From positions 1-46,343 of the forward strand of contig JAIXUI010000085.1 in assembly GCA_027484125.1 (NCBI GenBank): a stretch of DNA of 46,343 nt. The letters run 5' to 3'. The notes below the pieces were generated by a model. That model had not been told where the DNA came from. It saw nothing but the letters and a program-made list of their open reading frames with translations, and made no database searches. A program made the translations under genes and the position numbers. Shown in pieces: positions 1 through 46,343 of this stretch; position 1 is the first letter of the stretch, and the number at the start of each line of letters is the position of its first letter. The DNA is from Bacteroidota bacterium. GTDB lineage: Bacteria; Bacteroidota; Bacteroidia; UBA7662; JAIXUI01.

Positions 1-1866
1 AACGCTCAGTCTGTTCGCCCTATGGCATCTGCACGTACTCAATCAGGTCAAACCATTTGGTCCAATGATTTCTCACAGGCCAATACCTGGACCCTCACTA
101 CCAGCGTTACCGGCGCTGGCGCTAACAACAATTGGGTAATCGGAACTGCCGGCCCAGCCGGTTCTTTTGCTATCCCCGTCATTCAGTCTGCAACCCGTGC
201 GAACGGTTTTGCGCTATTCGATTCAGATTTGCTTTGTTCAGGCAACCAAATTGCTAACCTGACTACCTCCTCCAACATCAATCTCACCGGACAGTCAGGT
301 GTTGTTTTAGAATTCCAACAACAATACCGTCGCTATTTTGACTCTACTTTCGTGCTAGTATCAAATGACGGTGGAACTACCTGGACTCGTTTTGAGGTGA
401 ACCGTACACTTTCCAACAACGACTTTTGTAATGGAAATCCTGAAACAGTTCAACTCGACATTTCCTCAGTAGCCGGAAACCAAGCACAAGTTAGAATTCG
501 TTTCCAGTTCTTCAGCCCTTCTTCACTCAATTCACAAGCGGGTTGCGGTTATGCTTGGATGATCGACGATGTTCGCATTTTCGCGAAGCCAAACAACGAC
601 CTGAAAATGACCGATATGTCAATTATTCAGGGTCCTCTTGATACTGCGGTGGCCGGAAACTACTTCCAAGCTCTGACCCCTGCTCGTCAATTCCGTCCTC
701 ATACTTTTTCTGCACAAGTGCTCAATTTTGGTAGCGCACCTCAGCCAAACGCAAGATTGGTTGGAACTATCACCAAAGGTTCAGGAAGTGTATATACCAA
801 TACCTTCAACTTTGGAACTGCCCGTCCAGGTGTTGACACCTTCCTTCACGTGGCGAGCCCAGCCTTCAACCCTACCCCAGTTGATTCAGGCATTTACCTC
901 TATACTTTAAACGTTACATCTGACTCAGCTGATGCTAACCAAGCTGATAACACCCGCGAAGTTCGTGGCGTTGTAACTCACGCAAGCAACCGCGTACTTT
1001 CTAACGCTTACTTGCCACCTTATAACACCTTAATTACCAGCTCTACGTCTATCGGAACCAACAGCTTTGGTGCTGACTCTCATGATGGATTCCGTGTTGC
1101 GAACTTCTTCAGCATGGTTAACCCTGATACCGTAACTGCTGTAACTGTTCGTCTTGCGGCTGGTACAGTTCCAGGTGGCGACGTGGTAGTTTCCATTCGT
1201 GATACTGCCGGTATCTTCACTAACTTCAATACTGCACTTACGGGAGCAAACAGCTTCCCTATCGTTTTACAAAGCGATAATTACACCATCACCTCTGCAG
1301 ATACTACCTCCAGACTTATCACCATTCCAATTCCTGATGTGCTGCTTACCGGAACCAATCAGGCTGCAGCCAAAGTATTAAGCCCAAAAGGATACTTTGT
1401 TTCTGTTGAGATGTTCTCTAATGCTGATGCCAACAGAATTCGCATTTTGGACGATGAAACTGTAACCAACCCAACTTGGTCTTCTCTCATCTTCATTCCA
1501 GCTACTGCTACTGATCCGGCTCGTTGGTTTACCAATGGTAACAACTTTGGAATTGGTGTTCGTTTTGGTGGCGCTAGCGGCTCAACTGTTGCAGCATCTG
1601 ATTTGAAAAACAACAGCTTCAAACTGTTCCCAAACCCAACCTCAGATCTTACTAGCCTTACTTACAGCTTAACTCAAGCTGCTGATGTACAAATCCGTGT
1701 ACTCGATTTAACGGGCCGCGCAGTTGAAACCCTTCAGTTAGGCCGTCTGTCTGCTGGTGATTTCCGTCAAGACCTCAACACTGCCGGTCTTCGTGCAGGT
1801 GTTTACATGGTTGAGCTTCAAGCTGGATCCGCTCGTGAAGTGAGCCGCTTGGTTATCGCTCGCTAA
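1..1866 (+). CDS. T9SS-exported surface/secreted protein, 5'-truncated
   Basis: The reading frame is already open at base 1 (N-A-Q-S-V-R-P before the first internal ATG at 22), so the true start and most of the signal peptide lie outside the window; an A|Q signal-peptidase junction at the very edge is likely. About 620 residues are visible. Residues 10-200 look like a jelly-roll domain of the MAM/choice-of-anchor type, with WMIDDVRI near its end. A middle region rich in N, T and D resembles extracellular beta-sandwich repeats. The last ~80 residues are a type A T9SS C-terminal sorting domain: FPNP, then DLTGR, then GLRAGVYMVEL and a short basic tail. The product should cross the outer membrane by T9SS and be released or anchored at the surface. 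Ligand or enzymatic role is not visible. The terminator directly after it ends the transcript. Confidence 0.85.
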   Translation, partial: NAQSVRPMASARTQSGQTIWSNDFSQANTWTLTTSVTGAGANNNWVIGTAGPAGSFAIPVIQSATRANGFALFDSDLLCSGNQIANLTTSSNINLTGQSGVVLEFQQQYRRYFDSTFVLVSNDGGTTWTRFEVNRTLSNNDFCNGNPETVQLDISSVAGNQAQVRIRFQFFSPSSLNSQAGCGYAWMIDDVRIFAKPNNDLKMTDMSIIQGPLDTAVAGNYFQALTPARQFRPHTFSAQVLNFGSAPQPNARLVGTITKGSGSVYTNTFNFGTARPGVDTFLHVASPAFNPTPVDSGIYLYTLNVTSDSADANQADNTREVRGVVTHASNRVLSNAYLPPYNTLITSSTSIGTNSFGADSHDGFRVANFFSMVNPDTVTAVTVRLAAGTVPGGDVVVSIRDTAGIFTNFNTALTGANSFPIVLQSDNYTITSADTTSRLITIPIPDVLLTGTNQAAAKVLSPKGYFVSVEMFSNADANRIRILDDETVTNPTWSSLIFIPATATDPARWFTNGNNFGIGVRFGGASGSTVAASDLKNNSFKLFPNPTSDLTSLTYSLTQAADVQIRVLDLTGRAVETLQLGRLSAGDFRQDLNTAGLRAGVYMVELQAGSAREVSRLVIAR

Positions 1867-1887
1867 TCAATTTTCTCTTTTTCATAG

Positions 1888-1920
1888 AAAGCCTGTGTCC
1901 TCCGACACAGGCTTTCTTGT
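1888..1920 (+). terminator. Rho-independent terminator after the T9SS cargo gene
   Basis: A perfect 12-bp stem (1888-1899 with 1904-1915) closes a 4-base loop and runs into a T-rich tail. It begins 22 bases after the stop codon. Confidence 0.85.
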
Positions 1921-1921
1921 T

Positions 1922-1929
1922 TATATTTG
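1922..1929 (+). promoter_or_regulatory. Candidate -7 element (TATATTTG) of the GT2 gene
   Basis: TATATTTG fits the Bacteroidota TAnnTTTG consensus and lies 4 bases before the ATG at 1934, right after a terminator, so the downstream gene needs a promoter here. No TTG is seen at the expected -33 distance. If used, the transcript would start at about the ATG (leaderless). Confidence 0.45.
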
Positions 1930-1933
1930 AACG

Positions 1934-2830
1934 ATGATGCTCCCTTACACGCCGGAATGGGTCACTCAGTTGGTAGATGCCTATGGCGATCGGAAAGCGA
2001 TTTCCCCGGATTCGCTTTCGCATCTTAAAATTCGACTGAATCGGTATTTCAACCCTGAAAAACCCGCATTAAGCATCGTATTAATTGCTTACAACGAAGA
2101 GCGATTAATCACTCGAACGCTGGCCAGTATTGCCAGTCAAAGGCTTGAAGTGCCAGCAGAATTAATCATAGTCAACAACAACAGCACTGACGAAACTGGA
2201 GAAATTCTGCGTGATCTTAACGTTAAAGCTGTTTTCGAAAAAATACCCGGGCCTGGCGCAGCTCGACAAGCAGGCTTAATCGCAGCTAAAGCTCCGATTG
2301 TGCTATTTGGGGATGCCGATACGCTTTATCCAGAGTCTTGGGCACAGGAACACTTCAACAACATCATGCATCAAGGAGTGGTAGTAAGCTATGGCCGGTA
2401 TTCTTTCGTGCCGGATGAAGGTAAAAGCAGGGTTAAACTGGCATTTTGGGAACTCTTAAAGGACCTTGGCTACGACTTCAAACATTTAAGCAGGCCTGAA
2501 ATGTGTGTATTCGGCTGTACGTTCGCTGTAGTTCGGCTTATGGCCATTCAAGAAGGGTTCAACTTATCCCTTCGACGGGGTGAAGACGGCTACATGGCCT
2601 TCAAAATGAAAGCATACGGCCAACTAAAAATGTTGAGAACAGCCAGCAGCCGCGCCTTCACCGATGTAGAAGGCATGCAAATAAATAATCAAAGCTTGCT
2701 GGTACTGGCTTGGAAAAGGATTACCAGAGAGCTCAAACGGGTTTGGATATATTTCGGCAAAGAAAAAAAGGACTATAAACATACCCATGAAAGCCTGATG
2801 AACCCTGAAAACAAATCCCAGAAACACTAA
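1934..2830 (+). CDS. Family 2 glycosyltransferase
   Basis: The 298-residue protein transfers a sugar from a nucleotide donor to an envelope or membrane-associated acceptor; the sugar cannot be read from sequence. The GT-A fold is clear: LSIVLIAYNEE at about 45-56, VNNNSTDET at 80-88, the donor/metal motif DADT near 127, and the acceptor-side acidic motif GEDGY near 217. There is no signal peptide and no obvious membrane segment, so it probably works at the cytoplasmic face. Two ATGs are adjacent (1934, 1937); the first is used here. It heads a run with enoyl-CoA hydratase, DUF4197 and a sugar transporter, spaced 15 bp or less. Confidence 0.85.
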   Translation: MMLPYTPEWVTQLVDAYGDRKAISPDSLSHLKIRLNRYFNPEKPALSIVLIAYNEERLITRTLASIASQRLEVPAELIIVNNNSTDETGEILRDLNVKAVFEKIPGPGAARQAGLIAAKAPIVLFGDADTLYPESWAQEHFNNIMHQGVVVSYGRYSFVPDEGKSRVKLAFWELLKDLGYDFKHLSRPEMCVFGCTFAVVRLMAIQEGFNLSLRRGEDGYMAFKMKAYGQLKMLRTASSRAFTDVEGMQINNQSLLVLAWKRITRELKRVWIYFGKEKKDYKHTHESLMNPENKSQKH

Positions 2831-2845
2831 CTTTCCAACGATAAT

Positions 2846-3616
2846 ATGTACCAAACGCTTCTTTTTGAAATAGATGGACCGGCTGCCATCATCACGATTA
2901 ACAGGCCGGATAAGATGAACGCCCTAAACAGGCAGGTGTTAGCTGAAATTGATGAAGCGGTGAAAGCTGCGCTTGAAAACACGGCTGTTGCTGGAATTAT
3001 CCTCACCGGCTCAGGCTCAAAAGCCTTTGCTGCAGGTGCTGATATTGCAGAGTTTTCCGGATTTAGTCCGGAAGAAGGAACTAACCTGGCTGCTGTAGGC
3101 CATGGCATCTTTAACCGCATTGCCAACGCTGCTAAACCAGTAATTGCAGCAGTGAATGGTTTTTCTTTGGGTGGAGGTTGTGAACTTGCAATGGCTTGTC
3201 ATTTCCGTGTAGCCAGCGACAATGCTCGCTTTGGCCAACCGGAAGTTAACCTGGGGCTGGTACCTGGATACGGCGGAACTCAACGACTCGTGGAGTTGGT
3301 GGGAAAGGGCCGCGCTATTGAGCTGCTGATCACCGCTGATATGGTGAAAGCCGATGAAGCTTACCGCATTGGGTTAGTGAATCACGTAGTAAGCCAGGAA
3401 GATTTGCTTCCCAAATGCAAAGACATCATCAGCAAAATAGCAGGAAAAGGACCTCAAGCTGTAGGCGAATGTATCCGTTTGGCGCAATTAGCCACCAGCT
3501 TAGAAGATGGCTATACCGAGGAGATAAAAACCTTTGGCGCTATCTTCCAGACTCCCGAGTTTATTGAAGGCACTCAAGCCTTCCTCCAAAAACGTAATCC
3601 ACAATTTGAACGATGA
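2846..3616 (+). CDS. Enoyl-CoA hydratase (crotonase family)
   Basis: This 256-residue protein should add water to trans-2-enoyl-CoA in beta-oxidation or a related acyl-CoA pathway in the cytoplasm. Crotonase features are all present: NRPDKMNAL at 19-27, oxyanion-hole segment AAGADI at 62-67, GGGCELA at 109-115 with the first catalytic Glu (E113), and PEVNLGLVPGYGGTQRL with the second catalytic Glu (E133). Having both glutamates supports hydratase rather than isomerase activity. Length is normal for the family. The stop overlaps the start of the DUF4197 gene by 4 bases (ATGA), so the two are probably translationally coupled. No partner beta-oxidation genes are nearby. Confidence 0.9.
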   Translation: MYQTLLFEIDGPAAIITINRPDKMNALNRQVLAEIDEAVKAALENTAVAGIILTGSGSKAFAAGADIAEFSGFSPEEGTNLAAVGHGIFNRIANAAKPVIAAVNGFSLGGGCELAMACHFRVASDNARFGQPEVNLGLVPGYGGTQRLVELVGKGRAIELLITADMVKADEAYRIGLVNHVVSQEDLLPKCKDIISKIAGKGPQAVGECIRLAQLATSLEDGYTEEIKTFGAIFQTPEFIEGTQAFLQKRNPQFER

Positions 3617-4386
3617 AAAAAATACTTGTGCTAGCTGTAGCAACTGTCTTAAGCTTTTCCGTAAGCGCACAAAAGACGCCTACTAAGCCAAAATCTACCG
3701 GCAAAAAACCAAAAACTACTGCTACTACCAAGCCTAAAACCAGTACACCAACCCCTACACCCAACAAAGGCAGTAATAGCCTAAGTCAGGACATGGTTTC
3801 ATCAGGCTTAAAGGAGCTTTTAGTTTTAGGTGGTCAAAATGCCGCTTCTTTCTTGGCGGGCGATCAAGGATTTACCGGGAATCCAAGAGTGGCCATCCCT
3901 TATCCGGCAGAAGCTGCTCCATTGGCTGCTCAACTCAACACCATGGGTGCAGGTCAACTGGTTAATGACTTCAACAAAGCCATGAACAGGGCTGCCGCCT
4001 CTGCGGTAAATGCTGCTGTTCCGGTTATGACGGATGCGGTAACTAAAATGACCTTGGCTGATGCTATCAGTATCTATAAATCAGAAGGCGCCGGTGCTAC
4101 CAATTACCTTCGGAACCAGTCCGGCAAAGAATTAAGAATGGCCTTTCAGCCTATTGTTGATCAGCACTTAGAGTCTGCGGGTGTTTCTAAAATTTGGAAC
4201 CGAATGGGAGAAATCTATAATAAAGTCCCCTTTGTAAAGCCGGTAAACACCAACCTTTCAGACTATGTTACTCAGGAAATGACCGAGCGCTTCTTTGTTA
4301 AACTCGCTGAAGAAGAGTTAAAACTGCGTCAGAATCCCGGCGACCAAGCTTCAAAGCTGCTGCAAGGACTACTTCAGCTTAAATAA
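3613..4386 (+). CDS. DUF4197 family secreted protein
   Basis: The 257-residue protein starts with a clear signal peptide (residues 1-19, cleavage SVSA|QK). A low-complexity linker rich in K, T and P spans about 21-53. The rest is a complete DUF4197 domain, recognised from its order of motifs: GLKELLVLGGQNAA, then GNPRVAIPYP, then LVNDFNKAMNRAAA, then MTLADAISI and FKP-like FQPIVDQHL, and near the end DYVTQEMTERFFVKLAEEE. The function of DUF4197 is not established. It should be periplasmic or outer-membrane associated. It overlaps the preceding gene by 4 bases and is followed 8 bp later by the transporter gene, which suggests one operon. Confidence 0.88.
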   Translation: MKKILVLAVATVLSFSVSAQKTPTKPKSTGKKPKTTATTKPKTSTPTPTPNKGSNSLSQDMVSSGLKELLVLGGQNAASFLAGDQGFTGNPRVAIPYPAEAAPLAAQLNTMGAGQLVNDFNKAMNRAAASAVNAAVPVMTDAVTKMTLADAISIYKSEGAGATNYLRNQSGKELRMAFQPIVDQHLESAGVSKIWNRMGEIYNKVPFVKPVNTNLSDYVTQEMTERFFVKLAEEELKLRQNPGDQASKLLQGLLQLK

Positions 4387-4394
4387 TCGACGCT

Positions 4395-5816
4395 ATGTCC
4401 TCTTCTTCTAATCAGTCAAAACTGTACACCCTTGCGGTAGTCTTCTTCTTTTGGGGATTTGTGGCAGCTTCAAATGGCATTTTCATTCCGTTTTGTAAAA
4501 GCCATTTTTCGCTGTCTCAGTTTCAAAGCCAGCTCATAGACTTCACCTTTTACGGAGGCTACTTCATTGGCTCTATCTTGCTATTTGTATTCAGTAGCCT
4601 GGCCAAAGTGGATATTCTTAATCGAATTGGCTATAAAAAAGGCATCATTTACGGATTGTTGATTTCAATCCTTGGAGCGTTAGCCATTATTCCCAGCGTT
4701 CAGGCGGGCTCTTTCAACCTCATTCTAGCATCCTTCTTCCTGATTGCACTAGGATTTAGCTTGCAACAAACTGCTGCACAGCCTTTTGTGGCTGCGTTAG
4801 GTCCTGTTGAAACCGCTACCCACCGTTTGAACTTTGCTGGTGGAGTCAACTCGCTCGGCACCACGCTCGGGCCACTGATTGTGAGTTATGTCTTGTTTGG
4901 CTCAGTTACCAATGCTGGCGAAGCTTCTCTCGGAAATATCAACACCCTCTACCTCATTCTTGCCGGTGTATTTGGAGCAGTAGCCCTCTTCTTTTCCATT
5001 TCCAAATTGCCGGATGTAACCAGCAATGAGGCTTTCGAAAAAGTAGGCGCAGCGCTCAAATATCCGCAGCTTTGGCTCGGCATGATTGCCATTTTCATGT
5101 ATGTAGGAGTGGAAGTAACCATTCAAAGTAACTTAGGCGCCCTGCTTCAGCTTCCTGATTTTGGAGCCATGGAAGAAAGTAAGATTTCCGGCTTTATCTC
5201 TTTGTACTGGGGCAGCTTGATGATTGGTCGCTGGACCGGAGCGGTCTCGGCTTTCAACCTCAGTAAATCCACTAAAAAACTGCTTACGGTAGTGGTTCCT
5301 TACCTCGCTTTTGGCGTTATTCTCCTCGTAAATTCATTAAGAGGCAACGATATCTCGGAATTGCTTCCTTATGCAGGCTGTATTGCGGTGCTGATTATTG
5401 GCTTCTTGATTGGTCAGGAACGCCCCGCTACCTCGTTGTTTATCTTCGGATTGATCGGGTTGGTAGCGATGCTCATTGGCTTGATGAGCACTGGAACCAT
5501 CGCCCTTTATGCCTTCCTTAGTGGCGGCTTGGCCTGCTCCATCATGTGGCCCAGCATCTTCTCGCTGGCCGTTGCCGGATTAGGCAAATACACCAGCCAA
5601 GGCTCTTCATTCCTCATCATGATGATTCTTGGAGGCGCTATAATTCCTCCTTTCCAAGGCAAGCTGGCGGATATGCCAGCTATTGGCATCCATGCTTCTT
5701 ATGTGGTTACGCTGGTGTGTTTCGGGTATATCACTTTCTATGCACTTCGTGTACGCAAAGTGCTTCAAAGTCAGGGCATTCAAGTAGATGATGTGGCTGC
5801 CGGTGGTGGTCATTAA
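4395..5816 (+). CDS. Sugar MFS transporter, FucP/GluP type
   Basis: The 473-residue protein has about 12 hydrophobic segments and the signature of the fucose:H+ symporter / glucose-galactose transporter (FGHS) family: WGFVAASNGIFIPF in the first helix, GGYFIGS, ALGFSLQQTAAQPF and FAGGVNSLGTTLGP in the N-terminal half, and YWGSLMIGRW plus LACSIMWPSIFSLAVAGLG in the C-terminal half. It should import a monosaccharide with protons through the inner membrane; family members carry glucose, galactose, mannose or fucose and the sequence does not say which. It ends the run begun by the GT2 gene; a new promoter lies just downstream. Confidence 0.88.
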   Translation: MSSSSNQSKLYTLAVVFFFWGFVAASNGIFIPFCKSHFSLSQFQSQLIDFTFYGGYFIGSILLFVFSSLAKVDILNRIGYKKGIIYGLLISILGALAIIPSVQAGSFNLILASFFLIALGFSLQQTAAQPFVAALGPVETATHRLNFAGGVNSLGTTLGPLIVSYVLFGSVTNAGEASLGNINTLYLILAGVFGAVALFFSISKLPDVTSNEAFEKVGAALKYPQLWLGMIAIFMYVGVEVTIQSNLGALLQLPDFGAMEESKISGFISLYWGSLMIGRWTGAVSAFNLSKSTKKLLTVVVPYLAFGVILLVNSLRGNDISELLPYAGCIAVLIIGFLIGQERPATSLFIFGLIGLVAMLIGLMSTGTIALYAFLSGGLACSIMWPSIFSLAVAGLGKYTSQGSSFLIMMILGGAIIPPFQGKLADMPAIGIHASYVVTLVCFGYITFYALRVRKVLQSQGIQVDDVAAGGGH

Positions 5817-5824
5817 TTCTCAAC

Positions 5825-5856
5825 TTGCAAACCGAACCAAACCAAACTTTCCTTTG
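5825..5856 (+). promoter_or_regulatory. Candidate sodA promoter
   Basis: TTG at 5825-5827, a 21-bp spacer and TTCCTTTG at 5849-5856 fit the Bacteroidota promoter with one mismatch (T for A in position 2 of the -7 box). It predicts a leader of about 20 bases before the ATG at 5884. Confidence 0.6.
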
Positions 5857-5883
5857 TACTGTTTCTAAATAAGACTTAACAAT

Positions 5884-6477
5884 ATGGCACACGAACTTCC
5901 TAAACTCGGTTACGAATACGCAGCCCTCGAACCATGGATTGATGCTGCTACCATGGAAATCCATCACAGCAAGCACCATCAAACCTATATCACCAACCTC
6001 AACAACGCCATTGCGGGCACAGAGCTCGAAAGCAAGTCGTTGGAGGAGATGTTTAAAGTAATGTCCACCCTGCCGGTTGCGGTACGCAACAACGGTGGTG
6101 GCCACTGGAACCATACTTTCTTCTGGGCGTCCATGGCGCCAAATGCAGGCGGAAATCCTTCCGGCGAGTTAGCTTCTGCTATTGAGGCTACTTTCTCTTC
6201 TCTTGATAAAATGAAGGAGGAATTTACCAAAGCCGCCCTTACCCGCTTTGGATCAGGCTGGGCCTGGCTTTGTGCCAAAGACGGTAAATTAGAAATCTGC
6301 TCTACCGCCAACCAAGACAACCCACTTATGGACCTTGCGGCTTGCGGAACTCCGCTTTTAGGTCTCGATGTATGGGAACATGCTTACTACCTGAAGTATC
6401 AGAACCGCCGACCAGAATATGTGAATGCTTTCTGGAATGTGGTAAACTGGGATGCGGTTGCAGCTCGTCTGAAATAA
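5884..6477 (+). CDS. sodA: Superoxide dismutase, Mn/Fe family
   Basis: The 197-residue cytoplasmic enzyme converts superoxide to oxygen and hydrogen peroxide. Metal ligands are visible as H27, H77 (in [10 protein letters not shown]), D162 and H166 (in [11 protein letters not shown]). The residues that separate Mn from Fe enzymes lean to the Mn type: glycines in NNGGGH where Fe enzymes often have Gln, and a Gln at 144 in TANQDNPL. Cambialistic behaviour, known in Bacteroidota SODs, cannot be excluded. There is no signal peptide. The stop codon overlaps the ATG of the YceI-like gene by one base, and a terminator-like hairpin begins about 20 bases past the stop. Confidence 0.95.
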
Positions 6478-7037
6478 TGCGCAACATCAACTTATCAAAG
6501 GCCGTCTTCGTACGGCCTTTGTTGTTTTTAGTGCTTTTGAGTGGCTTTCAGGCTTCCTCTGCACAAGCTCAAGCAGTCCGCTATAACATCAATTTTCAGA
6601 TAAAAAATATGGGGATTAATGTGGATGGCGCTTTTAGTGAAGTGCAGGGAAATTTCGAGTTTAATCCTGATCAATATCGAAAGGGCTCTATCCAAGTGCA
6701 AATTCCTGTGGCAAGTCTGAATACAGGCAACAAGCTAAGAGACCGACATCTTCGTTCCGACGATTATTTCGATGCTGCCCGCTGGCCATACATCCACTTC
6801 AAGAGCGATAGCATTAGGCCTTTTGCATCTGCTGGTCAATGGGTGTTGTACGGCAGTTTACGAATTAAAGAAGTGGAAAAGAAAATTGCCATTCCCTTCA
6901 AGCTTCACACCAATAAAGAGGGCCAATTTGAGGCAGAAGGAGCACTTACAATCAACCGGCGAGATTACGGAGTGGGTGGAAGAAGCCTGATTTTATCCGA
7001 TCAGGTTAAAGCTAGGATACAGGTAGTGTTTCCTTGA
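6477..7037 (+). CDS. YceI-like periplasmic protein
   Basis: The 186-residue protein begins at the ATG that shares one base with the sodA stop codon; this start gives a proper signal peptide (basic n-region, hydrophobic core, cleavage about QA|QAV near residue 31). The mature part has YceI family features: IQVQIPVASLNTGNKLRDRHL, DDYFDAARWPYIHFKS, LRIKEVEKKIAIPF and a final barrel strand. YceI proteins are lipocalin-like barrels that bind long isoprenoid or lipid molecules in the periplasm. The first 17 codons also encode a strong hairpin followed by a T-rich run (6497-6529), which could end sodA transcription before this gene and so make its expression depend on read-through. Confidence 0.82.
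   Translation: MRNINLSKAVFVRPLLFLVLLSGFQASSAQAQAVRYNINFQIKNMGINVDGAFSEVQGNFEFNPDQYRKGSIQVQIPVASLNTGNKLRDRHLRSDDYFDAARWPYIHFKSDSIRPFASAGQWVLYGSLRIKEVEKKIAIPFKLHTNKEGQFEAEGALTINRRDYGVGGRSLILSDQVKARIQVVFP
6497..6529 (+). terminator. Terminator-like hairpin inside the 5' end of the YceI-like gene
   Basis: A perfect 9-bp stem (6497-6505 with 6512-6520) encloses a 6-base loop and is followed by GTTGTTTTT. It looks like the intrinsic terminator of sodA but lies within codons 7-18 of the next reading frame. Confidence 0.6.
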
Positions 7038-7170
7038 GCATTAGGGCAATATGACAGGTTGAATCAGCCTAGGTTCATTGCTTACAGGGAAAAAGTATCC
7101 AACTTTCCTCTTTTTGAATAAAAGGCATGGGGCTGAAAGACAAGAAATTTGCCTTCAGAAAACCAATACC

Positions 7171-7989
7171 ATGAATAAAAAAGTGATCCTAATCACCGGA
7201 GCAAGTTCCGGAATGGGTAAAGAAGCAGCCCGCCAACTCATTCAAGAAGGACATCGTGTTTACACCTTGGCTAGACGAGTGGATCAAATGAAAGATTTAG
7301 CTACAATGGGCGGCTTCCCGATGGAGTTAGATGTAACCAATGAAGCCGCAATTCATGCGGTGGTAGAAGAAATTGTCCATCGAGAAGGACATATCGACGT
7401 GCTTTGGAACAATGCCGGATATGGCCTCTATGGGTCAGTGGAAGAAATCCCGGTCAAAGAAGCAATCCGGCAATTTGAGGTGAACCTTTTCGGTTTGGCT
7501 GCCATCACCCAACAAGTGATTCCACACATGCGAAAACAAAACTCCGGCACCATCATCAACACCTCTTCAATGGGCGGTAAAATGTACACCCCTATGGGCG
7601 CTTGGTACCACGCTAGCAAACATGCGGTAGAAGGATTTAGTGACTGCCTACGTTTGGAGCTAAAGGCTTTCAACATTCAAGTAGTAGTGCTGGAACCGGG
7701 AATCATCCACACAGAATTTGGCGATGTGATGCTTGAAAACATCGGAAAATATTCCTTGAAAGGCCCTTATAGCAACCTAACCGCTAAACTCATTCAAGCC
7801 ACTAAAGCACTTTATGACAAAGGCCAAGCATCAAGTCCTGTGGTCATCAGCCAAACTATTTCGAAAATCATCCATGCCAGCAGGCCTAAAACCCGTTACC
7901 GAGTTGGACTTTGGGCAAAACCCATGGTTTGGATGCGCATATACCTGGGTGACCGCCTTTTCGATAAAATTGTAATGAGCCAAGTTTAA
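7171..7989 (+). CDS. Short-chain dehydrogenase/reductase (SDR)
   Basis: The 272-residue classical SDR oxidises or reduces an alcohol/ketone with a nicotinamide cofactor. Cofactor motif TGASSGMG at 9-16, with K17 and the LARR segment (R35/R36), favours NADP(H). NNAG at 80-83, the catalytic serine in NTSSMGG (S133) and YHASK (Y146, K150) complete the active site. The ATG at 7171 is chosen because it starts right before the first beta strand; the frame is open upstream only through a TTG at 7078. The substrate is not visible. The gene is followed after 9 bp by an AraC-family regulator, a common pairing in which the regulator controls the neighbouring oxidoreductase. Confidence 0.88.
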   Translation: MNKKVILITGASSGMGKEAARQLIQEGHRVYTLARRVDQMKDLATMGGFPMELDVTNEAAIHAVVEEIVHREGHIDVLWNNAGYGLYGSVEEIPVKEAIRQFEVNLFGLAAITQQVIPHMRKQNSGTIINTSSMGGKMYTPMGAWYHASKHAVEGFSDCLRLELKAFNIQVVVLEPGIIHTEFGDVMLENIGKYSLKGPYSNLTAKLIQATKALYDKGQASSPVVISQTISKIIHASRPKTRYRVGLWAKPMVWMRIYLGDRLFDKIVMSQV

Positions 7990-7998
7990 CTTAACCCC

Positions 7999-8895
7999 AT
8001 GCTCCATCTTAAAAGCATTGCCGACTTGAACAGGTTAATTCAGATTGAAACCCTTCATCCACTAATAGCAGTCGTTGATTTTGCGAAAGTGGATGAACGT
8101 ATTCCTCCAGGAACTAAAATCCATGCAGATTTCTATTCCATCATGTTCAAAAACTATTGCACCAACTTGTTGAAGTATGGCCGTCAAACACTTGACTTTC
8201 AAGAAGGAAGTTTGATTTGTATCGGACCCAATCAAGTACTTAGCATGGATGATGAAATTGAACAACGTTCCGACCGTTTGGGCTGGGGACTATTTTTTCA
8301 CCCCGACTTAATTCACGGTTCTATCTTGGGCGAACTAATGGATTCGTACTCGTTTTTCTCTTATGAAACGAGTGAAGCCCTTCATCTTTCCGAAAAAGAA
8401 AAGCATGTCCTGCACGACATTGTCCTTCAAATTGAACAAGAGCTTCAGGAAAACATTGATGCACACAGTCAAACTCTCCTTGTCTCGAACTTGGCGTTGC
8501 TGCTCAACTATTGCGCGAGGTACTACGGGCGTCAGTTTATTACCCGTAAGCCCAGCCATTCCTCTATTGTTGCTCAAGTTGAACGATTAATCAGGCAGCA
8601 TATTCGTTTCAAAGAATCGCCTAACAAAGGGCTTCCTACGGTGAAATACCTGGCAGAGCAAACCAACTTTTCTCCCTCCTACTTAAGTGATTTATTGAAA
8701 AAAGAAACCGGGCTGTCTGCGCAAGACCAAATACATTACTGGGTTATTGAAGAAGCCAAACAGAGGCTGCTACAATCCAACCAGTCGGTAAGTGAGGTGG
8801 CTTACAGCCTTGGATTCGAGTATCCTCAGTATTTCAGTAAGCTATTTCGGGCGAAAACCGGATATACACCCGGCGATTTTCGGAACCTGAACTAA
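7999..8895 (+). CDS. AraC-family transcriptional regulator
   Basis: The 298-residue protein has an N-terminal cupin-like sensor region (about 20-180) and a C-terminal pair of helix-turn-helix motifs. The first is around VKYLAEQTNFSPSYLSDLLKKETG (near 217-240), the second around SVSEVAYSLGFEYPQYFSKLFR with the family ending TGYTPGDFR. It should bind DNA near its target promoter in response to a small ligand. It sits 9 bp after the SDR gene and probably shares its transcript. This sub-type is widespread in Bacteroidota, where it often accompanies an oxidoreductase; the inducer is unknown. Confidence 0.9.
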   Translation: MLHLKSIADLNRLIQIETLHPLIAVVDFAKVDERIPPGTKIHADFYSIMFKNYCTNLLKYGRQTLDFQEGSLICIGPNQVLSMDDEIEQRSDRLGWGLFFHPDLIHGSILGELMDSYSFFSYETSEALHLSEKEKHVLHDIVLQIEQELQENIDAHSQTLLVSNLALLLNYCARYYGRQFITRKPSHSSIVAQVERLIRQHIRFKESPNKGLPTVKYLAEQTNFSPSYLSDLLKKETGLSAQDQIHYWVIEEAKQRLLQSNQSVSEVAYSLGFEYPQYFSKLFRAKTGYTPGDFRNLN

Positions 8896-8907
8896 CCCTT
8901 CCAGGAA

Positions 8908-8928
8908 GAGGGAGTTTCTAACTCCTTT
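8908..8928 (+). terminator. Weak terminator candidate after the AraC gene
   Basis: A 6-bp perfect stem (8911-8916 with 8920-8925), extended by G-U and A-T pairs, has a 3-base loop but no clear T run behind it. It lies in the 101-bp gap before the next gene. Confidence 0.3.
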
Positions 8929-8996
8929 CAACGATTCTCTCAAAAAAGGCAACTTTCATTAGAAAGAGTTTTAAGGAAAAAAGACATTTTTGAGGA

Positions 8997-9749
8997 ATGA
9001 AACGAACGCTATTGATTCTTTCCTTACTGCTTGGCTCCCTGTTTTCCCGCGCTGAGGTGGTATATACTTCTCCTTCTAACATGTACTTTACTACCGGAGG
9101 TTATGTGTTTGTGGATGTGAATGTGGACGGAATCAATGACTACCTCATCCGAGCGTTCGACAATGGCTCGCAAACCAAAATCACGGTGAGGGGATACAAT
9201 GGTTGCCAGGTGGAAGCAGGTTCCGATGGAAAAGCAGTAGGGTTAAGCATGAACGCGCCCGTGGGCAACAATGGCTGGCGCGATACCGCTTTAGTCATCG
9301 GTTTCGACTTTAATTTGTACTATTTCCCTATGAACACCAGCTCCTACTTAGGGATAAAACTCAATAAAAACGGCCAAACTTATTTCGGTTATATTACGAT
9401 GAATATAAGCGGAAGTGGGAGCCTGAACATCGCAAGTGTTTACAACTATGCATTTGAAGATGTTCCCAACCGACCCATTTTCGCTGGTTCTATCTTTTCA
9501 GTGAACACCCAGGAAGTTAGGTTGCCTGTTTCGATGTTCTGGAACGGCCATGCGATTCGTTTTCAGACCAATTCAATAACCCATCAAAGACTTTACATTT
9601 CCGATATAAGCGGACGCATTTGGGCGGACTTGCCTATAAATCAGGAAGAAGGCACGCTACCCATTTCGCTGGCTCCTGGAATTTGGGTTGCAACCCTTCG
9701 AAACGCGATGGGCGAAGTGGAAGGAAGTTTGAAATTCGCCACCAACTAA
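8997..9749 (+). CDS. Secreted protein with a degenerate T9SS-type tail
   Basis: The 250-residue protein has a signal peptide (residues 1-19, cleavage near SRA|EVV, one of the few here without a mature N-terminal Gln). Residues 20-170 are rich in G, N, Y and alternating hydrophobics, with VDVNVDGINDYLIRAF resembling the FG-GAP/EF-like DxNxDG motif of surface proteins, and a segment GQTYFGYITMNI typical of secreted Bacteroidota beta proteins. The last ~70 residues have the outline of a T9SS sorting domain (RLYISDISGRIW, then LAPGIWVATLRN and a terminal strand), though less canonical than the two large cargo proteins here. No family is recognised. CATTTTTG, one mismatch from the -7 box, lies 4 bases before the ATG. 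Confidence 0.65.
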   Translation: MKRTLLILSLLLGSLFSRAEVVYTSPSNMYFTTGGYVFVDVNVDGINDYLIRAFDNGSQTKITVRGYNGCQVEAGSDGKAVGLSMNAPVGNNGWRDTALVIGFDFNLYYFPMNTSSYLGIKLNKNGQTYFGYITMNISGSGSLNIASVYNYAFEDVPNRPIFAGSIFSVNTQEVRLPVSMFWNGHAIRFQTNSITHQRLYISDISGRIWADLPINQEEGTLPISLAPGIWVATLRNAMGEVEGSLKFATN

Positions 9750-9826
9750 GCCCAGATTTTCCTCTCCAAGCTCCGTAACAAAGAGCGAAATTCTGGAAGA
9801 CTTGGGGTTGAAAGGGAAGTGGACAA

Positions 9827-10226
9827 CTATAGCGTCCAATCTTCTAGTTTGATATGCTCCATTCTTTCAAAATCAGACCTGTTCTTCGTTACCAAAATGA
9901 GTTTGTTTTGGACGGCTGTTGCTCCAATAAGCAAATCAAAATCGTCTAAAATCGCACCTTTGGTTTTTTAGCCGAGCCTTCTCTCTAGCATAAACGTCGA
10001 GTGATGTAAAAATGGGAAGAATGTCAATTTGAGATTGAAATGACTCTATCACAAGTCTATTCTTCTCTTTGAGTGTGCTTTTTTCAGCCCCATATTTTAA
10101 CTCTGCTATCGTAATCTCTGAAACCGCACAATTCTGGAAACCTACTTGCTGGATCTTTTCTAAAAGGTTAAACTTTCCATTTAAGAAGTAAACGCAAATG
10201 TTTGTATCCAACAAATACCTTTTCAT
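9827..10226 (-). pseudogene. vapC: VapC-type PIN-domain toxin, frameshifted
   Basis: The in-frame product stops after 96 residues, but removing one base from the A6 run (plus-strand T run 9964-9969) joins it to a second frame ending at 9827 and gives a 132-residue PIN protein of normal VapC length. The first part has LLDTNICVYF with the first acidic residue (D7) and AELKYGAEKS with the second; the shifted part has ILDDFDLLIGATA with the last acidic residues and LVTKNRSDFERM. PIN toxins cut tRNA or other RNA. As written, the 96-residue form lacks the distal metal ligands and is probably inactive. A real mutation and a homopolymer assembly error are both possible. It overlaps the antitoxin gene by 4 bases. 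Confidence 0.8.
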
Positions 10227-10468
10227 AGTTTCATTGACTTTTCATGAAAATTTCTATCCTTTTTAAGCTCAGATAAAAACTCTTCAGCCGGCACATCTAA
10301 CTCAAAGGCTCCAAAAAGCGAAGCCCAAGTTTTTTCTGGAATTTCTCCTTTTGGCTTTGTTTTCATTGACTGAGAAAGCTCAGCAATAATCTCCAGTTTT
10401 TCGTTGACACTCAGTCCTTTCAAAAGATTCAAATAATTGCTTATCAATTTATTATGAGCTGTATTCAT
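10223..10468 (-). CDS. vapB: VapB-like antitoxin
   Basis: The 81-residue protein precedes and overlaps the toxin by 4 bases (ATGA), the usual layout of a toxin-antitoxin operon. It resembles small Bacteroidota antitoxins in its helical N-terminus (YLNLLKGLSVNEKLEIIAEL) and the segment LFGAFELDVPAEEFLSELKKDR, which in relatives wraps the PIN toxin. The ATG at 10468 is preferred over the upstream start at 10513 because a -7 box and operator-like dyad occupy that upstream stretch. If the toxin is truly broken, this would be an orphan antitoxin. The DNA is more AT-rich than the flanking genes, consistent with acquisition by transfer. Confidence 0.72.
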   Translation of the reverse strand: MNTAHNKLISNYLNLLKGLSVNEKLEIIAELSQSMKTKPKGEIPEKTWASLFGAFELDVPAEEFLSELKKDRNFHEKSMKL

Positions 10469-10495
10469 TGCGTTTTCTAGTTGATGGATGCTTTG

Positions 10496-10520
10496 CAAAA
10501 GTACAAACAGCACTGTTGTT
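10496..10520 (-). promoter_or_regulatory. vapBC promoter element with operator-like dyad
   Basis: On the minus strand TACTTTTG (10496-10503) matches TAnnTTTG and predicts a leader of about 20 bases to the ATG at 10468. Immediately upstream, 10503-10520 is an imperfect inverted repeat with core ACAG-TG-CTGT, where a TA complex could bind to repress its own promoter. No good TTG is seen at -33. Confidence 0.5.
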
Positions 10521-10737
10521 ATCTCTCTGAATGAAGAAATAAGTTACCCGGCATTTTCAAATGTTGAAGCTGATCCATCGCATCAATGGCTCTTTTCTTT
10601 TTATAATAAACTGATTCAGTAAAAAATTACGCCAGTTTTCAAGGCACACTAATAAAAGACCTAATTGAAATTTGCAATAGCCCTCGGGATATTTGAGTTT
10701 ACAGGGGATTTTCAAGATTTCAGTCTTCGATTAAACC
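10521..10737 (-). other. AT-rich intergenic stretch with possible gene remnant
   Basis: No complete gene is seen. On the minus strand a short open stretch ending about 10520-10525 reads like the tail of a protein (ESVYYKKKRAIDAMDQLQHL, then a short end), about 33 codons after a TAA. It has no start codon and I recognise no family; it may be a relic or chance. Confidence 0.25.
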
Positions 10738-10777
10738 AAAAGCGCGAAGCAAGTAAAAACTGTTGCTTCGCGCTTTT
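10738..10777 (-). terminator. Strong terminator of the PaaG-like gene
   Basis: A perfect 15-bp stem (10738-10752 with 10763-10777) has a 10-base loop and T-rich ends on both strands. It lies 22 bases past the stop of the minus-strand gene at 10800 and can work in either direction. Confidence 0.85.
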
Positions 10778-10799
10778 GATTTATGGATAGTGACTGGAA

Positions 10800-11579
10800 T
10801 TATTTCCCTTTGAACTCCGGCTTGCGCTTTTCGTTAAAGGCTTTTACTCCTTCCTTATAATCGTCTGAATTGCCTGCAATTTGCTGGCAAAGTGCTTCGT
10901 AGTCGAGCATGGTGTCTAAATCGGAATGAAAGGATTTGTTCAACATTTTCTTCATCAGTCCGATGGCTTTGGTGGGCGCTTGCGCATAATACTTCACGTA
11001 TTCGGCTACCACGGCATCTAGTTGGTCGTCGGGCACACAGCGGTTAATCAAACCCCATTCGGCGGCTTGAGCTGCGGGAATCCTGCTGCCCATGGTGCTC
11101 ATTTCAAACGCACGGGCAGAACCAACCAAGCGAGGCAAAAAGTAGGAGGAGCCGGAATCCAGCACCAAACCAACATTCACAAATACTTCAATCAGCTTCA
11201 CCGACTCTGCCGCCACTGTAATGTCGCAAGCCAGCGCCAGTGAGCAGCCGGCACCCGCCGCAACTCCATTGATTCGGCCAATTATCGGCTTAGGTAATGC
11301 GCGCATAGCGCGGATAATCGGGTTGTAGCGCTTGTGAAGCGAGTCTTCCAAGCTACGCTTCTCCGCATTGGCAATCGCTTTCAAATCTTGACCGGAACAA
11401 AAAGCTTTACCGGCACCGGTGAGTACCACCACCCTCACTTCATCATTCTTCGCCACTTGCTTCAAGGCGTCTTGCAAGGCATAACTCTGCGCATCGTCAA
11501 AGGCATTGAAAACATCTGGTCTATTTAAGGTGATGGTGGCGCAATGGCCTTCCACCTGCAGGAGTACGGCTTCGTTCAT
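10800..11579 (-). CDS. paaG: PaaG-like enoyl-CoA isomerase/hydratase
   Basis: This 259-residue crotonase-family enzyme is closest to PaaG, which isomerises the ring-epoxide of phenylacetyl-CoA to an oxepin and also moves double bonds in later steps. FCSGQDLKAI (60-69) forms the oxyanion region; the first crotonase Glu is replaced (GAGCSLALACD, Ser at 113), and the PaaG-type aspartate is present (D141 in VGLVLDSGSSYFLPR). This pattern fits isomerase rather than hydratase. No other phenylacetate genes are visible, so a general enoyl-CoA isomerase role is possible. The ATG at 11579 is chosen; the open frame extends 30 bases upstream only through a TTG. It is a single-gene unit ended by a strong hairpin. 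Confidence 0.8.
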   Translation of the reverse strand: MNEAVLLQVEGHCATITLNRPDVFNAFDDAQSYALQDALKQVAKNDEVRVVVLTGAGKAFCSGQDLKAIANAEKRSLEDSLHKRYNPIIRAMRALPKPIIGRINGVAAGAGCSLALACDITVAAESVKLIEVFVNVGLVLDSGSSYFLPRLVGSARAFEMSTMGSRIPAAQAAEWGLINRCVPDDQLDAVVAEYVKYYAQAPTKAIGLMKKMLNKSFHSDLDTMLDYEALCQQIAGNSDDYKEGVKAFNEKRKPEFKGK

Positions 11580-11673
11580 GATTCTGATTTTGCCCCGAAT
11601 TTCGGCCAATTCCTTCGTTTATCCACGCTATCCATATCATTTAGAATATCAGTCCGTGAAGTCAAGATTTTAT

Positions 11674-11729
11674 TTGATCATATATGTAATTTATAATTTA
11701 CATTTGTCGTTTTAACATTACATTTGTAA
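11674..11729 (+). promoter_or_regulatory. Promoter and operator-like array of the membrane protein/XRE pair
   Basis: TTG (11674-11676), 22 bp and TACATTTG (11699-11706) form one promoter candidate; a second TACATTTG lies exactly 20 bp further (11719-11726). Four TTACA/TGTAA half-sites occur at 11685, 11698, 11718 and 11725, the last two forming a perfect 5-bp dyad with a 2-base gap. The XRE protein encoded downstream could bind here. Confidence 0.55.
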
Positions 11730-11743
11730 CTCAAACTAAACAC

Positions 11744-12187
11744 ATGAACAACATTGCCTGGTTGCCTCGTGCAACACGATTACCTGGAATCCTGCTGGCG
11801 CTGGCAGGACTTGCCTTGCACATCGGGCTGCAAATTGCCTGGGAGGAGCCTTCAATCTTTGGGGATGAGCTAATAAACGGAGGTTATGAAGGATGGTGGA
11901 ATGAAATCGCCATGACCTTCTGGTTGGTGGGACATTTTATGCTGGCCTTTTCTCGATTTAAAGTGGAAGATGAATATACCGACCGTCTGCGATTGCTGGC
12001 CTTGTACCGCATGGCCATTGCGCTGACCGTGCTCACTTTCATGGTTATCTGGCTCACTTATGACAACTTTCTCAGCATGTCGGTGTATTTGCTTTTCGGA
12101 ACTATTCCTTTGTACAATGGCATTTTATATTTCCAATGGTGGCGCGACCTTCGCACTTCAAACAATCGGTATGAAGAACAAGCTTAA
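11744..12187 (+). CDS. Small integral membrane protein paired with XRE regulator
   Basis: The 147-residue protein has four likely membrane helices (about 12-32, 54-70, 83-105 and 109-128) and charged ends. No named family is recognised. Its coding end overlaps the start of a 70-residue XRE regulator by 17 bases, a layout seen for many bacterial pairs of a small multi-spanning protein and a YozG-like regulator, in which the pair responds to envelope or growth signals; the role here is unknown. It starts 15 bases after the second TACATTTG element. Confidence 0.6.
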   Translation: MNNIAWLPRATRLPGILLALAGLALHIGLQIAWEEPSIFGDELINGGYEGWWNEIAMTFWLVGHFMLAFSRFKVEDEYTDRLRLLALYRMAIALTVLTFMVIWLTYDNFLSMSVYLLFGTIPLYNGILYFQWWRDLRTSNNRYEEQA

Positions 12188-12383
12188 GGTGTTTCGGGCC
12201 ATGCGCAACATGGGCCAAAGCGAATTAGCCGAGCAACTTGGCGTAACTCGCCAAACCATTCATGCCGTAGAAAACGGCAAGTTTGTTCCTTCTACTTTAT
12301 TAGCCATGAAGATGGCAGCCTTGCTGGATACCAAAGTCGAAGAATTGTTCGAATTGGAAGAAAGCGACTGGAAACAGGAATAG
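12171..12383 (+). CDS. XRE-family helix-turn-helix regulator
   Basis: The 70-residue protein is almost entirely one Cro/C1-type HTH domain: LKVFRAMRNMGQSELAEQLG, then VTRQTIHAVENGKFVPSTLLA, then an acidic tail. It matches the YozG-like small regulators. The ATG at 12171 is chosen because it directly precedes the HTH; the frame upstream runs inside the membrane-protein gene. It is translated from within the end of that gene (17-base overlap). Autoregulation through the half-site array at 11685-11729 is plausible. Confidence 0.88.
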   Translation: MKNKLKVFRAMRNMGQSELAEQLGVTRQTIHAVENGKFVPSTLLAMKMAALLDTKVEELFELEESDWKQE

Positions 12384-12405
12384 ACCCAATAGTCCAAACT
12401 TCCAT

Positions 12406-12445
12406 AAAAAAGCCGCCCTGAATCCTGTTTCAGAGCGGCTTTTTT
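12406..12445. terminator. Bidirectional terminator between convergent genes
   Basis: A long stem (12406-12416 with 12435-12445, extended by CTGAA/TTCAG inside) begins with A6 and ends with T6, so it can stop both the XRE transcript and the convergent glutaminyl-cyclase-like gene. Confidence 0.88.
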
Positions 12446-12464
12446 ATTTCGAATGCACTTTCAG

Positions 12465-13469
12465 TTACTCATTCCAAAGGGTGGTCAGCACGGTTTGTCC
12501 CACCGCTTTAAGCGTTGGCTTCGACACATTATCGAGGTTGTCGCGGTGGGTATGCCAATAAGGGGCAAATCCTGAAGGCGATTGACCATCTCGGTGGATG
12601 ATATCGAATGTAGGGATTTTCGCGATGGTGTTGATGTAGTAATGATCGTCGATGATAGGGCTACCCTGCACATTGAGGAAAAAGTTCTGATAGCCGATTT
12701 GCTGCGCAATGCCCCAAAGGCGAGCCATTTGATTGCCGGCATACCGAACACTCACTTCTTCTAATTGAAACTGAGCTCCAGCACCCCCCACCATGTCGAG
12801 GAGAATGCCATAAGCGGCGGTATAACCAGGCTTGTGCGGCTGTTTGGCCCAATACTGAGAGCCCAAGCAGTAGCTGTCTTCCATCTCCGGATAGTCGCTG
12901 TTTTCCGGCTGTCCGTAGTCTTCTAAATCCCAGAGGAAAATATCAACGCCAATATCTCCGGGCAGTTTTTGTTGGAATTGACGTGCCAATTCCAGCAAAA
13001 CACCCACTCCACTGGCACCATCATTGGCCCCGTCGATAGGTTTATTTTGGTCTTTACTGTCTTGATCTGCAAAAGGGCGCGTATCCCAATGGGCTGATAG
13101 CATGATTCGTCGGCTAGCCTTGGGATTAAAATGCGCGATGATGTTCTTGAGCTGGAACGTTTTCCCATCGAAGGTTTTCACCTCGCCTTTTTGCACCACA
13201 ACTTCAGGACTGAATCGCTTCAAGGTAGCAACCAGCCAGTCGGCACATTGCGCATGGGCTTTTGTACCGGGAACTCTGGGGCCGAATGCCACTTGCTTCT
13301 CAATAAAAGCATATGCGGAATCTTCATTGAAGGCAGGCGCTTCAACAAGCGAAGTGGCAACAGGCTCATCTTGAGCCGAAGGTTGGTCTTCTGTCTTTTC
13401 CGCATCAGGGCTACAGGCAACGGTAAGCATTCCCCATGCAAACACGCCCAACCAGCTTTTTAATTTCAT
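12465..13469 (-). CDS. Glutaminyl-peptide cyclotransferase-like M28 lipoprotein
   Basis: The 334-residue protein has a lipoprotein signal with lipobox LTVAC (C19), so it should be anchored in the periplasm. The fold is M28-type. The zinc ligands of glutaminyl cyclases are matched by D150 (GANDGASG), E183 (LWDLEDYG) and H276 (IIDDHYYIN), and the segment YWHTHRDNLDNV follows as in cyclases. These enzymes turn an N-terminal Gln into pyroglutamate. That suits this genome, where most signal peptides in the window are cut just before Gln. An aminopeptidase role is the alternative. It lies 14 bp behind glyS and is probably co-transcribed. Confidence 0.85.
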   Translation of the reverse strand: MKLKSWLGVFAWGMLTVACSPDAEKTEDQPSAQDEPVATSLVEAPAFNEDSAYAFIEKQVAFGPRVPGTKAHAQCADWLVATLKRFSPEVVVQKGEVKTFDGKTFQLKNIIAHFNPKASRRIMLSAHWDTRPFADQDSKDQNKPIDGANDGASGVGVLLELARQFQQKLPGDIGVDIFLWDLEDYGQPENSDYPEMEDSYCLGSQYWAKQPHKPGYTAAYGILLDMVGGAGAQFQLEEVSVRYAGNQMARLWGIAQQIGYQNFFLNVQGSPIIDDHYYINTIAKIPTFDIIHRDGQSPSGFAPYWHTHRDNLDNVSKPTLKAVGQTVLTTLWNE

Positions 13470-13483
13470 TTTGAATGATAGTG

Positions 13484-15037
13484 TTAATCGACTTTTGTGC
13501 CTAGTGCACGTAATGCAACGGCCATATCCGTCTTTTCTTTTAACATGCCGGACAAAGCAGCAATAGCCACTCTCTCCTGGGTCATGCTATCGCGGTGACG
13601 AACGGTTACACAATGATCGTTCAAGCTTTCGTGGTCAATGGTGATACAGAAAGGCGTTCCGAGCGCATCCTGGCGGCGATAACGCTTGCCAATACTGTCT
13701 TTTTCGTCGTACTGACAGGCGAAGTCGAACTTGAGGTCGTTCATGATAGAACGAGCCAGTTCAGGCAAACCATCTTTCTTTACCAACGGCAGAATGGCGG
13801 CTTTTACCGGAGCCAACATCGCAGGAATGCGTAGCACAACACGTTCGCTGCCATCTTCCAGTTTTTCTTCCTGATAAGCATGACTAAGCACCGCAAGGAA
13901 TAAACGGTCTAAACCGATAGAGGTCTCCACTACATAGGGTACATAACTGAGATTCTTCTCGGTATCAAAGTACTGAAGCTTTTTCTTCGCATAAGTCTCG
14001 TGGGCTTTTAAGTCGAAGTCAGTGCGGGAATGGATTCCTTCCAGTTCTTTAAAGCCAAATGGAAATTTGAATTCGATATCGCAAGCAGCATTGGCATAGT
14101 GAGCTAGCTTTTCATGGTCATGGTAGCGATAATTTTCAGCCGGTAAACCAAGCGCCTGGTGCCAGCGCAAGCGCCAAGCTTTCCAGTACTGGTACCATTC
14201 CATTTCAGTGCCGGGAGCGCAGAAAAACTGCATTTCCATCTGTTCAAACTCCCGCATACGGAAGATAAACTGGCGGGCAATAATTTCATTGCGGAAGGCT
14301 TTTCCAATTTGAGCAATTCCGAAAGGAATTTTCATTCTACCGCTTTTCTGTACATTCAGGAAGTTGACAAAAATACCTTGAGCTGTTTCAGGACGAAGGT
14401 AGATTTTGCTGGCATCCGCACTAACAGAGCCCATTTCGGTGGAGAACATCAGATTGAACTGACGAACTTCTGTCCAGTTTCTTGTGCCACTTACCGGACA
14501 AACAATTTCAGCATCGAGAATAACCTGGCGAACATCTTCGAGGTTTCCTGCTTCCATAGCCGCAACAAAACGCTGCATCATGGTATCAATTTCAGTTTGA
14601 TAACCAACCACACGGGGGTTGGTGGAAACAAACTGCGCTTGGTCGAAGGCATCACCGAAGCGTTTAGCAGCCTTTTCTACTTCTTTCTCAATTTTTTGAC
14701 GAAGCTTTTCTGCATGTTCTTCAATAAGTACATCAGCGCGATAACGTTTCTTGCTGTCTTTGTTATCAATAAGCGGGTCGTTGAATGCGTCCACATGACC
14801 GGAAGCTTTCCAAACGGTTGGGTGCATAAAGATGGCCGAGTCGATACCGACGATATTTTCGTGCAGTTGCGTCATGCCTTTCCACCAAAACTGGCGGAGG
14901 TTGTTTTTCAGCTCTGCCCCTAACTGACCATAATCGTAAACTGCCGCCAGCCCATCATAAATTTCGCTGGAGGGAAAAATGAAGCCGTACTCCTTACAAT
15001 GTGAAACAACATTCTTAAAAACCTCTTCCTGTGTCAT
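13484..15037 (-). CDS. glyS: Glycyl-tRNA synthetase, dimeric type
   Basis: The 517-residue class II enzyme charges tRNA-Gly. It starts with TQEEVFKNVVSHCKEYGF, close to the N-terminus of Bacteroidota homologues, then FPSSEIYDGLAAVYDYGQLG. Motif 2 (FRNEIIARQFIFRMREFEQM) and motif 3 (ETSIGLDRLFLAVL) are present, and the C-terminal anticodon-binding domain ends with VTVRHRDSMTQERV. The ATG at 15037 is chosen over 15082 and 15142, because those would overlap the divergent gene starting at 15081 and a TATCTTTG element lies 5 bases before 15037. The glutaminyl-cyclase-like gene follows after 14 bp. Confidence 0.95.
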   Translation of the reverse strand: MTQEEVFKNVVSHCKEYGFIFPSSEIYDGLAAVYDYGQLGAELKNNLRQFWWKGMTQLHENIVGIDSAIFMHPTVWKASGHVDAFNDPLIDNKDSKKRYRADVLIEEHAEKLRQKIEKEVEKAAKRFGDAFDQAQFVSTNPRVVGYQTEIDTMMQRFVAAMEAGNLEDVRQVILDAEIVCPVSGTRNWTEVRQFNLMFSTEMGSVSADASKIYLRPETAQGIFVNFLNVQKSGRMKIPFGIAQIGKAFRNEIIARQFIFRMREFEQMEMQFFCAPGTEMEWYQYWKAWRLRWHQALGLPAENYRYHDHEKLAHYANAACDIEFKFPFGFKELEGIHSRTDFDLKAHETYAKKKLQYFDTEKNLSYVPYVVETSIGLDRLFLAVLSHAYQEEKLEDGSERVVLRIPAMLAPVKAAILPLVKKDGLPELARSIMNDLKFDFACQYDEKDSIGKRYRRQDALGTPFCITIDHESLNDHCVTVRHRDSMTQERVAIAALSGMLKEKTDMAVALRALGTKVD

Positions 15038-15042
15038 GTTGG

Positions 15043-15050
15043 CAAAGATA
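15043..15050 (-). promoter_or_regulatory. Candidate -7 element of glyS (TATCTTTG)
   Basis: On the minus strand TATCTTTG stands 5 bases before the glyS ATG, inside the 43-bp divergent gap. It implies a leaderless or nearly leaderless glyS transcript. No -33 TTG at the usual distance is seen. Confidence 0.45.
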
Positions 15051-15080
15051 GAATTCCGAACATGAAGAGTAACTTTAGCC

Positions 15081-15578
15081 ATGCGGACATTCCCAGGTTC
15101 TTTATTCCTTTTATTCGCTATTCTGGCAAATTTTAGTGGCATTGCACAAGATTTTTTATCGATTAAAGACGAAAACGGCCTTGGCCGGATTCGGATTTAT
15201 CCTGGAAGCACTTTTATGATGAAGTTAAAAGGGGAGAGAGAGTGGCAAGAAACCACCCTTAATGTACTTCTTCCTCCAGATACGATAATCTTGGATGGGA
15301 GAAAAACGGCATTAAATGAAATAATGGCTATACGCGCTGACCGGGCATTTCCGACCCATGCCGGAAGCATGTTGGCAGTAGCCGGAATAGGATATGCCGG
15401 TATTTACGCAGCCAACGGATTATTAAGCGACTCCAGGCCCCTCCTAACGAATTCCGCTATAATTGCAAGTTCTTCACTATTTTTGGGCGGCAATCTTATT
15501 AGAATGGCAGGTAAACGGGTCTTTCGCCTCGGGCGAAAGTATCATCTTTCCATTGTCCATTTCAACTTTAATCCATGA
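15081..15578 (+). CDS. Hypothetical secreted/membrane protein
   Basis: The 165-residue protein has a signal peptide (residues 1-22, cleavage SGIA|QDF). The mature part contains a charged beta-rich stretch (about 25-90, with LSIKDENGLGRIRIYPG) and a more hydrophobic segment with one or two possible membrane helices near 95-145, followed by basic residues. I recognise no family. It is divergent from glyS and its stop codon overlaps the HAD-like gene by 4 bases (ATGA), so it is the first gene of that unit. Confidence 0.6.
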   Translation: MRTFPGSLFLLFAILANFSGIAQDFLSIKDENGLGRIRIYPGSTFMMKLKGEREWQETTLNVLLPPDTIILDGRKTALNEIMAIRADRAFPTHAGSMLAVAGIGYAGIYAANGLLSDSRPLLTNSAIIASSSLFLGGNLIRMAGKRVFRLGRKYHLSIVHFNFNP

Positions 15579-16000
15579 ATCTTCAGGATTTACAACCCAT
15601 TAAAGACGCCAATGGCGCCAATGCCAGCCCCGTTTTACCGGAAGGCAAAAAGAACTATCTCATCGATATCGACGGAACCATTTGCGATGATATACCCAAC
15701 GAGGAGCCGGAGCGGATGCCTCACGCTCAAGTTTACCCGGATGCTCTGGAAATCGTCAACAAATGGTTTGAAGAAGGCCATATCATCTACTTTTTCACCT
15801 CCAGAACAGAAGATATGCGCGCTGTAACTGAAGAGTGGCTAAATAAAAATGGCTTTAAATACCACGGTATGATCATGGGAAAACCCCGCGGAGGCAATTA
15901 TCATTGGATTGATAATCATATCGTTAGGGCTACTCGTTTCGTAGGAAAGTTCACCGATATGGTAAAAGCTACCAAAGAAATAGAAGTTTTTAAAGACTAA
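15575..16000 (+). CDS. Small HAD-superfamily phosphatase-like protein
   Basis: The 141-residue protein has the HAD motifs in order: DIDGT with D31 and D33 as nucleophile and acid/base, FTSRTE with S76, K103 in MGKPRGG, and D113 in HWIDNH. There is no cap domain and no zinc-binding cysteine loop, so it is not a standard GmhB. The substrate is unknown; a small sugar phosphate or nucleotide is typical for this size. Homologues are sometimes labelled phosphoheptose isomerase, which the motifs do not support, but a heptose kinase gene lies 2 kb downstream in the same direction. It overlaps the preceding gene by 4 bases. Confidence 0.75.
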   Translation: MNLQDLQPIKDANGANASPVLPEGKKNYLIDIDGTICDDIPNEEPERMPHAQVYPDALEIVNKWFEEGHIIYFFTSRTEDMRAVTEEWLNKNGFKYHGMIMGKPRGGNYHWIDNHIVRATRFVGKFTDMVKATKEIEVFKD

Positions 16001-16037
16001 CTTTTCGTACTTTCCGTTCCTAAGAAAACTCCATATT

Positions 16038-16388
16038 ATGTCTAAAGTCACCTCCGGATACAAGCTACTCATGATTTTATCATTGGTTGATGGCCATCAA
16101 ATTCCGGAAGAAGAAGTTTATGTGAGAGAGTTCCTCAACGGCATTGTTGATGACGAACTTGCAGGAACCTTTATTCAAACTGAAAAAGAAAGACTTAAAT
16201 CTCTTGATTCTGCCACCTTAGAAGCAGAATTCGAGGTTTCAATGAATCATTTCTTTAGCAGCACCTCGCCTGCCGAACGAACCATCTTCCTGGATCGTGC
16301 GATGAAACTCATCAAGTCTGACGATAACATCACTCGTGAAGAGAATAAGTTCATCGATAAACTATTCGAAGCCTGGGACGTCTATTAA
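16038..16388 (+). CDS. TerB-like domain protein
   Basis: The 116-residue, helical, acidic protein has the two-half layout of the TerB/DjlA-N fold. Each half carries an acidic helix start of the kind that binds metal in TerB: SLVDGHQIPEEE near 15-26 and KSDDNITREENKFID near 93-107. It has no signal peptide and should be cytoplasmic. TerB-like proteins are linked to tellurite or stress responses and metal sensing, but single-domain forms in Bacteroidota are of unknown role. Confidence 0.65.
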   Translation: MSKVTSGYKLLMILSLVDGHQIPEEEVYVREFLNGIVDDELAGTFIQTEKERLKSLDSATLEAEFEVSMNHFFSSTSPAERTIFLDRAMKLIKSDDNITREENKFIDKLFEAWDVY

Positions 16389-16428
16389 TTCGCTCTGGCG
16401 TTTTGCCCAAAACTGAACAACAGTGGTT

Positions 16429-16474
16429 AGGCCGGCCATTTACCCCGTATTTTCGCGGGATGAATAGCCGGCCT
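16429..16474 (+). repeat. Inverted repeat enclosing a -7-like box and the start codon
   Basis: AGGCCGGC (16429-16436) pairs with GCCGGCCT (16467-16474). Inside, CCCG (16444-16447) pairs with CGGG (16456-16459), leaving TATTTTCG in the loop and the ATG at 16460 in a symmetric internal loop of 7 + 7 bases. It may control transcription start or translation of the beta-barrel gene. Confidence 0.45.
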
Positions 16475-17026
16475 TTCGCCATTTTTATACTCTTGATGCT
16501 GAGCTTCTCTTTAAGAACTCATGCACAAACGGACGATGTTTATACCGCAGTTGGTCTCGACTTCAGTCTTCCAGTTCAGGATTTTAGTGAAGTATCGACC
16601 TTCGGCGTAGGCCTCAACGCCCGCTTTGACCAGCGCTTTTACAAACAATTTAGCGCTACTATTGGCATTGGATATTCCTACTTCAGCGCTAGTGCGCGCC
16701 TCGATGGCAGCAAAGCCGACAGCCTTACATCTCCATTTATCAACTACATTCCCATCAAAGCCGGTATCAAGTATAACCTGAGTAAAGCCCTCTACGTAAT
16801 TGCCGAGGCCGGCGTAGCGCGAACTTGGACCAGCAACGACGGTGTGGATGAAGTGAAACGACTTCGCTTTTGTTTTGCCCCCGGTTTTGGCCTTTACACC
16901 GAAACCCCTTGGGGTAGATTCGATGTTCATGCACGGGTAGAAGGCTTTATGTTAGGCTCCCGAGATGATATACAGGCCCCTACTTACTTCTTCCCTTCTT
17001 TACGCATCGCTTATTGCTTCCAATGA
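16460..17026 (+). CDS. Outer-membrane beta-barrel protein
   Basis: The 188-residue protein starts at 16460 (signal peptide of ~23 residues, cleavage THA|QTDD); an upstream in-frame ATG at 16403 is rejected because it would put the signal peptide 20 residues inside. The mature part alternates polar and hydrophobic residues with YTAVGLDFSLP, GVGLNARFDQRFYK, FSATIGIGYSYFS, IPIKAGIKYNLSKALYVIAEAGV and a terminal strand ending in aromatic F-Q (SLRIAYCFQ), typical of eight-stranded barrels folded by the BAM complex. Specific function is not visible. The stop overlaps the next ATG (ATGA). Confidence 0.75.
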   Translation: MNSRPFAIFILLMLSFSLRTHAQTDDVYTAVGLDFSLPVQDFSEVSTFGVGLNARFDQRFYKQFSATIGIGYSYFSASARLDGSKADSLTSPFINYIPIKAGIKYNLSKALYVIAEAGVARTWTSNDGVDEVKRLRFCFAPGFGLYTETPWGRFDVHARVEGFMLGSRDDIQAPTYFFPSLRIAYCFQ

Positions 17027-18000
17027 TGAATCTTAATCCGCATAATGGCATCCTGATTACCGGTGCTTGTGGCATGGTAGGCTCCCACCTCATCGACTTC
17101 TACTACCAAAAAAACGAGGTGGTTGTAGGGACTTTCTTCCGTCCAACGATATTGTTCGATGAGATGGTCGGCAAATGCCAATTGGTGAACCTAGATGTGA
17201 GAAACAAAGATGGAATGATGGCTTTAATCGCTGAAATGCGTCCTCAAACCATCTTCCATTTAGCCGCACAAAGCTATCCTACTGTTTCCTGGAGCCAACC
17301 GATTGAGACCTTCGATGCCAATGTCAATGGCACTATTCATCTTTTCGAAGCCATTCGCGCAGTTCGGGCTGAAAACCCTGACTATGACCCCATGGTGGTG
17401 GTAGCATGTTCCAGCGCAGAATATGGCGCTTCTCTTAAGCCGGAAAATGTGCCGATAAGCGAACAGGCGGAACTCCTTCCTCTACATCCTTATGGGGTGA
17501 GCAAGGTAGCGCAAGATTTACTCGCCTATCAGTATTGGGCTGGCTTTGGTATCAGAAGCATTCGCGCCAGAATCTTCAATACCACCGGTCCTAGAAAACA
17601 AAATGATGCAGCTGGTGATTTCACCAAGCGTGCCATTGAAATTGAAAAAGGACTTAATAATCGCTTAAGAGTAGGCAATCTTTCAGGCGAGCGTGCCATC
17701 ACCGATGTACGTGACATGGCTCACGCTCTGCGGCTGCTTGCCGAAAAAGGAAAACCGGGAGAAGCTTACAACATCTGTGGCGAAATGGCTTATCCCATGT
17801 CCGCCATCGTAGATATCATTCAAAGAGAAGTGAAAGTCCCGTTTGAAATTTGGCAAGATCCTGCGCTCATGCGCCCTACCGACGAAGCCATCATCTGGGG
17901 GGATAATTCCAAACTGAAAGCAGATACCGGCTGGACACAAACTTACTCGCTAGAACAAACCATCACTGACATGCTCAACTACTGGAGGGCTAACCTATGA
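17023..18000 (+). CDS. GDP-sugar 4,6-dehydratase/reductase-like SDR
   Basis: The 325-residue extended SDR has the cofactor motif TGACGMVG (13-20), catalytic YGVSK (Y157, K161), SSAEYG (130-135) and the segment FNTTGPRKQND that is characteristic of the GDP-mannose 4,6-dehydratase / GDP-4-keto-6-deoxymannose reductase group; the end RPTDEAIIWGDNSKL also fits. It should act on a GDP-linked hexose or heptose to give deoxy or epimerised sugars for surface glycans. The start is inside the end of the beta-barrel gene (ATGA overlap). Its own stop overlaps the HddA-type kinase by 4 bases, so a heptose substrate is a reasonable inference. Confidence 0.82.
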   Translation: MMNLNPHNGILITGACGMVGSHLIDFYYQKNEVVVGTFFRPTILFDEMVGKCQLVNLDVRNKDGMMALIAEMRPQTIFHLAAQSYPTVSWSQPIETFDANVNGTIHLFEAIRAVRAENPDYDPMVVVACSSAEYGASLKPENVPISEQAELLPLHPYGVSKVAQDLLAYQYWAGFGIRSIRARIFNTTGPRKQNDAAGDFTKRAIEIEKGLNNRLRVGNLSGERAITDVRDMAHALRLLAEKGKPGEAYNICGEMAYPMSAIVDIIQREVKVPFEIWQDPALMRPTDEAIIWGDNSKLKADTGWTQTYSLEQTITDMLNYWRANL

Positions 18001-19031
18001 TTTATCGTGCTAAAGCTCCTTTAAGACTCGGATTTGCAGGTGGAGGTACTGATGTAAGCCCCTTTTGCGACTTACATGGAGGGTTAATCCTGAATGCATG
18101 CATCAGCATGTACGCCTATGCCACCATAGAATTGGTTGAAGAACCTGAAATCGTGATTCACGCCATCGACAAGAAGGAAACTTACACCTTCCCTTTCGCG
18201 GAAGAATTGCCCATTAACGGTGAACTTGATTTGCTTAAAGGCGTTTACAATCATCTTCGCAAGGCTTTTCCGGAGAGCCCGTGGCGTGGCTTCAAACTCT
18301 CTACTTATGTAGATGCTGAAGCTGGAAGCGGACTGGGCTCTTCCTCAACATTGGTTGTTGCTATCATTGGCGCATTCATGGAATGGCTGAAGTTGCCCTT
18401 AGGCGAATATGATATCGCACAGATGGCTTACCACATTGAACGCAATGAGTTAGGCATGGCCGGAGGAAGGCAAGATCAATATGCCGCAGCTTTCGGAGGA
18501 TTCAACTTCATGGAGTTCTACGAAAACGACAAAGTGATTGTCAATCCACTTCGTATCAAACAACCCGTGGTTGCGGAACTGGAAAACAACCTTCTGCTCT
18601 ATTATACAGGCACCAGCAGGTTGTCTAGTCTTATAATAGAAGCACAATCGAAAAACATTGCCGGGAAAAAAGACAGCTCGCTGGATGCCATGTTCCAGCT
18701 AAAAGAACAAGCCCGCCAAATGAAAGAAGCCATTCTGAAAGGCCGTCTTTCAGAAATGGGCCACATCCTCGACTTTGGCTGGCAGCATAAAAAGCGAACC
18801 GCAGATGGTATCAGCAATCCATTGATTGATAAAATTTACACTGAGGCCATTGCTGCGGGCGCCACGGGAGGTAAAATTTCTGGTGCCGGTGGTGGTGGAT
18901 ACATGTTCTTTTATTGCCCTGCTAATACGAGGTTCACGGTATCCGAAAGCATACAGCAGTTTGGCGGCCAAGTAAAAAAAGTAGCTTTTTCGCTTGAAGG
19001 CCTTACAACATGGACATATACTGAAAAGTAG
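17997..19031 (+). CDS. hddA: D-glycero-alpha-D-manno-heptose 7-phosphate kinase (GHMP family)
   Basis: The 344-residue GHMP kinase should phosphorylate C1 of D-glycero-D-manno-heptose 7-phosphate on the route to GDP-heptose. It starts with KAPLRLGFAGGGTDVSPF, has the ATP motif GLGSSS (112-117), the segment GGRQDQYAAAFGG and the C-terminal GKISGAGGGGYMFF, all typical of HddA. Related GHMP kinases for other sugars remain possible. The gene is coupled to the GDP-sugar SDR (4-base overlap). The other pathway enzymes (GmhA, a GmhB phosphatase of usual type, HddC) are not in the window. Confidence 0.82.
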   Translation: MIYRAKAPLRLGFAGGGTDVSPFCDLHGGLILNACISMYAYATIELVEEPEIVIHAIDKKETYTFPFAEELPINGELDLLKGVYNHLRKAFPESPWRGFKLSTYVDAEAGSGLGSSSTLVVAIIGAFMEWLKLPLGEYDIAQMAYHIERNELGMAGGRQDQYAAAFGGFNFMEFYENDKVIVNPLRIKQPVVAELENNLLLYYTGTSRLSSLIIEAQSKNIAGKKDSSLDAMFQLKEQARQMKEAILKGRLSEMGHILDFGWQHKKRTADGISNPLIDKIYTEAIAAGATGGKISGAGGGGYMFFYCPANTRFTVSESIQQFGGQVKKVAFSLEGLTTWTYTEK

Positions 19032-19034
19032 GCC

Positions 19035-19064
19035 TTGCGAAAGGAAACGATTTTCTTAGTTTTG
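19035..19064 (+). promoter_or_regulatory. tRNA-Arg promoter
   Basis: TTG (19035-19037), a 19-bp spacer and TAGTTTTG (19057-19064) match the Bacteroidota consensus exactly, 16 bases before the tRNA. Confidence 0.85.
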
Positions 19065-19080
19065 CATCCGCTTAGGCAGG

Positions 19081-19154
19081 GTTCCCATAGCTCAACTGGA
19101 TAGAGCAATTGCCTTCTAAGCAATAGGTTTCAGGTTCGAGCCCTGATGGGAACG
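19081..19154 (+). tRNA. tRNA-Arg, anticodon TCT
   Basis: The cloverleaf folds fully: acceptor 19081-19087 with 19147-19153, D stem GCTC/GAGC, anticodon stem ATTGC/GCAAT with loop CTTCTAA (anticodon TCT, reading AGA), and T arm with GGTTCGAGCCC. Discriminator is G19154. CCA is not encoded. It has its own promoter and terminator. Confidence 0.95.
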
Positions 19155-19155
19155 C

Positions 19156-19190
19156 AAAAAGCCTCTGGAGAGATTCCAGAGGCTTTTTTT
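19156..19190 (+). terminator. Terminator of tRNA-Arg
   Basis: A perfect 14-bp stem (19156-19169 with 19175-19188) with a 5-base loop ends in T7, directly after the tRNA. Confidence 0.9.
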
Positions 19191-19319
19191 GTGACTTCCA
19201 CACGCAAAAAGTTACGCAGCACAATTTGCGCACTTTGCCTAACCTTTGAGGACAGCGTGAAAAAGCCTCATCGAGTGCTGATTGCAAGGTCAATATATTT
19301 TCTATTGTATGTCAATAAC
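19191..19319. other. Non-coding gap between tRNA terminator and convergent gene
   Basis: This 129-bp stretch shows no gene with plausible coding character, no tRNA and no strong repeat. Confidence 0.5.
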
Positions 19320-19347
19320 AGAAAAGGGGGCCGAAGCCCCCTTTTCT
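19320..19347 (-). terminator. Terminator of the PorE-like gene
   Basis: A 12-bp stem (19320-19331 with 19336-19347) with G5/C5 core. Read on the minus strand the loop is C(TTCG)G, a very stable tetraloop, followed by TTTTCT. It starts about 20 bases after the stop codon at 19367. Confidence 0.88.
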
Positions 19348-19366
19348 ACATCAGGATACTATCCTA

Positions 19367-21367
19367 TTATTTCTTGTCATCGCCTGCGTTATTGAACATT
19401 TCATCACCGTCTTGTGATTCTTGTCCAGTTACGCGCTTGTACTTAATGATGCCTTTAAAGTCTGAAGAAAGAACTTTGAAGGTCGTACGGCGGTTGATTT
19501 GATGTTCTTCCTCAGTACACTGAACACCATTGGCACAACGGTTCAACAATTTGGTTTCACCAAATCCTTGAGCTGTCAGGCGCTCTTTCTCAATGCCTTG
19601 TTCAATCAGGTAGTTAACCACGCTTTGAGCACGACGCTGAGACAAGTCAAGGTTATATTCATCAGAACCACGAGAGTCGGTGTGAGAGTTGATGCCAATG
19701 CGAAGGTTTGGTGACGTTTTAAGAATGCCAACAAGCTTCATCAACTTCGTTTTAGAAGTATCGCGGAGTTTGTCAGAATCGAGGTCATACAAGATATCTT
19801 CGAGGGTAATTTCTTCCAAAGGAACCGGCTTCAAAGGAATGTCAATGGTGAAATTCTTTGAAACAGGCTGATTTTTGGTACTTACTTCCGCAGAATTTCC
19901 AAAATAATCACGGCGGCTAACCAACAGTTGATAAGAAGCATTTTCCTTCAGTTTGAAAGAATACTGTCCTTTGCTGTCAGTGGTTACACTCTGATAAGTT
20001 GAATCGTCAGGATTTAGCAGCTTGATATCGGAATTAGCAAGAGGATTGCGGGTAGAGTCATCGAACACTATACCTGCCACATTGAAAATCAAAGGATTAA
20101 GTTTCCAAATGTAAATATCATCAGAACCTTTACCACCTTCGCGGTTAGAGCTCATAAAACCTTTGTCTTTCGTTGGGCGAGCTACAAAAGCGAAATCATC
20201 AGCACCTGAGTTGATAGGTGCTTTCATGTTTTCAGGCGTACTCCAAGTGGTCCCACCACCTTCAGCACGGAAAACATCAAGTCCACCCATTCCGAGGTGA
20301 TAATCAGAGGAAAAATAAAGGGTGTTGTCTTTGGTGATGTAAGGGAACATTTCATCACCGGGAGTATTGATGGCAGCGCCTAAATTGATTGGGGCTTCTG
20401 GTTTTCCACCACCTTTTCCAAGGTTCGCCATCCAAATGTCGCGGCCGCCTAGCCCACCTGGAGCATTGGTAGCCACGAAATAGAGGGTTTTCTCATCGCC
20501 GGAAAGTGCTGGTTGGCCGATGGTGATGGTATCACCAAACAAGCCCATAGTTTCAGGCGCAGACCAAGTAGTTCCCTGTTTTTTTGACATAAAAATTCGG
20601 CAGCCCCCTTTTTTACTATCGCAAATGGTATAGAAGGCTAGGGTTCCTGCTTTGTTGAACGTACTTGCTCCTTCATTGTAAGAAGAGTTTACCTCACCTT
20701 CAAGAGGCTTAACGTCAGAGAACTTTCCCTTTTTATCAGCATAAGACTCAAACAAGTCTGAGAATTCTTCACCGGTACGGCCATAGATTTTCTTTCCGGT
20801 AGCTTCTTCACGAGTAGACGTAAACACAATACCATTGGATTTGTAGAAAGACACACCATAGTCGGAATACTTGGTATTCACAGACTTCATGTTTTCAACC
20901 TCGTAACGAGAGGGGGTGGCTTTCCAATCTTTAGCCAATTTGCAACCATCTAGGGCTCTAGTAGCCTCTTTATCATCGGGCTTAAGACCTAAATAGGCAT
21001 TATATTGTTCAATAGCGAGGTCATACTTCTCATTCATTCGAAGGATTCGAGCGTATTGAATATGCAGTTCGGGGTCTGAGAAGCCTGCTTTCAGCGCCTT
21101 ATCGTACCAGCCTTCCGCAAGTTTTGGGTAGTTAGCCAAGCGATAGCATTCGGCGATACGGAAAGAGGCTTTGCCTTTAACGTCCTTAGTTTTTTCTTTC
21201 TCCTTGTAATTTTTGGTTGCCGGCTTTTTATAGGCCTCAACCGCTTCAAAATAAAGCTCGAGATTGAAAAGCTTGTCTCCGGCCTCCAGTTCCTTTTGAG
21301 CAGAAGCGCTGAAGGTGCAGGCTGCAACCAGCAGGAGCGCCAGGGAGAGTCTTCGAATATGCAACAT
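19367..21367 (-). CDS. PorE-like TPR/PD40/CRD/OmpA envelope protein
   Basis: The 666-residue protein has a signal peptide (cleavage SASA|QKE; an LVAAC lipobox-like segment also lies in it). Domains follow in order: TPR helices (~25-150), a PD40/WD40-like propeller with repeats such as PALSGDEKTLYFVA, FPYITKDNTLYFSSD and GFMSSNREGGKGSDDIY (~165-430), a carboxypeptidase-regulatory-like domain (FNVAGIVFDDSTRNPL, ~435-515) and an OmpA-type peptidoglycan-binding domain (YDLDSDKL, then INSHTDSRGSDEYNLDLSQRRA, then RRTTFKV). This order matches T9SS protein PorE, though Bacteroidota carry several paralogues. ATG 21367 is chosen because the promoter covers the upstream alternative at 21421. Confidence 0.82.
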   Translation of the reverse strand: MLHIRRLSLALLLVAACTFSASAQKELEAGDKLFNLELYFEAVEAYKKPATKNYKEKEKTKDVKGKASFRIAECYRLANYPKLAEGWYDKALKAGFSDPELHIQYARILRMNEKYDLAIEQYNAYLGLKPDDKEATRALDGCKLAKDWKATPSRYEVENMKSVNTKYSDYGVSFYKSNGIVFTSTREEATGKKIYGRTGEEFSDLFESYADKKGKFSDVKPLEGEVNSSYNEGASTFNKAGTLAFYTICDSKKGGCRIFMSKKQGTTWSAPETMGLFGDTITIGQPALSGDEKTLYFVATNAPGGLGGRDIWMANLGKGGGKPEAPINLGAAINTPGDEMFPYITKDNTLYFSSDYHLGMGGLDVFRAEGGGTTWSTPENMKAPINSGADDFAFVARPTKDKGFMSSNREGGKGSDDIYIWKLNPLIFNVAGIVFDDSTRNPLANSDIKLLNPDDSTYQSVTTDSKGQYSFKLKENASYQLLVSRRDYFGNSAEVSTKNQPVSKNFTIDIPLKPVPLEEITLEDILYDLDSDKLRDTSKTKLMKLVGILKTSPNLRIGINSHTDSRGSDEYNLDLSQRRAQSVVNYLIEQGIEKERLTAQGFGETKLLNRCANGVQCTEEEHQINRRTTFKVLSSDFKGIIKYKRVTGQESQDGDEMFNNAGDDKK

Positions 21368-21391
21368 CGCAGGTGGTTTGGTTTGGAATAT

Positions 21392-21421
21392 CAAATTTAG
21401 TGTAATATACAGATTGACCAA
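21392..21421 (-). promoter_or_regulatory. Promoter of the PorE-like gene
   Basis: On the minus strand TTG (21419-21421), 19 bp and TAAATTTG (21392-21399) match the consensus. The predicted leader is about 18 bases. Confidence 0.85.
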
Positions 21422-21424
21422 CTA

Positions 21425-22240
21425 TCAGAGGTCCTTCCAAAGGTCAATCTGTTGAAGTTGAAGTTTATTTCCGAAGAAAAGCCTGGCTGATTTCTGAAAG
21501 GACTCTGTAAAATCAGAGACATAAAAGGTGCGTCGGCCTTTAGTTTGTTCGGTATTGAGCCAGTTTCGTTCTTCAAGTGCGGCAGCCAATGCTTCTGCCA
21601 CTTGAAAGGCGGAATCCACAATTTCGACTTTACCTTGATAGAAACGTTCTATTTCCGGCAAAATTAATGGGTAATGTGTGCAGCCCAAGATGAGCTTTTT
21701 CACAGGTTTCAAACGTCGGTTTGACAGGTAGCTGTTGATGATGGTTTTCGAAATGTTATTATCGAAAAAACCTTCCTCAATCATGGGCGCAAGAAGCGGA
21801 GTAGCTACTTCTTCAACTGGCATAGCCGGATTCAACTCATGCAACTTCCGGCTGTAAATGCCTGATTTTACGGTTGCTTTGGTAGCAATGAGGCCTACTT
21901 TTCCAACCGTGTAATGCTTGTTTACATAACGAACGGTAGGATCAATTACATTGATCACGGGAATTTCATTCCCAACGAACGCTTCAACAGCCTTGCCTCC
22001 TAATGAGCTTGCAGTATTACATGCAATCACAATTGCTTTCACATGATGCGACATCAGGAAGCGAGTAATTCCTAAAGAATATCGCGTAATAAGCTCTGGG
22101 GATTTATCCCCATACGGAAGATGTGCAGTATCTCCAAAGTAGAGCAAGTGTTCTCCCGGAAGTCGCTTCATGATAGCGGACGCCACTGTTAAACCACCTA
22201 TTCCGGAGTCAAAAACACCAATGGGGCGAGTATCTGCCAT
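21425..22240 (-). CDS. murI: Glutamate racemase
   Basis: The 271-residue enzyme makes D-glutamate for peptidoglycan from L-glutamate without a cofactor. FDSGIGGLTV (10-19) contains the substrate-binding Asp-Ser; the two catalytic cysteines are C74 (ACNTASS) and C187 (LGCTHYP). Length is usual. ATG 22240 is chosen; the alternative at 22267 lies right at the T run of the preceding terminator and would add nine unlike residues. No promoter of good match is seen between terminator and start, so read-through from the skp genes may supply its transcript. Confidence 0.95.
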   Translation of the reverse strand: MADTRPIGVFDSGIGGLTVASAIMKRLPGEHLLYFGDTAHLPYGDKSPELITRYSLGITRFLMSHHVKAIVIACNTASSLGGKAVEAFVGNEIPVINVIDPTVRYVNKHYTVGKVGLIATKATVKSGIYSRKLHELNPAMPVEEVATPLLAPMIEEGFFDNNISKTIINSYLSNRRLKPVKKLILGCTHYPLILPEIERFYQGKVEIVDSAFQVAEALAAALEERNWLNTEQTKGRRTFYVSDFTESFQKSARLFFGNKLQLQQIDLWKDL

Positions 22241-22269
22241 AATGTGAAGGTCAGTAGAAGTAGGCATAA

Positions 22270-22293
22270 AAAAACCGCCTGATGGCGGTTTTT
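22270..22293 (-). terminator. Terminator between skp and murI
   Basis: A 10-bp stem (22270-22279 with 22284-22293), loop of 4, followed on the minus strand by a run of Ts. It ends the bamA-skp block. Confidence 0.85.
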
Positions 22294-22303
22294 ATTGTTA
22301 AGA

Positions 22304-22864
22304 CTATTTTCGTGGCGCCTTAGGTTTTTCGTCGGCTGGGGCTGCCGGCATTCCAGTAAGGTTTAGTTTTTTCTTTACAAGGTCGAGGATGTTGTCACTA
22401 TCCTGAGCGTAGAGCACAGTTCCGGTGCTACTGTCAAAGATGTAACCATACTTACCTTCAGCAGCTACCTCTTTGATGGCTTTTTCTACTTTTTTAAAGA
22501 TAGGAGAGTACAATTCTTCTTTCTTTTTACCAATGTTTTGCTGAGCACTTTGCTGGAAATCATCGATACGTTGCTGCAAGTCTTGAATTTCCTTCTCACG
22601 AATTTCTTTTACAGCATCAGCAAGGGTGGCTTTCTTGGCCTGATAATCTTGATATTTATTCTGAAGTTCTTCAACCATGGCTTTGAGTTGGGTTTGAAGG
22701 TCAGAAGTAAATTTCTTCAAGTCTTCATCTGCTTTTTTAGTGTCAGACATCATACCTACCACCTCTGAAGAGTTGATATGGCCGAAGCGAGTCTGCGCCA
22801 TGAGGCTACCGGAAAAGGCTGCAAGCATCAGGGCGAGGAGGGCGATTTTTTTAAACATGGACAT
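22304..22864 (-). CDS. Skp/OmpH-family periplasmic chaperone (second copy)
   Basis: The 186-residue protein has a signal peptide (cleavage SLMA|QTR) and the long charged coiled-coil arms of Skp (about 45-125), then the conserved end of the family (KEVAAEGKYGYIFDSS, then VLYAQDSDNILDLVKKKL). A proline/alanine/lysine tail follows. Skp holds unfolded outer-membrane proteins between Sec and the BAM complex. It is the last gene of the PorG-like/uppS/bamA/skp block. MSMFKK and MFKK (22858) are both possible starts; the first is given. A TATATTTG element just upstream could start an extra transcript. Confidence 0.9.
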   Translation of the reverse strand: MSMFKKIALLALMLAAFSGSLMAQTRFGHINSSEVVGMMSDTKKADEDLKKFTSDLQTQLKAMVEELQNKYQDYQAKKATLADAVKEIREKEIQDLQQRIDDFQQSAQQNIGKKKEELYSPIFKKVEKAIKEVAAEGKYGYIFDSSTGTVLYAQDSDNILDLVKKKLNLTGMPAAPADEKPKAPRK

Positions 22865-22875
22865 TAGATTGGTTT

Positions 22876-22883
22876 CAAATATA
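22876..22883 (-). promoter_or_regulatory. Candidate internal -7 element before the second skp (TATATTTG)
   Basis: On the minus strand TATATTTG lies in the 27-bp gap between the two skp genes, 11 bases before the ATG. No -33 TTG is seen, so support is partial. Confidence 0.4.
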
Positions 22884-22891
22884 GGGATTGG

Positions 22892-23467
22892 TCACTTTTT
22901 GTTAGGTTCTTTGGCTTTCTTGGCGATTCCCATCAGCTCGATTACTTCATCGCTTTTATCCAATTTAGGATTCGAGTAAAGCATCGTTACAGCACCGGAT
23001 TTATCAAAGATGACATCATAGCCTTTTTCTCGGGCAAGCTTCTGAACAGCTTCGTAAACTTTATCCTGAATGGGTTTCAACAAATCTTTCTTTTTACTAA
23101 ACACTTCACCTTCAAATCCAAATTTTCTTTTTTGAAAGTCTGCAAGCTCCGACTCTTTTTTTCGAATATCGGATTCACGCTGTGTTCGCATTTCGTCGGT
23201 GAGGAGGGCCTGCTCTGCCGCAAGGTTTCGATACATACCATCAATTTCTTTCTGGCGATCTTCGATTTCCTTGGCCCACTGTCCTGAAAGGGTTTCGACT
23301 TGTTTTTGAGCAGCGGTAAATTCCGGCATTTGACTGAGTATGTATTCGGTATCAATCCAGGCAAACCGCTGTGCACTTGCTTGCTGAACTTCTACACCGA
23401 AAAGCATGATGAAAATCATGCCAAAAATCAGTCTCCCTCTTTTTCTCAAAAAATAGCTGCGCATCAT
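22892..23467 (-). CDS. Skp/OmpH-family periplasmic chaperone (first copy)
   Basis: The 191-residue protein has a long signal peptide with a basic start (cleavage QASA|QRF) and the Skp coiled coil (about 50-140), ending with KLAREKGYDVIFDKSG and a lysine-rich tail. Two adjacent ATGs exist; the first overlaps the last base of the bamA stop codon (TGATGATG), so it is translationally coupled to bamA. The pair of OmpH/Skp proteins after bamA is the arrangement known from Porphyromonas gingivalis. The two copies differ widely in sequence and are not a recent duplication. Confidence 0.92.
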   Translation of the reverse strand: MMRSYFLRKRGRLIFGMIFIMLFGVEVQQASAQRFAWIDTEYILSQMPEFTAAQKQVETLSGQWAKEIEDRQKEIDGMYRNLAAEQALLTDEMRTQRESDIRKKESELADFQKRKFGFEGEVFSKKKDLLKPIQDKVYEAVQKLAREKGYDVIFDKSGAVTMLYSNPKLDKSDEVIELMGIAKKAKEPNKK

Positions 23468-25956
23468 CAGAATTGTTGACCAATAGAAATGTGAATTTGC
23501 CCACGATTTACATTAGGAAGACCAGGAACTGTATCAAACCCATATCCCCAATCTAGCCCTAATAGTCCGAACATTGGAAGGAAGATACGGATACCACCAC
23601 CAGCAGAACGGTAATTGCGGAAAGGGTCGAATTGCCCAGTAGTAAGGAAGGAATTTCCACCCTCCAAGAAGCCTAACACATAGATAGTTGCCGAAGGATT
23701 CAAAGAAATTGGATACCTCAACTCCATGGTATATTTCTGGAAAACAGAGGCACCAAGGTAGTTTCCGGCATTATTCCGAGGGGTAAGGGTGTTATTGTTG
23801 TACCCGCGAAGACCTATTAGCTCACGATCATCAAGTACAAATCCTTGGATTCCATCACCACCTACATAATAGCGACCGAAAGGCACTTGGCCATAATCTT
23901 GGTTGTAGGAGCCCAAAAATCCATATTGAATGCGCGTATTCAGTACCAAATCGCCGAGTAATCGGGTGTACCAGTTTCCATCAAAACGCCATTTGTGGTA
24001 TTCTATCCATTTATAGCGACTCACCGCATCGATGGTTTTATAATCTAACCCATTCACAAGCGACCATGGTGGAGTAAACTGAGCGGTTAATGAAATATTG
24101 GCGCCTGAGCGCGGATAAATAGGCTGGTCAATGGAGTTTCTGGAAATGGTTTCCTTGAAGAAAAAGCTATTCGCTATTCCGTTAGAAAATAGACCCAACG
24201 AGTTGTTGTTGGTAACAGCAAATTGTTGATAATTGACTGAGTGGATCAGGGTGAAGAAATCGTCAGGCTTCTTTAATCTCTTTCCTAAGCTTACTGAAAC
24301 CCCTGTTACATTGATTCCGGAAGGGATGTTACTTCCAAAAGGAGATAAATTCTGAATTGACGTATAGGCAGAAACGGTAAGCGCATTAGGCTTTTTCCCT
24401 CCTAACCAAGGCTCGGTAAACGAAACATTGTAAGATTGGAAAAAGCGTCCGTTGCTTTGAATACGAAAGCTCAGACGTTGACCATCGCCCGAGGGTAATG
24501 GTTTCCAATTTTTCCATTTCGTAGCATTTCGGGTAGAGAAATTATTCAATACCAGACCAAGTGAACCCACAATTTGGTTGGCCCCCCAACCACCGGAAAG
24601 TTCAATTTGGTCATTAGAACGCTCTACTACTTTATACTCAATGTCAACCGTACCGTCCTGAGGGTTTGGTATAGGCGTAATTCCGATTTGTTCAGGATCG
24701 AAATAGCCTAATTGGGCAAGTTCGCGGTTGGTTCTGATGATATCGGCACGGCTAAACTTCTGACCCGGACGAGTTCTTAGCTCGCGCAAAATCACATGGT
24801 CGTTGGTTTTATCGTTACCGCTGATGATAATGCGGTTGATGGTGGCTTGTTGGCCTTCTGTTAGTTTAATTTCAATATCTATGGAATCTTTTTCCACTTT
24901 TACCTCAGTAGGCGAAACCTGGAAAAACAAATAGCCATCATCCATATAAAGCGAGCTGATGTCGCGTCCGGATGGATCCATGTACAAACGGGCATCTAAA
25001 GTAGCCTGATTGTAAACATCGCCTTTCTTAATGCCGATAATTTTAGCCAAAACAGAATCCGGGTGAACAGTATTTCCGCTAAAAGTGATATTTCTAAAAC
25101 GATACAATTGGCCTTCGTTGACTTTGATACCTATTCTAAATCGCTTATCAGAAATCTTATAAACGGTGTCCCATGTAACTCGGGCATCACGATAACCGGC
25201 ATCGAGGTAGCGTTTTTCAATCAGCTTTTTATCATCTTCAAGCTTACTGGCGAAGAATTTACCACTTCGAAAGATATTCCACCACTTCTTCTCCTTGATT
25301 TCATCCATCGCCTTTTTAAGTTGACGACTTGATAGGGCTTTATTTCCTTCAAAGACAATTTCACCAACTTTCACCTTTCTTCCCGGTTCTACCGCAAGCT
25401 TTACGATAACAGAATTGGTTTGATTGGTGTCGCGTACTTCCGAAACATTCACTTTTACGTCCCAGTAACCTTTTTCGAGATAATAATCGCGAGCAACATT
25501 CTCAGCGGTCATAAGCAAATCGGCAGTTACAATTCTGCCCTTATTCTGCTTCAGCTTATCATTGATATTGTCCACATCGCCTTTGCTCAAATTTTTAGAA
25601 TAGGCAAAGTTGGAGAGGCGTGGACGTTCTGTAAGGTGAATGGAAAGAAAAATATTCTTGTCTTCTACCCTATCAACCATAATCTGTACATCTCCAAATA
25701 GATTTTGCTTCCAAAGGTTTTGAATGGCTTTGGAAAGCTTCTCACCTGGCACGTTGATAGATTCTCCAACTTTAAGACCGGAAATCATCACCAAAACGTC
25801 CTTATCAAGGAATCGGGTGCCTACTACTTTCACAGCAGCGATGGTATATTCTTTTGGATTTTTATAATCTGGTTTAAAGGTATCCAGGCTTACTTGCCCC
25901 TGGGATTGAAACACTGAAAGGAGAAGCAAACCTGCCAGCAGGAAAAAATTACGCAT
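23467..25956 (-). CDS. bamA: Outer-membrane protein assembly factor BamA
   Basis: The 829-residue protein is the core of the BAM machine that inserts beta-barrel proteins. After a signal peptide (cleavage SQG|QVS) it has five POTRA domains (about 35-440; for instance FEGNKALSSRQLKKAM and ISGNDKTNDHVILRELRTRPG) and a C-terminal 16-stranded barrel with SFTEPWLGGK, the loop-6 region with GLRGY, and the terminal strand ending in QQF. It overlaps uppS by 8 bases upstream and the first skp by one base downstream. Confidence 0.96.
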   Translation of the reverse strand: MRNFFLLAGLLLLSVFQSQGQVSLDTFKPDYKNPKEYTIAAVKVVGTRFLDKDVLVMISGLKVGESINVPGEKLSKAIQNLWKQNLFGDVQIMVDRVEDKNIFLSIHLTERPRLSNFAYSKNLSKGDVDNINDKLKQNKGRIVTADLLMTAENVARDYYLEKGYWDVKVNVSEVRDTNQTNSVIVKLAVEPGRKVKVGEIVFEGNKALSSRQLKKAMDEIKEKKWWNIFRSGKFFASKLEDDKKLIEKRYLDAGYRDARVTWDTVYKISDKRFRIGIKVNEGQLYRFRNITFSGNTVHPDSVLAKIIGIKKGDVYNQATLDARLYMDPSGRDISSLYMDDGYLFFQVSPTEVKVEKDSIDIEIKLTEGQQATINRIIISGNDKTNDHVILRELRTRPGQKFSRADIIRTNRELAQLGYFDPEQIGITPIPNPQDGTVDIEYKVVERSNDQIELSGGWGANQIVGSLGLVLNNFSTRNATKWKNWKPLPSGDGQRLSFRIQSNGRFFQSYNVSFTEPWLGGKKPNALTVSAYTSIQNLSPFGSNIPSGINVTGVSVSLGKRLKKPDDFFTLIHSVNYQQFAVTNNNSLGLFSNGIANSFFFKETISRNSIDQPIYPRSGANISLTAQFTPPWSLVNGLDYKTIDAVSRYKWIEYHKWRFDGNWYTRLLGDLVLNTRIQYGFLGSYNQDYGQVPFGRYYVGGDGIQGFVLDDRELIGLRGYNNNTLTPRNNAGNYLGASVFQKYTMELRYPISLNPSATIYVLGFLEGGNSFLTTGQFDPFRNYRSAGGGIRIFLPMFGLLGLDWGYGFDTVPGLPNVNRGQIHISIGQQF

Positions 25957-26701
25957 TGGGGCTTTTCAATTGGTCACTGGTGAGGCCATAACGGCGCTCG
26001 CGTTTTTGGTAATCGAGGATGGCACAATAGAGATCCTCTTTGTTAAATTCCGGCCAGAATTTTTCTGTAAAATAAAATTCAGAGTATGCAACTTGCCAGA
26101 GGAGGAAGTTGCTAATTCGATGTTCTCCGGAAGTACGAATCAACAATTCTGGATCCGGCATAGAAGCAGTAGTGAGGTAGCTATTAAATAGCTGGTCATT
26201 GATAATTTCAGAGGAAAGTTTGCCTAGTTGAGCATCAGCAACCATCGATTTCACCGCATTTAAAATCTCCCAACGGGAAGAATAACTCAAGGCGAGTGTA
26301 AGCTGCATCTTACTGTTAGGGCCGGTAGCTTTGATGGCTTCCTCCAATTCTGCCCTGCAAGAAGGTGGCAATGAATCGAGATCGCCGATAGCAGAAAGGC
26401 GAATTCTGTTTTTAATTAAGGTTTCAGTCTCACTTTTGATGGTAGAAACCAATAGCGACATAAGTGCATCAACCTCTGGCTTGGGTCTGTTCCAATTTTC
26501 TGTGGAGAAGGTGTAGAGGGTAAGATATTCTACCCCAAGTTCTGCACAAGCTTCTGCAGTTTCACGAACAGTTTGAACGCCTTTAGAATGCCCGAAAACA
26601 CGATCTTGACCTTGGGAATACGCCCAACGTCCATTACCATCCATGATAACAGCGATGTGTTTTGGCAGGGTGCTAAGATTGATTTTATCTTTTAGGCTCA
26701 T
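25949..26701 (-). CDS. uppS: Undecaprenyl diphosphate synthase (isoprenyl transferase)
   Basis: The 250-residue cis-prenyltransferase makes the C55 lipid carrier for peptidoglycan and surface glycans from FPP and IPP. IMDGNGRWA (19-27, catalytic D21), GHSKGVQ, FSTENW near 80 and RTSGEHRISNFLLWQ followed by SEFYF near 195-215 are all typical. It sits between the PorG-like genes (9-bp gap) and bamA (8-base overlap), an order conserved in P. gingivalis. Confidence 0.95.
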   Translation of the reverse strand: MSLKDKINLSTLPKHIAVIMDGNGRWAYSQGQDRVFGHSKGVQTVRETAEACAELGVEYLTLYTFSTENWNRPKPEVDALMSLLVSTIKSETETLIKNRIRLSAIGDLDSLPPSCRAELEEAIKATGPNSKMQLTLALSYSSRWEILNAVKSMVADAQLGKLSSEIINDQLFNSYLTTASMPDPELLIRTSGEHRISNFLLWQVAYSEFYFTEKFWPEFNKEDLYCAILDYQKRERRYGLTSDQLKSPNA

Positions 26702-26710
26702 ATCCCTTTC

Positions 26711-27529
26711 TTAACGAAAAGCTGGGCAAGTGCCTCTGTTGAAGGTGTAAGTATATCGAAGTCCAACAAAGCCGAAGACATCATTAAATCCTGGATTTCC
26801 TCTGAGTTTACCTGGATCATTAAGGGGTAAACCGAGCTCCTGACTTCTATCGGCCATACTGGCAGCAGCAGGACCATTGGCTAAGCGGATGAAGCTATTG
26901 TCAGCATAACTACCACTCACATCATCCAAATAATCGGTGAAAGCAAACCGCATTCCGCCTTCTAATGCCAGGCTATGCTGACCTGAGAAGTTCCACTTGA
27001 AGCCAAAAGCTACCGGAATTGCGAAGGAAACCCGGCTGTAACGTGAGTCTTGCCGAGTGTCAGGGTCGATGGTTTGGCCTTCAGTACCCAATGGTTGTAG
27101 TTCTACTAAAGCACCACGGTATCTCGCTTTTGGATTGAAGCTAAAAAACGACAGCCCACCATTGATATATGGGGTGAAACGGTCGTCTTGATTGCCTGGG
27201 TTAAAGCGGAAAAAGTTTATCTCAAAAAGAACAGCAGCTTCGTAAATCGACGACTGGAAGCTCAGATTACGCATCCTAGACTCCAAATCGCTAGTATTGA
27301 GAGAATCAGCTCCGGCCACTTGATGACTAAGTAAATCTACCCTTAATCCGAAATGTGGATTGAAGTTGTACTTTCCTCCAACCTGAAGAGAAAGGCCATT
27401 CTTTTCAGAATATATCTTTTGGTTAAGCTCACCCAAATACATGGATTGGCCTCCTCCAAAACCTATTTCCCACTTTTGCGCAAAAAGCGAAAGCGGGAGA
27501 AATAGAAGAGCTACAAAAAGTTTACGCAT
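26711..27529 (-). CDS. PorG-like outer-membrane protein (DUF6089), copy 2
   Basis: The 272-residue protein has a signal peptide (cleavage SLFA|QKW) and a DUF6089 barrel: WEIGFGGGQSMYLGELNQ at the mature N-terminus, YNFNPHFGLRVDL, FTPYINGGLSFFSFNPKA, and a last strand VFGFVGLRYTYTF before a short Cys-containing tail (GTCPAFR). DUF6089 includes PorG, an outer-membrane part of the T9SS that contacts the PorK/PorN ring. The ATG at 27529 is chosen; the frame upstream runs into the previous gene. It lies immediately before uppS and bamA as porG does in P. gingivalis. Confidence 0.85.
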   Translation of the reverse strand: MRKLFVALLFLPLSLFAQKWEIGFGGGQSMYLGELNQKIYSEKNGLSLQVGGKYNFNPHFGLRVDLLSHQVAGADSLNTSDLESRMRNLSFQSSIYEAAVLFEINFFRFNPGNQDDRFTPYINGGLSFFSFNPKARYRGALVELQPLGTEGQTIDPDTRQDSRYSRVSFAIPVAFGFKWNFSGQHSLALEGGMRFAFTDYLDDVSGSYADNSFIRLANGPAAASMADRSQELGLPLNDPGKLRGNPGFNDVFGFVGLRYTYTFNRGTCPAFR

Positions 27530-27549
27530 GGTTGTTAGGACGAAGAACG

Positions 27550-28410
27550 TCAGAATTTTGGACAACGTATTTTCCAGATCACGTAACTCAATTGAATTCC
27601 GACGAAAGCAAAGCCATCGTTGGTCGTACTAAGCGCTCTATCTTCTCCTTCCGAAAAACCAGGATCAAGAGGATTCCGCTCAGCTGACCTATCCGCAAGT
27701 GCGGCCGCCAATGGACCTTTGGTTCTCAGCAATAAGTCGCGATCAGCGAAAGTGCCGCCTACATCATCCAGATATTGGGTGAAAGTGAATCTCCATCCGG
27801 CTTCAACGCCCAATCTCCAGTGACTATTCAACGCCCAGCGAAGACCCACACCGAGAGGAACTGCAAATTGAAACAAGTCGTAACCCACTTTATCGCGGTA
27901 TTGAAACATGTCCTGACCTTCTGTTCCGAGTGGTTGAAGATCAACCCATTCGTTATTATAAAATGCTTGTGGATTGTGGCGAAACAGGCTTAATCCTGTG
28001 AATACATAAGGCGTAAAAGCTTTTTTATGAATGTTCCAGCCGAAATCGGCGAAGTTGTATTCTATCAACCCTGCAACTTCGATGATATCGTTTCTAAAGC
28101 TGAGGTTTCTACGACTTTTTAGCGGATTATCAACAGCAAGAGAGTCAGCACCTGCGATTCTGCCATAATTCAATTCTGCACGAACCGCCCAATGATCGGC
28201 AAAGTTGTAGCGGATGTGAAAGCCAGCACCAAAGCGCATCAAGTCCATGCGATGGCTGAGATAGTCGCCAAAATCTTTGCGTTCCGACATGTTTTGAGAC
28301 AAACTGCCATAATAATGGCTGGTAAGGAAGCTGCCTCCGATTTCTGTTTTCTGGGCTAAAGCTGGGAAAACAAGCAGGAATGCGATAAGAAAAGCGAACA
28401 ATCTGTTCAT
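27550..28410 (-). CDS. PorG-like outer-membrane protein (DUF6089), copy 1
   Basis: The 286-residue protein has a signal peptide (cleavage PALA|QKT) and the same DUF6089 plan as its neighbour: GGSFLTSHYYGSLSQN, YNFADHWAVRAELNYGRIAGADSL, FTPYVFTGLSLFRHNPQA, the shared motif VDLQPLGTEGQ, and a last strand FAFVGIQLSYVIWKIRCPKF with a Cys-Pro end. The two copies are separated by 20 bp and clearly arose by tandem duplication, but they have diverged strongly. It is the first gene of the operon and has a good promoter. Confidence 0.85.
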   Translation of the reverse strand: MNRLFAFLIAFLLVFPALAQKTEIGGSFLTSHYYGSLSQNMSERKDFGDYLSHRMDLMRFGAGFHIRYNFADHWAVRAELNYGRIAGADSLAVDNPLKSRRNLSFRNDIIEVAGLIEYNFADFGWNIHKKAFTPYVFTGLSLFRHNPQAFYNNEWVDLQPLGTEGQDMFQYRDKVGYDLFQFAVPLGVGLRWALNSHWRLGVEAGWRFTFTQYLDDVGGTFADRDLLLRTKGPLAAALADRSAERNPLDPGFSEGEDRALSTTNDGFAFVGIQLSYVIWKIRCPKF

Positions 28411-28428
28411 GCTGTGGTGATTGGACCC

Positions 28429-28459
28429 CAAAGAAACGGATTTGAATGCCTTATTGCAA
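28429..28459 (-). promoter_or_regulatory. Promoter of the PorG-like/uppS/bamA/skp operon
   Basis: On the minus strand TTG (28457-28459), 20 bp and TTTCTTTG (28429-28436) fit the consensus with one mismatch, the same mismatch as the sodA promoter. The predicted leader is about 12 bases. Confidence 0.6.
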
Positions 28460-28478
28460 ATAGCGTTTTAGACCTAAA

Positions 28479-31400
28479 TCAGCGTATTATCTGGACTTTT
28501 ACATTTTCAATCTTGCCTTCATGGCTTAATTGAAGGGTATAAATACCTTCTGTCATCCCAGGAAGATCCAACACATTCACTCCTTCCAGTAGTTTTCCTG
28601 ACAGCATGGTTCTACCTGAAAGGTCAATTAAACTGTAAAATCCGGCGTTCCAATTCCATTCAACTTGAAGTTGGGAAGAAGCAGGTATAGGCCAAACTTT
28701 AACAGGCTTCAAGGAAAGATTAGATTGACTAGTAAAAAAGAACGAGAAGATAGCCGAAGGAAGTGAAAAACAAGTACCCCCATTCACCTTTACGGAGTAA
28801 AGCCCCTGATTGAATGGCTCATAAATGCGGTCAGTAGCTCCCGGAATATTAAATCCATTGAGCATCCACTGATTGCCGGTAGAAGAAGAGCTCAATAAGC
28901 TGTCTCCTGTTCGGCTGATGGTGGGTGTTGGTGGAACATTTAGAACCTGAATTGACCTCACCGCGGTTCCTGTACAACCTGGCACTGAAACCGTGCTATA
29001 AAAGATATTGTAGTTGCCAGGGCCATAAACGGATGGATTAAATTGAGTGACTGGTACACCATTCACCGTATAAGTACCACCTGAAGGTTGTGCTTGAGTA
29101 AGATTCACTGGGGTAGCACTTGCACAAAGTGGGGCATAAGCAGGCCAAGTAATTTGAGGAGTGTCTGATACAAAGACACCAACGCTTAAAGTTCCTACGC
29201 AGCCATTAGAAGAGGAAAAACGATAGGTTACAGTATGATTTCCAACCCCAGCCTGAGCAGGGTTAAATGTACTGCCGGTAACAAAAGATCCGGAATAAGT
29301 GCCGCCTGCCGGACTACCTCCTGTCAGCATCACACTGGTTGACCTGACACAAAATGGCGCTAATGGTTGGTGGCTTAACGCTGGAGCAGAAGCTACCACG
29401 AGCGTGTCGCGTGCGGTGTTGGTACAGCCTTGCGAGTTGGTATATTGATAGAAAACAACAGCGTTACCCACTGAAACATTGGCAGGATTAAACTGATTTC
29501 CAGAAACACCAAAACCACTATAACTTCCACCGAGAGGAAACCCTCCTGTTAAAGTTACCGGACTTCCATTTTTACAAACCGTATCAGGCAACACTAAACT
29601 TACACTAGGCAGTGGAACTACCCTTAAAGTATCAACGGCTTGGCCTTGGCAGCCAAATGCATTTGAAAAACGATATACAATTGGGTAATTGCCAGGACCG
29701 GCTGCAGAAGCATTAAAGTTAGCAATGTTGTTCCCATTGAATTGGTAAGCACCACCCGCCGGACTGCCTCCAGTCATATTAACAATTAGCTGATCGGCAC
29801 AAGCCACAGCAGGAATGTTCAGAGTAACTACAGGAAGCGGGTGAATGACCACAGAAGTACTTGCAGTATCAGAACAACCAAATTGATTGGTTACTACATA
29901 AGATACTGGAAATGTGCCTGCCCCAGAAGTGGCTGGATTAAAACCACCTAAAGCATTAACACCAGTTCCGGAAAAAACACCACCGGAGGGAAAACCTGAG
30001 ACTTGAAAAGGCTGAGCATTCTGACAAACCGGCTGCACTTGTTGAATAAGTGCTGTAGGGGAACTGCGAACCACAACAATGGCAGTATCACCAGCTACAC
30101 AGCCATTGGCATCACTAAACAAATAAGTAAGCTGAAATTGCCCGATTGCAGCAGTTGGTGCAAATGAAGTTGCGGGCACACCGTTGATCAAGTAAGTCCC
30201 TCCTGGAGGAGTAGCCTGATTGAGTTGAACAGTTGCATCGCGGCTACAAAATGGCCCCAAAGCAGGAAGATTCACTTGAGGTTGCTGGTACACCGTGATG
30301 GTGGTGCTGGTTGTCCATACTTGAGCATTGTAAGTAACCGTGTATTGTATGGTGTGTGTGCCAGAACCCGCGACTATTGGGTTAAACTGCTGAGCTGTTA
30401 CCCCTGGTCCGGAGTAAGTACCGCCAACCGGATAACCATTGGTGAGAAAGGTGGGACCCGCTTGAATACATTGAGAAGAAAGAGGTAGCATCACAGCGCC
30501 GGTAGGATTGACCACCTGAAGCGTGATGTCAAATGTTTCTCCATCGGAATAAGTACCACACGCTTGAGGCGTTTGAATAGAATTGGCGTTATACAGAATA
30601 ATCCGCATACGCATCGGACCCTGTGGAGTTAAATCAGGCAGTACGAGATTCCAGTTTTTGGCATTAGCATTCTGGAAACTATCTACCAATAATCGCTCTA
30701 TGACCTCGTCCAAAAACCCATCGTGATTCAGATCAGCCAACACCATTAATTTGGATGGGCCAGTAAACGTGACGCAGTTTCCTGGCTTGATGCGGAAAGG
30801 AAAAGGCACTGCACGTGCAACAAGGATGGTATCCGCTGAGCGGTCAGTAAAGCCGGCACATGCCAAGGCTGCTTTTCCATAGGCAACTTGATTGATGCTG
30901 ATGGAATCCATTTTATAGCCATTGGTTAAGGCAGGAGCTGACATACAAAATCCTAGGCGAACATCGATATAGGAAGTTTTTGCGAGCGTATCAGTTCCGA
31001 GACCATTGTAAACTACCAGTTTAACCGCATAAAGACCTTCCTGAGTAAATTCCACCTCCGGCTGAATTGAATGTTGATTGGTGTTATTAACGAACTGAAA
31101 CAAAGGCGGGTCGATGGACCAAAAACGAGAAACAACCGATTGGGGAGTAGAATCTCTAAGCGTTACCGAAGTTACCATAGACCCAATGGTCGCTAACCTG
31201 GAACCAACGGCCCCAAACTGTGCCTGGGGTGCTGCCGTTGCCGTATTCTGGATGGCTTGACGGGTGTAACAACCAATATCCGTTTGAGCAAGCTGTTTTA
31301 CGCGGCCTCTTAGGTCCAACAAATCACTGTATTGCCAGCTTCCGGCATTTACCGCTTGTGAAAAGCCCTGAACCATAAAATAAGGCTCACTGGGCAATGC

Positions 31401-32627
31401 TCCGGCATTGAATAAAACTAACGTATCCTTAGAATTTGCAGCGCGAAAAGTGCGTACTGCTCGAAGGATATTTAAATCCACATAGTTGGCAATAGTGCCC
31501 GGAAACTCTTCATGATGAATCAGTCGTGACGCACTTAAGTCATATAAGTTATAGTCATCCTGGATATAAGTTGGCGGTACATTGAGTAAAGTTCGAATAT
31601 CAACCGCTGCCCTAGGAGAAACAGCTCCAGTGTATCGGTCATGAAAAATGTTATTGTGATACTGGATGTTGTCATTCTCCTTGAAGATGAAAATAGCACT
31701 GGCATCCGAATCGAGGATGAAAGTATTGTTTCGAATAAACACATCTTTCACTGTAGAGAAGTTGATGCCTGATACGCCTATGTTGTGAAATAAGTTTTCA
31801 GAGATGTTGATGTTTACACATTGTTGCATAGGATTTCCCGAAGCAGTTTCAACACCTCGTAAGTAGATAGCTGAACCGGTAGAATGATGAAAAGTGGATC
31901 TACGAATGAATACACTGTCAACCAGTATCATACTTAACATTTCAGTAGAGTTCCAAACATCAGAAACTTCATTATCCTCGAATACAAATCCCTTACCGCC
32001 AACAACTCTACACGCACCTGCCGAAGTGCTGTCGGCCTGATACATATTGATTCTACAGCCTTTAATAGTAAGATTGGTGAAATTATCAGCCCGTACAGAG
32101 CCATACCTTAAATCTTCAAAGACACAACGGTCGAAAGTAATGCGGTCATTAATAAGTGTAACACGAGCAGCGGTATATCCACTTCTAAAAACCACATTCC
32201 TGATGGTGATATTTCGGCTATTGTTATTGATTCTTAGTATCGCGCCGGCCACATCAGTTTTAGAGATGTTAGCAAACTCAAATCCTTCAAAAATGATGTT
32301 CTCGCCATTGGCAATGGTTACAGCAATGTTTCCACCATTTCCATCGATGCGAGGGCGAAGACCTGTAGCAGCCCTGATGGTAAGCGTGAAACCATTGCTG
32401 GCAAACGCCGGCACAATCAATCCTACATTGGGCGTGCAGATATAAGGCGTAGAATCTTGCGCTTCTAGAACAATAGAAGAGGAAAAAGAAGCAGGAAGGC
32501 CATTTAAAGCAGCTTGTAAGTCAGGATAGACGATATTTGTGGCGAGATTCCTTACGGCTGATTGAGCAGGTGTGAGAAAAACCAAACTCAACAGTAAAGA
32601 AAAAAGTATAGTCAAAGTACGCTTCAT
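28479..32627 (-). CDS. Giant T9SS-exported protein: beta-helix, PKD-like, GEVED-like and Ig-like repeats
   Basis: The 1382-residue protein has a signal peptide (~23 residues). Residues ~30-420 form a right-handed parallel beta-helix with many N-rich turns (NNSRNITIRNVVF, NINISENLFHNIG, VFIRNNTF). A PKD-like domain follows (~480-560), then a GEVED-like domain (ADLNHDGFLDEV, then CGTYSDGETFDITL, with F where the motif usually has E). Seven repeats of ~75 residues span ~709-1229. An Ig-like module (WMLNGFNIPGATDRIYEP) and a T9SS sorting domain (VWPIPASSQLQVEW, LIDLSGRTML, GMTEGIYTLQL) close the protein. It should be exported to the cell surface, probably as an adhesin or polysaccharide-binding protein. 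No catalytic residues can be assigned. Confidence 0.88.
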   Translation of the reverse strand: MKRTLTILFSLLLSLVFLTPAQSAVRNLATNIVYPDLQAALNGLPASFSSSIVLEAQDSTPYICTPNVGLIVPAFASNGFTLTIRAATGLRPRIDGNGGNIAVTIANGENIIFEGFEFANISKTDVAGAILRINNNSRNITIRNVVFRSGYTAARVTLINDRITFDRCVFEDLRYGSVRADNFTNLTIKGCRINMYQADSTSAGACRVVGGKGFVFEDNEVSDVWNSTEMLSMILVDSVFIRRSTFHHSTGSAIYLRGVETASGNPMQQCVNINISENLFHNIGVSGINFSTVKDVFIRNNTFILDSDASAIFIFKENDNIQYHNNIFHDRYTGAVSPRAAVDIRTLLNVPPTYIQDDYNLYDLSASRLIHHEEFPGTIANYVDLNILRAVRTFRAANSKDTLVLFNAGALPSEPYFMVQGFSQAVNAGSWQYSDLLDLRGRVKQLAQTDIGCYTRQAIQNTATAAPQAQFGAVGSRLATIGSMVTSVTLRDSTPQSVVSRFWSIDPPLFQFVNNTNQHSIQPEVEFTQEGLYAVKLVVYNGLGTDTLAKTSYIDVRLGFCMSAPALTNGYKMDSISINQVAYGKAALACAGFTDRSADTILVARAVPFPFRIKPGNCVTFTGPSKLMVLADLNHDGFLDEVIERLLVDSFQNANAKNWNLVLPDLTPQGPMRMRIILYNANSIQTPQACGTYSDGETFDITLQVVNPTGAVMLPLSSQCIQAGPTFLTNGYPVGGTYSGPGVTAQQFNPIVAGSGTHTIQYTVTYNAQVWTTSTTITVYQQPQVNLPALGPFCSRDATVQLNQATPPGGTYLINGVPATSFAPTAAIGQFQLTYLFSDANGCVAGDTAIVVVRSSPTALIQQVQPVCQNAQPFQVSGFPSGGVFSGTGVNALGGFNPATSGAGTFPVSYVVTNQFGCSDTASTSVVIHPLPVVTLNIPAVACADQLIVNMTGGSPAGGAYQFNGNNIANFNASAAGPGNYPIVYRFSNAFGCQGQAVDTLRVVPLPSVSLVLPDTVCKNGSPVTLTGGFPLGGSYSGFGVSGNQFNPANVSVGNAVVFYQYTNSQGCTNTARDTLVVASAPALSHQPLAPFCVRSTSVMLTGGSPAGGTYSGSFVTGSTFNPAQAGVGNHTVTYRFSSSNGCVGTLSVGVFVSDTPQITWPAYAPLCASATPVNLTQAQPSGGTYTVNGVPVTQFNPSVYGPGNYNIFYSTVSVPGCTGTAVRSIQVLNVPPTPTISRTGDSLLSSSSTGNQWMLNGFNIPGATDRIYEPFNQGLYSVKVNGGTCFSLPSAIFSFFFTSQSNLSLKPVKVWPIPASSQLQVEWNWNAGFYSLIDLSGRTMLSGKLLEGVNVLDLPGMTEGIYTLQLSHEGKIENVKVQIIR
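28937..30500 (-). repeat. Seven tandem ~75-residue Ig-like repeats (coding)
   Basis: Within the giant T9SS protein the pattern [C near residue 10] ... GG(T/S/A)Y(S)G-x-GV ... FNP ... AGxGN(H/Y)xVxYxxxxxxGC repeats seven times, each with two cysteines and a proline-rich joint. The boundaries are approximate. Confidence 0.8.
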
Positions 32628-32646
32628 GGCTTGTATTGAGGGATTT

Positions 32647-32654
32647 CAAAGATA
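32647..32654 (-). promoter_or_regulatory. Candidate -7 element of the giant T9SS protein gene (TATCTTTG)
   Basis: TATCTTTG on the minus strand fits TAnnTTTG and predicts a leader of about 14 bases. A -33 TTG at the usual distance is lacking. It sits in an AT-rich 69-bp divergent gap. Confidence 0.5.
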
Positions 32655-32696
32655 AAAAGAGAACTGGCTCTAAAAAATAATTATATAAATTCATTA

Positions 32697-33215
32697 ATGA
32701 TGAACACGCTCATTTGGGGAAATATTGATAAAAGCTTGGTTTACATTCCAGAAGACGAAGCGCTAAGGCTGGCGAGCCTTTGGCAAGCTATCCGAACTTC
32801 TGAAACTTGGGCCGACTTTATCCGCCTTGCAGGAGAAGAAGAGTTTGACCAACTTATCATGGACATCCTTGAAGCTTTGGGACATGAAGCACTATTTGTT
32901 TCTTATAAGATGGGGGAAGATTTGCGGGCTTACATTACCGACTTGTACCTACCACAGCCCGAAGACCCTTTCACAACCGATATCATCCCCGGATTTGAAG
33001 AGGGCGAATACCTGCCCATACCCGCTCAAGAGATGGTAAGCTGGATTCCGGAAGAACTTTTCGACGAAATGGGAGAAGTAAAATTGCATGAAGATTACGG
33101 GTTTATTTACTACATCAATCCTGAAAACCAACCCCTAGTTGATGCCAGTTTAACTGCCGGCGGATACCAAATCAAACACCATCAAGAGTTAGTAGAACGA
33201 GCCTCAGGCCGTTAA
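32697..33215 (+). CDS. Acidic protein of unknown function
   Basis: The 172-residue protein has no signal peptide or membrane helix and is strongly acidic (34 D/E against 10 K/R). Tryptophans recur in LIWGNID, LASLWQAI, SETWADF and VSWIPEEL. Two adjacent ATGs (32697, 32700) are possible. I recognise no family. It ends 9 bp before priA in the same direction, so the two may share a transcript. The priA -7-like box overlaps its stop codon. Confidence 0.65.
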   Translation: MMNTLIWGNIDKSLVYIPEDEALRLASLWQAIRTSETWADFIRLAGEEEFDQLIMDILEALGHEALFVSYKMGEDLRAYITDLYLPQPEDPFTTDIIPGFEEGEYLPIPAQEMVSWIPEELFDEMGEVKLHEDYGFIYYINPENQPLVDASLTAGGYQIKHHQELVERASGR

Positions 33216-33220
33216 CTTTG
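33213..33220 (+). promoter_or_regulatory. Candidate -7 element before priA (TAACTTTG)
   Basis: TAACTTTG overlaps the preceding stop codon (TAA) and lies 4 bases before the priA ATG, followed by AGGA. It could give a leaderless priA transcript; chance from the stop codon is also possible. Confidence 0.3.
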
Positions 33221-33224
33221 AGGA

Positions 33225-35684
33225 ATGGCTCAAGCCTATTTTGTAGATGTCCTCATTCCTAGGCATATCTCGGTTCAGGTTTTCACTTACTACCTACCCG
33301 AACACATGCAGGGAAAGGTGGCTCCTGGTCAACGGGTATTGGTACCGTTTGGAAACAAGCGACGTTTCACTGCTGTAGTGGTGAAAGTACACCAGATACG
33401 CCCCGATTACGGCCAGATCAAGCCGGTAGAAGAAGTCATAGACGAGCAGCCTCTCTTCTCCGCAACCACCCTCAAATTATGGTCCTGGTTGAGTGCTTAC
33501 TACCTCTGTTGGACAGGCGATGTACTCATCAACGTGATGCCTTCAGCCGTCAGATTGGAAAGTGAAACCAACTTCATAGCACTTTCAGATCAAAATGAAG
33601 CGCTCAGCCCGGAAGAAAGTCAATTGCTGAATTGGATTCAAACTAAAAAATCCTCGAGCCTGCTGGATTTAGAGAAAAAATTTCCAGGAAGAAGTCTTAT
33701 CAAATCGCTACAATACCTGCTCGAAGCAGGTATTATTGGGAGTGAAGAAAAGGTCAATAACAAATCGAAACGCTACACTGAAGACACCTTTCTTCAACTA
33801 TCATCCACATACATCAACAACGACACAGCCCTCAACGAGCTGATGAATAAACTGGAGAAGAAAGCACCTAAGCAAAATCAGCAGTTGTTGTTGTTTCTCT
33901 TACTCGCAGGTACTGCTCAAAAAATCAACAAAAGTCACTTTCTCAAACACCCTGAAGCCGACTCAACCCACCTGAACAGTCTGTTAAAAAAAGGCATTCT
34001 AATTACCCTTGATCAAAAAAGCGACAGCAGATTTCCAGCTTATTCCGGACTATTAACGCCACTCAAGCTAAGTCAAGCACAAGAAGCTGCCTTCAACCAA
34101 TTGAAAGAAGCCGAAAAGCCTTGGCGCCCTAAGTTATTGAGGGGTATCACCGGAAGCGGAAAAACACAGTTGTACGTCAAGCTAGCCGACCATGCATTAA
34201 CCGAGCATCCAACCGGTTGCGTGCTACTTTTGTTGCCTGAGATCGCTATTACCACCCAATTAGTGAGCCGGCTAAAAGCTTGGTTTGGAGATGGCCTTGG
34301 CGTTTACCACTCCCGATTACCGGAAGGAGAACGTCAACGCGTTTGGTGGGGCGTTCAGCGAGGGCATTGCCGCATCATACTTGGAGCACGTTCCGCTCTC
34401 TTTTTGCCCTTTCCGCAATTGAGTTTAGTGGTTGTGGATGAATCGCACGAAAGCAGCTACAAGCAACAAGAAGGAAGTTTAAAATACCATGCCTTAACCG
34501 TTGCAGAAAAGCTGGCATCCCTGCACCAAGCTACCCTTATTTTAGGCTCGGCCACCCCAACGGTTGCTCAGTATGCCCTTGCGAAAAAAGGCCAAATGGC
34601 CTTGGTGGAGCTGACCGAACGATTTGGAGATGCAATACTTCCCAACATCCAGATGGTGGACCTCAAGAGCCAACGAAAGCGCAACCTGATGCGGGCTTCG
34701 TTTAGCGAGCCCCTGCTGAAAGCGATGCAAACCGCCCTCGACCAAGGCGAGCAAAGCCTGATTTTTTTGAATCGTCGTGGCTATGCACATCAGTTAGTCT
34801 GTCAAGATTGCGGCAGCATTCGAATGTGCCCACGCTGTGACATTGGGCTGGTGTACCACAAATACCACCAACTTTATCGCTGTCACTACTGCGGACACAC
34901 CGATCGTGATGTGAACCAGTGCAACAGTTGCGGGAGTACGGCCATGCAAACCGACGGTACCGGAACCGAAAAAATTGAGGAAGAACTGAAAATACTTTTT
35001 CCTTCAGCCAGAATTGACCGGTTAGATGCCGACACCGCCAAAAGTACCCGCCAATACCACGACATCATCCGCCGGATGGAACAGCATGAAACCGACATCT
35101 TGCTGGGAACACAGATGGTAACCAAAGGCCTCGACTTCCCCAAGTTGCAAGTAGTTGGCGTGCTGAATGCAGACCAATCCGTCTTTATTCCAGAATACTG
35201 GGCACACGAACGAAGCTTTCAGTTGCTGAGTCAGGTAGCGGGGCGCGCAGGCCGAACCGACGGCAAACAAGCACAAGTGTTTTTGCAGTCATTTCGGCCG
35301 GCAAACTGGCTTTTCCAAACCGTTATCCAGCACGATTACGTAGGGTTCTTCGGAAAAGAAATGATTGCCAGAAAAGACTTTGGTTACCCACCCTTTGCAA
35401 GGCTAATAGTGCTGCATTTACGACATCAGGATGAGCAGCAAGTGTTGGAAACCGCCACGCATTTAGCCCATGAATTGCGCAAGCACTTTGCCAACGTCCT
35501 TGGCCCAGGAGTACCGCACATCAGCAAGATTAGAAACGAATATCAGCGAGAAATTCTCCTCAAATTCTCCAGTGAGGAAACCGATATGATAGCCGTTCGA
35601 AAGACCATAAAGGCCATGCTTGCTCAGTTGCAGCTCGACGCCCGATACAAATCCGTCCGCATACAAACAGACATCGACTATTGA
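33225..35684 (+). CDS. priA: Replication restart helicase PriA
   Basis: The 819-residue primosomal protein reloads the replisome at stalled forks. It has the N-terminal DNA-binding domain (FTYYLPEHMQGKVAPGQRVLVPFG), Walker A GITGSGKT near residue 306, the DEAH-variant VVDESHESSYKQ near 403, the zinc cysteine region CQDCGSIRMCPRCD ... CHYCGHTDRDVNQCNSCGS near 525-570, and motifs GTQMVTKGLDFPKLQVVGVLNAD and SQVAGRAGR near its end. Length is normal for Bacteroidota PriA. Confidence 0.97.
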   Translation: MAQAYFVDVLIPRHISVQVFTYYLPEHMQGKVAPGQRVLVPFGNKRRFTAVVVKVHQIRPDYGQIKPVEEVIDEQPLFSATTLKLWSWLSAYYLCWTGDVLINVMPSAVRLESETNFIALSDQNEALSPEESQLLNWIQTKKSSSLLDLEKKFPGRSLIKSLQYLLEAGIIGSEEKVNNKSKRYTEDTFLQLSSTYINNDTALNELMNKLEKKAPKQNQQLLLFLLLAGTAQKINKSHFLKHPEADSTHLNSLLKKGILITLDQKSDSRFPAYSGLLTPLKLSQAQEAAFNQLKEAEKPWRPKLLRGITGSGKTQLYVKLADHALTEHPTGCVLLLLPEIAITTQLVSRLKAWFGDGLGVYHSRLPEGERQRVWWGVQRGHCRIILGARSALFLPFPQLSLVVVDESHESSYKQQEGSLKYHALTVAEKLASLHQATLILGSATPTVAQYALAKKGQMALVELTERFGDAILPNIQMVDLKSQRKRNLMRASFSEPLLKAMQTALDQGEQSLIFLNRRGYAHQLVCQDCGSIRMCPRCDIGLVYHKYHQLYRCHYCGHTDRDVNQCNSCGSTAMQTDGTGTEKIEEELKILFPSARIDRLDADTAKSTRQYHDIIRRMEQHETDILLGTQMVTKGLDFPKLQVVGVLNADQSVFIPEYWAHERSFQLLSQVAGRAGRTDGKQAQVFLQSFRPANWLFQTVIQHDYVGFFGKEMIARKDFGYPPFARLIVLHLRHQDEQQVLETATHLAHELRKHFANVLGPGVPHISKIRNEYQREILLKFSSEETDMIAVRKTIKAMLAQLQLDARYKSVRIQTDIDY

Positions 35685-35685
35685 C

Positions 35686-36276
35686 ATGAAAAAAATAGGA
35701 ATCAGACTACTTCAATACTTCTTCAACGGGCTACTACTGGTATTGCCCTTGAGCCTTACGGCCTACCTCATCGTAGAGGGTCTTGGCGCTATCGACCGAT
35801 TGGTACCTGTAGATATACCAGGGCTTGGGTTGCTGATTATTCTTGGAGGCATAACCTTCCTTGGTTTTCTGGCACGTTCACTCATAGTTGGTCCGTTGCT
35901 AAAGGAATTAGAGCGGATTTTAACCAAGGCTCCATTGATCAAGATACTTTACACCTCGATTCGGGATTTACTAGAGGCTTTTGTTGGAGACAAGCGCAAG
36001 TTTAATCAGCCTGTCATCTTTAAAACCGGAGATGCGGGCATTTACCGACCGGGGTTCGTAACAAGAGAAGATCTTAGCGTACTAGGAGAACCAGGGCTTT
36101 GTGCTGTTTACGTACCACAATCTTATGCCTTTGCCGGACATGTATTTCTAATAGAAAGAGAACTCCTGAAACCACTCGACTTGCCCGCAGCAGAAGCGAT
36201 GAAGTTTATGGTATCAGGAGGTGTTACCGGACTTGAAGGACAAGAATCTGGTAGAAAAAAGATGAAAAACGATTAA
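35686..36276 (+). CDS. DUF502 family membrane protein
   Basis: The 196-residue protein has two membrane helices near the N-terminus (about 8-28 and 44-66) and the DUF502 pattern: PLSLTAYLIVEGLGAID, then LERILTKAPLIKILYTSIRDLLEAFVGD, then VYVPQSYAFAGHVFLIERE and MKFMVSGGV. Function of DUF502 is unknown; plant and bacterial members are membrane bound. The ATG at 35686 follows the priA stop codon by one base; an upstream in-frame ATG inside priA is ignored. Confidence 0.88.
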   Translation: MKKIGIRLLQYFFNGLLLVLPLSLTAYLIVEGLGAIDRLVPVDIPGLGLLIILGGITFLGFLARSLIVGPLLKELERILTKAPLIKILYTSIRDLLEAFVGDKRKFNQPVIFKTGDAGIYRPGFVTREDLSVLGEPGLCAVYVPQSYAFAGHVFLIERELLKPLDLPAAEAMKFMVSGGVTGLEGQESGRKKMKND

Positions 36277-36290
36277 TAAATTAATAAACA

Positions 36291-36322
36291 TTGCAGGCAC
36301 TCGTTAAGCACGAGTATTTTTG
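36291..36322 (+). promoter_or_regulatory. Strong promoter of the EGR-repeat gene pair, with spacer dyad
   Basis: TTG (36291-36293), 21 bp and TATTTTTG (36315-36322) match the consensus, giving a leader of about 12 bases. The spacer holds a perfect inverted repeat, ACTCGT (36299-36304) and ACGAGT (36310-36315), which may be an operator or the terminator of the preceding gene. Confidence 0.82.
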
Positions 36323-36339
36323 CATCAAATTCAACAGAT

Positions 36340-36801
36340 ATGAGAAAAGCTCTTTTTGCAGCACTCTTCTTAGTGCTTGGTTTTGCGGCAACCGCCCAGA
36401 AGTTCGACAAGAAGTATTTAAAATCACCCATTTTTGACCGGGCGTACTACCTGAAAACGCACCTTGATGTGGCTACAGCAGGCGTTGCTCCAGAAAAACA
36501 TTGGGAAGGAAATGGCTTCAAAGAAGGTCGTGCCAGTTCTCCTGTTTTCGATGCCAAGTACTACCTGACCAACAACAAAGACCTTTCTGACAAGTGGGGA
36601 CAAGTAGCTTTCGATAAAGCGATTGAGCACTACCTCGCATTTGGCATGAAAGAAGGCCGCCAGGCTCATCCAAACTTCGACCCTAAAGCTTACACCGAAT
36701 TAAACGCTGACCTTTATAAGAAGTTCGGGAAAAACTACCCAGCATTGATCGACCATTACCTCAAGTTTGGATTTAAAGAAAACCGTAAGGCTACCAAATA
36801 A
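36340..36801 (+). CDS. Secreted protein of three EGR-type repeats
   Basis: The 153-residue protein has a signal peptide (residues 1-19, cleavage AATA|QKF). The rest is three repeats of ~40 residues (about 29-67, 68-110 and 111-152), each beginning with P-x-FD-x-x-(Y)Y(L), then D-(V/L), then H(Y/W) and ending G-(F/M)-KE(G/N)R. The module is known from glycosyltransferases and large calcium-binding exoproteins of other phyla, where its role is unclear. Here it stands alone as a mature protein of ~130 residues. It lies 2 bp before a homologous gene and has a near-perfect promoter, so high expression is likely. It should be periplasmic or bound to the outer membrane. Confidence 0.75.
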   Translation: MRKALFAALFLVLGFAATAQKFDKKYLKSPIFDRAYYLKTHLDVATAGVAPEKHWEGNGFKEGRASSPVFDAKYYLTNNKDLSDKWGQVAFDKAIEHYLAFGMKEGRQAHPNFDPKAYTELNADLYKKFGKNYPALIDHYLKFGFKENRKATK

Positions 36802-36803
36802 CC

Positions 36804-37733
36804 ATGAAAAAACTCCTCGCAATCGTCCTGTTACTTTCAGGATTTGGCGCAGTTGCCCAAAAGATGGACAAAAGATTTACCTCTGCACCCATCTTTGATC
36901 GTGCCTTCTATCTAAGAACACATACCGATGTTGCAACTGCCGGCATCGATCCGGTTAAACATTGGACAGAAAACGGCATGAAAGAAGGTCGCGCAAGCTC
37001 TCCTGTCTTCGACGCTAAGTATTACCTCAATCGTTACGACGACTTGAAAAGTCAGTTTGGCGAAGATTATTCCAAAGCGATTACTCACTTTTTGGATTTT
37101 GGAATGAAGGAAGGCCGTCAGGCTTCTGCCACCTTCGATGCGAAATACTACGCTGAAGCAAACCCAGACCTGTACAAAACTTTCGGGCTTCAGTATGACA
37201 AACTGATTAACCACTACCTTACCAACGGCATTCGTGAAAACCGTCGTACAGCCAACAACGACCGCGATGACGACGGCGTAGCCAACGAAAGCGACAAATG
37301 TCCTGACCAACCAGGTCCTGCAGCTAACAATGGCTGCCCTGAAGCGAAAAAATCCAGCTTCACCTCTGCGATTATCAAGCAAATCGAAAACAAGTTGAGC
37401 ATGACGGCTAAAAGCATTCGCTTTGAAACCGGAAAAGCAACCCTGGTACCAGCCTCTTTCAAAGTACTCGACGATTTGTACGCTTTCATGAGAAAGTATC
37501 CAGAAGCTCGCTTTTCAATTGGCGGCCACACCGACAACGTAGGAAATGCAGAAGCTAACATGAAGCTTTCTGAAGCACGTGCTTATGTGGTAAAAGACTG
37601 GTTGGTGCGTAAAGGAATTGAGCGTTTTAGAATTGAAGCTAAAGGCTTTGGAGACACTCAACCCATCGACAACAACGCAACTGCTGTGGGTCGTGCCAAA
37701 AACCGTCGTACCGAAATGAAACTTATTCCTTAA
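36804..37733 (+). CDS. EGR-repeat protein fused to TSP3 and OmpA domains
   Basis: The 309-residue protein has a signal peptide (cleavage GAVA|QKM), then three EGR-type repeats (about 28-152) closely matching the preceding gene product. A thrombospondin type 3-like calcium motif follows (NDRDDDGVANESDKCPDQPG, ~153-172), and a complete OmpA C-terminal domain (FETGKATLVPASFKVLD, then IGGHTDNVGNAEANMKLSEARA, then AKNRRTEMKL) that binds peptidoglycan. It should tether the repeat module to the cell wall from the outer-membrane side. It is separated from the first copy by 2 bp. The two share the repeats but only this one has the anchor. Confidence 0.82.
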   Translation: MKKLLAIVLLLSGFGAVAQKMDKRFTSAPIFDRAFYLRTHTDVATAGIDPVKHWTENGMKEGRASSPVFDAKYYLNRYDDLKSQFGEDYSKAITHFLDFGMKEGRQASATFDAKYYAEANPDLYKTFGLQYDKLINHYLTNGIRENRRTANNDRDDDGVANESDKCPDQPGPAANNGCPEAKKSSFTSAIIKQIENKLSMTAKSIRFETGKATLVPASFKVLDDLYAFMRKYPEARFSIGGHTDNVGNAEANMKLSEARAYVVKDWLVRKGIERFRIEAKGFGDTQPIDNNATAVGRAKNRRTEMKLIP

Positions 37734-37749
37734 AAGAATAAGCAACTGC

Positions 37750-37780
37750 TTGTCCAATTCGGCCTCATTTCCTACTTTTG
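37750..37780 (+). promoter_or_regulatory. tRNA-Cys promoter
   Basis: TTG (37750-37752), a 20-bp spacer and TACTTTTG (37773-37780) match the consensus, 10 bases before the tRNA. Confidence 0.85.
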
Positions 37781-37790
37781 CCCACCCAAG

Positions 37791-37861
37791 GGCAAAGTGG
37801 CCGAGTGGCTAGGCAGAGGTCTGCAAAACCTTGTACAGCGGTTCGAATCCGCTCTTTGCCT
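37791..37861 (+). tRNA. tRNA-Cys, anticodon GCA
   Basis: Acceptor 37791-37797 (GGCAAAG) pairs with 37854-37860. D stem GCC/GGC, anticodon stem GAGGT/ACCTT with one G-U pair and loop CTGCAAA (anticodon GCA), T arm GCGGTTCGAATCCGC. Discriminator T37861 is the expected U73 of tRNA-Cys. CCA is not encoded. Confidence 0.95.
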
Positions 37862-37862
37862 C

Positions 37863-37890
37863 AGAAAGGCTGCCAATTGGCAGCCTTTCT
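37863..37890. terminator. Terminator after tRNA-Cys
   Basis: A perfect 12-bp stem (37863-37874 with 37879-37890), loop AATT, then TCGTTTA. Being symmetric it can also stop the convergent VOC gene, whose stop codon is only 5 bases away. Confidence 0.85.
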
Positions 37891-37894
37891 TCGT

Positions 37895-38266
37895 TTATAT
37901 CCCCACAGCTGGCTCCCCAAAAGTGATTAAATTATTATCCGGATCGAGGACCGCAAACTCCCATTGCTGCCATGGCTTCATAGTCAAAGTGCCATTTGGA
38001 TGAATTTCCACCCCATTATCCACCAAATCTTGGTACAAACGCTGTATGCCTTCTACCCGAATGTAAACCTGGCCGTAATTGTTGGCAGGGGTTAAGGAAG
38101 AAAATAAGAAGAAGTGAAGCTCTACTGCCTCCCGCTTTATTAAGAGATAATCCGGAAAATCCATATTTCCGATGTCTTCAAAGCTTAAAACACGGCAGTA
38201 AAAATCACGAGTGATGGCTTTATTGCGCATCGGTAACTTGGGGCAAACAGACTTGAGCATCTTCAT
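37895..38266 (-). CDS. VOC-family (glyoxalase/bleomycin-resistance fold) protein
   Basis: The 123-residue protein has a single VOC domain of two beta-alpha-beta-beta-beta units: KLPMRNKAITRDFYCRVLSF at the start, YLLIKREAVELHFFLF, VYIRVEGIQRLYQDLVDNGVE, and WQQWEFAVLDPDNNLITFGE at the end. This layout resembles dimeric bleomycin-binding proteins that sequester rather than react, but the ligand cannot be read. ATGs at 38266 and 38260 are both possible. Confidence 0.85.
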   Translation of the reverse strand: MKMLKSVCPKLPMRNKAITRDFYCRVLSFEDIGNMDFPDYLLIKREAVELHFFLFSSLTPANNYGQVYIRVEGIQRLYQDLVDNGVEIHPNGTLTMKPWQQWEFAVLDPDNNLITFGEPAVGI

Positions 38267-38336
38267 ACAAGGGAAAAATAGCGGAATAAGCCCATTTTAC
38301 TGCCCCGTAAACTCAGGTAAAATTGATAAGGATGGA

Positions 38337-40283
38337 TTAGCCGAATAAGTATTTTTTAAGTAAAGCCCCATCTAAAAACGGACTATAGTTCTTTGCATAT
38401 AAGACATCAGCCCTATTTTTTGCCGGATCCCCCAATTCAGTAAACGCCAGAGTAGAAAGCCAGCCTTGGCGAAGATGGGGAAGTCCAGCACCATCGCCAG
38501 CGTAGCCTACCAAGGTGCGCTTAGCTATTAAAACCTGCAATAGAAGAGATAAGTCATTGGTATTCAAACGACTTATAACCAATAATATCGGACTTGATGC
38601 CACCAACAAAAGACTAAGAAAGATATCTGACAACCTTTTGTTACGCTTAGCCTCGGCACCACTCAACCTAAGGTTCCAGAGCGGCAAGTAAAGGTCTCCG
38701 GGCATGTCGATAGAGTCAGAGCCCAATACATAATCTCCGGATACCGGATGAAAACGAAAACTCAACCCGCGAGATTTGCAACGCTCCATCATCTCAAGGA
38801 TAGAGGCATATGAGAAAGAGTTGGCTGAAAAAATGATTTCATCGGCTTCAAAAGCTGAAGCCACAGACTTTAGTTGATGAAAGCTTCCTAAGCAAAAAGG
38901 GTCGTCTGAAACCGCAACAGGTGCTAAGTAGCCCAAATATCGATTCGATGCTTCGGCCTCTTGTAAAAGCGATAAGACCCTAGTTGATTGTTGTTTGTCT
39001 GCTACGATTAGCGTTCTGCGAGGCAATCTGGCCTTATCCTGCATTTGCCCGGTCGTCAACAGATTTAGCAATATCCGAATGCCGATGGTCATTACCGCAG
39101 CCCCAACAGCACCGAGCAGCAACAATCCACGGGAATAACGTAAGTCGAGCGGGAGGAACGCATAGATTACCGCCAGCACCAGCGTGCCGGCCAATAAGCC
39201 GCGCAAATGCGTAACCGGACGCCAAGGTTTGTCATAAGCTCCTCCGAAAAATGCTCCTGCTATCCATACCAGTGCGTAAAGTGGCACCACCTGCTGCATA
39301 TACTCCGGTGGGTAGCTCAAGCCTTCATCGGAGCGGATGTTTTCAACCCAAAAATTCTTGATTTGGGAGTAGCTAAGTAGAATGAGGAGAAAGTCTGCGA
39401 CCGGAAGTGAAACCCGGTTCATCCAACGGCCTAGCACCGACAGCGACGCCCTTAGAAGCACTGCCAAACGAATGATTAACGAGAACAAAGACGCACGTTG
39501 TTTGCTGAAGTGCGTCTTTGAGAATTTTATCATTGCGCCATAAAAAAGCATGACATAGCGAAACGTCTCCTTGCGGGTGCTTTCGCCCTTGAAATGAATG
39601 ATGGCACTTTCAGCGAAGTATCCAATCTTCCAGCCCTTCAGCCTAAGCCGATAAGATAAGTCGATGTCTTCGCCATACATAAAATACTGCTCATCAAAAC
39701 CCTCCACTTGATTTAGCGCCTCTTTGCGAATGAGCATCCAGGCTCCAGCGAGAACCTCGGTTTCACTATTAGATTTTTCAGGAAGAAAACTTTGGTGATA
39801 CGCTCCAAAACGTCTGGAATTGGGAAAGAACTTACTCAGGCCAAAAAGCTTATAGAAAGCTGCCTCCGGAGTGGGCAAACCACGCTTAGATTCAGGCAGA
39901 AACTGCGCAGCTCCATCCAACATGCGGATGCCGATAGCGCCATATTCCGGGTGAGATTGCATCCATTGAACCGACTTGAGCAGGTTATCTTCAGGTAGTA
40001 CTACATCCGGATTAAGGACTAAGATATAATCCCCTTTAGCCAGCCTAAAACCTTGGTTGTTGGCCTTGGAAAATCCAACATTTTCCTTGTTTTCTATCCA
40101 AACAGCCTGTGGGAACAGCGGCTTGAGGTGAGAGACACTTTCATCAGGAGAATGGTTGTCAACCACGATAACCTCCATCGAAAACGGCTGTCGTGCCGCG
40201 TCATATTGTCGAAACACCGACTCCAGACAAAGCTGGAGAAAGTAGCGAACATTGTAATTGACGATGACAACAGAGACGAGCAT
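38337..40283 (-). CDS. GT2 glycosyltransferase fused to a degenerate sugar-phosphate transferase
   Basis: The 648-residue protein starts with a rhamnosyltransferase-like GT2 domain (1-~270: SVVIVNYNVRYFLQLCLESV, VVDNHSPDES, NPDVVLP, GAWMLIRKEAL, FMYGEDIDLSYR). Several membrane helices follow (~275-410), then a Rossmann-like domain of the type found before polyprenyl-phosphate sugar transferases (RTLIVADKQQSTRVLSLL, ~425-530). The last ~110 residues begin like the transferase helix (NKRLSDIFLSLLLVASSPI) but lack the central FRQ-x-R-x-G and KFRSM motifs and keep only a relic of SLVGPRP (RTLVGYAG). The second catalytic domain is probably inactive. The start overlaps the recR stop codon by one base. 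Confidence 0.82.
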   Translation of the reverse strand: MLVSVVIVNYNVRYFLQLCLESVFRQYDAARQPFSMEVIVVDNHSPDESVSHLKPLFPQAVWIENKENVGFSKANNQGFRLAKGDYILVLNPDVVLPEDNLLKSVQWMQSHPEYGAIGIRMLDGAAQFLPESKRGLPTPEAAFYKLFGLSKFFPNSRRFGAYHQSFLPEKSNSETEVLAGAWMLIRKEALNQVEGFDEQYFMYGEDIDLSYRLRLKGWKIGYFAESAIIHFKGESTRKETFRYVMLFYGAMIKFSKTHFSKQRASLFSLIIRLAVLLRASLSVLGRWMNRVSLPVADFLLILLSYSQIKNFWVENIRSDEGLSYPPEYMQQVVPLYALVWIAGAFFGGAYDKPWRPVTHLRGLLAGTLVLAVIYAFLPLDLRYSRGLLLLGAVGAAVMTIGIRILLNLLTTGQMQDKARLPRRTLIVADKQQSTRVLSLLQEAEASNRYLGYLAPVAVSDDPFCLGSFHQLKSVASAFEADEIIFSANSFSYASILEMMERCKSRGLSFRFHPVSGDYVLGSDSIDMPGDLYLPLWNLRLSGAEAKRNKRLSDIFLSLLLVASSPILLVISRLNTNDLSLLLQVLIAKRTLVGYAGDGAGLPHLRQGWLSTLAFTELGDPAKNRADVLYAKNYSPFLDGALLKKYLFG

Positions 40284-40879
40284 CAGCTTTGGAAAGGCGT
40301 TCGGTGACTTAATGACCGAGCAAGGGTTAGCTCATCGGCATATTCCAGCTCGCCACCCACCGCGATACCGCGTGCAATGGTGGTGAGCTTAACCCCTAAA
40401 GGCTCAAGCTTTCGGGCTAAATAAAAAGCAGTAGTATCACCTTCCATGGTTGCAGGAAGCGCGAAGATAACCTCCCTGATTTGCTCCTCTTTAACCCTAT
40501 CCAACAGAGCGGCAATGTTGAGTTTGTCGGGGCCAACCCCTTCAATAGGGGCGATAAGTCCGCCGAGCAAGTGATAGAGCCCTTGATAAATTCCGGCGGC
40601 CTCCAGGGCAAGCAAATCGCGCAAATCGGTTACCACACAAATCAATCCTGCATCACGGCGAGCATCGGAGCAAAGGTTACACACCTCTGTTTCGCACAAA
40701 TTGAAACAACGGGCGCAGGATCGCATTTTGGAACGCACATCCAAAAGCGCTTGCCGGAACTGCTCCACTTCTTCAGTGGGCTGCTTTAGCACATGCAAAG
40801 TAAGCCGCAGTGCGGTTTTCTTACCGATGCCCGGATAACGGGAAAACGCTTCCACACAGGCAGCAATGAGCGGTTCCAT
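40283..40879 (-). CDS. recR: Recombination protein RecR
   Basis: The 198-residue protein acts with RecO and RecF to load RecA at gaps. A helix-hairpin-helix (YPGIGKKTALRL, 15-26), a four-Cys zinc finger (C55, C58, C67, C70) and a Toprim domain (ICVVTDLRDLLALE, then GLYHLLGGLIAPIEGVGPDKL) are in order, with VIFALPATMEGDTTAFYLAR near the end and the final GIAVGGELEYADELTL. ATG 40879 is chosen because upstream extension would cross a TATATTTG box and the divergent GNAT gene. Confidence 0.96.
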   Translation of the reverse strand: MEPLIAACVEAFSRYPGIGKKTALRLTLHVLKQPTEEVEQFRQALLDVRSKMRSCARCFNLCETEVCNLCSDARRDAGLICVVTDLRDLLALEAAGIYQGLYHLLGGLIAPIEGVGPDKLNIAALLDRVKEEQIREVIFALPATMEGDTTAFYLARKLEPLGVKLTTIARGIAVGGELEYADELTLARSLSHRTPFQS

Positions 40880-40883
40880 GTCG

Positions 40884-40891
40884 CAAATATA
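40884..40891 (-). promoter_or_regulatory. Candidate -7 element of recR (TATATTTG)
   Basis: On the minus strand TATATTTG lies 4 bases before the recR ATG, in the 53-bp divergent gap. No -33 TTG is seen. It implies a leaderless recR transcript. Confidence 0.45.
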
Positions 40892-40932
40892 GAAGCAGGC
40901 GCACGGGATTTGACTTACTCCTAACTTGCAAC

Positions 40933-41376
40933 ATGCTTCAAGCTTCGCTACACATCCAAGTTGCCGACTTTCACTCGCCTCTGCAACGAGCCAGTATCGC
41001 ACTCAGGCATCAGGTACTTCGAGAGCCCTTAGGGCTGACTTTCAGCCCGGAAGAGCTGGAAGCAGAAAACTCTCAAGTGCATGTGGTAGCCCGCTATGAA
41101 GACCAGCTAGTAGGCGTACTGTTGCTGGTTCCATTGAACGATAACGTATGGAAGATGCGACAAGTAGCCACCCTTCCAAGCCTGCAAGGACAAGGCATCG
41201 GGACACAGTTGGTAGCCTTTGCCGAAAAGTGGCTTAAAGAGCAGCAAGCCGAAAAAGTAGAACTACATGCACGGATGACCGCAGTGCCCTTCTACCTCAA
41301 GATGAATTACCAAACCGATGAAAATACATTCCTCGAAGTAGGCCTACCTCATTGGAAAATGTGGAAGCAGTTCTAG
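40933..41376 (+). CDS. GNAT-family N-acetyltransferase
   Basis: The 147-residue protein has the GNAT acetyl-CoA motif V-A-x-x-P-x-(L)-Q-G-x-G-(I)-G (VATLPSLQGQGIGTQL, ~78-93) and the C-terminal ARMTAVPFYLKMNY that closes the fold (motif B). It resembles the ElaA/YjcF-like group of small acetyltransferases. The substrate is unknown. It is divergent from recR. Confidence 0.9.
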   Translation: MLQASLHIQVADFHSPLQRASIALRHQVLREPLGLTFSPEELEAENSQVHVVARYEDQLVGVLLLVPLNDNVWKMRQVATLPSLQGQGIGTQLVAFAEKWLKEQQAEKVELHARMTAVPFYLKMNYQTDENTFLEVGLPHWKMWKQF

Positions 41377-41437
41377 GAAAGCCCACGTAATTAATGACTG
41401 CATTTCTCGTTCTTTGCACCGATTTTAAAAACCCGAT

Positions 41438-41773
41438 ATGTTTGATCTTTTTGGAATGATGGACAAAGTCAACCGTTTGAAAGAAGCGGTTGAAGACGTA
41501 AAGCATAAGTTGAATGACATGCTGGTGGAAGCTGAAAGTGCAAACGGAGAAGTTAAAGTAATTGCCAACGGGCAAAAGCACATCCGCGAAATCAACATCA
41601 GCGACGCACTTTTAGCTGCTGATAGAAAAGAAGAGCTGGAAGACCTATTGGTAAATACTGTAAACGAAGCCTTGATTAAAGCAGGAAAGCTGGCGAAAGA
41701 AGAAACCAAGAAAGCCACTGAAGGCTTGGTTCCGAACATTCCGGGACTAGACTTGAGCAAATTTGGACTTTAA
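41438..41773 (+). CDS. ybaB: YbaB/EbfC-family nucleoid-associated protein
   Basis: The 111-residue protein binds DNA as a dimer. It begins MFDLFGMMDKVNRLKEAVED and continues through VEAESANGEVKVIANGQKHI and INISDALL, with LLVNTVNEALIKAGKLAKEE as the last helix, matching EbfC. In many bacteria ybaB is beside recR; here the two lie on opposite strands with a GNAT gene between. A C-terminal extension ending GLDLSKFGL is usual in Bacteroidota. Confidence 0.92.
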   Translation: MFDLFGMMDKVNRLKEAVEDVKHKLNDMLVEAESANGEVKVIANGQKHIREINISDALLAADRKEELEDLLVNTVNEALIKAGKLAKEETKKATEGLVPNIPGLDLSKFGL

Positions 41774-41791
41774 CGAAGACTAAAGGGCACT

Positions 41792-42220
41792 ATGAAACCC
41801 TGGCATCCTGCGCTGGTTCATTTCCCTATAGTCTTGCTAATAGTTCAAGCCGGATTAAGCTGGTTGAGACGTTACAAACCTGAATGGTTAAGCGTAAATC
41901 AACTAATGGTGAGTCAAGTAGCTGCCACTGCCAGCTTACTTCCTGCCATGATTTCCGGCACTTGGGAGGAAGACCATTTAAAAAACCTCGCTGCTCCGGC
42001 ACAAAGCCTGGTAGAGCAGCATGAACTCTCCGCTTATGCCCTATTGTTTGCCAGCGGCATGTTGTTGGTATGGCTCTATCTTCGTCACGACCGTTGGAAA
42101 CCCAGAGAAGAAACTGCGTTTTGCCTAACGCAAACCCTCAATTTGGCATTGGTCATACTTACCGCTCATTGGGGTGGAAATTTGGTGTATATTTTCGGAC
42201 TGGGAACTCAAATCCGCTAA
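41792..42220 (+). CDS. DUF2231 membrane protein
   Basis: The 142-residue protein begins with the DUF2231 signature WHPALVHFPIVLL and has about four membrane helices (8-24, 38-56, 78-96 and 115-135), with LTAHWGGNLVY in the last. DUF2231 proteins are inner-membrane proteins of unknown function, some resembling cytochrome-type quinol sites with paired histidines (H5, H10). It follows ybaB by 18 bp and precedes lepB by 31 bp. Confidence 0.85.
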   Translation: MKPWHPALVHFPIVLLIVQAGLSWLRRYKPEWLSVNQLMVSQVAATASLLPAMISGTWEEDHLKNLAAPAQSLVEQHELSAYALLFASGMLLVWLYLRHDRWKPREETAFCLTQTLNLALVILTAHWGGNLVYIFGLGTQIR

Positions 42221-42251
42221 TGGAGCGGCATCCCCTTAAATTTTACTCGTT

Positions 42252-43355
42252 ATGAAACTCGCATTTTGGAAGAAAAACAGCGGAAAAAACGCTGCAAAAG
42301 CCAAGAAATCTAAAACACGTGAATGGATAGATGCGCTGGTATTTGCTGTTGTAGCAGCCACGCTTATTCGCATGTTTTTTATCGAAGCCTACACCATTCC
42401 AACCCCTTCTATGGAAAAGTCGCTGATGGTGGGTGATTTCTTATTTGTAAGCAAAATGAGTTATGGCGCTCGCACACCCATGACGCCGCTGGCTTTCCCT
42501 TTGGTACATAATAAAATGCCATTAATTGGAACGAAATCTTATTCCGAATGGCCACAATGGAGCTACAACCGCCTTCCCGGATTTGGCGACATTGAGCGAG
42601 GCGATGTGGTAGTCTTTAACTACCCCATGGAAGACGATAAGCCCGTGGACAAGAGAGAAAACTACATCAAACGATGTGTAGGTATTGCCGGCGATACCCT
42701 TTCCCTCAAAAATCAAGTGCTTTACATCAACGGACAAATGGTGGACTTTCCCGAGCGCTCTCAGCGCCGCTATTTGGTAAAAACCGATGGCACAGGATTT
42801 AGCCAAAGGCTGCTAGATAAACTAGACATCACCGAAGGAGGTATGCTCAACGACCAAGGCGACTTCTTACTCCATCTTACCCCAAAAAACACAGAAGCCA
42901 TCCGGGAAGCAGGGAATATCAAAGACATCTCACCGATGCTAGATTCAGCCGGACAGTTTGTAGAAGACATCTTCCCCTACAACAAGCATTACCCTTGGAA
43001 CATCGATAATTACGGACCTATAGTTATCCCGAAAAAAGGGATGACCGTAACCCTCGACACCAACAGCATCGACCTATATAGAAGAATCATTTCAATATAT
43101 GAAGGTCACCAATTGGAGATGCAAGGCAATACCATTTTAATAGATGGAAAGCCTGCCAACAGTTACACCTTCGCCATGAACTACTACTGGATGATGGGCG
43201 ACAACCGCCACAACTCCCTCGACTCTCGCTACTGGGGCTTTGTACCAGAAGACCATATCGTAGGGAAAGCAGTATTTGTCTGGATGTCGTGGAACACCAA
43301 TGGCAACCTATTGAACAAAATTCGCTGGGACCGCATCTTCCGGTTCATCCACTAA
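42252..43355 (+). CDS. lepB: Signal peptidase I
   Basis: The 367-residue membrane protease cuts signal peptides from exported proteins. One N-terminal membrane helix (~24-45) precedes the catalytic PSMEKSL with S53; the catalytic lysine is K140 in YIKRCVGIAGDTL. A Bacteroidota-type insertion (~160-270) separates this from the last box, GDNRHNSLDSRYWG near 325. Its substrates in this window mostly have A|Q cleavage sites, whose new N-terminal Gln is a target for the cyclase at 12465. Confidence 0.97.
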   Translation: MKLAFWKKNSGKNAAKAKKSKTREWIDALVFAVVAATLIRMFFIEAYTIPTPSMEKSLMVGDFLFVSKMSYGARTPMTPLAFPLVHNKMPLIGTKSYSEWPQWSYNRLPGFGDIERGDVVVFNYPMEDDKPVDKRENYIKRCVGIAGDTLSLKNQVLYINGQMVDFPERSQRRYLVKTDGTGFSQRLLDKLDITEGGMLNDQGDFLLHLTPKNTEAIREAGNIKDISPMLDSAGQFVEDIFPYNKHYPWNIDNYGPIVIPKKGMTVTLDTNSIDLYRRIISIYEGHQLEMQGNTILIDGKPANSYTFAMNYYWMMGDNRHNSLDSRYWGFVPEDHIVGKAVFVWMSWNTNGNLLNKIRWDRIFRFIH

Positions 43356-43367
43356 TCTGTATTCGCC

Positions 43368-44516
43368 ATGAACTTATTGGCCATCACCATGGAGCAATGG
43401 CTTCGACAGCGATATCTGAACAACACGGTTGAACAGTGGTTGTGGTTCGTCGGAATTATTCTCGGGGCCTTTATCCTGCGAGTATTTTTCTCCCGCATAC
43501 TGGCCAGGTTACTGTTCCGGTTCTTCAAAAAATCAGATCCAGACCACTATAAGACTGCCCTTTCCAACTTTAAGAGCTTTGTACTGCGCCCCTTACAGTC
43601 CTTTTTACTTTGGGTAGCAGTATTTGTAGCCTATAAATTCCTCAAGATCCCACGGACCGTAAGGATTTTTGAAGAAGAAACCTTATTGCTTCGATATGCG
43701 CTGAACACCCTGTTCGAGATTATCCTCATCCTAAGCTTTACCTGGCTGTTGATGAGGATCGTCAACTACGTGGCTTACCTCTGGACTAGAAAGTCGGAAA
43801 GAGATGAGCTGCGCTTTGATCCGCAGCTTATCCCCTTCTTCAAAGACGCCACCAAAGTAGTATTATTCATTCTTGGCGGCTTAGTCATCGTAGGCTTTGT
43901 ATTCAACAAAGACGTAACAGCATTGATAGGAGGTCTTGGAATCGGAGGTTTGGCCATTGCCTTGGCAGCTCAGGAAACCTTGTCAAACCTACTGGGATCT
44001 GTCACTATTTTTCTGGACAAACCTTTTCGCACCGGTGACCTAATCGACTTAGGCAGCGGCCTACAAGGCACCGTAGAACGAGTAGGGATTCGTTCAACCC
44101 GTTTGCGTACCCTTGATAAAAGCTATGTGACAGTTCCCAACAAAGACCTGGTAAACAAGATGTTGAACAACATCACCCAGAGCACACACCGCAGAGCAAA
44201 ATTTACGCTTCACTTGGTTTACGGGACTCAGCCTGATCAACTTAGGTTGATTATTGCTGAAATCCGGCAACTACTGGACGCCCATGAGAAAGTTGCAGAA
44301 GACTACGTAGTACGTTTTTTTGAATTCGGAGAAAGTAGCTTGAATATCCTGGTCGCCTATTTGGTAATCACCAATGACTACGACGAATACGTAGAAGTGC
44401 GTGAAAGCCTTAATTACCAGATTTACGAAGTAGTAGTACGCAACGGCTCCAGCTTCGCATACCCCACAAGAACCGTTTTGCTGGAAGGTGAAGGAAAAGG
44501 AAGTCCAACACTTTGA
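43368..44516 (+). CDS. MscS-family mechanosensitive ion channel
   Basis: The 382-residue protein has four or five membrane helices (about 21-45, 70-92, 105-133 and 160-182) before the pore-lining helix GGLGIGGLAIALAAQETLSNL (~187-207). The Lsm-like domain follows with LDKPFRTGDLI, GTVERVGIRSTRLRTLDKSYVTVPN, and the C-terminal mixed domain. It should release solutes on hypo-osmotic shock in the inner membrane. It lies 12 bp after lepB and may be co-transcribed. Confidence 0.93.
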   Translation: MNLLAITMEQWLRQRYLNNTVEQWLWFVGIILGAFILRVFFSRILARLLFRFFKKSDPDHYKTALSNFKSFVLRPLQSFLLWVAVFVAYKFLKIPRTVRIFEEETLLLRYALNTLFEIILILSFTWLLMRIVNYVAYLWTRKSERDELRFDPQLIPFFKDATKVVLFILGGLVIVGFVFNKDVTALIGGLGIGGLAIALAAQETLSNLLGSVTIFLDKPFRTGDLIDLGSGLQGTVERVGIRSTRLRTLDKSYVTVPNKDLVNKMLNNITQSTHRRAKFTLHLVYGTQPDQLRLIIAEIRQLLDAHEKVAEDYVVRFFEFGESSLNILVAYLVITNDYDEYVEVRESLNYQIYEVVVRNGSSFAYPTRTVLLEGEGKGSPTL

Positions 44517-44520
44517 ATAA

Positions 44521-44540
44521 ATAGCAGCTCAGACTGCTAT
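44521..44540 (+). terminator. Weak hairpin after the MscS gene
   Basis: ATAGCAG (44521-44527) pairs with CTGCTAT (44534-44540) across a 6-base loop, just after the stop codon. No T run follows, so termination is uncertain. Confidence 0.4.
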
Positions 44541-44600
44541 AATCCTTAAACACTGCATCAATTAAAGCCTTTTTTGGCTATTATCGTTTTTGAATCGCTT

Positions 44601-46343
44601 ATGAAGCACTTGTACTTAAGTCTTTGTCTGACCATAATTTCTGTGTTTGCCTATGCACAAGGCGGCAATCTTAGCGGAGTGGTTAAAGACGCACGAAATG
44701 GAGAAACACTGATTGGCGCAAGCGTGGTAGTAAAAGGCACCGACAAAGGCACCTCTACTGACGTTGACGGCCGCTTTATACTAAAAGTAAAGAACGACCC
44801 ACCATTTATTGTGGTGGTTTCGTATGTAGGCTATTTGAGCCAGGAAGTTACCGTAAAAAGCCTGGAGAAACCCATTACCGTAAGCCTTAAAGCCAATCAA
44901 CGTTCGTTGAAAAACGTGGATGTAGTAGGAAGCAGACTTTCGGAGAAGCAGAAAGAAGCACCACTGACCGTGGAAGCCATGGATGCAATCGCCATCAAAG
45001 AAACACCGGCTTCCAACTTTTACGAAGGACTTGGGCAACTCAAAGGCGTGGATCTTACCTCAGCTTCTATCGGGTTTAAAGTGATCAACACCCGTGGATT
45101 CAACTCCACTTCGCCTGTGCGTTCCTTACAATTGATTGACGGAGTTGATAACCAAGCACCAGGTTTAAACTTTTCTCTGGGTAACTTCCTGGGTGCATCA
45201 GAACTTGACGTTCAGAAAGTTGACCTCGTTGTTGGAGCCAGTTCTGCCTTCTACGGACCCAACGCCTTCAACGGCGTGGTGAGCATGAGCACCAAGAGCC
45301 CCTTTGTGCACCAAGGGTTGAGCGCGATGACGAAAGTAGGCGAGCGCGCTTTGGTAGAAACCGCTGTGCGCTATGCCAAGGCCTACAAGAACAAAGACGG
45401 ATTCGACCGTTTTGCGTGGAAGATGAACCTGTTTTTCATGCGGGCCAACGACTGGGAAGCCAATGATTTACGAGCCACACCCCAAAGTGCAGCGCCTGCT
45501 GGCAACCCTGGAGGGTGGGATGCAGTAAACCGCTATGGTGATGAAAGGGCTTTTGATGAAAGCGGTATTTTTGGTCAGGCTACTAACCCTGGTTTAGGCA
45601 TTTTTTACCGAAGAGGCTATTTGGAAAAAGACCTTGTTGATTACAACACCTATAATCTTAAACTGAATGCAGCTTTTCATTATAAGCTGAAAAAAGGAGC
45701 GGAAATCATTTACTCTACCAACTTTGGAACAGGAACTACGGTTTATCAAGGCGACAACCGCTATTCACTTCGCGATATTTTATTCTTCCAAAACCGTTTA
45801 GAAATCAGGAAAGAAGGCGACTGGTTTATCCGTGCTTATGCTTCTCACGAAGACGCCGGTCGTTCCTACGATGCTGTATTTACCGCAGTTCTATTGCAGC
45901 GAGCTGCAAAAGGAGATGTTGATGGCAGAGATCAAAGAGGCGATTACTATTCTGATTACCGTAATTTTTGGAGTAATAACATTTCAAATCGATACCGTAA
46001 TTTGCCCGGATTCATTCCATTCACTGGCATTAATGCTGCCGAATATGCCGCAAACATCAATAGGCTCAATACCCTTTTTGCAGATTCCTTACATGCTTGG
46101 CATGCCTTAGCTTCTGCATGGGCTAATGGAGGCGATAGAACTCTTGGTTTAAATGAACTCGCTCAAGCCTATTTCGAACCTGGCACAGCACGCTTTGATT
46201 CGGCTTTTAACGCCATCACCTCCCGGACTTCTTTCACCGAAGGGGGCTCTCGCTTCTTTGACCGCTCTGCGCTCTATCACGTCGTGGGAGAGAAGAAGTT
46301 TAAATCTTCTTTTGCTGAATGGACTTTAGGCGGAAATGGCAGG
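44601..46343 (+). CDS. TonB-dependent receptor, 3'-truncated
   Basis: The frame runs from the ATG at 44601 to the end of the window (581 codons, no stop). A signal peptide (cleavage AYA|QGG) precedes a carboxypeptidase-regulatory-like domain (GVVKDARNGETLIGASVVVKG, ~22-105), then a plug domain (NFYEGLGQLKGVDLTSAS, INTRGFNSTSPVRSLQLIDG, VDLVVGASSAFYGPNAFNGVV) and the first strands of the 22-stranded barrel. It imports a siderophore, vitamin, oligosaccharide or other ligand across the outer membrane using TonB energy; SusC-type size and CRD domain are usual in Bacteroidota, but no SusD gene is visible within the window. The ORF is open at the right edge. Confidence 0.92.
   Translation, partial: MKHLYLSLCLTIISVFAYAQGGNLSGVVKDARNGETLIGASVVVKGTDKGTSTDVDGRFILKVKNDPPFIVVVSYVGYLSQEVTVKSLEKPITVSLKANQRSLKNVDVVGSRLSEKQKEAPLTVEAMDAIAIKETPASNFYEGLGQLKGVDLTSASIGFKVINTRGFNSTSPVRSLQLIDGVDNQAPGLNFSLGNFLGASELDVQKVDLVVGASSAFYGPNAFNGVVSMSTKSPFVHQGLSAMTKVGERALVETAVRYAKAYKNKDGFDRFAWKMNLFFMRANDWEANDLRATPQSAAPAGNPGGWDAVNRYGDERAFDESGIFGQATNPGLGIFYRRGYLEKDLVDYNTYNLKLNAAFHYKLKKGAEIIYSTNFGTGTTVYQGDNRYSLRDILFFQNRLEIRKEGDWFIRAYASHEDAGRSYDAVFTAVLLQRAAKGDVDGRDQRGDYYSDYRNFWSNNISNRYRNLPGFIPFTGINAAEYAANINRLNTLFADSLHAWHALASAWANGGDRTLGLNELAQAYFEPGTARFDSAFNAITSRTSFTEGGSRFFDRSALYHVVGEKKFKSSFAEWTLGGNGR

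Follow-up and report, generated by a model that had tools for sequence, protein, structure and literature searches.

A tandem pair of predicted exported proteins built of the EGR repeat, an uncatalogued and probably wall- or sugar-binding module

Two neighbouring plus-strand genes of a Bacteroidota bacterium, ORF1 and ORF2, code for predicted exported proteins that share three tandem copies of the same repeat, which make up nearly all of ORF1 and are followed in ORF2 by an OmpA-type peptidoglycan-binding domain. The repeat, called here EGR, is a module that is not catalogued in the current family libraries (Pfam, NCBIfam) and has no solved structural relative. As it occupies the position of the wall-binding domain in lysis enzymes of gut phages, it is probably, by analogy, an undescribed wall- or sugar-binding module. 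The explanation that fits the data best as a whole, to which we assign a probability of roughly 0.5, is that a wall- or glycan-binding module is present here in two forms, in a soluble protein (ORF1) and in a protein clipped to peptidoglycan (ORF2).

Results

The gene pair

The genes lie in a stretch of 46,343 nucleotides, which was analysed in its whole length and is referred to as the window. They are separated by 2 bp, and their repeat arms are 60% identical across 149 residues (Table 1). A scan of the window with the pattern TTG-N21-TATTTTTG, which we take to be the Bacteroidota promoter consensus, gave eight matches on the two strands, one of them upstream of ORF1; tRNA genes follow two of the remaining ones. 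There was no match in the gap between ORF1 and ORF2; ORF2 does not have its own promoter of this type, and the two genes are apparently co-transcribed. The initial annotation described both genes as strongly promoted, and of this a good promoter before ORF1 remains. The promoter overlaps an inverted repeat followed by a T-run, a terminator-like element that may end transcription of the upstream genes and double as promoter region, or may serve as an operator. In ORF2 the codons CGA and CGG are absent and the Asn, Asp and Tyr codons end in C; this codon bias and the promoter fit a high expression of the pair. The pair stands behind priA-DUF502. Its GC content (0.45-0.46) is the same as that of the window, and an anomaly of composition that would hint at recent transfer was not seen.

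Elsewhere in the window, genes for an undecaprenyl diphosphate synthase, a BamA-like Omp85 protein, two OmpH/Skp-like proteins and an Asp/Glu racemase-like protein stand in a row (21425-26701, minus strand), and the next gene codes for a PD40/OmpA protein (19367-21421); together they form an envelope-biogenesis cluster.

Table 1. Features of the gene pair and its upstream region (positions in the window)
Feature	Position	Strand	Basis or remark
Promoter, Bacteroidota type, TTG-N21-TATTTTTG	36291..36322	+	pattern scan; upstream of ORF1 only
Inverted repeat ACTCGT-TAAGC-ACGAGT, then ATTTTT	36299..36321	+	read from the sequence; overlaps ORF1 promoter
ORF1	36340..36801	+	free-standing three-repeat exported protein (predicted), 153 aa
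ORF1 signal peptide, about aa 1-20	36340..36399	+	by eye: hydrophobic stretch, then A-T-A-Q|K; no lipobox Cys
ORF1 repeat 1 (38 aa form)	36430..36543	+	HMM, aa 31-68, 36.8 bits
ORF1 repeat 2 (43 aa form)	36544..36672	+	HMM, aa 69-111, 52.5 bits
ORF1 repeat 3	36673..36792	+	HMM, aa 112-151, 40.5 bits
ORF2	36804..37733	+	three repeats, TSP3-like linker, OmpA domain; 309 aa
ORF2 signal peptide, about aa 1-19	36804..36860	+	by eye: A-V-A-Q|K; no lipobox Cys
ORF2 repeat 1 (38 aa form)	36891..37004	+	HMM, aa 30-67, 42.7 bits
ORF2 repeat 2 (42 aa form)	37005..37130	+	HMM, aa 68-108, 59.1 bits
ORF2 repeat 3	37131..37253	+	HMM, aa 110-148, 44.4 bits
ORF2 single TSP3-like calcium-loop linker	37254..37316	+	PF02412, 14.9 bits (cut-off 25; sub-threshold)
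ORF2 OmpA C-terminal-type peptidoglycan-binding domain	37419..37706	+	PF00691, 74.2 bits (cut-off 27.2)

The repeat and the domains of the two proteins

The claim that the two adjacent genes share three repeats of about 40 residues was confirmed by an independent HMM. The HMM was made of sequences from other organisms, with ORF1 and ORF2 excluded, and it found three units in ORF1 (126 bits, E 2.4e-38) and three in ORF2 (146 bits, E 1.8e-44), the best score among 800 shuffled sequences being 7.9 bits. The tandem units of 38-43 residues have the consensus FD-YYL-DV-HYL-G-EGR; in both proteins the first unit has 38 residues and the later ones about 41-43. Over approximately 700 units the conserved positions are Y (100%), H (98%), G (98%), D (94%), R (91%) and E (90%), and the near-invariant residues of the 42-column unit are Y7, D13, H28, G33, E36 and R38.

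No Pfam family matched the repeat in ORF1 even at E 10, and another protein consisting almost wholly of EGR repeats was also blank in Pfam. NCBIfam and PHROG gave no significant match to the repeat, and a sequence search of the PDB gave none. Identity of the repeat with a well-described domain, which the initial annotation had named as a possible objection, was thus not observed. An AlphaFold2 model of the repeat, computed from 61 sequences, was of good quality (pLDDT 92.3, pTM 0.81) and has three short helices per repeat. Foldseek comparison of this model with the PDB returned nothing below E 5.6, a search whose sensitivity may be limited by the shortness of the helices; among viral predictions its matches (best E 8e-5, with low TM-scores) were giant-virus proteins, glycosyltransferases among them. 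The literature search, which covered papers other than those behind subscription, where an earlier description is possible, found nothing relevant on the repeat sequence or on a new wall-binding repeat of endolysins, and no report of a ligand or a binding assay for any protein of the family.

Of the TSP3 + OmpA fusion originally assigned to ORF2, the OmpA domain is unambiguous, and TSP3 amounts to one motif scoring below the cut-off. In OmpA C-terminal domains a conserved Asp and a conserved Arg hold diaminopimelate; the corresponding residues of ORF2 are D244 (in HTDN) and R259 (in LSEAR), 15 residues apart, and both are kept in the related protein of locus L067 described below. TSP3 as a functional part of ORF2 was rejected for lack of conservation, the motif being absent from the L067 protein. 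A structure model of full-length ORF2, for which two sequences were used, was of low quality (pLDDT 50) and was left out. ORF1 and ORF2 would be located in the periplasm.

Relatives of the pair and their history

An earlier scan of genome contigs, done with narrower patterns, found no relative. A scan of 84,980 species with two peptide patterns identified one close relative, L067 (MAG bacterium RI_152; 2e-51), the next best match being at 2e-23. The made-up consensus sequences used for loosening the patterns steered the choice of pattern and did not enter any tree or profile. In L067, a second Bacteroidota genome, a free three-repeat protein is followed, after a gap of 38 nt, by a protein with three repeats, a Thr/Pro linker and an OmpA domain; the 2-bp gap of the window is therefore not conserved. 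The neighbouring genes also differ, the L067 pair following a dihydroorotase-like gene instead of priA-DUF502. PriA of the two genomes is 35% identical, whereas the repeat proteins are 52-60% identical, therefore transfer or strong constraint is likely for the repeat proteins, a comparison based on one housekeeping protein and thus thin.

The 119 relatives of the L067 genome included two (G757 and G780) with one free three-repeat protein each, behind a dihydroorotase-like gene as in L067; an OmpA-fused copy was not found anywhere in these two genomes. The absence of paired occurrence, the other objection foreseen initially, was thus encountered in part: the combination of free and OmpA-fused protein recurs in an independent genome, but G757 and G780 carry the free protein only, therefore the pair is not obligate.

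In the tree the free proteins R1, S757 and S780 cluster together. Grouping the OmpA-fused arms of ORF2 and L067 in one clade was rejected (p-AU 0.014), nor are their OmpA domains sisters. With linkers that also differ, a single ancient fusion is not favoured, although gene conversion between the arms is an alternative that could mimic such a pattern. The OmpA tethers look independently acquired or swapped in the two lineages, and the likeliest history, as judged from these sequences, is that a free repeat protein underwent tandem duplication and that two lineages each gained or swapped the tether on their own.

Distribution of the repeat

The repeat was present in 13 of 395 genomes of the window's phylum, in 6 of 395 of its class and in one of 21 of its order, the one being this genome (99.7% complete), in which no protein besides ORF1 and ORF2 matched the repeat at E 0.01. 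As had been noted at the outset, the repeat is free-standing here and an accessory elsewhere, in glycosyltransferases and exoproteins. In the class-level matches that were read, the repeats precede WbsX-like or other polysaccharide-synthesis parts, or form long arrays (domains assigned by eye). In the mainly proteobacterial remainder one glycosyltransferase family occurred in 11 of 25 proteins and RTX repeats in 6 of 25. The repeat was also found in 102 plasmid records, many of them with alphaproteobacterial glycosyltransferases, methyltransferases, M10 peptidases and calcium-binding proteins.

The Gram-positive and viral sets show a repeat spacing of 42, and Proteobacteria and Bacteroidia glycosyltransferases one of 38; retrieval with peptide patterns near the window's own repeats biases the viral and genome samples to the 42-residue form. 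In the window proteins the spacing is 38, then 42/43. A tree of 61 three-repeat stretches places the window pair and its relatives on the Clostridia/viral side, apart from the mostly 38-residue proteobacterial set, with a split (support 100/99) that may partly reflect the unequal length of the two forms.

Some further arrangements were seen. A second repeat architecture within the phylum is that of long Big_5 or RTX-like exoproteins (L005-L023, family f68) with exactly three repeats and in some cases, judged by eye, subtilase-like parts. On two Roseobacter plasmids (L028:2683-3234 and L029:2671-3234) the gene of a small protein with two repeats at its end stands directly before that of a repeat-bearing glycosyltransferase. 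The record MT836085.1 (L026), deposited as "Bacteriophage sp.", contains ABC polysaccharide export, glycosyltransferases and a glucosaminidase-like protein with eight repeats; it looks like a fragment of a bacterial chromosome, and because of this gene content it was left out of the viral evidence.

Phage endolysins and Clostridia wall enzymes

In IMG/VR the repeat was found in 24 loci (L043-L066), and exact repeat octamers had no match in viral contigs. When 20 viral ORFs were scanned with Pfam, the companions were CHAP (5), Glucosaminidase (4), Amidase_2 (4), Phage_lysozyme (2), GH25 (2) and Amidase_3 (2), and PHROGs placed most of the tested repeat-bearing viral proteins among endolysins. 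Most repeat-bearing viral proteins end in two repeats of the 42-residue form (e.g. L055:3908-4252 and L063:4001-4252), and this two-repeat module is 46-78% identical between proteins with unrelated catalytic parts. In Clostridia and Collinsella the repeat is accompanied by Amidase_3, polysaccharide deacetylase (Polysacc_deac_1), CAP, Glucosaminidase, GH25, M23, NlpC/P60 and YkuD domains. One module shuffled onto unrelated catalytic domains is the signature of endolysin wall-binding domains; the repeat family has this signature, the window proteins themselves do not. Since the repeat ends many unrelated phage wall hydrolases, it is, by endolysin logic, probably a wall-binding module.

Discussion

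We propose that the EGR repeat is a small three-helix module binding cell wall or glycan. ORF1 would then be soluble, well expressed and periplasmic (or exported), and would carry three binding modules; ORF2 would be a tandem duplicate of ORF1 that gained an OmpA domain. The OmpA domain would clip ORF2 to peptidoglycan while its three modules bind the same or a neighbouring glycan, so that a mobile binder (ORF1) and a fixed binder (ORF2) could coat or cross-link the wall. For the window proteins the binding of wall glycan, the place in the periplasm, the level of expression and the division of labour are inferred. The 38-residue repeats in polysaccharide-making enzymes are also counted for the glycan-binding reading. 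It must be noted that many of the proteins with the repeat, namely glycosyltransferases and methyltransferases, appear to be cytoplasmic, thus wall binding cannot be the role of their repeats, and that the viral and Clostridia matches belong to Gram-positive lineages, whereas the cell here is Gram-negative, therefore the glycan bound may differ.

The initial annotation suggested a two-part envelope structure, in which the repeats bind each other and soluble ORF1 assembles on wall-anchored ORF2. The tandem, apparently co-transcribed genes, the similar repeat arms of which one is anchored, and the like arrangement in L067 agree with such a complex, but we consider it unlikely: as an obligate structure it is contradicted by G757 and G780, which keep the free protein alone, and in other organisms hydrolases and glycosyltransferases carry the repeat as an accessory within a single chain, with no need of a partner copy. 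Its occurrence in endolysins and wall hydrolases points to wall or glycan binding rather than to a complex between repeats.

It is also conceivable that both proteins hold capsule or matrix polysaccharide at the cell surface, ORF2 by its wall tether, phage wall binding being a side use of a general polysaccharide recognition. The repeat does occur in glycosyltransferases of surface polysaccharides (WbsX, RgpF, GT2 and GT4 types) and in RTX/Big exoproteins, and its fold is matched by giant-virus glycosyltransferases. However, the only secretion signal of ORF1 and ORF2 is the signal peptide, there is no lipobox, and the proteins end at the repeats or at OmpA, therefore surface exposure is unsupported; moreover, no polysaccharide locus adjoins the pair, save for one nearby glycosyltransferase gene on the opposite strand. 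We regard exopolysaccharide binding as rather improbable. Neutral tandem duplication, with ORF2 a duplicate fused to OmpA by chance and no division of labour, would suit a pair known in two genomes and a free protein standing alone in two others, but it is very unlikely in view of the intact reading frames and key OmpA residues, and of the presence of the pair in two lineages whose OmpA domains and fused arms do not group together, which suggests repeated gain or active swapping.

Returning to wall/glycan binding, a broader interpretation can be offered, tentatively and with some doubt: EGR may be a glycan-recognition repeat, undescribed and very widespread, with a fold that the PDB does not yet contain, common to phage endolysins, Clostridia wall enzymes, and surface-polysaccharide and giant-virus glycosyltransferases, which in at least two Bacteroidota lineages was turned, apparently independently, into a free and a peptidoglycan-clipped protein organising the periplasmic wall. 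The repeat exists in hundreds of copies in several phyla and in gut-phage endolysins, yet neither Pfam nor NCBIfam has a model for it, and no related structure has been solved. Should it bind the wall, the targeting part of many gut-phage lysins of Clostridia would be accounted for, and an accessory of polysaccharide glycosyltransferases that lacks an explanation would acquire a role. The pair in the window, being the simplest form of the repeat with little else, with and without a wall anchor, is convenient for finding the ligand.

Comparison with known systems

It is instructive to compare the repeat and the two proteins with systems already described. By size, helix content and place, the nearest analogue of the EGR repeat is the CW_7 repeat of Cpl-7 (PMC5705596). 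CW_7 (PF08230) is likewise a three-helix unit of 37-43 residues, the helices of EGR being predicted by AlphaFold2. The consensus FD-YYL-DV-HYL-G-EGR is, however, different, Pfam gave no CW_7 match in ORF1 and ORF2 (E up to 10) or in the endolysins (E up to 0.01), PF08230 is absent from the Pfam companion tallies of the repeat-bearing viral and Clostridia proteins, and in Foldseek the EGR model found no CW_7 structure, nor any other PDB fold. The gut-phage endolysins (IMG/VR) and Clostridia wall hydrolases contain the 42-residue repeat, approximately 34-44% identical to ORF1, but fused to catalytic domains, of which the window proteins have none.

ORF2 resembles the OmpA-family peptidoglycan-anchored proteins of Bacteroidota (N-terminal domain, TSP3 and OmpA) in its OmpA domain and single TSP3-like linker; it differs from them in having neither a beta-barrel nor a lipobox, in a linker that is not kept in L067, and in an N-terminal part made of an uncatalogued repeat. 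In Proteobacteria and in distant genomes of the window's phylum, glycosyltransferases and RTX/M10 exoproteins carry repeats of the same family as an accessory, mostly in the 38-residue form, whereas in the window proteins the repeat, mostly in the 42-43-residue form, constitutes the whole protein, or all of it but the OmpA tether.
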